Shown here: positions 1-64,000 of the stretch, in pieces
Numbering within the stretch: position 1 is the stretch's first letter
How the letters are laid out: every line of letters begins with the position of its first letter
NCBI GenBank assembly: GCA_012064415.1
Contig: SSNU01000127.1
Span: 45,302-109,301 of the forward strand
DNA length: 64,000 nucleotides
Source of the DNA: Gyrodactylus bullatarudis
Lineage: Eukaryota; Platyhelminthes; Monogenea; Gyrodactylidea; Gyrodactylidae
Reading direction: 5' to 3'
The notes under the pieces: generated by a model
The model's input: the letters and a program-made list of their open reading frames with translations, nothing else
Told to the model about the DNA's origin: nothing
Databases searched by the model: none
Translations under genes and position numbers: made by a program

Positions 1-1690
1 TTTCAGATTTAACCTGATGATGAAAAATAATTATATTTTATATTAAGAGATTTGGTTTTCGTATAATCTAGATTCACCTATTCTTGAGAGATCTTGTTAA
101 TGAGGATTTAGAAAAGTTAAAACTTTTTCATAATTAATTCGAGATCTTTTAGATATTATTTCAAAAATCTGGATTCTTGAGCAAGATTAAGAATAACGAT
201 CAGTCTTCAAATGTATGCTGAATTCCCAATTTTATCTCAGTTTTTTAAAATATTTATTGATTAATTAGAAATTGTGTACATTTAAAAATATTCATCTCAA
301 GGCTACTGAGAAATAAAGATTTCGAAAAACTTACTATATCTGGAAAAGATTTTCTTGCTTCAATGATCAAATTTTTCTAAAAGAAAATTTTTATTAGCTT
401 CATCTAATTTATTTTAACACTTTTACTAACAACATGTTCCATCTTATCGAATGTAAGTAATTGAATTTTCCATACATTATGTTTTATCTATAATTCACCA
501 TAAAGAATTAACACTTCTTACGAAAATATAATTTTGAACCTGTTCATTAGTTTTATAACTAAAGAAATTACTTGATTTATAATATTATAACACTTAGTTT
601 ATAATTAGTTTGAAAATATTCATTTATATACATTAACAAAAGATGATTTCACCTAAACAGTTAGAGCTTCAAATTGACGTACGACACAGTTTATATTCGA
701 ATACTTTTTTTACACATTATTTTTAAAGTTTACTTACAATTTTTCTTATTAGAAGCAACTAGTAATATTATTACCAATGCTATCAGCTTACGTATAATTG
801 AATTAAATATTTCTGTAAATTAATAATAACTATCTGTTACACACAATAAGTTTGTAAAGCTAAAAAATTTATGACTTGAATATTTTTTATTTAGTACATC
901 ATCGGTCTCTCTCTGAAAGAAAATAAATCAATCCGAAATTCACATACGAGATTTGAAAGTTCTTTCTGCCACTGAAAATATTATAGTATTACGTCTTAAA
1001 TTAGCTTTTATTCTTTCGTAGTATGAAAATTATAATACCATAATTTCCTTATCACATTTAAGATTTATTATGTCAGTAAGAAAGTTGAAAGTGATCCACT
1101 CACGATTTCAATCAGTTTAGTGATCTAGATTATTAACCTAGGTATTTTGAAAATTTACACAAGTGAATATGATAATCAACATTCCTCGCTGAAAATATTA
1201 AGATAATTTTCTGCTTACACTAAATGTTTTTCCCTCGTCCTATTCATATTATAAAACAGAGAGGTTTAACAAACCCGAATCATAATTATCTTAAAAGATA
1301 AAAAATTCAATCACCATGCTTACTAATTCGTATTCGACTCCCTTAAGTATTATAGTAATATCGTTATCTTACAACATTCGGCTGGAAATAGAAATTTTTC
1401 TATGATTAAGTTAAATAAAATTTGATAAAAGTAATTGAACTGAATTCAGAATAATTTTTAATATCAATTATTGCACTTACTGGAGGAACACATTGAATAT
1501 TCTCATTGCCAACATAATAGTCTATTTGTATCATCTATAAGAAAAATAAATAAAACATTAACTTTTTCAAAAACGAGTAAGTGGGTATTATACACTCTAA
1601 TAAATTTTTTCGCTTACATTTCCGATATTCTTCAAAATTTGGATTCAGAAATACTAATTATTTATTTAACAATACATATGTAATCTTTGA
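1..1690. other. AT-rich stretch without a recognised gene
   Basis: I see no coding similarity, RNA gene or clear repeat boundary. The open frame at 1471-1683 is low-complexity, starts at a non-ATG codon and resembles no family I know. A short piece near 95-120 resembles the 5' exon region of the PLE promoter cassettes on the opposite strand, but too weakly to call. Confidence 0.5.
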
Positions 1691-1734
1691 AAACATGAAT
1701 GTATTCTGAGTACTATGAATTGTTATAGATAATT

Positions 1735-1900
1735 GGTTACAGTTCTCTTCTAAGTCTTATCCGTTATTCAGATACGGCGAAATATAACGTATATCACTAT
1801 AATACTCGTTCGTTCTGTCTTAACTTCATCATGATTTCAGAATCAAACAATATTCTTAATGAAATTCGTCAATATTATCGCTCAAAAAATATTTTATCAC
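1735..1900 (+). mobile_element. PLE promoter/5' exon remnant
   Basis: The order matches the better PLE cassettes: an ATTGG box, a degenerate GGCGAAATATA block (1778-1790), an AT-rich run and then an ATG (1831) that opens the conserved PLE N-terminal pattern NNILNEIRQYYRS. The CUGANGA half of the hammerhead core is lost. Nothing of reverse transcriptase follows, so this is a solo 5' fragment. Confidence 0.6.
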
Positions 1901-1984
1901 TGGTCTGGAGGTGTTTTCATTCCATTAGAATTATGTATCTGTGCACATGGATGAATCGTCTAATGAATCATTTCATTATATCAT

Positions 1985-2345
1985 TATAGTGTTCAGAAAA
2001 ATTCCTGAAGAAGATAGCTGATTTTTCTTGAAGTTCAAGTGTGAGTATTATATTTTAAACTTTTTTGACAGGATTCAGGAATTTTGTTGTCAAATACTTT
2101 ATTAAAAACCTTACTGAGAAAATTTTAAAGATTTAAACCCTGTTTAAATTCTTGTATTTTTCAGAATTCAATGAGAAACTGATTGTGAGGATTCAGAAAT
2201 TGAGTGAATATTTAGTAATAAAGCTTATATTTCGCCGGATCTCTTCAGACTATTACACCGGCTTGATATATATAGTAAAATTCAACAGAAAATTCTTTGT
2301 CATCCTCTGATTGGTTGAAATCAATATTATCCACTGATGAAGGGG
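1985..2345 (-). mobile_element. PLE pLTR (solo promoter region)
   Basis: Read on the minus strand, the order is an AACCAATCAGAGG CCAAT-type box (about 2312-2325), a TATATATA box (about 2266-2273), GCCGG, the hammerhead-like core, an AT hairpin and a short exon. The same order recurs at 19.2, 32.1, 52.0 and 52.2 kb. In Penelope-like elements such pLTRs act as promoter and 5' leader. No RT or endonuclease sequence adjoins this copy. Confidence 0.72.
2205..2262 (-). ncRNA. Hammerhead-like motif in PLE pLTR
   Basis: Minus strand: CUGAAGA (2242-2248) and GAAA (2230-2233) are both intact. UAGU before the core pairs with ACUA after it (stem I), and an AU-rich hairpin lies between GAA and the putative cleavage position (stem III). 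The stem II segment is only eight bases (GAUCCGGC), with one obvious G-C closing pair. Hammerheads in PLE pLTRs are established; activity of this short form is not. Confidence 0.5.
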
Positions 2346-2349
2346 AGGG

Positions 2350-3195
2350 ATAGGATCTTGTATTTTTAAAAATTATTCGTCTACATAAAATGCTCAAATT
2401 TTGTGAAAAAATATTCATTACATTTATACAATAATGGTCAGAAATAGAATAATTTCAAAATCAGCGTGAACTTCTGTCGAATTTATACAACCTTTTCCAA
2501 ACTGTTCAATGCAATATCTAACCATGAAGGGTGTAATAAACTTACTTGTCTAGAACCCTAGATAAGAGTAAACTTGGAATGAAATTTGAACGTAGGATAT
2601 CATGATTATAACTGATTTATATAACAGTTGAATATTCAGTAGAAACAGATGTTTGAATTTTACAAAATTTTTATCTTTTCACAAGAAAAAATAATTTTGT
2701 GAATGAAATTCTTATTATCATATGAAATATGTATTGTTTGATATAAACTATTATTGTTAAATTTTAAAACGTACAAGTCCAGTCTTTAAAAATAAAATTA
2801 ATATCTTCAAACGAAATTATAACTATCAGTCTTCGCATATATAAACATTTAAAATTTTCAACATATTTTTCTTAATATACTAAAATTCGCTCACATCATA
2901 TTGATCGAAAGTATTCCCAAGAAGCTGAGGAAGTAATATATATTATATTTTTTGTTAAATCCAAGAAACACCCCAAGAAAATTTTTATCCAAGATTGACC
3001 CCAGAATTTCAATCATCACCCTAAAAGAAAAAATTTTCTAATAATGACTCCATAAATTTCCAAAGTAAAAACTTTTTATAAATAATTTCATAACACTTTT
3101 TTCAGCTCTTGATTTTTTAAGGCTTTTACATGGTTTTATACGTTTTTCATTTATTCTGCAAGCTTCAAGTTCCAACTCCTTCAGATCACAGAGTA
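2350..3195. other. AT-rich spacer, nothing recognised
   Basis: No coding similarity, RNA gene or repeat pairing noticed between the PLE promoter and the first gypsy element. Confidence 0.5.
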
Positions 3196-3198
3196 TGT

Positions 3199-3291
3199 GA
3201 CAGGAACAAATCCTTTAAACCAATTATATTTTATCAATTTCATAAATAATCTATTTCATTACGCAGATAAAGAAAACTTCCCATGAAGTCG
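3199..3291 (+). repeat. 5' LTR remnant
   Basis: It matches 6690-6787 at about 90% by eye, through the shared segments CCAATTATATTTTATCAATT and ACGCAGATAAA. The copy stops where gag-like coding begins, so it is truncated. Confidence 0.7.
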
Positions 3292-4117
3292 AAGCCGCTC
3301 TACGTCTTAAAAAGATCGACGACGACGATTTTTCAATAGACGAAATCATAAAAACCTTTGAAAAAATTTTCAAAACCTGATGTGCAATAAAAGACTACAA
3401 TTTTACTCTTGCAAAAAACCTAACAATATGTCCTACGACGAGTGGACCGAAAAAATAATGGACCTCCATGAAGAGGCAAAAATTGACGATATGTCATACC
3501 AAGAAAAGATAATGTACGCAGTCGCTAACTCCTTAGAAGAGAAAGACCCGGTTCGCCTAAAACTCCTCAAGACGGTGCCCAAGTTTAAGGGAAGAGATGA
3601 CGACCCCAACACCTACGAACTGGTACAACAAGCGTGGCAAGAGGAGCTCATGACAAAACAAGAAAAACAAAATGAAGAGGTGAACCTTATCGAAAGAAAA
3701 AGACAATACCCTTTCAGCAAGCCTAGGGACAGGCCCAATGGTAGATGCCGCCAGTGTGGAAAGAACCACTTCAATCGCCCCTGTCACTACGAAAACCACT
3801 TGTGTAAAAAATGCAATCGAGTAGGACACCCTGAATACAACTGTCAAGCCCGGACGAAAGCACCGGAACCTACAAGTGAGATCTTTCTTATAAGTATTGA
3901 TAATGTAGATACACACATTGACCTAAAACTAAATAATAAACCAATTAATTTCCTCTATGATACGGGAGCAAAAATAACGCTAATAACATTCGATGCTTAC
4001 ATAAACCTACATAGGATATATATAACTACCGTTAAATGTGTAACTGCTACCGGAGAGCTCCTACCACTAGAAAGAAAAATCGAAGCCGTAGTAGAACACC
4101 TCGGAAATATTAGGTAG
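3276..4117 (+). pseudogene. gypsy gag-protease remnant
   Basis: A leading open segment (3276-3377) ends in TGA; after a frame change the frame from ATG 3380 encodes 245 residues. Residues about 120-155 hold a zinc knuckle-like region with several CxxC and CxxC-x-x-x-GHPEYNC elements, typical of nucleic-acid-binding gag. Residues about 190-200 read FLYDTGAKITLI, the D-T-G active-site loop of a retropepsin-type protease that would work as a dimer. The frame ends at TAG before the end of the protease, and homologous coding continues in the next frame, so this is a frameshifted gag-pro segment. Confidence 0.85.
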
Positions 4118-5040
4118 GGACCTCATAGACTCGTTAAACATTCTTCGTCCGGGCCAGAAATGCCCTAATTGCGAAATTAACGTAATTGACACCGAAAGAT
4201 GCATCGAAAAAATAAGAACCCTAAACAATAAATCCAAGGGCTTATGTACTATTTCGGGTAGAATACGGCTAATCCCCGACGCTATTCCAGTTTTCAATCG
4301 AGCAAGATCAGTCCCATATAGCCGAGTGGAAATATTGTCACAGGAAATTGAGAGACTAGAGAGAGGGATTCATCGAGCCCATCCAATACGCCGATTGGGC
4401 CGCACCATTGGTATATATTCAAAAACCTAACGGGAAGATACGCATATGCATAGATTTGTCGAGAAAATTCAATGACCAAATTAAAGCTCACGAATACCCA
4501 GCCAAAGACGTGGAACACATACTAAGTCAATTATCAGGGGGAAAAATATTTTTCATAGTAGATCTGGCCGAAGCCTTCTTACAGATTCCCCTTGACGAAG
4601 ATTCCCAAAAGATCCTCAACATAAACACACACAAGGGTCCCTTTAAATGCAAAAGACTATGGTACGGGGTGAAAACAGCACCGGCAATATGCTGATAAGG
4701 TAGTCATAGTCATACCCGGCATTCTAAGATACATGGATGACATTCTAGGATTTGCGAAAGACGATAAAGACCTAGAAATCAGACTAACGCAACTGTTCGA
4801 AAGGCTAAACGAGTACGGACTAAAAGCAAACACAGAGAAAAGTTGATTCTTCGAAAAGGAGATAAAATTTTTAGGACACATAATAAACGAAGAGGGCTGA
4901 AAACCGGATCCCAACAAAGTGGAAGTCTTCAAAAAGATGAAAGCCCCAAATAACTGCAAAGAACTTTTGTCCTTCATGGGTATGGCCACATACTACAGCC
5001 CATACATAAGCGGAATACACCAATCACCAAACAGCCTTCG
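4118..5040 (+). pseudogene. gypsy reverse transcriptase remnant
   Basis: Spread over all three frames. One frame (about 4130-4370) gives GQKCPNC and VPYSRVE, the linker into RT. The frame at 4408-4695 gives the fingers/palm: KPNGKIRICIDLS, the catalytic-aspartate block IVDLAEAFLQIPL and KTAPAIC. After a stop near 4693, the YMDDILGFA catalytic box follows at about 4732, then KFLGHIINEEG, interrupted by in-frame TGA codons. All the usual RT blocks are visible but no single frame joins them. Confidence 0.87.
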
Positions 5041-5900
5041 AGAAAATCAAAGACCTAATTTCTGAAGATACCATGCTAGCACACTTCAATCCAAGGAAAA
5101 CCTCCATAGTAGCTGCAGACGCCAGTGAAAAAGCAATCGGAGGCGTTCTCCTCCAAATGGACAGGTTAGGGAACCGAAGACCCATAATACACGTACATCA
5201 TACCTTAAACACAGCCCAAAAGATATACAGCCAAAGGTCTAGCTCTAGTATTCTCAATAAACAGACTACACAAATACATCAAAGGATATCAATTCATATT
5301 ACAGACAGACCACAAACCCCTTTTGAACATATTTAAACCAAAGAATGGTATTCCCATATATACATCCTGCAGACTACAGAGATGGGGTATCCATCTATCT
5401 AACTACGACTTCGAGATCGAACACATTGGAACAAACCAATTCGGTATGGCAGACTGCTTATCGCGATTAATCGGAGAATCCAAAGAACCGAACGAAGAAA
5501 TTATACTGGCAGAAATAAACATAATTAACCAAACCGAAAAAGAAATCATCGAAGACACAGGTGAAGTCATTAACGCAATAGAGTTAACCTGGGAAGACAT
5601 CAAGACACATACATCCTTGGACAAAACCCTAGATAAGGTCAGCCAATACATCCAAAACGGGTGGCCAAGACCAAGAAGTTTACCCGAGAAAATAAGACAC
5701 TTCGAACAAAAGAAAGACGAAATAAGCTTAATAAACGACTGTCTCCTATTCAGAGAGAGGACCATAATACCAGAAACCCTCATTGGAAAAGTCCTCAAAG
5801 TGATGCACAAAGGACATCAATGTGCAGATAAAACCATTAACAGAGCGAGAAAAATAGTATATTGGAAAAGCATGGCCAGAATTTTGCTGAAAATGTGAAA
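5041..5900 (+). pseudogene. gypsy RNase H and H2C2 zinc-finger remnant
   Basis: The frame at 5073-5336 carries the RNase H start (VAADASEKAIGGVLLQ, with the first catalytic Asp and the GG turn). The frame at 5323-5898 continues with the tether region SNYDFEIEHIGTNQFGMADCLSRL, the standard end of gypsy RNase H, and enters the integrase H2C2 zinc-finger region (MHKGHQCADKTINRAR). The overlapping frames show a frameshift near 5330. Confidence 0.84.
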
Positions 5901-6520
5901 CATGCGTACAAGCAAGCAAACTACCACCGAAAGCTGAACCAAAACATTGGCCAGAAACAACAAGACCATGGGAAAGAATACATATTGACTTCGCTGAACC
6001 GGTTAATAAAACTTATGCATTAGTGGTGGTAGACAGCTTCAGCAAGTGGCTGGAAGTAGAGTTCACCGATCAACCCAACTCAAAATTTGTCATTAAGACC
6101 CTCGATAAGCTAAACGCTAGATTTGGACTACCGGAAACGATCGTGTCTGACAATGCGCCAAATTTCACTTCAGAAGAAATGAAGAAATGGGCAAAAGACA
6201 AAGACAAACGGTATGAACGAATTTCTAAGAGAATTCAGAGTTACTCCTAAACGTGAACTCAACGGTAAATCTCCTGCAGAAATGATGTTTAGGTTCGAAC
6301 CCAGATCCGAACTCTCCCTATTGAGACCGAAAAAAGAATAACAAAACAAAAATGGGAAATACGAAGAAGGGGAAAAAATCTGGTATAAAACACCTTAAAA
6401 GATACATGGGAAAAAGGGTTAGTAGAAAAATCGATAGGAGAAATCGTCTACATAAAAGGGGAGGGAGAGAAAGAGATCATCCGACACATAAACCATACGA
6501 AAAAGAGACACACTAATAAT
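5901..6520 (+). pseudogene. gypsy integrase remnant with deletion
   Basis: CETCVQASK-like finger residues follow a stop at 5896. The core then gives HIDFAEPV (first Asp), VVDSFSKWLEV and IVSDNAPNFTSEE (second Asp). The sequence jumps straight after KKWAKD to a C-terminal segment (FRVTPKRELNGKSPAEMMF in another frame), so the block with the catalytic Glu is deleted. Integrase inserts the cDNA; this copy cannot. Confidence 0.84.
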
Positions 6521-6673
6521 ACACACACACACACTAATAATACACACCAAAAATAATAATACACTAAGACGATCGAATAGGCAAGTAAAAACGAACCCTA
6601 AATATAGAGAACACTACACTTATGAATAAAGTAACCGATAGAAAAATGTTGAGCCCATCATAAAACCAACCTC

Positions 6674-6689
6674 AAAAAAAGGGGGGAGA
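6674..6689 (+). other. Polypurine tract
   Basis: An A-run followed by GGGGGGAGA lies immediately before the TG that opens the 3' LTR. This is the position of the plus-strand primer of LTR retrotransposons and fixes the LTR start at 6690. Confidence 0.75.
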
Positions 6690-6787
6690 TGACAGGAAAA
6701 AATCCTGTAAACCAATTATATTTTATCAATTTTATAAATAATCTATTTCTTTACGCAGATAAACAAAACTTCCCACGAAGTTAAGAT
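6690..6787 (+). repeat. 3' LTR, shared part
   Basis: It begins TGACAGGA and repeats the segment at 3199-3291. The true LTR probably extends further right, but the truncated left copy gives nothing to compare, so the right edge is undetermined. Confidence 0.7.
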
Positions 6788-6799
6788 TGGACTGTTCGT

Positions 6800-7500
6800 T
6801 CAAACTACATTCCATTAAACATTATCATTATTTAAACATTAGTATTTAAATACACGTGCTATTTCAAGCTCCCCGACTTCTGTTTATGAGGACTTAGACA
6901 GTGATCATTCTGAGGCTAGTTATGTTAGCAGTATGATAATCTCCGAGTGAGCTGCTTTAAAGGAGATAAATTTGTATTCATTTGGGACATAATTTTTAGG
7001 AGAAACTTGTAACTTGACCCACGGCACACAGAAATATCCTTTAATTTTTGCAAAACTTCAAGAATATTGGAGCTGTTGAAATCAACAACTCTTTTTATTT
7101 CACTTTTTCGATCTTGAGAAACATAAAATAGATCTTCTTTAGGGGTAGCGAAGATTTGTAAAAACCTAGATTCGCGTAAGTTTTTTCCATCAAAGGAAGA
7201 AGTTCACTTTCAATCTTTGAATAAATGTTTAGCCGTTCTAAGAATTTTTCTGACAATAAATTCATATACGAAATTGTCATATTAAATGGATGTTTTGATC
7301 TTTTTTCCATTAGGGCCATTTTAGGGTTTAAAAAATTTTTATTTATCTATCATTGAGCCAATATAGATAAGATTTTTCTACTATACTTACAAATTCATAA
7401 AACTTTATAGAGAAAATATTTTTTTAAATTAAATATATTATTCCAATAATAAATATCTCAAAGATGCATAACGAGATTGATTGGGTGTTAAAAATTTGAC
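6800..7500. other. AT-rich spacer / possible LTR end
   Basis: The first ~150 bp may be the rest of the gypsy 3' LTR. The minus-strand frame at 7095-7319 is a Lys-rich open stretch with no family resemblance; I do not call it. Confidence 0.4.
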
Positions 7501-7504
7501 AAAA

Positions 7505-8335
7505 TGAAATAAAATTTCAATTGAAATGAAATTTATTGAAAAATTCATAAATTCTGCTTTACAATTATTATTTTCATATATAACTAGTTATCATGTACAA
7601 AAATAGTATCAATAAAGAAAAATAGAAAAAAAAATATATATACGTGTGTACAATAATAACTAAAATAGTTTGCAAAAATCTGTTATAATCTAAGTCTTAT
7701 CTATGGAAAAAAAATTGTTATCAGTATTGATTCTTCAAGTATTTACCAATCACAATAAAAATATAACTTTGAGAAATTAAGATGCTTTGTCTAATTTCTT
7801 CCGAATTCTGGATTTTTCCATTTGTATTGAAAAAAGAAAAGCTACTGTCACCAATGTATATATATACAGATAATTACAATATGATCTGTAATTACTGTAT
7901 ATTATACAGTGTATAATCTCATTATCGAGTATTTTACTACCTTCAAGTCATTTTTTTTCAACCAGTTTATCACTATTTATTCATATTAATAATTTAATAT
8001 TTTTTTAATAGGACAGAGTCCTAGCAGGCACATTTTCTAGCTATTCTCTAGCTTGAAAAACAATATTTATTTGAACTCTTTAGTTGAAAATTCAAAAGAG
8101 TAATTATGGGATCAGTGATCAATATTGATTCCACTTCCAGCTGTGATAAATTAGATCCAAGAGGTGAGCTTAGAGCTGAGATTTTACTTTTTATTTAAAA
8201 GGAGAGACATATTTTCTGATATGGGTTAACAGGCTTCAAGTGATCTAAATAAATATAGAATATGAATAAGCTGCAAAATACATAGTTGTGATTTAGTATA
8301 CTTTTTTAACTCATTACTTCTAGATATATACGTTG
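7505..8335 (-). mobile_element. 5'-truncated LINE copy (3' UTR only)
   Basis: It is an inverted copy of 30485-31290, the 3' UTR of the LINE described below. Shared stretches include the segment around TCTAGAAGTAATGAGTTAA and the tail with AATAAA followed by ATTTC-type repeats. Truncation at the 5' side (8335) with a preserved 3' tail is the usual product of target-primed reverse transcription. Confidence 0.75.
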
Positions 8336-8435
8336 TGACAAATTAGGATAATTTGCCGATTAAGCCTAATCTGCAAGTTTTCTTATTATTTTTGAATTAC
8401 ATTTTAAATTGCAGAGGACTAAATTCTTCAGAAAT

Positions 8436-8575
8436 TTACATATTCTTGAGTTGCATCCCTTTTGACAATTGTATCTGAAAAAAACCTTGCCCTCCAGATC
8501 GTGGTTTTCGAGTGTTGACAGTTCTTATGCTTACTGCTTTTTCGGAAGTTTCATCAACAGACTCTGGAGTATACA
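8436..8575 (-). pseudogene. Relic of Ginger-like transposase tail
   Basis: The minus strand gives SIRTVNT, SGGQGFF and, in a neighbouring frame, a NCQKGCNSRICKF-like Cys segment. The intact Ginger-like element at 10.6 kb has SVRTASS, SGGQGFF and CNCTSGCNTRMYKC at the same place. It looks like the Cys-rich C-terminus of a second, older copy; the rest and its TIRs are not visible. Confidence 0.65.
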
Positions 8576-8649
8576 TTATTGTAACGTGTAGGAGAGGCCC
8601 CTTAGAAATCTTTTTTGATCTCAATAAATGTGAAAATACAAAATTCAAG

Positions 8650-10565
8650 TAATGTAATCTGATATGTATCTATATTTAAAAATATGTTACCGTAAATATT
8701 GAGACTCCCTCGTGAGTTTCGAAACTCACTAGTTTATGAATTCACGGTTTTCCTGAGTATTCGAAACTCCCCAGTGAATATTGAAACTAAACTAAATTTT
8801 CAAATATCTATCAATTTATTTTGAAATGATTTTCAAAGTTGAAAAACTTAATTTCCTCAGTGATATGAATCAAAAATATTAGTTTAATAACCTTTTATTA
8901 TTTCAAGGACTACTGTTACACTTTGAGTTACAAAGTAAGCCTTGACGTTTTTATTTGCATCTATTTTTCTATTAATAGATATGTTACCGTAAATTTTGAA
9001 TTCACTCCTCAATGTATATCACAGATTCAGAATTTCTTAATCTAATTGCTATTTATTCACGAAACTAGGAAAAAACTGAGAGCTTGTGTTTTATCTCACT
9101 TTCTTAAGTTGGCACTCATAATCTTCCTGAAATATATGTTATTTAGTATATTTTTAAACCCTTCATTGGTTATCTAAAAAACAGTTTTACTAAAAAAATT
9201 CAATTCACCTTATTTAATTTTGATTGATCATAAAATTTTAATACTTTTAAATAGATAAACACAGATTCCAACGAGATAATTCTTTATTTAACTGGTTATT
9301 ATATTCATAGCTTGAACTAATAACGATAAGCAGTCAAATGCTAATTTCAATTTGATAATATCATATAATTGATTTTAATTTATAGTTTATCGAAATAAAT
9401 ATTCAACAATAAAATTAACACCGTGATTGATTCTTAAATAAAAAATCTTACTTTCAAGTTTATACTTGACTAGAGGGTGAATATAAAGCGTTCTTCAAAA
9501 TTTTATTTTATCTTACAAATTTATTCGAATACTGAATTTTTGTACATTATTCATGAAAATCTTAACTTACATGTGTGGTTATGCATAATATCTCGAAATT
9601 ATATAGACACTTTTTAAAATTTACTCTTAAAATTTCCTGGAAACACTAATTTACATTATTAGATAATTTTATATATTACAGTGTATTTATCATTCTATAA
9701 TTTAGGTTAGAATATTCAAATTAAATAATTACTATTCGGTTTTTGGCATATTCCTAGTTGTTTAACCAATGAGGATTTTAAGCATACGATGAGCTCTCTT
9801 ATAATCTAGATAGTTTTTTATTATAAACAAAATATTCTCAAACATGAAAGTTCTAAGCTGACTTTTAAACATTCTTCAGCAGTCAACTCCTGTAAATAAA
9901 TATTATTAAAATCATAATATTCAAATTTTTTTACAGCACTTTAACTAGGCTGTATCATTATTTGATAAAAATATCTCTCTAGTGAAGATTGAGTAAGTGA
10001 AACATGATTTAATGATAGTTATTATAAGGAATACTCTTAATTTGATATTTGTAAATCATATGTATATTTTTATTTCACGAACCATAGTTCAATATCAAAG
10101 CATTTTGATGGATATAATAAAAAAATTTTACAAAAACAAAGATAAAGGGGGTTGGAAAAAATGGTTGAGTGCTTGTGATTCTCGATTAAGGGTCGGAGCA
10201 GGCGTAAGGTTTGTTGAGGATGCCTAATGAGGGGGAAACTATAGTATAAGTTCTCGCTTCATCTTTTGAAATTTATTGTAAGTTTCATTCAGTTAATCAT
10301 TTGAGGTTTTACTGTAAGATAAAAATTTCAATTTCTTACTTCAAATATTTCTAACTGCGTTAGCTAGAATTAATGTATATTTTTATTTAAATAAAATTCA
10401 TACTTCTTTCAACATTCAATTCAATTATTTTAAGCACTCACGCCGTCAAACTATATTTTAAGATTGAATATTTAACACTTATGGATAGTTTTTACTCACT
10501 CCTATTATCGATGGTTTGAACTGTTCCTTAACAGAACTAGATTTAGCTTTATGGTTAATATTTAT
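8650..10565. other. AT-rich spacer, nothing firm
   Basis: Tandem-like GAGTTTCGAAACTC/CCTGAGTATTCGAAACTC motifs occur at 8700-8790. The frame at 9997-10227 starts at a non-ATG codon and resembles nothing I know. Confidence 0.4.
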
Positions 10566-10570
10566 ATATA

Positions 10571-10854
10571 TGTTGCAATCATTTTGTAGAACTCGATAGT
10601 TATATATAATCTTCGCCGATTATGTATAATAATCAAGCCTCTGATCATTATATATAATTCTTATATTGAATGAAGAAAAACTCTGACGATTATATAAAAC
10701 TCTCGTCTGATAAAATAGGAGGGGTAGTAACATACATGCCAACCATAAAGAACATGGTGTACCTAATAATGGTATGAAGAACTATTGTATACTAAGTTGC
10801 CAAGGCCATGTTCCTTTCCTTCTTCGTGAGACTGATATTATCAAATAAAGAAAA
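10571..10854 (+). repeat. Ginger left TIR
   Basis: It pairs with 12438-12721 with only a few mismatches (for example CGTCTGATAA against CGCCTAATAA), implying recent activity. Near the outer end, three to four iterons built on ATTATATATAAT/GATTATATAAAA alternate with CTCTGATC- and CTCTGACG-type spacers, a likely transposase-binding array. The gene start is only 24 bp from its inner edge, so the promoter must lie inside the TIR. Confidence 0.9.
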
Positions 10855-10877
10855 TTTAGGTCCCTCAATTATTCATT

Positions 10878-12387
10878 ATGAATCCTAAAGAAAGGTTCTA
10901 TCAAATTTTAGATGAAAAGAATTATGCTAAAAATTCTCAAATCTTACCTGAGCAAGAATACAACTGTTTATTAGATAAGATCAAATATGCTCATGCAGGT
11001 CAAAAACTAAAGCCTGAACACTACAGGCTTAAGAGGAAATTTAATTACCAGACAATCGATGGTGTATCTAAAATAATTTCAAACGTCGAAAATGACAATG
11101 TTATCAAATACTATGCAAAGAGAGAGGATATTTATGATATAATTTTAGAATGTCATTTAAGAATGGGACATGCAAAATCAAAAATTACTAAATCCGAAGT
11201 CGACTCTAAATACAAGAACATTTCGATGGATCAGATAAAAAATTTTATTTCTCTCTGCGATCATTGTATGAAAAATCTTCCAAAGCAAAATAAAGGTTTG
11301 GTTGTCAAACCTATTTTATCAAAAAATTTCAATTCCCGAGCTCAGATGGATCTGATTGATTACCAATCATCGCCGGACAACGAATTCAAGTTTATATTAG
11401 TGGTTCAAGATCACTTTACAAAATTTGTTAACTTGCGCCCTTTGAAATCAAAAACAGCAGCGGAAGTGAAATCTAAACTAGTGGAAATATTTTCTACATT
11501 TGGACCTCCTAAAATACTCCAATCAGACAATGGCAGAGAATTCAATAATGCCCTCATAGATTCTCTCACCAATGAATTTCCGGGATTAACTATTGTACAT
11601 GGTCGTCCCAGACACAGTCAATCACAAGGTTCAGTAGAACGTGCTAACAGAGACATTGAGGATATTCTCAAGAGTTGGCTTCATGAAAATAAAACTTCTT
11701 GCTGGGCAAAGGGCGTGCTCAAAGTTCAGATGATCAAAAATAATAGATATCATCGAACAATAAAATCAACTCCTTATAAAGTATTGTTTGGAGTAGATTT
11801 TATCAACGAAAAAGATGAGTTCTCTGAGGATCATTATGTCAGTTTTGAAGACAACATGGAAATGCTCGAAGGTAATTTAATTCTTATGTAAATATTTTTT
11901 AGAATCTCAAGAATTGAATGGAACCCAAAACGATCTAAGAGAGAGAGCAAGAGAAAATCAAATTGTATGCGCAACAAAAATGTTAAAGAACAACAAATTG
12001 ATTCGCGCTGAAGTTGGAGAAAATGTTCTTGTACCAATACCTGAAATCGATAGATCACGAATTGATGACAGAAACTTGCTTGGTGTCGTAACCGAAATTA
12101 AGGAAATCGGCTACTCAGTAGCTTGTGAAAACGGTAATCTTCAAGGTGTATTGGGCTTCGGACAAGTCAAACCAATAAAGGAAAAAATCTTAAATATCAA
12201 AGATAAGCCTAATGAAGTATTGAGTGTACGAACAGCAAGCTCGAAACAATCTCGTTCAGGTGGGCAAGGTTTTTTTAAGTGCAACTGTACCTCAGGTTGT
12301 AATACAAGGATGTACAAGTGTCGAAAAAACCATGTTACATGCAACTCCAAGTGCCATTCATCCTTAAGCTGCGAAAATAAATGCTGA
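10878..12387 (+). CDS. Ginger/KRBA2-like integrase transposase (two exons)
   Basis: From ATG 10878 the first exon encodes about 331 residues: an N-terminal region, an H2C2 zinc finger (H93, H98, C127, C130), then a DDE integrase core with MDLID (D158), QSDNG (D217) and QGSVE (E254), spacing D-36-E. The second part (ATC TCA AGA context from 11903) gives a chromodomain-like/beta region and a Cys-rich end, FKCNCTSGC...CNSKCHSSLSC. The frames join if 11872-11902 is a 31-nt GT-AG intron; otherwise it is a frameshift. The architecture matches gypsy-integrase-derived KRBA2-like proteins. TIRs on both sides favour a live transposon over a domesticated gene. Confidence 0.85.
11872..11902 (+). other. 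Candidate 31-nt intron
   Basis: GTAATTTAATTC...ATTTTTTAG begins with GT, ends in a pyrimidine-rich AG, contains the only in-frame stop (TAA at 11889), and its removal joins both frames at a GAA codon. It is shorter than usual animal introns. The alternative is a frameshift lesion. Confidence 0.45.
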
Positions 12388-12437
12388 AATTTAAGAAAAT
12401 TTACACTTAATAAATTTTTAATTATTTTTATATTTTA

Positions 12438-12721
12438 TTTTCTTTATTTGATAATATCAGTCTCACGAAGAAGGAAAGGAACATGGCCTTGGCAACTTAG
12501 TATACAATAGTTCTTCATACCATTATTAGGTACACCATGTTCTTTATGGTTGGCATGTATGTTACTACCCCTCCTATTTTATTAGGCGAGAGTTTTATAT
12601 AATCGTCAGAGTTTTTCTTCATTCAATATAAGAATTATATATAATGATCAGAGGCTTGATTATTATACATAATCGGCGAAGATTATATATAACTATCGAG
12701 TTCTACAAAATGATTGCAACA
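12438..12721 (-). repeat. Ginger right TIR
   Basis: Inverted copy of 10571-10854, same length, ending GATTGCAACA. It starts 50 bp after the stop codon, so transcripts must end in or beyond it. Confidence 0.9.
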
Positions 12722-12739
12722 TATATATATCTGTATTAT

Positions 12740-14570
12740 TCTTTCTATTGCGGTTATAATTCAAAGATATAAATTTCTTAAGAGATGCAGTTTACAAATC
12801 GAAGAGTTAACTAGTTATTGGACATACATTCATATGCTGTAACAATTAATATTTTAGCTTTTTCAAAATTTTAACAGATTTTGTTATATAAAAAAACGAC
12901 TACTTACGTTGAAATTTTGCCACTATAATTGTAATGCTCCAAATAAATATTTAATTGGAAGGAGAATTTTTTATTATTTCTTTAAGTAACACTATTTTTT
13001 TATATATTATTTTTCGTAAAATATTAGAATAAAAATATTCGAATTTGATTAAAGAAATTTAACTGCTTACAAATTGATTTAAAAATTCAATCTGAATAAA
13101 TAGATCATTTAAACTTATATTGTGCTATTAAACATCTGGAACGATGAGACCACTAAAGTGGAATATAGCTCAATAAATGTCTGTAATCAGCTCGAAATGA
13201 ATACACGAACTTAATACCAGAAAAAAAGTTTACGTCAACTTCTCTATACTATCTCTCAATACTCTTAGCTTGAAATTACTTTACTATGATGTTTTTGAGG
13301 GAAATTATAGCATCTAAAAGAAAAAAAAATTGTGGTAGCCGTGAAAAATTGTGAGCAGAAGCACCAATAGAATTAGTAAGAAATATAAACGAATTATCGA
13401 AATTTCGTAAAATTTTTTTCAGAGTAAATTGAATAAAATTATTCAATGAAAATAACTAATTTAAAATTACATGAGTTGCTAGAAATCCTCTTCGATCTTC
13501 ATTCTGCAAAGATATTAATAATTTGATAAAATCGTTAACATGAATTATTCCATACCAATGTATCATTATTTGTACACTGAAATGATTAAGTTCTGAGAAA
13601 GCATACTTTTCCAGCCTAAAAATTCAAAATCAGAATAAATTATAAGGAGTTCTTCGATTAAAAGTGTTAAATTATTCTGAATCTAACGCTTACAAATGAC
13701 AAAAACTGCATTGAAAAATTTGATTGTGAAAATGATAAAAAATTTATGTAAATAAACATCAGGCTCCATTGAAAGAGAAGAAGTGACTAATGACAAAATA
13801 TATAATTATCTTATAAAATCTTTTCTCAGTCTTGCTGAACCTTACTAGATTTAATTCCTATGATTTTTTGATAATTAACATTAATTTCAAGTAATAATTT
13901 TATAAAATTTTTGATTATTTTTGAATCGAGTTACTCACCCAATTAAGCCCACTAGTACTCTTAAATGATCGAAAGATTTAGTTTAGAAAATATTTCAACA
14001 GACCATATCAGATTTTATATGCAGTGGTGGCAAAAGAATACGAGTTCGCAAAAGTATTTTCATTTATCCAGGGCACATAAACATGTAGATTAGATAAAAT
14101 TTTAAATTTATTTCAGATATGTGAGGTTGGGACGACCAGAGCTATCATTCAACTGACCCTACTAATAATAAAATTCTCTATATAATAAGCATCGATTTCG
14201 AAGATGAAAAATTTTAGTCAATAGAGTGTTTAGAAATACACATGAGGTTACAAATAAATATCAGGAAGATAACTAACATAATATTCTCTCTAAGAATGGC
14301 ACATAATTATTGTGAGACAACCATAAGATGTGAAGAAAGCATAGTATATCCATAGAAAAATTTAAAATAAATTATCAACAGTTTCGAAGATTTCACAAAA
14401 CAACTATCTAAAAATTCTATTTCTTCTATTTTTGTAGTTATATTTTTTGCTACTCTTTTGACAACGGAGCATTTCTCGTGAATTATCTTAAGTGATTGAA
14501 TCTCTCTCAGAAAGCTTCTATCTGAAACGCTAATAGCTTACCGAATATATATTACCGAAATTTTCCGAAT
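12740..14570. other. AT-rich spacer, nothing recognised
   Basis: No coding similarity, paired repeat or RNA signal was found in this stretch. Confidence 0.45.
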
Positions 14571-14700
14571 ATATTTGAATCTGATTTTAACGAAAAATTC
14601 ATTATGAGGATTGTAAGACAAGTGAATTGTTAGTAAAAAAGCTTCTATTTCACCAGTTCTCATCCTGATGTTATTTCTGAACTGATTATGATGGCAATCC
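14560..14700 (-). mobile_element. PLE pLTR fragment
   Basis: The minus strand reads GATGAGAACTGGTGAAATAG then an A/T hairpin and an ATG opening MNFSLKSDSNIF, the PLE 5' exon pattern. It is the same block as in the 52-kb cassettes, with the first bases of the hammerhead core changed. No upstream TATA box is evident. Confidence 0.6.
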
Positions 14701-14769
14701 AGAATATTGATTTCAAATTTTGTGGCAACTTCTCCAAGCATATAAATGGAGTGCTATGGGAAGTCTAAT

Positions 14770-15625
14770 TTAATACTTTCCTTGTCCTCAAACAGAATGT
14801 TGATGCCAAACTTATCTTGGAGAAATTAAACAGAATTCATCCCAGCATGGAGTTTACAGCAGAAGAAGAAGGTTTCTTGAGTTTTTCAGATGTCCTGGTT
14901 ACAAAAGTTACAAAAACGAAATAACCTAAACTAGAATCTACAAAAACAAATCTGTACCGTGTAAATGTTTACCCTTCTTAAGCTTCAGCCCTGTATGCCA
15001 AAAGAAAAGTTCACTCAGAAATAAGTTTTTGGAGATTGAAAGATCAGCATCCGAGATAAATATATCTGCAGACTGAGATGTTCTTGTAAAGCTACTAGTG
15101 GAAGACAGGTATCCAGAGGTGTTTATAAATAAGCAATCCAATTCAGAGAGGAAAGCTGAAAACGATGTTGATAAAATAATTCTGATTTATTAATAAGTTG
15201 GAACATATTCTGTGTAAAAAAAAATTTGGCAACTGAATTAGGCTATGAAGATAAGGAACGCATTAAATTGGGGAAGAAAGTTAGCCAAGGTTTCCAAAAT
15301 TCTCAATAAACCAATCCATTCTTCGACCCAAGTTGCTAATAATGATCAGGCTGATGCAAATCAAAAAATGAACAAATCGAGCAAGTAGTTGAAACTATGT
15401 CTCAATGCAATCAAATCAGATCTGTCCCAGCAACAATTGCAAGTGAGAATTCGAGTGCAAGAGAGGAGATGCTGATAATCAAATCAATTTTCAACCAGTA
15501 ATTAGTATAAACTGAGATGAATCAAACATTGTCGCAACAATAGGGAAGAAATTGAAACGATTCAGTGAGCATTTATCGTTTGACGAGTTTGTGAAAAAAA
15601 GATAATTTGAATTGACTAATTAGCC
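14770..15625 (+). pseudogene. PLE remnant (RT thumb to C-terminal tail)
   Basis: The region gives LNRIHPSMEFTAEEEGFLSF-DVLVTK, the PLE RT thumb block (consensus S-x-HPxIxFTxExExxxxLxFLDV). A heavily mutated stretch follows, then a tail with KKLKRFSEHLSFDEFVKKR and stop at 15604. The tail type matches other PLE C-termini here. The GIY-YIG core is not recognisable. Several stops make it dead. Confidence 0.72.
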
Positions 15626-15634
15626 TCGTCAAAT

Positions 15635-15830
15635 TTAATCCCAATGAAATTCTAACCAATCAAAAGAACTTGTACATTTTCTTTATTTCGCTATAAATAT
15701 CAAGCCCTTGTGAGATCTCACACCCTATAATAGTTTTACGAGATCCAGGGAAATGTAAGCTTTATCATCAAATATTCACTTTACTTCAAATTCCTCTAGA
15801 TTATTCTTGCATCATCACTAAATATTTTGA
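15635..15830 (+). mobile_element. PLE 3' pLTR of the preceding remnant
   Basis: Directly after the tail stop come AACCAATCAAAAG, a TATAAATATCAAGCC box and CCCTATAATAG...GAGATCCAGGGAAAT. The CCCT/AGGG arms replace the CCGG/CCGG arms of other copies, a compensatory change supporting a hairpin. The CUGANGA part reads TTTTACGA, so the ribozyme core is lost. Confidence 0.65.
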
Positions 15831-15849
15831 AGAAGTCCTGCACTACTTC

Positions 15850-16740
15850 ACGCAATTTTGGTTTATATAATAATACTTTAAGATATTTTCATTTATGAAT
15901 TTTGTTCAATTCTTTTGTTCAATAAACAATATTTCAGAATTTTTTTACAGATATTTAATAAAATTAATAAAAATATTTACAGTGGCATCTTTGATCTAAA
16001 ATCAATCATTTATTAATGCGTAATAAAAATAGGATGAAAAATCTATCATGTAAGTTGGATTACTTTATTTAAATAAGGATCCGAATATTTGTTACTAATT
16101 TTCAATTATCAAAACTCGACGCTTCAACAAGAAATACTTACGCATTTCGGTAGTTTTTCTAAGGCTTCAAACGTATCTCTCTAGAACAAAAATGATTAAA
16201 AGAAAAAAAAATTTACTCACACCTATTTCATTTTTGAACTCAGACTGTGAAATATAACGAAGAATACCACACTTACAATAAATATTTTTTCAAGCTCATT
16301 TGGTTATATCTCCAAAAATTCTAATTACTTGTAATATTGCTAGTAGATTCTAGGAGTAGATAGGGTGAACGAATTGATAAAAATTTACTTGAATAAACAA
16401 TTCCCATGACTTGAGAACCAATTACTGTATTAATTTTTTCCTCACATAAATTTCATTCGTTACAATAACCATTTGCAATTTTTTCTAAAAATAATCACAA
16501 TTAGTTTTCTATATTGAGAAGGATATTTTCAAGCAAAATCTTTATAACTGAAGTACTGTAGTACCTTGATAATAATTGTGAAATAATAACCTTTCTTGAA
16601 GCATAACATATTTTAAAATTATATATTTGGTTAATTTATGTAAATTTGTAGGTAAAACCTATACATACATATGATGCTAAATATGTTTTCAGAGATACAT
16701 TTGCTTTTGTAGATAAAATTATGTATTTAAATATTGGTTT
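15850..16740. other. AT-rich spacer between PLE copies
   Basis: I see no coding similarity or repeat pairing here. Confidence 0.4.
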
Positions 16741-17290
16741 AAATGAATATTCATTTTAATGAAACCTAACGTATCAGTAGATGATTTTTTCTCCAAGATG
16801 AATTCGTTTCATCCGAATATAGTTTTTAATATAGAAAGAGAATCTAATGGTATTTTGAGTTTCTTAGATGTCAAACTGACTAGAAGTGAAGATGGAAATA
16901 TTTATAAGAGGAGGACTATCGGGAAGACACCGGGAAGTATCTACATTATGCCAGTTTCAGTCCTATTTCTCATAAAGTTGGCTTAGTAATTGATCTAAGT
17001 AAGAGGATCAAGCCCTGAGGAATAGACTAACGAAATAGCGAACTTGAAGTAAAGTTTGTAGGAGAATGGTTATCCCAGTAAATTTGTTGACAAATTCATG
17101 GATGTATCTATGGATATAAATAATGTTGTCAAAACTGACGAATTGGAGGAAACAACTATTTTTATGAAGCTCAACTTCAAAGGTGATGGGTTCAGTAATA
17201 ACATGATGATGATCTCATCAATCAACATTATAATAACATAAAATTGAAAATTGTATTTAAAACTCAGAGATTATATAGTTTGATTCATAA
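16741..17290 (+). pseudogene. PLE reverse transcriptase C-terminal part
   Basis: From ATG 16759 the frame reads DFFSKMNSFHPNIVFNIERE, NGILSFLDVKLTR and KTPGS, the thumb and FLDV block of PLE RT. It breaks at 16986. Degraded linker coding (SHKVGLVIDLSKRIK and NNIKLKIVFKTQRLYSLIHKQ, in other frames) leads to the endonuclease. The RT palm (YxDD) region is absent, so the copy is 5'-truncated. It belongs to a different PLE family from the EN at 57 kb. Confidence 0.83.
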
Positions 17291-17590
17291 GCAAAAACTC
17301 TATTAGTTTACAAATTCCAATGTGATTGTGGAGCCTCATATATAGGTAGAACGATTAGGAAATTATCTAAACGAGCGGAGGATCATCTGAAGAAGGATAC
17401 TGCGGTTAAAATGTATCTTAGACAAGAAGATCATACAGCTTCAATTTCTAATTTTTCCTTCTTATACAAAAACCCTAATGACGACAACATAGATGTATTG
17501 GTGAAAGAAAAATTTCTCATTAACCTATATAAACCTAATCTCTGTGTTAAGAATTATTCATATAATCTTCAACTACCTTGGGCAATGTGA
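17291..17590 (+). CDS. PLE GIY-YIG endonuclease domain (open fragment)
   Basis: An open frame of 99 codons between stops encodes LVYKFQCDCGASYIGRTIRK, the GIY-YIG signature (Y...SYIGRT with the catalytic Arg), a helix with RAEDHLKK and a late VLVKEKFLINLYKPNLC block. In Penelope-like elements this domain nicks target DNA to prime reverse transcription. It has the CxC ahead of GIY-YIG and no stop inside the domain. Its own RT is truncated, so it is probably not expressed as such. It lacks the long Lys/Arg tail of the other families. Confidence 0.85.
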   Translation, partial: AKTLLVYKFQCDCGASYIGRTIRKLSKRAEDHLKKDTAVKMYLRQEDHTASISNFSFLYKNPNDDNIDVLVKEKFLINLYKPNLCVKNYSYNLQLPWAM

Positions 17591-17599
17591 GGTTTTTTC

Positions 17600-18575
17600 A
17601 CTTTTCTCTTCGCTGTTGCTATTTATTGAAGAGTTTTGGTGTTTTCAGCTTGCAAGTTATGATATATGAAATAGATAATATCAATAGAAGCATCACTCAC
17701 TATCAAATGCATAATGTAAGCCTTAGAAGGATATTGAATATCATAAATATGGTAAGATACCCCATTATTTTTTATAATTATACTGTATATACTTATAATT
17801 TATTTCTCCACTTACAAGAAAATCATTCATACTCTGAAGATAAATAAATAATTATTTATTATTAAAATAATACTAAAAGCATTTCTCTTACACATTGAGC
17901 ATTTTGCCACTGCCAATAATAACAAAAATAATAGCAAATTTACCATGGAAAATCTTTCTTCAAGCTAAAAAAATAAGTAGAAAATCCTCTCTTACCATTA
18001 GGAAAATTTCTTTGAAATTCATATATTTATCTATTCTCTGAAAAGGTTTTAATTTTACAAGTTTTAGTCAAGTAATTTTTCGTAGTTCATTTACTTCATC
18101 TGATGGGTTCTATTTCAAAATAATTTTAAAGAATTTTCCTACTGGTTTTCTTGAAAACTAATTTTAAATCATCTTAGAACATGAAAATATCTTACAAGGA
18201 AATGTTCAGCATCCTAGAAACTTTGTTATCTAAGTAACATGCAACAAACTGTTTGAACCTGTAATTAGGCGATAGTTCCGATGAACAAACTCCTAGATCA
18301 ATTTTTTTCTATTTTAGATTATTCTAGATGCTTCACATACATTTCCAAGATAATATTGTCCATTCTTAAGTTTGAAGATGCCGTTTGTTAAATACTTACA
18401 CAAATTGGAGAAAAACAGTTCTAAAGCAAGAAATATGAATCATTTAAAATAAACAGGAAAGTTCGGCATAATTATCTAGCATTACTACAGGATTTTATCA
18501 TTAAAAAGAGAGGAGATTTTTAAAATGTGCTTTCACTCACGTTTTTGAATTCCTTTAGTTGAATTCTAGTCAATA
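17600..18575. other. AT-rich spacer, nothing firm
   Basis: An open frame at 17578-17847 follows the PLE endonuclease but starts at a non-ATG codon and resembles nothing known to me. Confidence 0.4.
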
Positions 18576-18579
18576 TTAG

Positions 18580-18930
18580 TTCATTGAACTTTATTAAGAA
18601 GAAATTCTTGAATTCTCAAGAACAGGAGGTGACATTACAAAATGTGAAATATGTCCAAGTCTTAATAAAAAGACACGTTTTTATTGAATAAATTTTCTCA
18701 TTTTGAATTTCAAAATGTATTTTTTGAATTGGATTTTTCTTGTTTATAACATGCGTTAAAAGTATATCATATACCATTAATAATAAATCTGCATATACCA
18801 ACATACATAAAACTCTAGGTAATTACATTATGCCTTTTGTACACAAGCATATATTCTCATTTTGAATCTACGCGTATCTTATTTTATATTTAGTAAGGTC
18901 TTATTTTCGTCTGTAAGAGATATAGACTTT
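18580..18930 (+). repeat. Dispersed repeat, copy of 62870-63215 inverted
   Basis: The sequence matches 62870-63215 on the opposite strand over about 345 bp, ending in the shared block TATTTTCGTCTGTAA. Its start encodes FSRTGG and KCEICPS in one frame in both copies, perhaps the end of an old transposon gene. Family unknown. Confidence 0.7.
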
Positions 18931-19129
18931 TTTTCAGTAAATGAGGTATAAAAATCTAAAACTCACAAAACCATAGTCCATGAATAGGACAAATATCTTG
19001 ATATCATGCATTAGAAATGAATTTTGACTTCTTACGGTTGAGACCTATGAATTGAAATATATTATTATTTTAAAAATAGCATTTAACTTCATGTATACAA
19101 TTATTTTTTTATTGCAAATTCATTACAAC

Positions 19130-19300
19130 ATTTGCACATTTATTGAACTATTCAATGAGAAATTCATTAGATGACTAGTTGTTATATAGCTATTATTTCA
19201 CCGGATCTCGTCAGACTTTTATACCGGCTTGATATTTATACAGAAAATTAGTACATTTGGGGACTTCTCTGATTGGTTAATCAGGTTCACCTTTTAAATT
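19130..19300 (-). mobile_element. PLE pLTR with hammerhead-like core
   Basis: Continuing from the tail: AACCAATCAGAG, TATAAATATCAAGCCGG, then CUGACGA (19208-19214) and GGUGAAAUA, then an ATG opening MNFSLNSSIN. About 90% like the copy at 32.0-32.2 kb by eye, including ~60 bp between the tail stop and the CCAAT-type box. Tail-promoter-5' exon contiguity shows a head-to-tail junction of PLE units. Confidence 0.75.
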
Positions 19301-19580
19301 GATGTTGACGAGGAGAGGTAGGGACTGCAATCATCGTTTTGTAAGGAAAGAGTCTATGTGTAACTCCCATCTTTTCCTTGAAACTGATAATTACTGGTTG
19401 AGAAATTTGATTATCAACAATAGTTGATTTCTCTGATGGTTCATTTTTATCAACTATAACTGTTTCTGGGGATGGCATCTGAAGTTGATTACCTAAAGAC
19501 GTAGTTTCAACTACTTGCTCATTCGTTTCATAATTTGGTTCAACAATTTGGTTCGTACATTTCTCAAATCAAAATTCTGA
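19240..19580 (-). pseudogene. PLE C-terminal tail
   Basis: The minus strand encodes ETNEQVVETTSLGNQLQMP, SPETVIVDK, KSTIVDNQ and ISQPVIISF, nearly the same protein as 25468-25676 plus 31837-31977. A one-base shift near 19360 hides the usual ending; in the adjacent frame it reads KRWELHIDSFLTKR then stop. Low-complexity, Ser/Thr/Glu-rich tail; the GIY-YIG domain itself is missing upstream (5' side). Confidence 0.75.
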
Positions 19581-19599
19581 AATGAAACAAAAGGTCAAT

Positions 19600-20598
19600 G
19601 AAATGAATTTAATTTCTGGAAGATTTTCTTACGGAATCCTCTTGCTAAACAATAAGCTCATGATACGAAATATAATTAACAAACCATAATTCTTGAAATA
19701 ATCTGTTTTCATTAGTTTAAAGAAAAAACGAACAGATTGAGCAATTAGGCATTCCTGATATATTATTTTTTTCAGAGAACATACCAATCTGAGACGATGA
19801 AATGTCTAAAATATTCCATTGCATGAATATTAAAATTACATAGACAGCTTTGGATGCCTGAGAATGAAATTCATGATAAATTTCCTACAAGTTTCTCAAT
19901 AATGATTCCCTGAAAGAATTTTCAAACATGAGATAAATTCTGCTCTCACCAAACATATTATTAGTAATTCCTTTATTTGAATTATATTTTAAAATAACAT
20001 ACCAAAGCATAGGATTCCTTAAATATAGAAGTGTCATCCCATTGCACTGGAGGGATTACATTTTTTGGGAAAACCATAATAAAAGTTCATGCTAAAACTT
20101 CTAGATTTCATTATTCAGCTCATCTTCATCAAAATAACAAATTTAAACATTCCATTCTAGTTGATAATGTATAGAAAACTTACGCTTTTAATTGACTTAA
20201 GCTTTTTCAATTATTTTTTTTTATTATTCTTACCAAATTCGAAGAGGCCGTTAACTGTTCAATTAATTGAATTCAAATAAAACAAACTTTTTCTAGTGCT
20301 TTATTTTTTTCATCTTCCTGTAAAGAACACTTAATGAGCCTGAGGATGAAAAGAATCATACTAATTCTATAGTTTAAGTATTTTTTGAACCATGTTTATG
20401 TTCGAATTTGGCTTACAGGAATTGCCTCCTTGATTTCATTTAGTGTAATATTTTGAGCATCAAAAAGTCGTAAAAGTCATATTTAAAAAGAAAATAAGTG
20501 CCTTGTATAAGCGCCTATAAATGAATTTTAGGGTCATATTTTTGATGCTATAGTAATAATATAATAAAATTTCAGAAAAGTGTATTTGAATAATCTTA
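19600..20598. other. AT-rich spacer, nothing recognised
   Basis: No gene, paired repeat or RNA signal noticed. Confidence 0.45.
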
Positions 20599-20603
20599 AT
20601 TAA

Positions 20604-20617
20604 CCCTCGCATTGGAA
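20604..20617 (+). repeat. piggyBac TIR, left
   Basis: CCCTCGCATTGGAA directly after TTAA; exact inverse at 22569-22582. Confidence 0.92.
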
Positions 20618-20649
20618 ATAAAATTACTCACAAGTATCATAAGCATGGG

Positions 20650-22305
20650 TCATTTAGACCAAGTCGTTAGAATATAAGCAAAATAATTATTATAATTGAC
20701 AATTATCACATATAAAATTAGAATGTACTTTACATATGTTTTTTCACATTTATAGCACGTTGTTTTAGTTTTTCTATCCTTCACCCATGTACAGATATAA
20801 CAATGGTCTCTTTTATTTGGCGCAATCTTGGCTATTTTTCTGGGCGGTTCTTCAGGTTCAGGATCGTTATTGACCTGCATCATTTGTTGACTCAATAATT
20901 TCAAGTATTTACGTCGTGAATACTTCTGTGTTTGTAAAAATTCGGGCCATTTCAAACAGTACAGTACATAAGCATTGTAAGCAGCTACATCGATGAGATT
21001 TTCAAATATTGTCAGGGGCCAACGTCGGGTTGACCTTCTACATGAATAGTTTCCCACAAGTTGGTCCAATGTATCGACTCCTCCTTTAGTTTTGTTGTAA
21101 TATTCAATAACTTCAGGTTTAGATCCAACAGTTTCTTGAGTTTGATGAAGTGTTGACAACAAAACAACAGGGCGATTTTTCTTTTGACCGTATTTGAGAA
21201 GAAGAATTTCTTCACTGAAAAGATATTCAATTTGGCCTTCAGAAATTTTTGTGTCTTGGAAGGAAGGTGGTAGAAAGGTTCGATTCTTACGGCATGTTCC
21301 AATAATAGCTGTCTTCTTCATTGATAAATATTTGGCTAAGTCATAGGTGGTAAAGAAATTGTCACAAGTCACAGTTCTACCAGCTCTTGTGAAAGGCTCC
21401 ATAAGCTGTTTTACTACTCTTTGTCCTTGGTTCTTTTCAGGCTGCGTACCTTCTTTACCAATATAAATTTCAGCATTACAAAGATAGGAATTTTTCGCGT
21501 CACATGCAGCCCATATTTTGATGCCGTATTTGCCTGGCTTTGAAGGAATGTACATCTTGAAGGGACAACGTCCTCTGAAGCTCACTAGCTGCTCATCAAC
21601 TGTCATTTGCTCTGAAGGTTGATATGCTTCGCGACAGTTTTTCACAAATTTATTGAAGACCAAACGTATTGGCTGTAGCTTATCTCTATCATGGGTCGCC
21701 AGTCTCGTAGTTTTATCATCGAAACGTATAAATTGTTTGATGACACAAAATCGAGAGTACGTCATACAACTTTGAAACAAGTTATTACTCCATAATTCTT
21801 GAAGTTCCATGTTTTTTTGCTTTGAAACTCCAAAAAAAAGAAGTATCCCTATCCATTTACGTATTTCATCTGTATTGATTTTAGAACTAGCAGAATTCAT
21901 ATGCTCCATGTACTTGTTGGAGTAACGAGTTATATCGCCAATCATGTCGTGATCAAGAAAAAGACTGAAAAAATCCTCATAGTCTACTGCTCTTCTTGAA
22001 ACTTTAGTCAGTCCTGGAGTCTGAGTGAAAATGTTTCTTGCTGGTGTCCTAGTCAAATTTTGTCTTTGACTTCGATATTCAATTGTACCACAGCGAGATA
22101 TATTCATTGAATTTGTTGGTTGATCTGTTTCTGTGAATTCTTCTTCTTCGTTATCAACCAAAATATCGTCCTCAATTTCACTACTAGTACTATCATTGTC
22201 AGGATTGAACGGAGCTAACTCTTGGTTTATTGCGTCTTGAAACAAGTCCATCTTTTCATGAAAGCAATGAAATAATGAAAACAAGATAAAACATCTCAAC
22301 TTCAT
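20650..22305 (-). CDS. piggyBac transposase
   Basis: 551 codons without a break. An acidic N-terminal region precedes the DDE_Tnp_1_7-type core with catalytic aspartates D237 (MTVDEQ), D315 (TCDNFF) and D411 (GGVDTLDQ, with D414 nearby). The C-terminus has a Cys-rich zinc-binding domain (HCYICTWVKD, TTCYKCEKTY) that in this family binds the TIRs. ATG 22305 gives an odd hydrophobic start; Met19 (22251, MDLFQ) is the more family-like start. The last ~25 residues after the Cys domain are hydrophobic read-through up to the TIR, so the original stop may have been lost. It cuts and pastes at TTAA without footprint. Confidence 0.93.
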   Translation of the reverse strand: MKLRCFILFSLFHCFHEKMDLFQDAINQELAPFNPDNDSTSSEIEDDILVDNEEEEFTETDQPTNSMNISRCGTIEYRSQRQNLTRTPARNIFTQTPGLTKVSRRAVDYEDFFSLFLDHDMIGDITRYSNKYMEHMNSASSKINTDEIRKWIGILLFFGVSKQKNMELQELWSNNLFQSCMTYSRFCVIKQFIRFDDKTTRLATHDRDKLQPIRLVFNKFVKNCREAYQPSEQMTVDEQLVSFRGRCPFKMYIPSKPGKYGIKIWAACDAKNSYLCNAEIYIGKEGTQPEKNQGQRVVKQLMEPFTRAGRTVTCDNFFTTYDLAKYLSMKKTAIIGTCRKNRTFLPPSFQDTKISEGQIEYLFSEEILLLKYGQKKNRPVVLLSTLHQTQETVGSKPEVIEYYNKTKGGVDTLDQLVGNYSCRRSTRRWPLTIFENLIDVAAYNAYVLYCLKWPEFLQTQKYSRRKYLKLLSQQMMQVNNDPEPEEPPRKIAKIAPNKRDHCYICTWVKDRKTKTTCYKCEKTYVKYILILYVIIVNYNNYFAYILTTWSK

Positions 22306-22568
22306 GTCATAAAGCTAAAATTGATTGGTCAATTTCACGAAAAAGGCCTTAAAATCAGGCTGGGTTTTCCAGACCCAGCCTTGTGGTACTTGTTTGGCAT
22401 ATTTCCCAAGCTTCTGGTTGAAAGTGGATTGTTCTCTCGAGTAAAAATGAATTGGGATTGCATTTATGAGAAATGGAATGAGGATTAGACGAAAAAAATT
22501 CCCAATTACCTCTTAGCTTAAGGAAGTTATGAGCTTTTAATATTTTACTGGGTCTGATAGACCCACAC

Positions 22569-22582
22569 TTCCAATGCGAGGG
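22569..22582 (-). repeat. piggyBac TIR, right
   Basis: TTCCAATGCGAGGG followed by TTAA; exact inverse of the left end. Confidence 0.92.
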
Positions 22583-22589
22583 TTAATAT

Positions 22590-23155
22590 TTGGAATATAA
22601 ATTTCATTTTACATCTGATGGCATCCCCGAAGAAAAGAAATTATCATAAAATGAATTCTCTCAAAAAATATAATATTATGATTCTTTTTTTTGATATATC
22701 TTACATCTGAATACTTGATGATATTTGATTAATTTTTTAAATTTCTTCTATGAATATATGATACATAATATTGAGTACTATCGTGTCATTATATTCATGA
22801 ATTGAATGGATTGTTCCAAAAAATGTTTAAAACACATAACTAGAAAAATTATATTTTGGAATAGATGAGATCTTAACGAATATTATATACTTTTTATCTG
22901 GATAGATAATTATCTTACTTCGATAAGGAATTTTTGTTCCTGAAATAGTTAGAATAAACATAGAATTCGAAATTTTATCTAATAGATTTAGTTATAAAAA
23001 TACAAAGGAATTAGTTTAATCTCTAGATAGATAGTCGTTAAAATGGTAGCATACAGAAAAAAATTATATTTGTGGAGAAGTTGCTTTTATTAGTTGAACT
23101 CTAGAAAATATTTATTGGTCGAATTAAAAATGTGAAACACTCTCATTTAATTTTT
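22590..23155. other. AT-rich spacer, nothing recognised
   Basis: No gene or repeat pairing noticed. Confidence 0.45.
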
Positions 23156-23164
23156 CTTCAGATA

Positions 23165-23312
23165 ACGGCTTGCTGGAGTCTACACTTATAAGGAAGATCG
23201 GAGAACGAACGAATAATAAGTGATAAACGTTTTATTTTGCCGTGTCTCTTTAGACTTTGATTACTATTACATTGCAAATTTTTCTGCTCACCCATTGGAT
23301 AAAAACGAACTT
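23165..23312 (-). mobile_element. PLE pLTR, left arm of head-to-head pair
   Basis: Inverse of 23507-23660: both read AATAAAACG with (T)TATCACTTATTATTCGTTCG, then a CTTATgAGTGTAGACTCC exon. The hammerhead core has CUAAAGA...GGCAAAA, so key bases differ. Two pLTRs pointing away from each other are a familiar PLE arrangement. Confidence 0.7.
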
Positions 23313-23470
23313 AGGGAGAGGGGTATTCATTTTTCCAGGCTGCTTCATTTTTGTCGCTTTAGGGTTCCATCCATTAGTAACTGACCGTTGTGTCTTCTTC
23401 TTTTACGTTTAATTGATGGATTCTTCTTCATCTCATTATTTGTACTAATTGTAAATTGGCTCATAATTTG
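23313..23470 (-). pseudogene. PLE C-terminal tail (short)
   Basis: The minus strand gives KKNPSIKRKRRRHNGQLLMD then GTLKRQK and stop, matching the basic-then-QLxID...KR ending of the other PLE tails. It lies upstream of the left pLTR in the expected order; only the last ~30 residues remain. Confidence 0.6.
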
Positions 23471-23506
23471 AATATTTAATTATTTATTATTATTGAGTTC
23501 TTTTTT

Positions 23507-23715
23507 ATCCAATGGAAGAGCAGAAAAAATTGCAATGTAATAGTATATAATCAAAGCCCGGGATAAAATCTAAAGAGACACGGCGAAATAAAACGCTTAT
23601 CACTTATTATTCGTTCGTTCCTATCTTCCTTATGAGTGTAGACTCCAGTAATAATATACTTGATGATGTTCGGCAACATTATCGTTCCAATATAAAATTT
23701 TCTGAATGAATATTT
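23507..23715 (+). mobile_element. PLE pLTR and 5' exon, right arm
   Basis: Order: ATCCAATGG box, TATATAATCAAAGCCCGGG, CTAAAGAGACACGGCGAAAT, AATAAAACG, exon with SNNILDDVRQHYRS. GAAA is intact but the CUGANGA core has mutated to CUAAAGA. The exon stops after about 40 residues, with no RT following. Confidence 0.7.
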
Positions 23716-23719
23716 GAAT

Positions 23720-24920
23720 GAACATTTTTGCTATCGCCACCAACTCTGTTTAAGTTGAAAACGAGCCAATATTAAAAATATGTGGGTCTTGTTCTTCAAC
23801 AGGACAGTGTTCCATCCCATGTATCAAAAGAGACAATTGAATGACCGAATAAAAATGATAGGCAACCTCTGAGTCAAACTGTTAGCCAAAAAACTTGTAG
23901 GACTTTTTTCTCAGAATTTGTAGGCGATTATGAGACATTTTTAAAGTGATTGATTCACTTAATTATGGACTTCTTCAAAAAATTCAGATTCGACTAAATG
24001 ATTGACCATTTATGAAAATTTATAAGTTATCAAATAGTGTTCGTTGGAAGGGTAGAACAAATAAAGAGAGAATGTTTCACATATCGATTCGACCACTATA
24101 CTCTATTTAGCTTTTTACTCTGAATAATTTTAAAACTCACCAGATCGGGTGCTCTCATCTAAAGTTTATACTAATTCACATTCAATGAACTCACTAATAA
24201 AATTTCGTGCTTAAAATTTTAAAATTATTTATTATCTTGATTTCACCGGGGGAAAATACTCCACGGAAACATGGAAAATAGGAATTTTGGAATTTTATTC
24301 GGATTAAAGCAATCAAATGTTTTCAAAATAAGTTTTTTAAAAATGATCGAATGATATTTACAATGTTTGACAACTCACTTCAGTCTAATTTTAGTCGAGA
24401 TTAAAAAATTTCCAAAAAATATTTAGTTATCACTCTAAGCATATGTTCACGAATCTGGTTTGCTTCAGTTTATTTATGTTTTAATATCTTACGTATGGTT
24501 TCAATTCTCCCTTGATAATTTTTTTAAATATTAGCTTTCAATATTTTAACATAAACAGAAACCTTACTCAAAAAAATATATAGTAAACTTACTGAAATTT
24601 TTTCCAGTTTAACTTTCTGAATTAGAATAAATACATTTGAAAAAAATAGATAAACGAGATTGAGAGAAGTTTGACGAAACGTTTAGTTTATTAGGACTTA
24701 AAATTGTTAGAGTTGGTTACGAATGCTTCAACACAACCTACTCCTTCCTGATAGAAACGAAGAGAAAAGTGTTCTGAGAAATTCGAGACGATTTTCAGAC
24801 AAGATTTATTCAGAAGCATTACAAGGAATAGTTAAAAATACAGAAGCAATTAACAAATTAAGAATAGAAATGATTTTAATTTGGTTCAGAGCATCAAATT
24901 GAAACAATAGTAAGGCCCAA
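23720..24920. other. AT-rich spacer, nothing firm
   Basis: No gene recognised. Confidence 0.4.
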
Positions 24921-25024
24921 ATCAATATACTAAAATAGTATATAAATATTAACCGTAAATCAATGAACTATTCGCTTTCGTTCTTCAACTTTCCTTGTGA
25001 GTTTAAAAACCAACAATGATATTA

Positions 25025-25434
25025 AACCTACTAACAGAGTGTAGTCACTGGTAATTGCTATATCCATATGTAATCTAACTTGATGGAGATTGTCTTCTCA
25101 CACTTAGATGTTTGAATTCAGATAAGCAAGAGTCAATTCCATAAGAGAGTAAAATAATATCTGTATACCATAGCCAAGATTCTAACACGGGTCTTCAACA
25201 TTGTGGGGCAACGCTTCTAACCACTAGGCCAGAACCTAATTTAATTACCAGTAACCACTCTTTGCTAGAAGGTTTTTTTTCTAAAAGCACTGTAATATCT
25301 ACATTTTTATTTCAAAACAACCAGTGTCTAGGTGGTGTGAAAACTATGTGAGTTTTGAGTGATGAGAGATGAACAGGGGTTCTTGCCTCCCAACGTTGAA
25401 AACCCGGGTTAAAATCTCAACATCTTATTCAAAA
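25025..25434 (-). mobile_element. Hammerhead/tRNA SINE-like repeat, 5'-inverted copy
   Basis: The 410-bp insertion is flanked by CAACAATGATATT (25012-25024 and 25435-25447), a 13-bp TSD. On the minus strand it has a tRNA-like head with an A box (GGCCTAGTGGTTAG) and a weakened B box (TGTTAGAATCTTGG), then the usual body, but the hammerhead is deleted at about 25167. The right ~185 bp is the element's leader in opposite orientation (ACCAGTAACCACTCTTTGCT...), ending in a second tRNA-like piece. An inverted 5' segment with a TSD fits twin-primed reverse transcription. Confidence 0.78.
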
Positions 25435-25467
25435 CAACAATGATATTCTAAATTTAGTTCCACCCAA

Positions 25468-25676
25468 ATGACACAAAATCAGAAGAAGTCCCTTGATCAG
25501 GAACCCATTTGCAGCTCCACCCAAAAAGCTGAGACCAAAGTTTTTGAACCAAATTTTGAAACGAATGAGCAAGTAGTTGAAACTACGTCTTTAGGTAATC
25601 AACTTCAGATTTCATCCCTAGAAACAGTTATAGTTGATAAAAATGCACCATCAGAGAAATCAACAATAGTTGATAA
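25468..25676 (+). pseudogene. PLE C-terminal tail, first part
   Basis: Encodes QEPICSSTQKAE, ETNEQVVETTSLGNQLQ and ETVIVDK...KSTIVDN, then stops at a hAT-like insertion. The same protein continues at 31837. Nearly identical to the tail at 19.3-19.6 kb. Hydrophilic and Ser/Thr/Glu-rich; no fold recognised. Confidence 0.75.
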
Positions 25677-26659
25677 TAGACCTGTCCGATTTTCGATATT
25701 CGATATTTCTCGATATGAAAATATATCGAATCATATCGAGACTCAATATTTTTTCGAGTGAATATAGAACCTTGTCAATATACCGATAGAGATATTGAAT
25801 TCCCTCAATATCATCTCGATATTAGGGACAGAGAAATAATACCCCCTCCCCCCTTAGTAAAGATTTCACACGTTTTTGTGTCTTTATAAATTACTCATTA
25901 TATTTAGTGATCTTATACTCAAACGATTCCAAGTTATAGCTCAATTCTCATGATAAAGAGTTTAAAGGAGAAATGAATTATTGAGATTTTAAAATATATA
26001 TTCATTTGATAGTTTTAAAAATTTATTATTTTCTCAATCTTATAAGAGTTTGGTGATTTTTTTACCATGTAATCGTTCTTCGAGACACACTGAATACTTT
26101 CGGATGCAACTATTGTAGGAATTATTCCGTTTAAATACTAAATAATAAATATCAGCCTTCTAGGATACGTTTTTTTATAATGTAGATTTGGATCATCTAC
26201 CGTTGAGAAGGATGAGTTAAAACTTTCAACTTGAATCAAAAAACAAGACTTGATTTAGGTAAGAAAATTTGGTCCGAAATTTTACACTAATTTGGATGAG
26301 GCGAAGGACTTATTTAACTTGGCCAACCTGTTCTCGTCAATAATAGTCCAGCACGGCTCATTTTTATGATTGTTAAGATTAAATTTTCATCGAAACTCAA
26401 TGTCTTCAAAGTCAAAAAGAACTGCGTGTTTGACTAAAAAAGACATCACATTTCTACTGATGGATCCATCTCTGACAATCTATACCCAAAAAACATTACT
26501 GTTGAAGGATTACTCGAACTAATGGAAGATCTCACTTACGAAGTGAACATACTCAAACAGATCAATGCTCGCATTACAGACGAAAACACTTCAATGAAAA
26601 CAGAAATAAACAAATAAAATTTATTAAAACTTAGGTCAATATTAGGATTCTCAGCCATG

Positions 26660-26715
26660 GTCATCCAAACGTTTCGACGGTGATTGTCTTCACACGCCTT
26701 CTTCAGTGGTACGAC
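26660..26715 (-). ncRNA. Hammerhead ribozyme, inverted copy
   Basis: Exact mirror of 26820-26875 within the left arm; same core and stems on the minus strand. Confidence 0.68.
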
Positions 26716-26819
26716 AAGTTAATCAAAAACAAAATACTATTTATATACTTTCATTGGACAAAATCGATAGGTATGAGATCATGAAAGTATATAAATAGTA
26801 TTTTGTTTTTGATTAACTT

Positions 26820-26875
26820 GTCGTACCACTGAAGAAGGCGTGTGAAGACAATCACCGTCGAAACGTTTGGATGAC
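26820..26875 (+). ncRNA. Hammerhead ribozyme, type I, right arm
   Basis: Core CUGAAGA (26829-26835) and GAAA (26860-26863). Stem II is GGCG(U)GUGA with UCACCGUC, eight pairs with one bulge and a six-base loop. Stem III is a minimal A-U pair over CG. Stem I is CCA/UGG, an internal loop, then GUC/GAC, the layout of natural type-I hammerheads. One extra A sits between the core and stem II. Cleavage would be after U26867. Confidence 0.7.
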
Positions 26876-27894
26876 CATGGCTGAGAATTCTAATATTGAC
26901 CTAAGTTTTAATAAATTTTATTATAAAACTAATTTTAGATCATTTTTCACTGATTCAGAAATAAACAAACTCAAGCAACAAATGAATATTTGTGATTCCT
27001 TTTATAGTTTTCCCTTTGCTAATAAACAAGAAATCTCCAAATATTCGCTAAATGATCGTGAAATAGTTGATCAAAAAATAAATTCTATGGTCAATGAGAT
27101 TAATCAACGGACTGAAAAATCAAAAAACCTCATTATCTATAACCTGCCTGAAACCGAAAATGATATTCCTAATGTTCATGGTTACTTAGATAAACTTGAA
27201 AATAAAATTGAGAATATCATAAAAATAACTCGAATTGGCAAACAAATTCCAGGTAAATGCAGACCAATAAAAATACTTACTAACTCTGAAATTTATAGAA
27301 ATTTTTTTATTCTAAACAAAAACTCATTCCAATGCTCAAAATAAGAACCTCTAGAGATAAAACTATTCTTCAGCAAACAATAGCTACCTCTGAATATATT
27401 GCTAAAAAGAATAGTTTAAATCACTATGCCCAAATCGGTTTTTTGCATCTCGGTTATATACCTAAACCATGATTTTTCTCAACCAATGAGAGTACAGGGA
27501 ACATTCAGCCAATGAAATTCAAGCACATTGAATTTTAGATTTTTAAGTAGGTTTCCTGTTGTGTTTCACATAAATAGCCTTAAATAATATTTTTTCGAAA
27601 ATATTTTTATGTAAACGATTCAGTTATATAAAGATCTATCGTTTGGTATGCTTTTCAGAATTCTAGCTTCAGAAATAAGAAAGTTAAGAAAATCCACGTT
27701 TTTAACTATAAAATTAGTACAATTAAATGCAGAATTAAAAGTTTAGCCCTTTCCTAGAATTTCATAATGAAATATTATTCCAGGTCAAAACTAGACTGTT
27801 TTAAAGTTGGATGCGTCCAAAATTAGAAATACGACTTTTCTCAATATTGATTAGAAATTTAAATTATATTACTGCGAGTACAAGTAACTAGAAC

Positions 27895-28600
27895 TGGAAC
27901 TATAAATAATACTCCTTCTTTCTTTTTATCTAAAAATACTAATATTTCTCTTTTTCTACAAAATATAAGATCCTTATTTTCTGTCTATTTTCTTCTAAAA
28001 GCCTTTACATCAGACACTCAATATGATTTATACTGTTTTACTGAGACATGGCTGCACGACTCTCACTCCGATAATAGTCTCTACTTTGATGGTTATGTTT
28101 TTATAAGATCTGACAGAGTTGGTGATAAACATGGAGGAGTTTTATTATTTTTTAAAGATACTTTCAACCTAACATCATCCTATACCACTTCAATTAACAA
28201 AAATGAGCTACTAAACTGTGTTATTAAACTGTCTGACACAAAAATAGTAAATATAATCCTAGTTTACAGAAGACATATTAATACAACCACTGACGACTTC
28301 ATCCTAATGAGTCATATTGATTATATAATTGATAGATATATGGAGACTGAACTTATCATACTTGGTGATCTCAATCTTCCACATGAAGACTGAAATCATC
28401 CAAAGACTCATTTAGAATTATCCCAAATAATCAATATACCCACTAGACAAAACAACATCCTTGACTGTGTATTAATTGAAACAAATAATTGCTTATTTGA
28501 ATTTGATATTCAAAATATTTTCCCAAGTAAAGATCACTTAGGAGTTTTTGCCAAACTAACTTTGAAAATAAAACAGACACGAACAAATACTTTGAATTTA
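27895..28600 (+). pseudogene. LINE apurinic-type endonuclease
   Basis: The frames carry the EEP-fold blocks in order: LFLQNIRSL, CFTETWLHD (catalytic Glu), RSDRVGDKHGGVLLF, ILVYRR, LIILGDLNLPHED (catalytic Asp) and SKDHLGVFAKL (SDH motif with S-K-D-H). It would nick target DNA for the LINE. A stop follows DLNLPHED and later coding is in the same frame. Confidence 0.82.
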
Positions 28601-30400
28601 CTGATTTTAACATATTAAAAGCTGTCACGAATTTTAATGAAAATCTACTTAATATTAATAATTTTCTTGAGCAATATTCAAGAATATACTCACTATCTAC
28701 AATTAAGAAAGAAAGAGTTAATCTTGATAGCCTAGTATACAAGAAAAACATCTCTCTCAAAAATAAACTCAATAAATGCTTATCAATGCCTCTATCTGTT
28801 GAGATGATAGAAAATTCACAAAGACAGATCAAGAACCTTTACAATCTTGAATACGATAGAATTGAAAAAAAATTAAGAGACCATATTAGGATAAAAACCA
28901 AACAAGGATATTTCTATCTTAATAAATATTTTAAATTCTCTCATAAAAAAATGTTACCCACAATAACAAAAATAATTTGACTTGTGAAGCCTTACAAAAT
29001 ATCTTCATGTCAACTTTCAACAATTCTGCTCTAATAAACACCCAAGAATTCATCCATTGTGATTCATGCTCTAAATATCATAATAATACCTTTATGCGTT
29101 TTTCTGAGTTTAACAAATTATTAAGAAAACTCAGAAATAAAAACACTAAAGATTCTTATAAGATTAGTGTCAATATAATTATAAGTAGTCATGTAAATTA
29201 GTCACGCTTATTTTTTAATAATATTATTCCTGATTATATGTTACTCGCTAAAGTTATCCCTATTCCTAACCCCACTAGTAATATTTTTACAAAACACCCT
29301 CATGAAAATTATTGACTCAATTCTTTTCATCAAAATTCTTGGGATAATTGACATAGAAAAAATAGATCCTGATCAACATGGATTCTGTAAAGGCAAATCC
29401 TGTGAGACCAATATTTTTAATTTCTTGAACTATGTATCGTTTCTTAACAAGGATAAAAAGAAATCTATCGTAATTTATATTGACTTGTCTAAGGCCTTTG
29501 ACAAAATCTATATTCACAAAATTATAGAAATCTGTCATCACCACGGAGTATGTTCACATCTCCTAGAAATGCTAAAAATATATCTAACGGAACGTAAACA
29601 ATATGTTTCCTTCGAAAATAAAGACTCATTACCTCAGGTGTACCACAAGGCTCCAAAGTAGGTCCTCTACTATTCAATATTGTTTTTTCTCAAATAAATG
29701 TCACTGGAGCTAAGATCTTCAAATATGCTGATGATATGAAGATTGTCTATAGTTTTGATGACTTTATCGACATTGATTTCACTAACACGTCTCTGAAAAT
29801 TCTTTCAAATGATTTAAAAGCCTTAGGCTTAAGCATCAATGAAAGTAAAACTTTCTTCATTACACCTTTTACAACAATCCCTTTACAAAGAAATTTACTT
29901 GTGAATGAAAAAAAATCGATCCCAAATTCACAATTCGTGACTTGGGAGTTAAATATAATAACTTTTTTGACTTTACAGAACATTATAAAGATATCCATAG
30001 ATCTTTCATATCAAGATGCATGTAGATTCATAAATGCATAAAAAACCATTTCATGAAAGTTTTTCTCTTCAAAATGATGGCACGATCCGTTGTTGAATTT
30101 TGTGCAGGATGCTGGAATCCTGTGAAGCCCGAATGGTCTATGAAGCTTCAAAAAGTTGCCAAAATTTTCCGACGTAAACTGTCTGAACCATACAGGAAAA
30201 AACTCAGTCTACCTTCTGAATCAATAATGGTTCGAAGAGATATCAAAAGCATTCTACTCATCAAAAAGTGCCTCACTCCTCAAAGTCTTCCTGGACTCCG
30301 TGATCGATACAGAATACAAGGAGAAATCTGGCAATCTTCACGAGAAGCAAAAAATTATTTGAAAAGTTACCAAATATCATAAAAAGATTGAGTTTATTTG
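28601..30400 (+). pseudogene. LINE reverse transcriptase
   Basis: A linker rich in Lys (28620-29200) leads to LAKVIPIPNP, DPDQHGFCKGKSCETN, IVIYIDLSKAFDKI (first catalytic Asp), then a frameshift before GVPQGSKVGPLLF-type coding (29637-29680), KYADDMKIVYS (YADD box, ~29725) and the C-terminal RSVVEFCAGCWNP...LIKKCLTPQSLPGLRDRYR part ending at 30380. At least three frame changes make it inactive. Confidence 0.85.
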
Positions 30401-30484
30401 AATTCAAGAAAGAAATTAACTCGAGATTCATTAACTAAAACCAAAAAAAATGTATTACTTATTTCCTTAACTATGAAAGATGTA

Positions 30485-31290
30485 TATATATCTAGAAGTA
30501 ATGAGTTAAACAAGTATATTAAATCACAATTTAACTATGTCTTTTGAAATTTTGAGACTTTACTAACTTGTTCATATTCTATATTTATCTAGATCACTTA
30601 AAGCCTGTTAATCCATATAAGAAAATATGTCTCCTTTTTAAAAAAAAAATAAAATCTCAAGTCTAAGCTCACCTGTTGGATCTAATTCATCACAGCAGGA
30701 AGTGTAATCAATAGTGATCACTGATCACACAATTGCTCTTTTGAATTTCAACAAAAGATTTTACCGAATAAATATTGTATTCTAAGCTAAAAATAGCCAG
30801 AAACTGTATCCCTGCTAGGACTTGGTCCTTTAAAAAAAATTAAATATGAATGAATAGTGATCAACTGGTTGAAAAAATGACTTGAAGATAGTAGAATACT
30901 CTATAATGAGATTATAATCATCTGAATATGCAACATTGGTGACAGAAGCTTTTCTTTTTTTTAATAATGGAAAAATCTAGAATTCTGAAGAAATTAGAAA
31001 AAGAACCTTAATTTCCCAAAGAAATAATTCTATTGTGATTGAAAAATACTTGAAGAATCAATACTGATAACTATTTATATAGTTTCATAGATAAGATTTA
31101 GTGTATAACAAATATATAACAAACTATTTCAATTATTATTGTACACACATGAAAATATTTTTCTTCTTTTTTCTATTTTCCTTTAACTTATTATTATTAT
31201 TTTTGTACATGATAACTATTTTTATATGAAAATGATGAATGTAAAGCAGAACTTATGAATTGTTCAATAAATTTAATTTCATTTCATTGT
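30485..31290 (+). repeat. LINE 3' UTR
   Basis: Non-coding; matched by the inverted copy at 7505-8335. Ends CAATAAATTT with short ATTTC repeats, a CR1-like microsatellite-type 3' end. Confidence 0.72.
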
Positions 31291-31836
31291 TCTTGAGATG
31301 AGAAACCTTATTAGTTTAGCTTCTTTAATAACCGTATCAAATCCTATTAGGGCGCAAAATAGTAATCACTGATAAGGAATTTCAGTAAAGTAATAATTTA
31401 TAGGACTTCATTATTTTCCTTTAGACTTATGTTTTGACAGCAAACAGTTTGAATTCAACAATATTGAATTTTAAATACGATTAAACATCAAATGAGTAAG
31501 ATGGAACAGAGAAACTAGGAACTTTATTCTGATTGGCTAATGTAACTACACGCTAAATGCTTAGGGTCCGGACCCCGTGATATTTATAATAAAGGGGGAG
31601 GGTACAGATACACATTTTCGGTATTACAATGGATGACTCATCGATGATAAAATTTTAATGGGAATGAAATTCATAAATTTTTCTGTTTTCTATCCCTTTT
31701 TTCTCTCGATACCATTCGATATATTATCGAGATATGTCGATATCATACACATAAATATATCGAGTCTATATTGACACTCGATATTCTTCGATATTATTGA
31801 CACCATATCGTATCGAGTAGGGATGGACAGGTCTAG

Positions 31837-31977
31837 TTGATAATCAAATCATTTCTCAACCAGCAATTATCAGTTTCAAGCTATTCAATGAAAAGCCTGC
31901 AATTAGAAAAAAGGGAACGAAAATGAAAAGATGCAGTGGGCAGTTAAAAATAGACTCTTTCCTTGCCAAACGATAAT
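31837..31977 (+). pseudogene. PLE C-terminal tail, last part
   Basis: Continues the frame of 25468-25676: QIISQPAIISFK, then a basic stretch and RCSGQLKIDSFLAKR before the stop. QLKIDSFL fits the PCNA-interacting-peptide pattern Q-x-x-I-x-x-F-L at an extreme C-terminus next to basic residues, where such motifs are often found. Confidence 0.75.
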
Positions 31978-31989
31978 TATAATTATAAT

Positions 31990-32230
31990 TTCAGTCCCTA
32001 CCTCTCCTCGTCAACATCAATTCAAAAGGTGAACCTGATTAACCAATCAGAGGATTCCAAAAATGTACTAATTTTCTGTATAAATATCAAGCCGGTATAA
32101 GAGTCTGATGAGATCCGGTGAAATAAAAGCTTTATTACTACTATTATTCTAATCCTCTTAATGAATTCCTCATTAACTAGTTCAATAAATGATATTCTTG
32201 GTGAAGTTCGACAATGTACCCATTTGATAA
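31990..32230 (+). mobile_element. PLE 3' pLTR and next 5' exon
   Basis: AACCAATCAGAGG (32040-32053), GTATAAATATCAAGCCGG (from 32079), hammerhead-like core, AT hairpin, then ATG 32161 (MNSSLTSSINDILGEVRQC), the PLE 5' exon. Best preserved pLTR in the window. The box-to-core distances are the same as at 19.2 and 2.2 kb. Confidence 0.78.
32102..32139 (+). ncRNA. Hammerhead-like motif in PLE pLTR
   Basis: AGU, CUGAUGA (32105-32111), eight bases GAUCCGGU, GAAA (32120-32123), a five-pair AUAAA/UUUAU hairpin as stem III, U32136 as the cleavage-site base, then ACU pairing with AGU. All core bases fit; stem II cannot form more than a G-U closing pair. Confidence 0.52.
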
Positions 32231-32299
32231 ATATTAGAAAAAACTTGAAAATTCTATTGTAAATAACTCTCAGTATCCAGTATTATTATTAGCCAGGAG

Positions 32300-33690
32300 T
32301 GATATGAAAATAGTGAGAGGTACTTACTTGAGGTAAATTTCCGATGTCTTCCATAATGCTATACAAAAGACTCTCCTCCTAAAATTGATTAAAATTCAAT
32401 TTTATTAAACAATTTTAATAAACATTTAATTCGTATAGCAATAGAGTGGCCTCACTATTGAGCAGTTCTCTGTCTGAACAATCAAATTTAATTCTAAAAT
32501 AATTATGAAAAAATAAGATTATAATTAAAATAATTAACAAGCTCTCATGATAATAAATTTCTTCTAATCTTATTTTGAAGAAATCAACTTACGAGGTTTT
32601 TATAAAGATGCTATTCATGAAAGTTACTAATCGAGAATTATTCAATTTACATAGTTTACGAATATCGTTGCCTAGCAAAATTAAAAATATCAATTTTTCT
32701 TACAGTGTAGAACATTTCAACGCTCTGTATGATGAAATATTTTCTTCCAAATCATAAACTGACGAATTCATCCTAGAATATTTCTTTAAACACAAAATTA
32801 AAAAACAAACTTTTTCTATACGATTCTGACATTTTAGATTATCTTAAAAATTCCTTACTTTATAATAAGATGTCAAGTATTCATTATCCTATTCACGTTA
32901 ATAATACTTCATAATTTCATACTTACATATTCAAGCTATTAATTTTTTTGAGTATACCGATAAAAATTCGAATGCTATTCCATCTGACTTTGAATCAATA
33001 TATAATTTTAAGTAGATTTAAATTACCATATCTCCTTTATCCAGCTATAAAGAATGAAAATAATCTTTAATGTTGAATTTTATGTATTTAAGATTCGATA
33101 CTTTAATTTTGCCCTAACCATCCCTCAAATTTGGGTTATACCTAAATCATGCATTTTTAACCAATGCGATGGTAAGAGACGATGAACCAATGAAATCATA
33201 GTCTTCAGTATTTTTGATTTTTTGCAATAACGAAGAAAAATTGATCTATAGTAAATCCATTTGAATATTTTAGTTTTTAGAATTCGTTTGAAATAAGTGA
33301 TAAATGAATATTGAAATGGGAGTTTTTTTATTCTAACCTAATAATTTATTTTAAAACTCAATAGATAAAACATATCATATAGAGATATTACTTTATATAT
33401 GATAAAGTTAATATATCAATAAAGGGCATCTTAAGATTGATATCATATAAAGATTTTACTCTCTGGTACAACTTGGTCATCAAAACATATTAAAAGACTT
33501 ATTTATTTGCATATTCATACTATTTTTAGAAAATTGGCGAAAATCTCATGCGAAAATTTTATAAACTCTTATGCTCCAGATATATTTTAACAAGTTGATC
33601 ATCCTAAAACTTGAAAATAATGAATTTAGACGAATATTTGAAAACTAATTTTTACTATTATATTGTCGATCTTCATGAAGAATATTACTG
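32300..33690. other. AT-rich spacer
   Basis: 33125-33205 resembles 27455-27540 (both contain TTATACCTAAA-CATG then AACCAATG), a dispersed repeat of unknown kind. No gene recognised. Confidence 0.45.
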
Positions 33691-33694
33691 TTGT

Positions 33695-33895
33695 TTGTTA
33701 CCAAACTCATTAGGAAGGTAAGAGAAGGCAGAGATATATTATAGTGACGTATATTTCGCCGGTTCTATTCAGACTCTACCTCGTTAACGATATAAATACT
33801 ATTACAATGCATGTATATGCATGTTTATCACTATAACATACTTCTGTTTCTCTCACCTTCCTAACGAGTTCAGTAACAAATAACAGTTAAAAACT
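33695..33895. mobile_element. Two inverted PLE promoter/5' exon fragments
   Basis: The minus-strand part carries TATAAAT, CUGAAUAGAACCGGCGAAAUA (core base G8 lost) and the exon start; 33835-33890 repeats the exon region in plus orientation (ACCTTCCTAACGAGTTCAG against CTCATTAGGAAGGT). Arms of about 45 bp. Confidence 0.6.
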
Positions 33896-33899
33896 AATA

Positions 33900-34640
33900 A
33901 TGTATAACTTTTTACAAAAAATAAAGAATCTATCTAATTTTTATATTGATAACATATATAATGTTTAATAAGTATTGTACTATTTTTCAATTTTCTACTC
34001 ACAATAGCTTTCAAATGCTCTATCTCCTTTTCAGTCTGATATATATGAAATTATTTCATCATAAAATGTAATTTTAAAAATTTAGTTGAAGAGATGTTTT
34101 AGGAATATTAATTCTTACTAATTTTGTTTTGTCGGAAATTTCAACCTAACAGTTGATAAATTCTTAGAAACTTACATATCTTTCTAAGTTCATGCCCTAT
34201 GATACAATTTTTATAGTTCATTTAAATCTTACCAATTCCTCAATTGACTAAATATAATTTTAAAGTTAATGGCCATTTCTCACAAAAATAACCAGTCAGT
34301 TCAACACATGATAGCAAGAATTACCAAAAAACAGAAAATGGTTTTGGTGGTAAACATTTTTCATCATCTTTCAGCGAAGAGAAGAAATTATTTTTTTATT
34401 AAATTACCACCTCTCTCCTATTTGGTTCCACAGATAAGCAAATATAATGATAGTTTGGCAATTATAAATATTTACGAACAGATTTACATTTTATATAATG
34501 TTTTCAAAAATAAATTTGTCTAACAAAAAATTGTTGCTATCTCTGGTCATGTGCTGAATTGACTGTATGATATTAATTATTATTTTCATTCCCGTGTTCA
34601 ATTCAAAATTTCAATTTCTTCTTACATTCTCGAGCTGTTT
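33900..34640. other. AT-rich spacer
   Basis: An 84-codon frame (34269-34523) begins with ATG but shows no known features. TCAGTTCAACACATGATAGC (34297) has an approximate inverted counterpart at 34540-34565, so this may be a small ~270-bp TIR element. Confidence 0.35.
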
Positions 34641-34830
34641 AAAAAGTGGCTCGATTACTTTTTAATTCATAGAGAAAGGCGATGCCAGGTTTTTTAAAAG
34701 AATAGCGCTTTATTTCGTGGTATACTCATCAGCTTTCACATGCCAGATTTATATACAAAAAATAAAAAAGAAATGATGAAAATTGATCTGATTGGCCCTT
34801 CATTTTGTTCACCTCCTCAGAGTTGAGTGC
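34640..34830 (-). mobile_element. PLE pLTR, second family
   Basis: Minus strand: GGCCAATCAGATC box, TATATAAATCTGGCATG, hammerhead-like core. The same layout occurs at 63.8 kb, with GGCAT-C after the ribozyme in both. No PLE coding adjoins. Confidence 0.65.
34696..34737 (-). ncRNA. Hammerhead-like motif, second PLE family
   Basis: Minus strand: GAAAG, CUGAUGA (34726-34732), GUAUACCAC, GAAA (34713-34716), AUA...UAU hairpin, U, CUUUU. Stem I is five pairs (GAAAG/CUUUU), unlike UAGU/ACUA or CACA/UGUG in other copies, so pairing is kept although the sequence changes. Stem II has G-C and U-A closing pairs. Confidence 0.55.
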
Positions 34831-35368
34831 ATTTGTGCTTCTTTTTGGTACTTCTCTGTAGTTTTCTTGGTGTTGGTATTTTGAGAGTACATTTTATGGT
34901 GGGAGAGTTTTAATTATTGAAATTCTTATTCAAGCCGGTTAATTCCAATGTTCTAAAAACTATTTTATAACCTTGGTTTTTTTTGATTAAGGCTCCTGAG
35001 CTTAAATTTATAGTAATTAACATGAATCCTGTAAATAATATATTTAAATACCTTATATTTTTCAAAATTCTGAATAACAGATCATTTGAAACTTTAATGT
35101 CAGATTCTAAACTCATATGGAAGGTTAAAGAACAAAAAAACAGATTGGAGGAAGAAGATTATCAGCTTTAGCTGACGTCTCATTAATTTGTGCTGTCCAT
35201 TTAACGGTATTTTTAGATAAATAACCTACTAGCAAAGTGTGGTTGGTGGTAATTACTATATCCATTGACTCTCTAAATTGATGGAGATTGTCTTCTCACA
35301 TCTAAATGTTAGAAATTCGGATAAGCAATTCAATAAGAGAGTCAAATAATATTCAACTCATAGAGGCA

Positions 35369-35411
35369 GATGTAGACGCGTTTCGTCCTTGTTAGGACTC
35401 GTCAGTACACC
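35369..35411 (-). ncRNA. Hammerhead ribozyme, type I, intact core
   Basis: Minus strand: GGUGUA, CUGACGA, GUCC-UAACAA-GGAC (stem II), GAAA, short ACGCGU stem III, cleavage base C, then UACAUC pairing with GGUGUA (six pairs incl. one G-U). All invariant positions are present. Very short stem III is shared with the Schistosoma and animal retrozyme hammerheads. Confidence 0.85.
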
Positions 35412-35463
35412 ATAAGAGGAGATGAACGAGGCTCCTGGTCTAGCGTTGCCTCATCCTGGCTAT

Positions 35464-35506
35464 GGTGTAGTGACGAGTCCTAACAAGGACAAAACGCGTC
35501 CACATT
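35464..35506 (+). ncRNA. Hammerhead ribozyme, inactivated copy
   Basis: The sister of 35369-35411 on the plus strand. The core reads GUGACGA (C3 changed to G) and AAAA instead of GAAA (G12 changed to A); stem II GUCC/GGAC is unchanged. Both altered bases are needed for catalysis, so this copy should not cleave. Confidence 0.8.
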
Positions 35507-35699
35507 TGCCTCTATGAGTTGAATATTATTTGACTCTTTTATAGAATTGACACTTGCTTATCCGAATTCAAACATCTAGGTGTGAGAAGACAATCTCCAT
35601 CAATTTAGAGAGTCAATGGATATAGTAATTACCACCAACCACACTTTGCTGGTCAATGGATGTACCAGTAACTACGCTTTGCTAGTAGGTTAGAATCGA

Positions 35700-37690
35700 A
35701 GAATTTAATATTTTCCGTCTATTGAATATTAATGATGGAGTTGTACAAAGGGTAATATCATAAAAATTAATTAATATGAAAATAATTAAATATAAGCTGT
35801 GTTTGAAAAAATAACCTAAGTTGTTTACATAAGTTATTAAAATGATAAATCAAAATTAGTATCCATTCTCAACATTGGCCTATCTTTAACTAGCATTTGT
35901 GAAAATTATTCTGTCTAATATATTCATACATTGATTCTGATTTCTACTCACTTCCTTTCTCTTAATGAATCATGATTTCATTAATTTAAATTAATTTTTA
36001 TCGTTTAATATTTATATGTATCTAAATAAGTGAGTTCTACATTGACATAAGATAATGGAAACCCATGATGACCAGAGAAAATTAGAAATCATAAATGTAT
36101 GTAAAATTAAATTATTTTCTTTTCATCTTACTTTGAAATCTTCTATCAACTTAATTCATGTTAAATAATTATAATGATGAGCTTACTTTAATTAAAAGAT
36201 CATGGCTTTCTTTTTGTACCTAAATAAACGTTTTTAGTTTTTCTTTATAATGATTTAGTTTGAAGAAGAGTCTTTTTCAGAAAATTTATAAGACTCACCA
36301 ACATCTTAAGTTTGAAATAAGTATCAAAATGCATATGTAAGATTTAATCACTTGTTTTTCTAAAGCCTAATAAAATTATGAATTATTTCTAAATCAAAAT
36401 TTTTCCAAGATTAATTAAAATTGTTTATTATGAGAATTAAAATTTATTAGTAAAACTTAATAAATATAACAAATTATGGTTAAAATTCAATCTTCTGATT
36501 GGTTCGATTACTCAAAAGTACAGAGTGAAATGATGTGGGGTTGTTTCCAGGGTCATAGTTTCCTACTCACAGTTCATTGGTCATAATTTTATGCTTTCCA
36601 CGGCTTTTTCCAGATGCAAGTTTGTTTTTTGGCACAAATACTGTTAATTACGTCTGAGATTTAAATTAACAACTACCGTTATTTTTTCAGGTTATAATAG
36701 TTGATGAGGTAGAAGACTGAAAATTATTTAATCCACACGTACATAATTCAATGCAACTACTCTTTAATTTGGTGAATTAACCCTCTGATTTCGTTAACAA
36801 TAGTCTTCTGGTAGAACTTCATGTACCTTTGCAGCTTAATCGAGTTTACTTTTGTTTTGTAATCTTGCTTTTACCTGTGAGACCCAGCATAGTTGTTGGT
36901 ATCTTATTTTGCACAGAACTAGATTCAACTTTTTGTGGATCCCTTGGCTTCGTTTTGAATAAGATGCTGAAGTTGTACACGTCAGCAGTGTTGTATCATT
37001 CAAGGACTCTTGAGTCAGTAATATTTCTCTAAGAAGGGGTCTCATTGAACTGTCTATTGTTACACCATCCGTTTTTTGGAGTAAGACCAGCAAATTTGAA
37101 ATCAATATACTGGATTTTCATAGGAACTAATCCGTACAATATTTGAATACATGAAGAATATTTAAAATTATCAAATTTTAAAAAATTCTCACCATAAAGC
37201 TAGTTTTATACTGCGAAGTTATTATGAATATAATTGGCTGCTTACACCACAGATATTTTTATCTGACTGAAATTCTCATTTAAATAGAATTCGAATTTAA
37301 GTTTTATCTAGCAAAGCAATACGAGATTTTCAAGAAATTTGCAACGATGATTATATAAGTAGATTTTATACCTACACACACCTTCATTCATTTACCTCAG
37401 AGTCTTAATATCTAAGTACAGAAAAGTTCGTATGCGATGGAACTGGTATTAACCACTAACTATAAATCAGTGATTGATAATCACTTAAGTTGACATGATA
37501 TTTATGCGAAAGATTAGCAGATTCCATAAAAATAAAAAGGATCGTTTAAAACAGATTTCAAAAAGATAATCTTCGATCACGACAGAATAAAAAATCAAAA
37601 ATATTCTCTATTATTATTCTCTATAATTTTTTTGAAATAGACTATTTTCTTGGAGGAAAAGAGTTGCCTGATTTCCTCAAAAATATTTTG
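35700..37690. other. AT-rich spacer, one unassigned frame
   Basis: The minus frame 36836-37105 (89 codons, ATG) has a locally higher GC content and a composition more protein-like than its surroundings (Ser/Thr/Leu, KKLNLVLCKIRYQQLCW), but I recognise no family. ATTGG boxes near 36495 hint at a promoter. Nothing else seen. Confidence 0.35.
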
Positions 37691-37699
37691 AGATTGCTG

Positions 37700-38010
37700 A
37701 CTCGAAGTCATGCTAATGTTAAGAACGAACGAAGGTTTATAATAATTATTGGTGAATAAAGCTTTATTTTTGTCGTTTCTCTTCAGAATTTAGATACAAT
37801 TATTTACATGCAAGCAATTATTCAACCAATATTGACCAGTGGGGGTTGAATATGCTCATACTTTTGGGACTGTGAGGAATACATCTATTGTCTGATTATT
37901 AATTGGTAATCGTCTTCTCTGTTTCTCCTTTGTTTTTTGTTGATTAAGTGATGTCGACAGATATCTTTTTCGTAATGGATTAGGGGTTTGTACTTCTACA
38001 AGATTATTTT
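37700..38010 (-). mobile_element. PLE tail plus pLTR plus 5' exon
   Basis: Minus strand: tail with VQTPNPLRKRYLSTSLNQQK, basic stretch, NNQTIDVFLTVPKV and stop (about 37855), then the promoter, CUGAAGAGAAACGACAAAAAU (CUGANGA kept, G12 changed) and an AATAAAGC hairpin with the TTATTCACC...CGTTCG leader. The tail is homologous to 45.7-45.9 kb. Confidence 0.65.
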
Positions 38011-38294
38011 CTATTAAAATTTCTAATTAAAATGATTATTGTAAAACAAAACACATGTCTTGTTTAATAAGTTTTCATTTGATTCCATTAATTTTCCCAA
38101 TTACTTTAATTTTTCATAATAAACATTAATTTTTTCAAATACTTACTGAGAAATTGATTGATAGAGCAAGAGTTGGATCTATTCGTGAGTTGCTAGTCTA
38201 AAAAATAATTCTCATTCATAAAAGTTTTAACTGCTTGAGCTAAAGTTCATTCATAAGAAGGTTTACTCATAAGATTATTTAATAATATACAGTA

Positions 38295-38544
38295 CAGGTA
38301 AAAGTCCCGTAAAGTGAGAAGAAATGAAATAAAATCCCAGCGTTCCCCTCTTATATAGGGCAAATTTAGCTCTACTCTTATTCGTTAAATGCATTGACCA
38401 ATCAGAGTCGAGGAAAGCTCATGGGGAAACTTACAAGTTATTTTTCATCATGAATTAGCAGCAGATCAATTTAATAGAACACAATGATTAATTTTCAATT
38501 TTAAATAGACAGACATATAGATCTTATTTTTCTCTATATTCTGG
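38295..38544 (+). repeat. Foldback TIR, left
   Basis: Inverse of 39770-40019; see the element entry. Confidence 0.85.
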
Positions 38545-39769
38545 TACAGGTAAAAGCTCTGTAAAGTGACGAGAGTTGTGTGAATGTGGAAGTACTCGTT
38601 ACTTATATACTATTTCTACACCAAAATTATAGACCAATTGAAATTGAGCATTTGTCGGCCAATCAGAATCTAGCAATGTTCCTCCCACAAAATTCCGACG
38701 GTTCCAAATATATTTTGCTACTAGAATCTCAAACCTTTAAACAGGTTGATGAAATTTTGTAGATGATCTTAATCTTTTGTTCTGAATCATTTCCACTGCG
38801 AATTTTCTCTCTATCATATCAGGAAAAGGCTGTAGCAAAAATAGCTTAAGCAATGGTCAGTCATACTTAAATTTAGTATCATTCTATTCAGCATAAAATT
38901 TTGAGTAAACTTAGAAATTTTCAAGCTTCTATTCGGAAATATATGGCTAAAATTCGATTTTTAAATCGGTCTCAGATTTTGAATGATTTCAGATGAATAA
39001 TCAAAAAAGTCATTTTTCGTTGTCCCAATCCCATACCCCTCCCCATAATTAGTCATGGGGTTGACCATTTATACATACTTACAAAGGTGTGAATACAAAC
39101 ATGTCAATCAAAACAATCACATTGTTCTTCTCATTTTACATACAATAGGGGTTTCTACTAACACATACGCACTCACTATCCCAATGAACAGAGAGTGGGT
39201 CACACACGCACACTTTCTATAGAATGTAATCCTACCACGCCATATTTGGATATGATATTTTCAATACATTCTTCATTGAGAAAGACCGATATAGCCATAA
39301 AAGGTCATGAGTTAAAGCAGAGACTAACATGATGTGTAATTGACGTGCGTGGGTAACTCATTCCTTTCCCTACCAAATACATGAAAGAGAGGTTGAGATC
39401 TGAATGAGAGCACCCCATACCATATTGTGTTATTGTGTGTATCATAAATTTTCCCTTTCTACACCTATTACCTAATGCATGACAGGGTATAGGTGGGGGA
39501 GAGGCGTCACTTCCAATACTAAAGTTTACACTACACATTGTGAAAGAATGAATCATGAATATTTTTTTGAGTGAGATTTTGAGATTGAATTTTTAATTTC
39601 TAAATCCAAAACATTTTCAAAACTCTATATAATTTTTAGCATGATGATTAGAACATTGAAAATTTGTGAGGTGAATTAATTTTCCATAAGCTTTCTGGTG
39701 GTGTTCTTTTTAAAATTATATCATGTAAAACAAAGTTTTGTTTGGCGTAATTTAAGAAAAAAAATTATA

Positions 39770-40019
39770 CCAGAATATAGAGAAAAATAAGATCTATATG
39801 TCTGTCTATTTAAAATTGAAAATTAATCATTGTGTTCTATTAAATTGATCTGCTGCTAATTCATGATGAAAAATAACTTGTAAGTTTCCCCATGAGCTTT
39901 CCTCGACTCTGATTGGTCCATGCATTTAACGAATAAGAGTAGAGCTAAATTTGCCCTATATAAGAGGGGAACGCTGGGATTTTATTTCATTTCTTCTCAC
40001 TTTACGGGACTTTTACCTG
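39770..40019 (-). repeat. Foldback TIR, right
   Basis: Inverse of 38295-38544; see the element entry. Confidence 0.85.
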
Positions 40020-40029
40020 TATATAAAGT

Positions 40030-40790
40030 ACAATGTAAATCAGAGTAAAACATAGAATTGAAATAATTTTACTAACGATTCGTTTATAGTTCTAAATTTT
40101 TGAGATTAATTTTATACTTTGTTCATACATATTCTATAATCTCTAATGGCTGAAGATATTAAATAAAGAAGTTGTTAAAAACTTACATCTCTCCTTGCAA
40201 CGCATGCCTAAAGATTAAATTGAAATCTTTCACTTACATCCATATATTCGTTGTACTGAGCAGTTTACATTAAACAATTTTTAAGACCTACGTTCATTCC
40301 AAATATACACTAAAATTAGAATTCTCTTTTTTCAAAATACTTCATTCAATTCCATATGCTATTTGAATCATTCATAAGCTTATCACATACATATACATCG
40401 AGCAATGAGATCTAATGGATTCGAGAAAGTTTCTCATAACATACAATTTCCGGTAAAAAATGTTCATCCAATTTGCTTTTGAATATCTAAAAATCAGATA
40501 AAAAATATATTGAAAAATACACGAAGTATCATTTAAAGTATCAAATAGATTGAGTTACCAGCTATGGCTGATGAAAATGTAGGCATATGCCATATAACTA
40601 GTATATTCAAGTGATACATGGGATATTTAAACACAAGAATATATCTTTTACTTTGTTTCAAATCGATTCTATTTGAATCAATTATGCTGAAAATCTGACG
40701 AATAGAATAGAATATAGCAATTTCTTTTAGGTAATTTTTAATATTACAATTCTAAATACATTACTGTTTGGTATAGTGATAGACTTTAGT
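40030..40790. other. AT-rich spacer
   Basis: No gene or repeat pairing noticed. Confidence 0.4.
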
Positions 40791-40798
40791 AATAGCCA

Positions 40799-43050
40799 GG
40801 GCCGCAAAATCGCATATAATGCATTTTTTCTAACAATTCCTCGCGTTATTAAAACAAAATCGTATTCGAAATTTTGATAGGACCTTAGGGTCAAAAGTTA
40901 TAAATGCATAATTGCATATTTTAAAAATTATAAATGCAGAATATTGCAATAAATTTGAGAGTGAAAAAAATTTTGAATTTTATAAAATCATGCCCATTTG
41001 ATGATTCATATTCACTATTAACAAAGGAGATTTCTTGATTGTATCTGATTGGCTGGACCAAAGATACATAATATCAATAGTATGTATATTATACATATTG
41101 TATTGTATGGTTTTACACCGTGAAAAATTTCGACCAATAAGATTCAAGCACGCAATATTATTCTTTAGTCACAATCACGCCATTCAAATCTGTCAATCAA
41201 ACATGGTCTAAAGACGTGAATTAAGTTCTCGTAAAGCTCTCAAGTACAAAAGGATGTTTCCGGATGAATTCGAAGAGACAATGGTCGATTGAAGTGCAAA
41301 CTTTGCGGAATTTTTATTACCTGTGATCTTAAATACACTGTAGACCAGCATTTGAAAACTCAAAAGCATAAGAAAGCTCAAGTCGAGACCTCATCGTAGC
41401 CAAAAATAGACGTTTTTGAAGTCGAAAAACACCGGAACCTTATTGAAATGCTTCTGAAGATTGAACTTCCAACTTGGATACGCATGAAACTTATCGCAAG
41501 ATGATCTCAAATATCTACGAAGAGAAGAAAACTAAAGTCAAACAAACTCTAAGTAACGAAAATGTTTTCATGATTGCTGACGAATCCGAAATCAACGGTT
41601 CTAAGTATCTGAATATTCTTGGTGGACGACTTGAAAAACCTGACCAAAGTTTTCTCCTAAGATCAATCAAGCTCGAATGTTCATTAACAACGCAGACAGC
41701 CTTTCATCGGCTCAAAAGTTGATTTATGATATTAAAGTTACCAAACCAGTTCTGCATGATGATTTAACTCAAGATGGAAATACCTGTGACTTGTTCAACG
41801 AGGAAGTCCCCAGGCCCCTGAACCAACAGGATTTAAACTTTTATGTCAAACATCTCAATCTTTCGAAAATACAAGCCCAAGAATTTGCCAGACAGTTGAA
41901 ATTGCGGGGAAACGCTGAAAAGAATATTCAAATTACCAGTTTTCGCTCAAGAGATGAGCCATTTCGCGCTTTTTTCGAGGAACGAGATGGTTTCACATTT
42001 TGTCATGACATTGAAGGTCTTTTTCGTAACCTCGGTTTTCCTTTAAAGTCATCTTAATGCACAATAATTCAGAGTACCCCATTGTACCAATTGGTTATTT
42101 ATCGACTTGTAAAGAAAATTATGAATCTGTCAAGACAATCATTAAACATCTTAAAGTCAATGAGCGTGACTGGAAAATCATTGCAGACATGAAATTGATA
42201 TCAATATTAAGTGGCCTGAAAGGAGGGTACTCTGGTTATCCTTGTTTATACTGTTTATGGCATTCTAGAGACACTGAGAACCACTTCAGAAGACGAGTTT
42301 GACCAGTCAGACGTACTCATGATCAACAATCCAAGTTTGCTGAACCTTTAGTGCACGAGTCAAAAGTAATTTTGCCTATTCTTCACTTGAAATTGGGAAT
42401 CTTCGCCCAATTTGTCAAATCACTATCTGGCGAACTAAAAAAATTTCTGGCAGATAAATACAAGGTTTCTGAAGCCAAAGCAGCTGCTGGAGCATTTGTT
42501 GGTCCACAGATTGACAAAATGATTGTAGACGAGCAATTTTTTAATCTACTTTCACGAAAACAAAAATGTGCAGTGATGAAAATGCGCAACGCACTCCGCT
42601 CACTTCCTTATCACCGTCAAGGTAACACGAGGAAGACAATTGACGATTTAATCAAAGCTCTGAAGAGGTGTGGACCTCTGATGAGCTTTACATTGCAAAA
42701 ATAACAATCTTCAGGGTGAGTTGTGGGCCTGGACCATTTCATAAACTTGAATTTATCAAAATTGTTGCGAACATATTTCTCGCATATAAAACAAACAGAG
42801 TTAGGAGCATAATCAGAGAAATCATTTGAATTTGTATTTATGAATAAAATACGAGTTCAATTGTTTGAGAAGATTTTTCCGAAAATTAATGCCACAGATG
42901 AAGCAAAAGCTATTGCGGTCGTAAAGACAAGTCATAATCAGATAGGTCCGATTAAATTTTATTCCACGAATAAATGTGCGAAAAAAACTAGCACACACGC
43001 ACATTTTTATAAGAAGAGTACAGGAAAGAGTATTGCACTGTAATTACAGG
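40799..43050 (+). pseudogene. hAT/CGGBP1-like gene with second conserved ORF, broken
   Basis: CAGGGCCGCAAAA (40799) followed by ATAATGCAT-type subterminal repeats looks like a hAT end. From 41295 coding reads CKLCGIFITCDLKYTVDQHL then KTQKH, a single BED/C2H2-like finger as in CGGBP1, then ENVFMIADESE and YLNILGGRL. After a frame change at ~41680 a different conserved protein follows: LNFYVKHLNLSKIQAQEFAR, FRSRDEPFRAFFEE, CHDIEGLFRNLGF (stop), YPIVPIGYLSTCKE, ISILSGLKGGYSGYPCLYCLW, ILPILHLKLGIFAQFVKSL and AAGAFVGPQIDKMI. That set resembles an uncharacterised arthropod family with a CxxC core; I cannot name its function. At least four breaks; not functional. Confidence 0.65.
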
Positions 43051-43566
43051 ACAATAGTGTACATGAAATGTCAGACAGATGCCTATCATGCAATGCATTA
43101 TCCCCACATAAATAAGTATAACCTCCTCCCCCCAAAACTGATGTATTCCTTGTCAAATAAAAAAACTTAAAACGGCTATAACTTTTTTACAAAATTTTGA
43201 ATCGATTGTTGGCAAATATGTTGAGAAAATTTTAACGGAAAGGGTTCAAGAGGAGGACTTAAAGATAAAAAGGCTTATTATAAAGAGCTGAATATTTTCA
43301 CAAATTAAACTCTCGTATATTCAGATTAGAAATCTTTCTAGCTTTCGGTTGATACAAAGAACATTATTCTACGAATTTTAGAACCTGAGAAAATAAAAAT
43401 AATGTCAAAGTAAGTTGTAAAAACTTTCTGTTGCCATGGGGGCCACAAAACTGAATATTTTAAAAAATAAATAGCACCATTGAAATCAGCGCAAAATTCT
43501 GAACAAAATATGTGAAAATCAGCCTGGTAAAAAATTTTGTGTCAACTAGTGTTATCAGTCGAAAAT
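43021..43566 (+). repeat. 545-bp duplication, copy 1
   Basis: Nearly identical to 57705-58271, from GAGTATTGCACTGTAATTAC to AACTAGTGTTATCA. It follows the broken hAT-like gene here, and an exon-like ORF there. Copy 2 has one 50-bp stretch (AGCTTCAAGAAAGATAAAAA) that copy 1 lacks. Confidence 0.88.
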
Positions 43567-43974
43567 GAAAAAAATTATAAATGCATTAAATTGCATTTTT
43601 TATGAGTTTTAAATGCAAGATTTATTTTTCATAACTGCATATTTTTGAGTAATAGCATATAATTATGAAAAAAAAATTGAAAGGAGTAAACGCTACAAAT
43701 TGTTTTCAAAAAATTTAAAATTCATGAGCCGGCTTTAAAATGTCATATTATATTTTTCAGGTGAGAGAAGAGGAATAAGAGAATATATAAATTTTGTAGA
43801 AATCTTGTAAGAATAAACTTACTTTTACCAATATTTCCTGACACTAGTAATGCAATTAAAAATTCAAAAAAAAATATTAAAATAGAGTGAAATGGACTGT
43901 TATATATTCTGTATGTGCATTCTGTATATTTTATTGACTGTTGAAGGCTTTTGCTTATAATAGCAAAAACTATA

Positions 43975-45110
43975 GTGGTCGACAAAATAAAGTATCCAGT
44001 CTAAATTCTTATTAACTTGTATATATGAACTTTTAATAAAAGAACCTATACATCATTCGATAGAGAAGAAAAAGTTGTATCTGTGTATGAACTTAGTTGT
44101 ATTTTTAATTCATTTATAGCCTTTTAAATTCCGTTTTACTAGTTCCATTGAATTGTAAAACGACAAATCAAACGTATCCATTTTACAGCTAATATTATGT
44201 CGGTCCAAAATAATTTATCAATACGAAGATTATTTGCAATATTCTCTTTTAGCTCTTTTTTATGAAAATCGAAAAAAATTGCTAAAAAATGTCATCTACT
44301 GTTCTTAAGTCGAAATACTCGAAGTTGAGTACTGAGGACAAAATTCTTGCTCTAAGCTTGCTAAATGACGGACAAAAAATTCAATTTAGATGATTCAGAT
44401 GGTCTCACTTCTTGTTGGATAGGTAAATCATTACCTAAGCCGACACGTATCAAGCGTGGATTCGGAGGTGGCAGTATCATGATTTGGGCTTTTATTACAT
44501 CGAAAAATACAGGCAAGTGGTTGTAATAAACGAAAAATTGAATTCAAATTCTTACCAAAAGTTACTTGAAGATCAACTTTTACCGTTCAAGAAGGAAATC
44601 GAAAAAGAGATGCTAGTTTTTCAACAAGATTATGCGCCTTGCAATCGATCTGCTTCGACTAAAAAGTGGTTTTCAGATAACAATATCAATTTATTATCTT
44701 GGCCCGGACGCAGCCCGGATTTAAAACCAATCCAGAACCTTTTAACTCAAAAATTTTATGCGAACGGGAAAATATTTTTGAATAAGAAAGATTTGACAGA
44801 AACCATAATCAAGGAATGGATTTCTATAGACAAAGACACAGTTGAAGGTCTTTACTATTCCATGCCTAAAAGATGTCTGAGTGTTGTTCAAAACAGAATA
44901 AAAATGGATACTTTTGATTTGTCGTTTTACAATTCAATGGAACTAGTAAAACGGAATTTAAAAGGCTATAAATGAATTAAAAATACAACTAAGTTCATAC
45001 ACAGATACAACTTTTTCTTCTCTATCGAATGATGTATAGGTTCTTTTATTAAAAGTTCATATATAGAAGTTAATAAGAATTTAGACTGGATACTTTATTT
45101 TGTCGACCAT
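43975..45110 (+). mobile_element. Tc1-like element with long TIRs
   Basis: TA on both sides; inverted arms of about 210 bp (43975-44185 and 44901-45110) ending GGTCGACAAAATAAAG. The right arm includes the transposase 3' end, so the left arm carries an antisense copy of the last ~20 codons. The transposase is internally deleted, so it cannot move by itself. Confidence 0.82.
44289..44975 (+). pseudogene. Tc1-like transposase, internally deleted
   Basis: ATG 44289 opens SSTVLKSKYSKLSTEDKILA and LSLLNDGQKIQF, the start of the HTH region. Coding then jumps to FNLDDSDGL (first catalytic Asp context) and GGGSIMIWAFI in another frame, and continues from 44484 with EMLVFQQDYAPCNRS (second Asp) and LSWPGRSPDLKPIQN (third acidic position, D). 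The middle of the DNA-binding domain is gone and two frame changes remain. The C-terminus extends into the TIR. Confidence 0.82.
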
Positions 45111-45129
45111 TATATTTTCAATGTCAAGA

Positions 45130-45690
45130 TCAATTTTTTATTGAAGCTCACGCGTCTAATCGGTTCTTCATGTCCGGTGAAATCCTAAAATGATTTAGAT
45201 GATTAGATTAAAGCAAGTTTTTTATTTTCATATGGAGCTTTTTCCAATAGACACATAAATACTATTCGTTCCATACGTACATAATATGATAACAAATGAC
45301 ATGAAATTCTTCTATTTTCCTTTTGAAATAAAATATATGTTTCAGACTTACTTTAACAATTTTGAGTTTGTCAGCAACCTAAGGAATAAATTTTTTTCTA
45401 TGAAACACATTTGGGTAATAGGATGATAACAACAAAGCAAGGCATGTTAAGCAATCTGGAAAAATTATATCTATTGTTTTTCTAACCTAGATTTTTATTA
45501 AAATTATAATGCCAACTTCCACAAAGCATCCAAGACAATTAAAAAAGTTTCAAAGATTACTAGAGGATCCCCTGTGAGTCCCCCATCTCCAACTCAAAAC
45601 TTTTACCCAAATCTGGAAATTTAACCCTCCACCTCAGTTGATAAAAAATAATCGGAGAGCGGTCCAATGATCAAACGAAGACCCAGCATC
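45130..45690. other. AT-rich spacer
   Basis: Possibly upstream remains of the PLE tail that follows (KHPRQLKKFQRLLEDP-like reading at 45520-45570). Nothing firm. Confidence 0.35.
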
Positions 45691-45940
45691 TATATTGGCA
45701 AAAACTCAACCCTCAACATCAATTGATATTAACACCTCTATTTGCAAATCATCAAATGAATCCGACTCACAACACCCTAGTAACCAAATTTCTGCTGTAC
45801 CCCAAGATGATCGAAAGAGGTATTTTTCTCAACTAGAAGTACAAGCCCCTACTCCGTCACAAAAAAGAAATCTGTCGACATCACCTAAGCAACAAAAAAG
45901 AAAGAGGAGAAAGAAATTTGATGAGTATAAAATGGAGTAA
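45672..45940 (+). pseudogene. PLE C-terminal tail
   Basis: Encodes RKRYFSQLEVQAPTPSQKR and NLSTSPKQQKRKRRKK then stop. It is homologous to the tail at 37.86-38.0 kb (EVQTPNPLRKRYLSTSLNQQ). The basic run could be a nuclear localisation signal. The usual I-D-x-F-L ending is missing, and no pLTR follows. Confidence 0.6.
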
Positions 45941-46689
45941 TATTAAAATTCTCACATTTTTTTCTTTGACACAGATTTTTTTAAGGTTTGTATCCTGAAA
46001 AATTTAAATTATTACAAATGTATTCACTTTTCGTTCCACTCACATGAAAGAGATGTTTGATAATCTGGGGGAATAATTTTAGAATATTCGAATTACATCA
46101 TTATAAAGATTTATTTGCTTAAACCAGGTTAACAACAACAGTTCCAAATACTCTGAATACAATTTTCCTTTCCTAATTTGAGATGTCAAATTCAAGTGAT
46201 CTTCTTACACAATATATTTTTTTCTAATCTTTATAAAATCATATTGTTAATTGAATTACCAAATAATAAAATAACAGTTTCTAGAGAATCAGGAATTTTT
46301 TATTGAACTTACCAATGTACATTTTAGAATTGACTTTTTAGATTAAATCAAAAGAACAAAACTTTACCAAAGCCTGAATATGCTGTGAATATGCTTCTTT
46401 ATTATCATTTATTTTAAACAATTTGATCAATGATTTTTTATTAAACCGAATAATAATGCATTGATTATTTTACTAAAAGCTTATCAAATATTAAATTTAA
46501 AAACTAAAAGATTATAAAATAGGTGGGAACCTAAGAAATCAACATTTATAAGAAACTTACAAAAGTTTTTTCCTCTTCCTAAAATAGTATTAGGGATTTA
46601 AATAATAATACTTAATTAGTTAGGATTGATTGATTAAAGTTAAAAAGGAGAAATCTAATTGGTTTAATGTTTTGACTGGACACACAAGG

Positions 46690-46920
46690 TTTTAAGTATC
46701 TTAGTTTTTTGAAAAATCTCACGCCAGAAGAAGAATACGTATTCGAGATATTGTGTTCGTCAAAACTATTTTTATCTAAATGTTTATTATTCTAATCTTT
46801 ATTTTACTTTCTTTCATCTGATGAATTATATTATCAGAGTTATTACTCTAATCATTCTGATTACTATAACAATCACTATAATACATACTCTTTAAGAAAT
46901 ACAACGCCTTTCGGTTGAAA
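46690..46920 (+). pseudogene. Degraded copy of the 51.4-kb Tyr/Asn-rich ORF
   Basis: It matches 51434-51672 (FLKNLTPEEEY, then YYQSYYSN-type coding and SLRNTTPF) with small deletions and frame changes. The inverted-repeat arms that flank that region at 51.4 kb are absent here. Confidence 0.75.
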
Positions 46921-46924
46921 TAAA

Positions 46925-49025
46925 GATGAGCCTAACACCCTAAAATCGTTAATATATCCCTTGTAAGTACTTATGTAATATAAAAATATTATATAATTGA
47001 TTAATATTTAAAATAAAAAGCATTGAATACTCGCAAAATTAAATTTATTGAACACATGAATTCACATCAAAATTTTCAGATCTAGTTCAGCAATAATTCT
47101 TCGATCAAGGTCAATGTTCAAGAAGACTGGCCAGTTTTAATCCAACACAGGTATATTCGATCCTGAATTATCAATAAAACCACATTTAATACTACAACAT
47201 AGGACTAATTTCTGTCAATGACTCAAGTACCAATTTTCTTGAGAATGCTCCATGTGAAAACAAAAAATTATTCAAAGTAATAATTTTCATTTAAATTAAC
47301 TCAGTTAGATTTTTGATTTTACTTGTGATTTCCCTTAATCATGCGCCTATTCATTTATAGAAATTACAAGTTATGTTACAATCTATTTCTAGTTAGCTCG
47401 ACTTTTATAGTTTATATTCAAAAAATTTAAGTTAATTGAGAGTAATATTTATTCAATTGAATTAAGTTCATGCATAATTCTAAGAAATTCTTGCATTATA
47501 TTCTCTTTGTAGAAATGCTTGAAGAGATATTCTGATATATAGGGATCAAACAAGTCTCCTTTCTTGTTTCTTATATTCTTGAACATTCGTTTGAATGCTC
47601 CCCAAATAGCTTCATTTTATTAGCATGCAGGCCTTCATAAATTCCTTCTTATGAAATACAGTGGATCTTGAGTATCCGTACTTCTCTAACCCAGAGAGTG
47701 AAGAGTAGGTTTTTCGTGCTCTTCAACAATCTTCATAAAGATTTTCCTATCGTTAATCCATTTCAAAAGAGAGGGGAAACATAACATTAGTGATAGGGCT
47801 TTGGATTTTTGTGTGATAATGTTGGTGGGACTCAATAATATTCATAATTTCCTATTCATTAGTGTGAATCGGTAAGAGAAAAACGGGGGTCTGTAACTAG
47901 AGTCAGAATAGAAAATGAATATTTTTTCGATTAAAACATAAAAGCCGATCAGTCAAACTTTCAACTCTTCTAGTTCCCATTTATTTATTTTATCGATTTT
48001 GATTGGTTGTTGAGATTCTCGATATCTATTGGTCATCGAGGTCAGGGCAGAGAGCTATAAATATAATTCTTGAATGAAAAATATTCAACTAGCGTTTCAT
48101 CATCTGTTTAATTAACCGCAATTTGTTAATCTTAGTTACTTCTTTTAATCCTAATCGTTTCCATGAAACCTATGATATCTTTTAGATTTGGTACTACTAT
48201 CAAACTACTCGCAAACTACTATCAATGTATTATTAAAATCAAAAAAAAAAGATTTGTGATGCAAAGGTACTACAAAGTTTCGATAAATTACCCAAGAAAG
48301 TTATAAAAACATTGCAATTATATTTAGATATTTTTTGAAACTTACAATTTCTATATCATGGATCTACAATTAATTATTTTTACTCAACATATCTAGCCAG
48401 CTATTGCAAATTTTTATAAAGGTATTAATATGAAGCATATTAATGAAAAATTCTTTTTAATATTCTAAACGGTCTCAAAGATATGTATCAAATATAATAT
48501 AAAACCGAAATATTAACGCTTTTTTTTCTCAAAATTTCATATTTTGATAGGAAACATATTTTAAATAACGCGTAAATTACTGATCAGATAATTTCTTCGA
48601 TTTTATCGATCTCGAAACTTCCGCAATTTTTCGGATAATAACAAAAAAATTGATTTGGCGAAACTTTTTGCGATTGGCAAATGGATGGATTCATACATTG
48701 CTTATCACACGCATTGATGTCAACCCTTGTTTCATCAATAGTAGAATTAACTAATTTATTGAAAAAATATCAGCAATGATCAAGAATTCTTCAGATCTTG
48801 CAACAAAATCGATTTCAGTTCAAAAAAAATTTGAATCAGTTTACTTTTTCCATTTACTTTTAATTCATTTTTTCATGACCCACTGTCAACTACTTATGTT
48901 GGCTTTTAGAATTTTGCATATTTTGTCAACTCTACGCTTGTAGCTTAGGTTGAACTCTGCACTCATTCTTATTTACAAAAGTGTAAAAAGGAGTGAATAC
49001 TAATAAATTAATAATAAGTTAAGAA
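46925..49025. other. AT-rich spacer
   Basis: A promoter-like ATTGGTTG...CTATAAATATAA arrangement at 48000-48070 resembles the PLE boxes, but no core or exon follows. No gene recognised. Confidence 0.4.
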
Positions 49026-49029
49026 ACCA

Positions 49030-49215
49030 AACCTACTAGTAAAGTGTAGTAACATGTAATTACTGTATCCATATGAAATCTAACTTGATGGAAGTTGTCT
49101 TCTCACATTTAGATGAGCAAATGTCAATTCCATAAGAAGGTCAAATAATACTCATTTTAGGGTGGCAGATTTAGACGCGTTTGGTCCTTATCAGAGGTCT
49201 TTTGTCGCCAACTGC
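49030..49215 (-). mobile_element. Hammerhead/tRNA repeat, truncated
   Basis: The body matches the other copies from AACCTACTAG to the hammerhead. The ribozyme (49168-49200) is decayed: GACGCGTTT and GTCCTTAT remain on the plus strand, but the CUGACGA half is scrambled. The tRNA-like head is missing. Confidence 0.7.
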
Positions 49216-49219
49216 ATTT

Positions 49220-50725
49220 GTACAGAATAGTAAGGTCACTCTATCCTTCATTTTTTATATCTATGGGCAGTCAAATTTCTCTTCCCATTATCAACAATGT
49301 CAAGAAACGCTCGAAATACTATATTGTTGAAATAGTAAGACAAAAAGTGGGGAGGTTTCTCAGTGTGACATTGATTGACAGATTATAATACAAATAAATG
49401 TAGTGATTATGAGTCATGACGTAATGTAGTGGGAAAGTCTTCAAAAATTAGAGATGTTATTTTAATCGTTGACTTAAAACACCAGAGGGGATGGGTTTCA
49501 GCATTCTGTCTATCAATTTTGGCTAGATAAAGATTTTAGGATGATATTTTTCAATATCGATTTTTTTGGTTCAAATTTTGTTTCTCAAACTATTCTGGCA
49601 AATCTTGAGATTTTTTTAAAGAATGCATAAAATTTTATGGACTTTCAATTATAGAGAAACTAATAAGAATTTTCAAATATTATAATTTGAATAACCATTA
49701 ATAATAATTGCTATAATATTATAATAAAATAATATGTGATGTTCAATAAATCTTTCATTTCATGTTAAATTATTTTATTATTGTCTAGCTTACGATCACT
49801 AGTTCATAGTATACCTGTTTCCATTGGATTTTAGATGACAGAAAAACTTGCTTGTATTAAAATTTTCAATATTTCAAAATTTTTCTTAAGATTATCTAGA
49901 TGAATTATGTTCTTACCAAGAAGTGCTTTTGACTATTAGTCTTAACTATTTTTCTCACATCATCTTCAATTTTTTTTTTCTATTAGTAGATTATGTTAAT
50001 ATGATGTAGTGCATTGTATTCATCTTGATATTGAAATATAAGTATAATAGGTAAAATATAAAAATTAACATAATACAAATATATAATATTAAATTCCAAA
50101 ACCATAGCTGACATATATAAGATTTAGTATCCAGAAGTAGAGTTACAAAAAAACGCAGTGTATTCTCATATAAAGTATTTTCATTCCCTCACGCATTCAG
50201 AGTCTTAAGACTCTTTACATTAGAGATGTTACGAATTTTGACCTTTTATTAAATCAAAGTTTTCCGCGAAAATTGCACAAATAATTTTAATAACAATCAT
50301 GCGTGAGATCTAAAATAACTGAAAATTCGTTTGCAATCCAATGCATTGTCACGAATTGCCCATTTTCCCTAAGTTCTCTTGTAGGCATAGTGGAATAACA
50401 AAATTCAACAAAATAATCCTAACATGATCCTATTATTATTTTCATTAAAAAACTCCTTTAAGCTTTATCAGCAAAAAAGATATTCGAAATTTTTATGAAA
50501 ACGTAGTAAAAATTCATTGAAAATCTAGTGGCATTTTTAAAAAAGTCTGATTTTTAAACTTAAATATTACAACAGACAAGCATTTTGATACTAGATCTAT
50601 TTAAAATAATTTAATGAACTCATAGTGTTATCATTTGAAGAGGTTTTTAAAATAAGTTGAAAATTTTTTTACATCTCTACTTAACATAGAGTTTCCCTAT
50701 TCTTCTCTCCCAGTTACTCATTCTC
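49220..50725. other. AT-rich spacer
   Basis: No gene or repeat pairing noticed. Confidence 0.4.
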
Positions 50726-50935
50726 AAAATATTATTCATTTAAATAAGCACCATATGGAAATTACAATGTTTTTAGACAATTAACATACTAGCAAAGTGT
50801 GGTCACTGGTAATTACTATATCCATATGAACTCTAACTTGATGGTGATTGTCTTCTCACACCTAGATGTTAGAAATTCGGATAAGCAAGTGTCAATTCCA
50901 TAAAAGAGTCAAAAAATATTCAATTCACGTTGGCA

Positions 50936-50978
50936 GATGTAGACGCGTTTCGTCCTTATTAGGACTCGTCAGTGCACC
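50936..50978 (-). ncRNA. Hammerhead ribozyme, type I
   Basis: Minus strand: GGUGCA, CUGACGA, GUCC-UAAUAA-GGAC, GAAA, ACGCGU, cleavage base C, UACAUC. Core fully intact; stem I has one C-A mismatch compared with the 35.4-kb copy, and the stem II loop differs by one base. Confidence 0.85.
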
Positions 50979-51044
50979 ATAGCCAGGATTCGAACCCAGG
51001 TCTTGTGAGGCAACGCTTCTAACCACTAGACCAAAACCCCCGTA
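50979..51044 (-). other. tRNA-like head with Pol III A and B boxes
   Basis: Minus strand: TGGTCTAGTGGTTAG (A-box type, 51020-51033) and GGTTCGAATCC (B-box, 50986-50996), about 27 bases apart. The sequence ends 8 bases before the ribozyme core. No CCA-end acceptor stem closes the fold, so this is a tRNA-derived promoter rather than a tRNA gene. Confidence 0.78.
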
Positions 51045-51326
51045 GTACCCCCACACTCCCATAGTATTGACACCACCTACACACTTGTTTTTTTGTACCA
51101 TATGGAAACTACTGTGTTTTTAGACAATTAACCTACTAGCAAAGTGTGGTCACTGGTAATTATTCATTTAAACTTTTGAATAAATAATGCTTTCTTACAT
51201 TCGATTTGTTTACCCCATTTTTCTAAAGAACTATAATTCTCAAATATTACATACTTTATCAACTAGATCTTTTTCCTTTAAATAAGACCGATTGTTAATT
51301 ATAAATATATAATTAATATTGTAATT

Positions 51327-51779
51327 TTGAACCAAGTAGTTCTTCAGGGAGCTGTTCGGCATAGATTGTCTATAACGTTGTTCGCTTGCTGCCTGACTAT
51401 GTTGTCTTCTGGCTTGTATTGGTCTGTCTGTCTTAATTTTTTGAAAAATCTCACGCCAGAAGAAGAATACGACATGTATTCGAAATATTGTGTGAGTCCT
51501 AACTGTTTTTATCAGGGTAATCTAAATGTTTTTTATTCTAATCTTTATTTTAATTTTCCTTCAAGTGATGAATTATATTATCAGAGTTATTATTCTAATA
51601 ATTCTGATTATTGTAACAATCACTATAATTTTTATAATCCTTGCTCTTTAAGAAATACTACACCCTTTTCTCCTCAGGCAGCAAGCGAACAACGTTATAG
51701 ACAATATAATTATAAATTAAAAAAGAGAATACGGTCTTTTTATGAAATTTGTGGACATATTTTTCGAGCTATTTTGTAA
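51327..51779 (+). CDS. Unassigned Tyr/Asn-rich ORF across an inverted repeat
   Basis: 150 codons; the first codon is not ATG. The middle (FLKNLTPEEEYDMYSKYC, then SPNCFYQGN and YYQSYYSNNSDYCNNHYNFY) is rich in Tyr, Asn and Ser; the end is basic (YNYKLKKRIRSFYEICGHIF). The repetition at 46.7 kb shows it is repeated, but that copy lacks the ends. I recognise no domain. It could be an exon of an unknown transposon gene. Confidence 0.35.
   Translation: MNQVVLQGAVRHRLSITLFACCLTMLSSGLYWSVCLNFLKNLTPEEEYDMYSKYCVSPNCFYQGNLNVFYSNLYFNFPSSDELYYQSYYSNNSDYCNNHYNFYNPCSLRNTTPFSPQAASEQRYRQYNYKLKKRIRSFYEICGHIFRAIL
51365..51396 (+). repeat. 32-bp perfect inverted repeat, left arm
   Basis: ATTGTCTATAACGTTGTTCG... 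pairs perfectly with 51674-51705; the loop is 277 bp. Confidence 0.9.
51674..51705 (-). repeat. 32-bp perfect inverted repeat, right arm
   Basis: Exact inverse of 51365-51396. Confidence 0.9.
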
Positions 51780-52110
51780 TAAAATAATAGGTTGTGCGAT
51801 AAGAAATGAGAATCCTACTTTATCGAAATTTTTCTCCATCGAAACTTTTTTTAATTCCCAACAAATTTGGTATCTCTTGTGAGGATATGAAGAATTCGGA
51901 TCATTTTGATTGTTTGGAAATTATCGCCGAGCTTCTTCGAAAATATTTTCTGATTCTAATGAACTATTCATTAAGAGGATTTAGAAAACGAGTAAATATT
52001 TAGTTATAAAGCTTATATTTCACCGGTTCTCATAAGACTATTACACCGGTAGATATATATAGCAAAATGTTTGAAAAGTCGAAATCCTCTGATTGGTTCT
52101 TTCAATTTGA
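51780..52110 (-). mobile_element. PLE pLTR and 5' exon, left arm of palindrome
   Basis: Minus strand: AACCAATCAGAGG, TATATATCTACCGG, CUUAUGAGAACCGGUGAAAU, then an ATG (about 51965) and a SSLESENIFEEAR exon; about 100 bp of 5' coding follow before similarity ends. The G5 of the core is changed to U, so the ribozyme should be dead, unlike its partner. Confidence 0.7.
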
Positions 52111-52149
52111 AGTATTGAAGGAAAGGGGGACCAGGGTTGATGGCTTGTA

Positions 52150-52300
52150 TCCATGATCAGAGGATTTCGATTTTTCAAACATTTTGCTATATATATCTAG
52201 CCGGTGTAATAGTCTGATGAGAACCGGTGAAATATAAGCTTTATAACTAAATATTTACTCGTCTTCTAAATCCTCTTAACGAATGGTTCATTAGAACCAG
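52150..52300 (+). mobile_element. PLE pLTR, right arm of palindrome
   Basis: Inverse of about 51955-52115, separated by 45 bp. It keeps the complete core CUGAUGA...GAAA. Its 5' exon is cut after about 30 bp, where the mariner sequence begins. Confidence 0.72.
52205..52245 (+). ncRNA. Hammerhead-like motif in PLE pLTR
   Basis: UAGU, CUGAUGA (52214-52220), GAACCGGU, GAAA (52229-52232), UAUAA/UUAUA hairpin, then ACUA pairing with UAGU. Stem II is an ACCGGU palindrome, which cannot fold on itself but could pair between two molecules. Confidence 0.5.
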
Positions 52301-52380
52301 AAAATTTGGTATCATTAGAAAGCTTATTTTCTCCTATTTTTGTTTATGTATATTTATTATTTCAAAATTTTAAATTAAGG

Positions 52381-53294
52381 GATATTATTGATAAGAAAGA
52401 TTTTCGTAAAATTATCGCATATGAGTTTTTCTTGGGAAGCGGGCTCTCAGAGACCTTCCAAAAGCTCAAATCTGTTTTTTGCGATAAAATTAAACGTTCC
52501 ACAGTATTCCGGTGGCACTCAGCCTTCAAAGATAGAAAAATGAATTTTGATGATGAAGAGAGATCAGGTCGACCTTCCGAGATCAACCACGATGAAATCA
52601 TTACAGCTATCCGAACAAACTGCCATTCATCTTCAAGAGTGATTTCAGCCGATTTGAATGTGTCTCATAACTCAGTTTGTCGTGTTCTGCGTGAAGAGAA
52701 TTTTGTGAATTCTTTTGATGAGTTTGTTCCTCACGAATTGAATGAGTCACAAAAGAAACGGAGAGTTGATGCTGTCAAGAGACTGCTTCACAGAATTCAG
52801 TACGATAACTTCTTAAAGAACATTGTTACTACTGATGAAAAATGGATTTACCTCAGTGATCAGAGCCGTAAAAGATCATGGAAGAAAGTGGGAGAGCATA
52901 TCACACAGCCCATCAAAAATCGTTTTGCCAAAAAGGTAATGTTAACGGTATTTTGGACCATGAAAGGCATTTTTCATTACGAGCTGTTAGATTATGGCAA
53001 AACAGTTAACCCTCGCCCTGGAAATGACAAAAATTACATAGGAAAATCAATACAAATGGGATCCACAGGGACCCCATTTCCAGGGCGAGGGTTAATACTG
53101 ATAGATATTTGTCATATTTAAAAGAGATGGTGACCAAACTTCGCCAAAATTACCCAAGATTTGGTAGAGTCACTTTTCTCCAGGACAACGCAAGACCTCA
53201 TCTGGGTAAAGAGGTTAAAAATTTTTTTGAAGAGGAAAACTTTGATGTTTTGGATCATCCACCTTATATACTGATTAATTTCGAGCTAAGATGA
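52381..53294 (+). pseudogene. mariner transposase split by a piggyBac MITE
   Basis: Coding starts near the DKKDFRKIIAYEFFLG block (the family N-terminus); upstream codons are PLE-derived or non-coding. An HTH region (SGRPSEINHDEIITAI) precedes TTDEKWIYLSD (first Asp), VMLTVFWTMKGIFHYELL, then an 82-bp MITE. After it, coding resumes with LQDNARPH (second Asp) and DHPPY, and ends before the third catalytic Asp of a DD34D enzyme. Apart from the MITE the frame is clean to the truncated end; TIRs not seen. Confidence 0.87.
53010..53091. mobile_element. 82-bp piggyBac MITE
   Basis: TTAA on both sides (53006-53009, 53092-53095) and TIRs CCCTCGCCCTGGAAATG. The centre has an AATGGG...CCCATT hairpin like the GGGTC hairpins at the ends of both larger piggyBac elements. 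Removing it with one TTAA restores the mariner frame. Near-perfect TIRs suggest a recent insertion. Confidence 0.92.
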
Positions 53295-53299
53295 TAAAT

Positions 53300-55870
53300 T
53301 TTTTTAAAGAAAATTGGTGACAATATATTCAAAATATCGATACAATGAATAAGTTAAAGTAGTAGGGAATTTCTATTCCTGTAATATTATGTAATAGCAC
53401 GTAATTCCTACAGAGGTAGAATATTTTTTTAAGGTTATACTAATTTTATTCATGATCAACCAAAATAAAGGCTTAAATATGAAATAAATAAAACTCACCC
53501 AATGTTTTTTGTATGATTCCGAAAGATGATTTTCAACAATTTCTTCGCTACCCTCGACTTCCTTAATATACTTTAAATTCATTATTATTATTTACAAGTT
53601 ATTTTTTCTTACATTTGAATGTTCTTTATGCACCTGAATTTTTGTTATTCATTTTTGAAAATAAATTCATTACCTCCTCGACCTTTTAGTAAATTATAAA
53701 GTTTTGAACTGTTATGACGTTACTTTTAGAGATCCAAGCTAAACGATTTTTTTCAAGAAAAAAATGATAAAATTACTTTCGTATAAAGGCTTTTAATCTG
53801 AAAAATAAATCTTTAAAGCTTCTTACTCCATCATAAAAATTCTTGAATAAGCATTATCAAAAGTTTACAGCCTAAATTAAACTTACGTCATCCAGAAACT
53901 GGTGAAATTTGAATGAGGAAAAATTAAGGAATTTTATGGAATTCTTTATAGAATATGCTCTCAACCATTATCAATTATTTTTTTTATCCTCAGAAGAATA
54001 ACTAACTCCCATGGACTAAAAATTGATTTAGTTAATTGAAATATATAAATTTTAATACAGAATGCACTATCATAATGATTTATTTATATTATGATGAAGA
54101 AAATAAATTTTATTGTATTGTTTAGTTTTCTCATAATGATAAAAATTAGCTAACTTCCAATTTTTTGGTGGCCTGAAAAATTTTTATTTTACATTTTCAT
54201 TCTATCTAGGTTTAATTTTCTCACGTTAAGTGGGACAAACTAGAAATATCGATATTAATCACATGATAATTCAACATCTAATTTAATTTGTCTCAAATAA
54301 AATTCGATTCGATAATCCTTTCAAAATTGTTATGCTTTAATTCGAGTACAAGAATACTGATTTCAAAATACCTGACAAATCTAAGAACTCCCAACTTACT
54401 CCCAAGAGTTTCCTTAACTAGAAAATAATGAATAAGCAATGATATTAATGTTTTTAATTTGATAATTTCAGTTACCTCTTCTTTCGTGCAACAAAGTTTT
54501 ACCTAGATATTATTAGTTTAATGAATCTCGCAGCATACCAAATACAAAGCTTTATGATTCTACACAGATTAATTGATAAAAATTATTTTACTGTATTCAC
54601 CGCCTAAAATTCTGTTAAGGTTTCAATAATTTCTTACATCAGTGAGCTCTGAGGAAGATTCGATTAATTTATTGCGTATTTCCAGCAATGCTTAGTTTCT
54701 TTAAACAGTTTAGAGCAATAACCTCTGTTAATATTTTTTCAATCATTTCAATTTCTTTTACATTTAGAAAAAATTATTTATCACAATTCACAGAGCTTTA
54801 ATGAAACACATAAACATTAGTAGAAATTGTTATAATATTATTATACTATATATTTCAATGATTGAACGATGAATACATAATATGTTTGCAAACTAATTCA
54901 ACATTGTTGATAAGGAAAGTTGAAAAAAACGCATTGCATAAATTAAAATTTTTAAATGAATTTTGGCATTATTTTAAATAAATTTCAACTTATATTCATT
55001 CTCAAAAAGATAGGCTTTATTAAAATGAGAGCGAGAAACAAGTTTTAAGAGATGTGAGAAGGATAGGAATGATTCAAAAAATTAAAAATATCATATAAAA
55101 TTTTGATTTTCTAGAAAATATAATCCTTACTTTGAAAAGCTTTTTTGACATTTAAATAATATTCTCTAAATAATATTCACTCACTGGCCATATTAAATTT
55201 ATTAATTTTCAAAAGTAATGTTTCTTCTTTTGTTCATTTTAATTGCGTCGTTGAATTGAATTTTTATTCGTAATAGAACTTGTAAATTATAATTCTAAGG
55301 TAAGGGCATCTGTCTAAGGTAACTTCTGTCTTGAAAAACATTGCATTAAAATTTTTCTAGTTTTCTCAGCCAAATCAGTATAATGGCCAGTTTAAAACAT
55401 GAAAAATAGAAACCAACAAAACGAAAGGAAGATTTATTATAATTAATCATCGATTAATATCACTGTGCAACAAAAAATCACATTATCTTCACAACCAGGC
55501 TGAATTTTTGATATGTTGTTCAGTTTTTCACGCTGATTCTCATGGTGCTATTCGGTTTTTTGTCGAATTCATTTTACAGTCGCTATCGGCCGTTAGAGAT
55601 TTTTTTGAGTTTTTCTCTTTCAAGAGCTGTAACTTTTCTCAACTATTTGCTAGGAAAACAAAAAGATAGCCAAATAGTTATTCTATAACTTTTACAGACG
55701 AAAATGATATTTTTCATCATTCAATGTGATGATTTTCTTGAGTCAAAATAAAAGGGTTAAAAGGGGGGGATGGTTTTAACGTTTTTCAATGTTAATTTTT
55801 AAGGTCATGTATAGAATGAAATTCAATTGGTTAAAAATCAGGGGGTACTCTCTTCATTGAGTAATTTTTT
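53300..55870. other. AT-rich spacer, nothing firm
   Basis: No gene family or paired repeat recognised over 2.5 kb; a non-ATG 69-codon minus frame (53373-53582) lacks known features. Confidence 0.4.
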
Positions 55871-55889
55871 TTGTACTGTTTATTCATTA

Positions 55890-56830
55890 CGAAATGCCCA
55901 AACACGACGAAAATATAAGGAAAATAATTTTAGATCTCTATGAAAATGATGGTAATTGGCAAAATTATGCAATATTCCTTATTTAACAGCTTATTGATGG
56001 GTTAAGAGGGGTCGTGATTATAATCTTCCAAGAGGAGGAAGAAAAAAATCAAAGCATTGTAAACTTCTTTGAAAATAATCCAAGAGTGACATTGAAAGAC
56101 TGCTAGAGTTTTCAACCAATCAATAGCTGTATCAACAATTCAAAACTGGTTGAATGAACAATGTTTATCCTATGAACGTAAATTCAGAAGAAAATTAAGA
56201 AAAACGGCATGAATACTTAACAATATACTTTAAGCACAAAGCAGAAGGAAGAAAAATGCTTTTGGATAAAACAAACTTCAATCTTTACTGGGTACAAAAG
56301 GAAGATCAAAGATAGGTGAAAAGTGTCAAATTAGGAATACGAATTCGAAAGGGAAAAATTTACGTTGTATTGAAGTAATTTCATCCCAGAGATTGGTTAA
56401 CTTCCAAATAAAAAGAGGCAGTTTCACTAAAGAAATTTTCATAAATATCTTATTCAGTTAAAAGAACTATGTCAAAATGATGGCCTGTATCCTTGCACAC
56501 TTATCATCGATAATGCACCCTGTCATTCAGCATGTGAAGAAGGGATTCAAGATGATAATTTAAAAATTCTCCGGTTGGCTCCGTATTCTCATCTGATAAA
56601 TCCTATAAAAAAATTTTGGAGCGTATTTAAGAGTAAAGTTAAGAAAAATTTATTATTGAATATTCGAAAAATGGAGGGGACATTCCTAAGACTGAATTCA
56701 ACATGCGTATCTTAGAAGTAGCAGCTTAAAATGCTATAAGAGAAATATCACCATACTAAATTGCTAAATGCCCGAAGCATATTGAAAAAATATTTTCCCT
56801 TAGTAATGAATAAGCAAGATTTACTTGAAT
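55890..56830 (+). pseudogene. IS630/Tc1-type transposase relic
   Basis: ATG 55893 opens MPKHDENIRKIILDLYEND; later frames give VSTIQNWLNEQCLSY-like HTH coding, VKSVKLGIRIRKGKIYVVLK, TLIIDNAPCHSACEEG (second Asp), and LRLAPYSHLINPIKKFWSVF with KSKVKKNL (SPxLNPIE-type third block). Many stops. TTATTCATTAC near 55880 and GTAATGAATAA at 56802 may be remains of TIRs. Confidence 0.75.
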
Positions 56831-57039
56831 AAAATAGGGCACCGGCTGTATATATATATATAGAAAATAGTAAAACATTAGAAAAACATAATAAAACATG
56901 ATGAAAGCATAATTATCTCATAAATTTATCAAATACTCACAATTTAAGAATGTACAAGTAAAATTCCAAAATCTGTATATAATAGTTTATATTTTTCATA
57001 AAACCGGTCAATTTTAACAAAAATTAATGAAAATAAAAC

Positions 57040-57475
57040 TATTTTACCTGAGTTAAGTGTTCGTCGTTTGCAAATTTCAATGTCCATGCAATTCACTGTA
57101 CATTGTACGACAACAAGACGACTCGAGGACAGGATTGATGAACATCTCTACAAGGGCCAAACCGCGATCAGAGAGCATCTAAAAACATGTAATGCCCAAG
57201 TTTCCCCCCAAAACTTTGAAATTATTTACAAACCATCAGGGAAAAACGGTTACATTTTGAAAGCAGCTGAAGCTTACCTTATTAACGAAAAAAAGCCAAA
57301 TCTATGTGTACAAAAGAATCATGTGAAACCAATGAGCCTACCAAAACCGAGGGAGATAAAACCAGCAGGATCACAACCCCCTCCAATGAAAAGAAGACGG
57401 GAAGAGACAGAAACGAACCAACAAATTACCAAGTTCTTCGTAGCAATACAAACCCTAATTATCCTGATTCGCTAA
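57040..57475 (+). pseudogene. PLE GIY-YIG endonuclease and basic tail, one frameshift
   Basis: A first frame reads VCKFQCPCNSLYIV (CxC and GIY-half of the motif); a one-base shift near 57105 moves to TTRRLEDRIDEHLYKGQTAI, then NFEIIYKPSGKNGY and AAEAYLINEKKPNLC, the late endonuclease block. A tail of ~55 residues follows, with PPMKRRREETETNQQITKFF. NQQITKFF matches the PIP-box pattern except for N in place of Q at the first position. RT is absent upstream. Confidence 0.85.
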
Positions 57476-57551
57476 CAGAACTAAATTTTCTTTTCATTAA
57501 ACGCTGACTACAATAATAATTATCACTTTCATTGTACAAAATTCTAATTAC

Positions 57552-57729
57552 TTTATTTTTAAGGAATATTCTTCGCAAGATCACACCTTTCAATATGAGT
57601 TTGTGAATAGAGAAGGATACATACCAACCGCATTGAGTCTATTTGGGAAGCAGCCAAGAGAGACGCAGGAAATTTCCGGAATAAAAGGAAGAAATTTTTA
57701 TAGGGAAGAGTATTGCACTGTAATTACAG
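57552..57729 (+). CDS. Exon-like ORF of unknown gene
   Basis: After TTTATTTTTAAG (a good splice-acceptor shape) an open frame of about 55 residues reads EYSSQDHTFQYEFVNREGYI, PTALSLFGKQPRETQEISGI, KGRNFYREEYCTVITGQ and stop. The last residues lie in the 545-bp duplication, but the other copy has a different upstream sequence. It may be the last exon of a transposon or host gene; no family recognised. Confidence 0.35.
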
Positions 57730-58271
57730 GACAATAGTGTACATGAAATGTCAGACAGATGCCTATCATGCAATGCATTATCCCCACATAATTAAGTATA
57801 ACCTCCTCCCCCCAAAACTGATGTATTCCTTGTCATATAAATAAACGGCTATAACTTTTTTAATTTTTTAGCTTCAAGAAAGATAAAAATATATTTAGAA
57901 TCGCTACAAAATTTTGAATCGATTGTTGGCAAATATGTTGAGAAAATTTTAACGGAAAGGGTTCAAGAGGAGGACTTAAAGATAAAAAGGCTTATTATAA
58001 AGAGCTGAATATTTTCACAAATTAAACTCTCGTATATTCAGATTAGAAATCTTTCTAGCTTTCGGTTGATACAAAGAACATTATTCTACGAATTTTAGAA
58101 CCTGAGAAAATAAAAATAATGTCAAAGTAAGTTGTAAAAACTTTCTGTTGCCATGGGGGCCACAAAACTGAATATTTAAAAAAAAAATAGCACCATTGAA
58201 ATCAGCGCACAATTCTGAAATTATGTGAAAATCAGCCTGGTAAAAAATTTTGTGTCAACTAGTGTTATCAA
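57705..58271 (+). repeat. 545-bp duplication, copy 2
   Basis: Matches 43021-43566 at about 97% by eye plus one 50-bp extra stretch. It ends at AGTGTTATCA, directly against the gypsy gag fragment. Confidence 0.88.
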
Positions 58272-58273
58272 TG

Positions 58274-58483
58274 TTAAATTCGTGACACCTGAAAAGGGAT
58301 AAGAGAAACACGATTAACTTGAAAAAATGCCTGCAAGTCACCTTTAACCTCCCCCATGATTAGAGTCATGTAATTCCGAAGTCTTGCTTTTATCTGTTGA
58401 GGATCTGTATCCACAACATCCATATGCTCTCGGAAGATCCCTCTCTTAGGGACTCCATTACTACTGAGATCGTGTTTAACCAT
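58274..58483 (-). pseudogene. gypsy gag N-terminus of a second unit
   Basis: ATG 58483, 16 bp after an LTR, opens MVKHDLSSNGVPKRGIFREH and about 69 residues, ending at the 545-bp duplication. Since this gag follows the 3' LTR of the element at 58.7-62.5 kb, it belongs to a neighbouring copy sharing that LTR, or to a tandem dimer. Confidence 0.6.
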
Positions 58484-58499
58484 TATAATAACACCAAGA

Positions 58500-58672
58500 T
58501 GAAATATATAAACTCTTTATTAATCACACTATATCACACGAGGTTTTTGGAATTTGAACTGCTTCTCCCGCTCGGTCTCGAGTCTTCTTTATTACCGACT
58601 CTTTGATGTACACTTTGTTTAACTATATTAAAAAAGAATAATTATGAATATATTATTTCCAACTTCATAACA
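58500..58672 (-). repeat. gypsy LTR (173 bp)
   Basis: On the minus strand it starts TGTTATGAAG after a purine tract (AAAAAAGGGGAA at 58679-58692) and ends TTTCA before TCTTGGTGTTATTATA, a likely primer-binding site. AATAAAGAG near its end can serve as poly(A) signal. Confidence 0.65.
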
Positions 58673-58739
58673 GTATTCCCCTTTTTTAAGTTGCTATTCT
58701 ACTTAGGAGTAGTTTAATTATAACTATATTTTATACCTG

Positions 58740-59155
58740 TTAAGTCTCTTTACCATCCCACACTATTAGAACTACCTGTACTTTATATTTGGGATTTGGT
58801 TTAGGCTCTCTAGCACTTCTTCTCAAGACTTTTTCTTCTTGTACAGCTATTTCCTTATTCTCTATAGATCTTTTTTCTTTCCTCATTGGCTGTTCTTTTT
58901 CTGTAACATTTTCATTTCTTTTCTTGATTTGATTTTCCCACTTGTCTTTATTCTTTCCAAAGGATAAGTACCAAACTTTCTCCCCTTTTTTAAATTTCGT
59001 CTCTATTTGCACAGTGGATCTATTTTTGGGAGTCAATAATTCAAATTCTGTTCGGATCTTTCTTCCGAAGAACATTTCAGCAGGAGTCTTTACTTCAAAT
59101 TTCACTTTTGGAGTATTTCGGAACATTTCTTAAAATACTTTTGTATTCTCTTCCA
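58740..59155 (-). pseudogene. gypsy integrase C-terminus
   Basis: Reads MFRNTPKVKFEVKTPAEMFF and KFKKGEKVWYLSFGKNKDKW, the GPY/F-like C-terminal region of gypsy integrase after the catalytic core, then an acidic/basic tail to stop. The catalytic core was lost at the junction with the piggyBac remnant near 59155. Confidence 0.8.
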
Positions 59156-59160
59156 TGTTT

Positions 59161-60150
59161 TTACAATGCATTTTCTTTAGATACGTCTGATTGGAATTGC
59201 ACGGGTAAAAAAGTCTTGTTTTTTCTGCATGTTCCATTTATTGCCGTTTTTTTAATCAGTAAAAATTTTGCAAGCTCAAAGGAAGTGAAAAAGTTGTCAC
59301 ATGTAGGTGTTCGACCTTGATTGTAATATGGGTGAAACAATTCTTTGACTACCCGTGCTCCTTGGCCTTTATCTACTTCGTTACCTTCTTTTCCTTGGTA
59401 AATTTGAGCGTTGCATAAATAATAACTTTTGGCGTCACAGGCTGCCCAAACTTTTATTCCATACTTGGCTGATTTAGATGGCATGTAAATCTGTTCAGTG
59501 GGACAGTATGCTTTTTGGGAGTTTTGAATAAAATTTTCGAAAATAATTCTAATAGGACCCAGTTTATCACGCTGAGCTCCAGTTGGCCGATTTTCTTTAT
59601 CATCGAATCTAAGAAATCTCTTGATTAGAAGAAATCTTGATAAAGTCATACACTTTGGTACACATTCATAAAAACCATCCCATAGTTCTTGTAAGTCCAT
59701 GTTCTTTTGTTTATAAACACCGAATAAAAGGTTTATTCCAATCCAATTTTTTACTTCTTCTGCTTTGATATCTGAGTGATTGGAACCTTTTAGCCTCATA
59801 TATTTGTTTGAATAGTTTGCTATATGTTGAATCATATTAGCATCGATGAGTAAATTGAAAAAATCTTCAGGATCAATACACGAATTGGGAAAATTTCGTC
59901 AGTCCTGGATTTGCTGTGAATATGTTACAAGCGATAGGTCTTGAGCAAAGAGCTTTTTTCGAGTAAAATATAGATCCACATTTTGAAACAAGTTGATTTG
60001 ATGAAATTGGAGTGTCCTCGTCTAATTCTGGATCAGAAATTTGCTCTTCAACATGAACCCTCTACACTGCTAGCCGAAGAGAAATTTTCGGATTCATCTG
60101 ATAATTCTCTATTCATAGCACGCGAGAACAGCTCTTGTACGTCTTTATTG
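59161..60150 (-). pseudogene. piggyBac transposase without first catalytic Asp
   Basis: N-terminal part (MSYNKDVQELFSRAMNREL, 60150) breaks at a stop after VEGSC and continues in other frames to 59836. The 59161-59835 frame then matches the 20.6-kb protein: IANYSNKYM, KNMDLQELWDG, RPTGAQRDKLGP. It jumps from CPTEQ to IYMPSKSAKYG, an in-frame loss of about 17 residues that includes the VDEQ aspartate. The second Asp (PTCDNFF) remains; the third and the Cys domain are deleted. Confidence 0.85.
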
Positions 60151-60443
60151 TAGCTCATGATGTGAATAAATGAATACGATAAAAATTCCATGTATGAAAT
60201 CAAAAAAAAAGACATATAAACAGGACGGGGTCGAAAAGACCCCAAATTCCGTCTGTGTTATTATTTTTTCTGAATGACTTATTTCATGTAATTATAGATC
60301 GACGACTGAAAAAAACAATCATTTTAGATAAATTGTTTGTTCTAGGATTACAGAAAAAATCATACAAAAAGAAAAAAAACAAAAAAGTTACAAAGGATTG
60401 AAATCACCTTGGGGTCAAAAAGACCCCAAATTCCATGCGAGGG
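59161..60443 (-). mobile_element. Second piggyBac element, one end missing
   Basis: The right end is intact: TTAA (60444-60447), CCCTCGCATGGAATTTGGGG TIR and GGGGTCAAAAAGACCCC hairpin (60408-60426), with a second GGGGTCGAAAAGACCCC at 60218-60236. The left end is missing; transposase coding runs into gypsy integrase. The target TTAA lies in the gypsy RNase H region, so this insertion split that element, and a later deletion removed the other junction. Confidence 0.83.
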
Positions 60444-60459
60444 TTAATATGGTTTTAAA

Positions 60460-60994
60460 ACTATCTTCTATTATTTGAATGCTTGCTATTATCACATCCT
60501 CTTGGCATTCTTCTTTTGGAGATCAGATCTTTAATCTGTTGAACTATTACACTATGCTTTTCTTCCCACACAAATTCTTAACTCTTCTGTAAGAGCTTCG
60601 TCAATTCAGGCGTATATTTATGCAAATCTTTCATATATGGAGAATAATACGTAACCATTCCCATAAACGTCTGTAAGTCTTTAACATTCTTTGGATCTTT
60701 CATCTTTTTGAAGCTTCCAACTCTTTCTGGATCTGATCTTTTACCTTCACTCATGATGATGTTTCCCAGGAATTTGATTTTGCTTTCGAAGAATTTTGAT
60801 TTTGTCAGATTTTCTTTCAAACCGTATTCTTCTAATCTTTTAAATAATTCAATTATTATCTTTCCCAGATTTTCTTCATTATCAGCGAATCCAAGGATAT
60901 CGTCCATATACGATCTGACATTTTTCATGTTAGCTGTTACTTTGTCTACTATTTCTTGACAAATTGCTGGAGCTGTCTTTATGCCATAACACAA
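60460..60994 (-). pseudogene. gypsy RT (catalytic part) to RNase H
   Basis: Reads CYGIKTAPAICQEIVDKV, RSYMDDILGFADNEENL (YMDD), KSKFFESKIKFLGNI and FMGMVTYYSPYMKDLHKYTP, all standard gypsy RT blocks. After a stop at 60578 it continues with KEFVWEEKHSVIVQQIKDLI until the piggyBac TTAA. Confidence 0.88.
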
Positions 60995-61156
60995 TCAGTT
61001 CCATCTATATAGACCCAACTGTGTATTCATCGTCAGAATATCTCTATCTTCCTTCCGGACTGGAATCTGTAAGAAGGCTTCTTTCAAATCTACCACGAAG
61101 AAAATTACACCACCGGCCAAACTAGCGAGGACATCTTCCATATTCTTCTGTGGATA

Positions 61157-61984
61157 TCAATAATCTTCTATTTGGTCATTGGTACCATTCGAAAGGTCTA
61201 TACACATTCGAATAGTCCCATTTGGCTTCTTTACATACACCGGAGGACTTGCCCAATGTGAGAACTCATCAAATTTTTGTATGTAGCCTATGCTTTCCAA
61301 TCTATTTATCTCTTCTGTGCATGCTTCAACCCTGCAATATGGAACAGATCTTCTTTGATGAAATATTGTTCTGTGATTTTGCTTTTTCCGGATGTAACAC
61401 TCTATTTTGCAGAATCCTGGACTTTCATCATTCAACTTTTGAATTGTAGCCAATATGAGATTCCTATCGAATTTCACTTGAAAGATCGCTATACTACAGT
61501 TTGGACACTTTTGACCTCTTCTCATCACGTTCATACTGTATATGACGTCTGTACCGAGGATATTCTGATGTATATCAGGCGATACTAGGATTTCGAATTG
61601 CATCTTTTGATTTCCGTATTCAATTTCACAATTGATCTTTCCATACACTATCATTGGGTCATTCTTTACTGTTCTGCATCTGATCTGTGTTGGCAGTATT
61701 TTTGGTCTATAAAGCTCATGAAACATCTTTACATTGATCAAGTTTACTTTTGCTCCAGTGTCATATAAACAAGTTATCATTTTATTATTTACTATCATAT
61801 CTATTAAGTCTCTACTATCATCATCGGATATAATATTGCAAATAATGAACTCACCTTTGGGTTCTTCTTTTTTGAACCAGCAAAGTTCTGCTTTGTGTCC
61901 AACTTTCCCACAATTGTTGCATTTTTTGTCCGCGTAAAAGCATCGTCCCTCAAGGATTTTTCCGCACGAACGACATTTGAACAC
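61157..61984 (-). pseudogene. gypsy zinc knuckle, protease and RT start
   Basis: Residues 1-35 hold CRSCGK and CNNCGKVGHKAELC knuckles; CLYDTGAKVNLI is the protease active site; GQKCPNC follows; then RRSVPYCRVE, VYVKKPNGTIRMCIDLSNG open RT. The frame ends at 61157; the RT block EAFLQIPV continues in another frame (61030-61150). Confidence 0.87.
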
Positions 61985-62020
61985 TCTGTTCTCTGATCTT
62001 CTCCTTTTCGGCTGGACCTC

Positions 62021-62455
62021 TTAGTCACTTTCAATAGACACGAATTCATAGCTCCTTTTGTAGCTTGGTTTGCCATCCCCAAAGATGACATTCATTTCAT
62101 CTATCAGTCTTTCTAGCGTAACTGATTTGTGGTTAAACTCCAGAGGGTCTAGCTGTCTTTCGAGTTGTTCCAATGCATCTTCATCAATCTTTTTGATGAA
62201 TTCGACCTTCTTCATTTCCTCCGAAATGCCTTTCGTGGCCGTTTCGAAGATAACTCTTTTTCTTCTCCAGAATTTACAAAAATCTTGTTTAGCGTCTCCC
62301 TTGAATCTCTCTTCATTATCGTGTAGCTGTCTCGTGATGGTCCTTACCACCCTCTTACTATTTGCAGTCTTTACGGGAGCTTTCGTAACACTGTGAGAGT
62401 TCGAGGTTTCCTGGAAATCCACTTCATAGTCCAATTCTTCGAAACCCGAATTCAA
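62021..62455 (-). pseudogene. gypsy gag
   Basis: 144 codons, charged and helical (LHDNEERFKGDAKQDFCKF, EMKKVEFIKKIDEDALEQLE), a gag capsid-like segment directly upstream of the zinc-knuckle frame; overlap shows a frameshift. Start uncertain. Confidence 0.7.
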
Positions 62456-62469
62456 TTAAATCATTACTT

Positions 62470-62865
62470 CATTATTTCATGTACATTATTTCAGAATGCA
62501 ATAAACCTAGGCATACATACTCATATATCGTACTTATTAGACCAATCAGAATACAAGGTTTTCTTCAACAGAGGTTCCAAAAAGGTATATAACAAAATGC
62601 GATTCAAAAAATAATTCATAGCATCAACGAATCGGAGCTTTTACCTGTAGTGAAAACAAAGAAAAAATTATAAATAAATCTGATTGGCTCTTTTATTGAT
62701 CAGGGTTGGAGGGCATTTGCATTGTTTGTCGAGTTATCAAATTGTCATAACAGTAAGGCTTTTGAGGTAATTGCCAATATCCACCCTACGATGGGACACA
62801 TTTCTCATATCATATATGATATGAAAGTATATAGGGTTAGGCATAAAATTAGAGTGTAGTAACGT
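62470..62865. other. AT-rich spacer with promoter-like boxes
   Basis: GACCAATCAGAATAC (62539) and CTGATTGGCTC (62679) with TATATAAC between; similar to PLE pLTR boxes but no core follows. Confidence 0.35.
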
Positions 62866-62867
62866 AT

Positions 62868-63405
62868 AATATATACCTTTTACAGACGAAAATAAGCCGT
62901 TACTAAAAACAAAATAAGATACACTTAGATTCAAAATGAGATTATATATGCTTGTGTACAAAAGGCATAATGTAATTACCTAGAGTTTTATGTATGTTGG
63001 TATATGCAGATGTATTATTAATGGTTTGTGAAATAATTTTAACGCATGCTATGATCAAGAAAAATCCAATTCAAAAAATACATTTTGAAATTCAAAGTGA
63101 GAAAATTTTTTTCAATTAAAACTGCTCTATTTATCAAAACTGGGACATATTTCACATTTTGGGATGTGACCTCCTGTTCTTGAGAATTCAAGAATTTCTT
63201 CCTTTCTCCTATCAAGGTAATTTTTATATGCTCCAAATTTTTCTATAGAATTTATTAGGTACGAAAATGGAGCCAGCCTTCATATTTTAATCAGTATTTG
63301 ACCTTAAAAATTTAACTTTGTAATACGTAGTACTACCGTCTCATTTTGAATTTATTTAGGTCTCTTTTAAAACTTAGTTTTTCATATTTTCGTCTGTAAA
63401 AGGTA
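62868..63405. mobile_element. 538-bp TIR element of unknown type
   Basis: TATACCTTTTACAGACGAAA at the left and its inverse at 63386-63405 form 23-bp TIRs; imperfect pairing extends inward to TTCAAAATGAGA. The inner part is the inverted homologue of 18580-18930. No clear TSD and no usable gene; a frame with FSRTGG and KCEICPS is shared by both copies. Confidence 0.6.
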
Positions 63406-63429
63406 TAGTCTTCTCGTTGTATTTCCCAA

Positions 63430-63795
63430 TTATTCTTCTTTGCAAGGACCTTTAAACTTATAAACCACAAAAGACAATCTACTATGATCCAATAAGTCAT
63501 TAGATTCATTTGTAAACATTTTATTTGTCTTGAAAATGTATTTGACTTTCTTATCAGGAAATGATGTTTGAAATATCTGACTGACTTTCTGTTTCAAAAA
63601 TGTACTGTGATTGTCACCCATGAAAGGCACTCCCAGATAAATGGGTTGGTTATCTTCTCTCCTCATATTTTCTCATCGTCAGAATCCATATAATTAAGAA
63701 TGAATTTAATGTTGAGAGATGTACGGAGAGATCGGTTTTAAGCTGAGTTACCGATGCTAAGTTCATTTCAGAGAAGAAGAAAGAGATGCCACAAT
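63430..63795 (-). pseudogene. PLE 5' exon fused to RT-endonuclease linker
   Basis: From about 63760 the minus strand encodes MNLASVTQLKTDLSVHLSTL, then after a shift YLGVPFMGDNHSTFLKQKVS, SFPDKKVKYIFKTNKMF and SRLSFVVYKFKG, the PLE segment between RT and GIY-YIG that ends in the VYKF-x-C start of the endonuclease. RT has been deleted. Confidence 0.75.
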
Positions 63796-63960
63796 TTTCA
63801 CAAATAAGGGCCTTTATTTCGGGCATACTCATCAGTGTGATACATGCAATATATATAGGGTTATAACAAAATAGGAAATAAAGATTACTGGTTCTTATTT
63901 TTCAATTTTGATTGGCTCAAACCTGTTACCAGGTTGGAGCATCATAATTTGTAATCATAA
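63796..63960 (-). mobile_element. PLE pLTR, second family
   Basis: Minus strand: GAGCCAATCAAAATTG, ACCCTATATATATTGCATG, hammerhead-like core, then GGCAT-C and the exon above. Same family as 34.64-34.83 kb. Confidence 0.7.
63800..63840 (-). ncRNA. Hammerhead-like motif, second PLE family
   Basis: Minus strand: CACA, CUGAUGA (63830-63836), GUAUGCCC, GAAA, AUAA...UUAU hairpin, U, UGUG. Stem I is CACA/UGUG, different from but equivalent to GAAAG/CUUUU at 34.7 kb. Stem II has one closing G-C pair only. Confidence 0.55.
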
Positions 63961-64000
63961 GGTTGGATAGAATGTCATGTTCGTTAATTGCATTAACTAT

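Follow-up and report, generated by a model that had tools for sequence, protein, structure and literature searches.

A tRNA-headed hammerhead SINE of Gyrodactylus bullatarudis, probably copied by Penelope-type reverse transcription

The 414-bp element considered here lies in a 64,000-nt stretch of the genome of the monogenean flatworm Gyrodactylus bullatarudis (contig SSNU01000127.1; hereafter the window). The COX1 of this genome, read with table 5 in view of 12 internal TGA codons, has 83% identity to that of Gyrodactylus albolacustris, and its remaining best named matches are likewise from flatworms. The element sets a tRNA-like head beside a predicted hammerhead ribozyme and contains no ORF of 90 or more aa, and hence none combining the reverse transcriptase (RT) and GIY-YIG domains of an autonomous Penelope-like element.

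The element in the window and its relatives

The features of the window copy, and the other family copies in the window, are as follows.

50745..51158, minus strand: whole element, made up of one 345-bp unit and 69 bp from the start of another; its 3' terminus falls in the long (tail) class
50731..50744: left copy of the 14-bp TSD, ATTATTCATTTAAA
51159..51172: right copy of the TSD, a 14-bp match between the flanks
51023..51033, minus strand: A box TGGTCTAGTGG of the tRNA-like head, part of a predicted Pol III promoter
50986..50996, minus strand: B box GGTTCGAATCC, the sole minus-strand match of the B-box pattern in the window
50932..50984, minus strand: type I hammerhead (Rfam RF00163 match 50978-50936) with the core invariants kept
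50745..50811, minus strand: terminal partial second unit, containing the short (unit position about 41) and long (about 75) 3' end sites of the family
35204..35692: head-to-head copy, with a minus arm (35204-35414) that has an intact hammerhead core and a plus arm (35453-35692)
25054..25388: degraded copy with one arm per strand
49059..49194, minus strand: degraded partial copy

The initial annotation had described a unit and part of a second one within a TSD, carrying A and B boxes. The TSD can be read directly on both sides, both boxes are present on the minus strand (51033-51023 and 50996-50986), and the unit-plus structure holds, although the two parts measure 345 and 69 bp rather than 347 and 66 bp. 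The hammerhead, which had been called intact, keeps its invariant core but has one C-A mismatch in helix I that is absent from the four family-1 loci compared. The 8 bases that had been placed between head and ribozyme are also there, but they belong to the ribozyme, separating the head from its core as stem I. In the aligned rows, the head is without 7 anticodon-arm bases present in other copies, and its box starts are 37 nt apart versus 44 nt in the family consensus. The missing bases and the helix I mismatch mark the window copy as a worn one; its two partial repeats have no variants in common and differ in 9 of 65 columns. Two of the three further copies in the window (near 25, 35 and 49 kb) are degraded.

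The rest of the genome (77.3 Mb in 471 contigs) supports the view that these copies represent a mobile family that generates TSDs and combines a tRNA-like head with a type I hammerhead. The 37-nt hammerhead core recurs there 286 times at three or fewer mismatches (140 forward, 146 reverse), with at least 58 exact copies, whereas the reversed pattern, used as a control, has no match genome-wide, so the recurrence exceeds chance. In some of these core copies, GTA replaces GTC at the cut site. The copies analyzed in greater depth come from 40 loci, namely the window and 39 fetched regions, which are the best-scoring 40 of 898 candidates; having been chosen as the best matches of the window copy, they are biased towards it. 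The consensus unit built from the family copies has 369 nt and 41% GC, and is thus short, low in GC and noncoding, within the 150-450 bp of retrozymes. The copies were split into 77 arms, of which 60 were retained because they span the unit junction and stop within positions 28-85; of the 17 dropped, 14 do not reach across the junction and three stop at 27, 143 and 144.

Two kinds of variants stand apart within the family. A rare longer form, with 15 first-look candidates genome-wide, has about 260-370 bp of additional sequence separating the G-rich leader from the tRNA-like head (L043:229-487, L055:1681-2053, also L104), and may be an older, longer form of the family. Conversely, short arms that begin with the tRNA-like head, finish with the tail and contain nothing else of the unit are seen at L028, L036, L037, L045, L048, L049, L050, L054 (two arms), L055 and L056. 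These 11 arms are closer to the consensus than the other 49 (97.7% versus 94.3%), as if they were a young, self-sufficient subfamily. The arm at L035 likewise starts at the head, yet covers 1.74 units.

The genome also contains a second tRNA-hammerhead family (L009-L018), with a 378-nt unit, a different tRNA-like head and 3' region, and GTA at the predicted cut. Of 57 Rfam hammerhead matches, the 17 inspected reveal no further kind of hammerhead: the ten strongest, with up to 45.2 bits, are members of this family, and the other seven (L107-L113) look by eye like truncated copies of it. A third, more diverged lineage is present at L104:1857-2165, with ACGUACGU as its stem III and a damaged core. 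A head with A- and B-box-like sequence is fused to a hammerhead in family 1 (that of the window), in family 2 and in this third lineage.

The ribozyme, the tRNA-like head and the template

At the gathering threshold, Rfam has no match in the window. At a lax threshold, the window hammerhead is recovered as type I with 22.2 bits (gathering 34; E 0.0092 for 701 bases), and four other family-1 loci reach 26.6 bits with the type I model, still under the gathering score of 34. The core invariants are kept in 42 of the 53 complete unit copies, as in the type I hammerheads of retrozymes. Stronger conservation of the hammerhead within the family was considered and rejected, the core being 95.3% conserved versus 95.9% for the last third of the unit. 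A reading of the family 1 and family 2 sequences shows that their stems I differ, two of the pairs having changed on both sides. Stem III is the six-base palindrome ACGCGU, which is too short for a stable hairpin, making it plausible that the hammerhead cuts as a dimer; a weak helix III often blocks the self-cleavage of type I monomers but not of dimers (PMC7761336).

The predicted cut in the window copy falls between 50942 and 50941. It had been suggested that the ribozyme trims the promoter-bearing leader before copying. However, 53 of the 60 arms cross the predicted cut site and none starts within positions 235-245, which leaves this step unsupported. Religated circles would cross the cut site too; the inserted copies themselves bear no trace of ribozyme cutting.

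The A and B boxes of the consensus start 44 nt apart, a spacing like that of tRNA genes, and make up a head of the kind that tRNA-derived SINEs have. ARAGORN predicts no tRNA in the window or the consensus, and in six loci Rfam matches no tRNA at E values up to 5. Of the eight stretches whose conservation was compared, the A box ranks lowest (88.9%). From its boxes, the head is presumably a Pol III promoter. The absence of a Pol III terminator was set aside as evidence: neither family has a TTTT in the sense strand, but 27% and 15% of shuffles also have none.

The 5' ends of the arms bear on the role of the head. Of the 60 arms, 12 have their start at 133-148, near the A box, which would be the outcome if the head were the beginning of many templates (P 8.8e-6 for uniform starts, with the interval picked after seeing the data). 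Pol III would start a few bases further upstream, whereas these starts coincide with the A box or lie within it; a stop of the RT at the folded head is therefore an alternative cause of the cluster. A stop at a tRNA base modification was also entertained and dropped, because the predicted fold of the consensus is a long hairpin rather than a cloverleaf and no tRNA model matches it.

The window copy is not alone in its excess length, as had been anticipated: 28 of the 60 arms are longer than one unit, the longest having 641 nt or 1.74 units, and none has two full units. Where the excess over one unit is greater than 25 nt (21 arms), the same non-consensus base appears in repeated columns in 2.7% of cases versus 0.63% between loci, and 6.0% of the repeated columns differ versus 9.8% between loci. 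This sharing of variants within an insertion fits one circular or one multimeric template RNA.

Such over-length arms and shared variants also favor a reading of the family as a typical animal retrozyme, in which the hammerhead cuts, a ligase closes the circle that serves as the only template, and the tRNA-like head is an inert leftover; the weak helix III, too, is typical of such type I hammerheads (PMC7761336). We nevertheless regard this reading as unlikely. The 12 arms starting at the head are as from a linear, promoter-started RNA, an A/B-box-like head stands beside the hammerhead in two more diverged lineages, and no sampled arm reaches two full units. Animal non-LTR retrozymes share with the family a type I hammerhead, a unit of 150-450 bp, a GC content below 50%, over-length copies and Penelope elements in the same genome (PMC7229834). 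In contrast, they seem to be promoterless (PMC7761336), whereas the family has a tRNA-like head with A and B boxes as its predicted promoter, and they are described as dimers to large multimers, whereas no arm among the 60 sampled has two full units.

Two 3' ends, head-to-head pairs and target sites

The 3' ends of the 60 arms fall into two groups, one at 30-54 (31 arms, around 41) and the other at 62-80 (29 arms, around 75). These short and long ends, about 34 nt apart, correspond to the two 3' end classes, distinguished by a tail, of Penelope elements. Both sites coincide with A-runs (consensus 38-42 and 73-78).

Arms also occur in head-to-head pairs, with their 3' ends facing outward. When 3' ends from 25 to 85 are allowed, there are 19 such pairs, 15 of which join a long end to a short one, with three short-short and one long-long (P 0.0096 for chance pairing). 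Four pairs thus break the long/short rule; the long-long pair, at L045, has no flank match of 8 bp or more and adjoins a further arm, and may therefore be composite. A shared flank of at least 8 bp is present in 17 of the 19 pairs, versus 4.1% of mismatched flank pairs. These shared flanks have a median of 13 bp and are 81% AT, although their lengths may be overstated because the windows used for flank matching extend 8 bases into the element on each side. With looser end calling, which included clusters without two clean 3' ends, at least 8 bp is shared in 13 of 24 pairs and 21 of 50 clusters, versus 2.0% of mismatched flanks. Inverted head-to-head copies, one of them tailed, within a TSD are the form that Penelope insertions take. 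Overlooked in the initial annotation, the two 3' end sites and the head-to-head pairs suggest reverse transcription of the Penelope type.

For one Penelope enzyme, cleavage and extension of both target strands have been shown, with copying initiated at two neighboring internal positions in its RNA; the genomic "tail" is described as the sequence between these two RT start sites (PMC11167929). Inverted pLTRs have a 31-bp tail on one of them, with TSDs of 8-10 bp, and some insertions are without TSDs (PMC3846280). The family thus resembles Penelope-like elements in its two 3' end classes, inverted head-to-head copies and short TSDs (PMC11167929, PMC3846280). It differs from them in being without a reverse transcriptase or endonuclease, in its tRNA-like head, and in having a canonical type I hammerhead where they have a minimal variant.

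Elements that could supply the enzyme are found in the same genome. The window is dense in mobile-element ORFs (3362-6250, 10860-12387, 20650-22314, 26817-30382 and 58740-62455), of which those at 3.4-6.3 and 58.7-62.5 kb we take, from their motifs, to be of LTR type. The domains and Penelope pieces in the window are as follows.

10860-11891: integrase core (Pfam)
20650-22314: piggyBac-like ORF, whose matches, unnamed proteins with at most 48% identity, carry PF13843
27863-29661: LINE-like endonuclease and reverse transcriptase (Pfam)
17291..17590, plus strand: piece of a GIY-YIG ORF of Penelope-like family A (Pfam PF01541, 22.9 bits)
57002..57475, plus strand: end of a GIY-YIG ORF of Penelope-like family B; itself unmatched in Pfam, it has a relative in L073 that carries RVT_1 and GIY-YIG within a single frame

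Family A is confirmed by Pfam in L063 as well as at 17291-17590 of the window, and family B in L073. Elements with RT and GIY-YIG domains in a single frame are abundant, with at least 150 and at least 151 scored matches for the two families, from 3088 and 2122 first-look candidates. Each of the two families shows two end classes. Seven of the fetched Penelope loci are represented on both strands. Five of them have two arms that each extend to an end site, and all five are long/short; in the other two, one arm stops early (L071) or the second piece is internal (L062). The flanks shared in the five loci measure 12, 12, 10, 7 and 12 bp, the case of 7 bp being weak because mismatched flanks reach at least 7 bp in 4 of 56. 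In family B, a minimal hammerhead-like motif (CTGATGAG...GAAA) can be seen by eye upstream of the two end sites (L073:about 2075-2105).

The second tRNA-hammerhead family likewise has two groups of ends, at 308-336 (8) and 362-365 (4) of its 378-nt unit. Its three head-to-head cases with both ends comprise two long/short and one short-short, with shared flanks of 6, 9 and 12 bp, the first of which is no better than chance. The 3' region of family 1 has no similarity beyond shuffles to that of family 2 or to those of Penelope families A and B, so that neither of the latter is marked out as its partner.

The A-runs raise the prospect that a LINE RT primes internally at these two sites and that the family is a LINE-mobilized SINE, its head-to-head copies being due to twin priming. 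A LINE-like element with endonuclease and reverse transcriptase domains is indeed present in the window at 27-30 kb, and the long end site of Penelope family A also adjoins an A-run. In twin priming, however, both arms come from one RNA and are without sequence overlap, whereas the paired arms of the family overlap, both running to their 3' ends. Moreover, the long/short rule is also obeyed by the Penelope elements of this genome, and the end sites of family B are not at A-runs. The 3' region of the family is also unmatched in the 1 kb downstream of the LINE-like ORFs of the window (236 of 300 shuffles score as high). We therefore consider this origin unlikely.

It is likewise unlikely that the family, instead of being a SINE that carries a promoter itself, is part of an autonomous Penelope element, namely its pLTR: pLTRs can bear hammerheads, tails and partial tandems (PMC11167929), but the 3' region of the family has no match in those of the two Penelope families examined (132 and 305 of 500 shuffles score as high), no tRNA-like head is mentioned for pLTRs in the accessible text of PMC11167929 and PMC3846280, where the term tRNA has 0 occurrences, and the hammerhead core is present in 286 copies.

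A route of copying and its bearing on animal hammerhead elements

Together, these observations are best explained by a tRNA-headed hammerhead SINE with a unit of about 370 bp and the insertion signature of Penelope elements, and we consider it probable that it is transcribed by Pol III and copied by a Penelope-type RT. The latter follows from the Penelope-type insertion marks of the copies, which make elements of this type the likely agents of copying. In the proposed sequence of events, transcription by Pol III would begin at the head and continue across the hammerhead to cover the remainder of the unit. The Penelope enzyme would then cut both strands of an AT-rich target, roughly 8-16 bp apart, and each DNA end would prime inside the RNA at unit position about 41 or about 75, regardless of where the 3' end of the RNA itself lies. 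Two cDNAs would grow towards the 5' end of the RNA and be joined head to head, or a single one would be joined to the target. The templates would mostly be uncut at the hammerhead, or rejoined, and some would be longer than one unit, deriving from RNA in circular or multimeric form, to whose production the ribozyme may contribute.

The combination of head and ribozyme is not in itself new. The initial annotation had supposed that a tRNA-headed hammerhead SINE may be undescribed, but this claim to novelty fails because Sm-alpha of Schistosoma has been published as a tRNA-derived SINE with a hammerhead (PMC2770079). Sm-alpha and Sj-alpha are both SINE-like elements with a hammerhead, and the Sm-alpha-like copies derive from tRNA-Gln (PMC2770079, PMC8490949). 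By description, the family is thus like them in being a SINE-like, hammerhead-bearing element of a flatworm with a tRNA-derived head (in the Sm-alpha-like case); it differs in its tail-type ends, head-to-head pairs and proposed mobilization by Penelope, none of which is mentioned in the accessible text of these papers (PMC2770079, PMC8490949).

The mobilizing role of Penelope has been proposed before, on the basis of co-occurrence, common hammerheads and tandem copies, which make it a strong candidate for the mobilizer of animal retrozymes (PMC7229834, PMC7761336). A literature search, with most subscription journals outside its scope, yielded no description of a SINE or retrozyme with ends of the Penelope tail type. 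What the present family adds is evidence from insertion sites for Penelope as the mobilizer of retrozymes.

More generally, we lean slightly towards the view that there is a class of SINEs mobilized by Penelope-like elements rather than LINEs, in which a Pol III-promoted hammerhead RNA would be copied from two internal start sites, and that this is the route of animal retrozymes in general. With the Penelope enzyme starting internally in this way, such an RNA could do without a defined 3' end. The family accordingly suggests that the copies of a SINE may terminate internally, with no fixed end of the transcript, and calls into question whether hammerhead cutting precedes copying. It thereby bears on what moves the hammerhead elements of animals, and the Penelope tail signature in its copies makes the proposal of a Penelope mobilizer testable from the genome itself.
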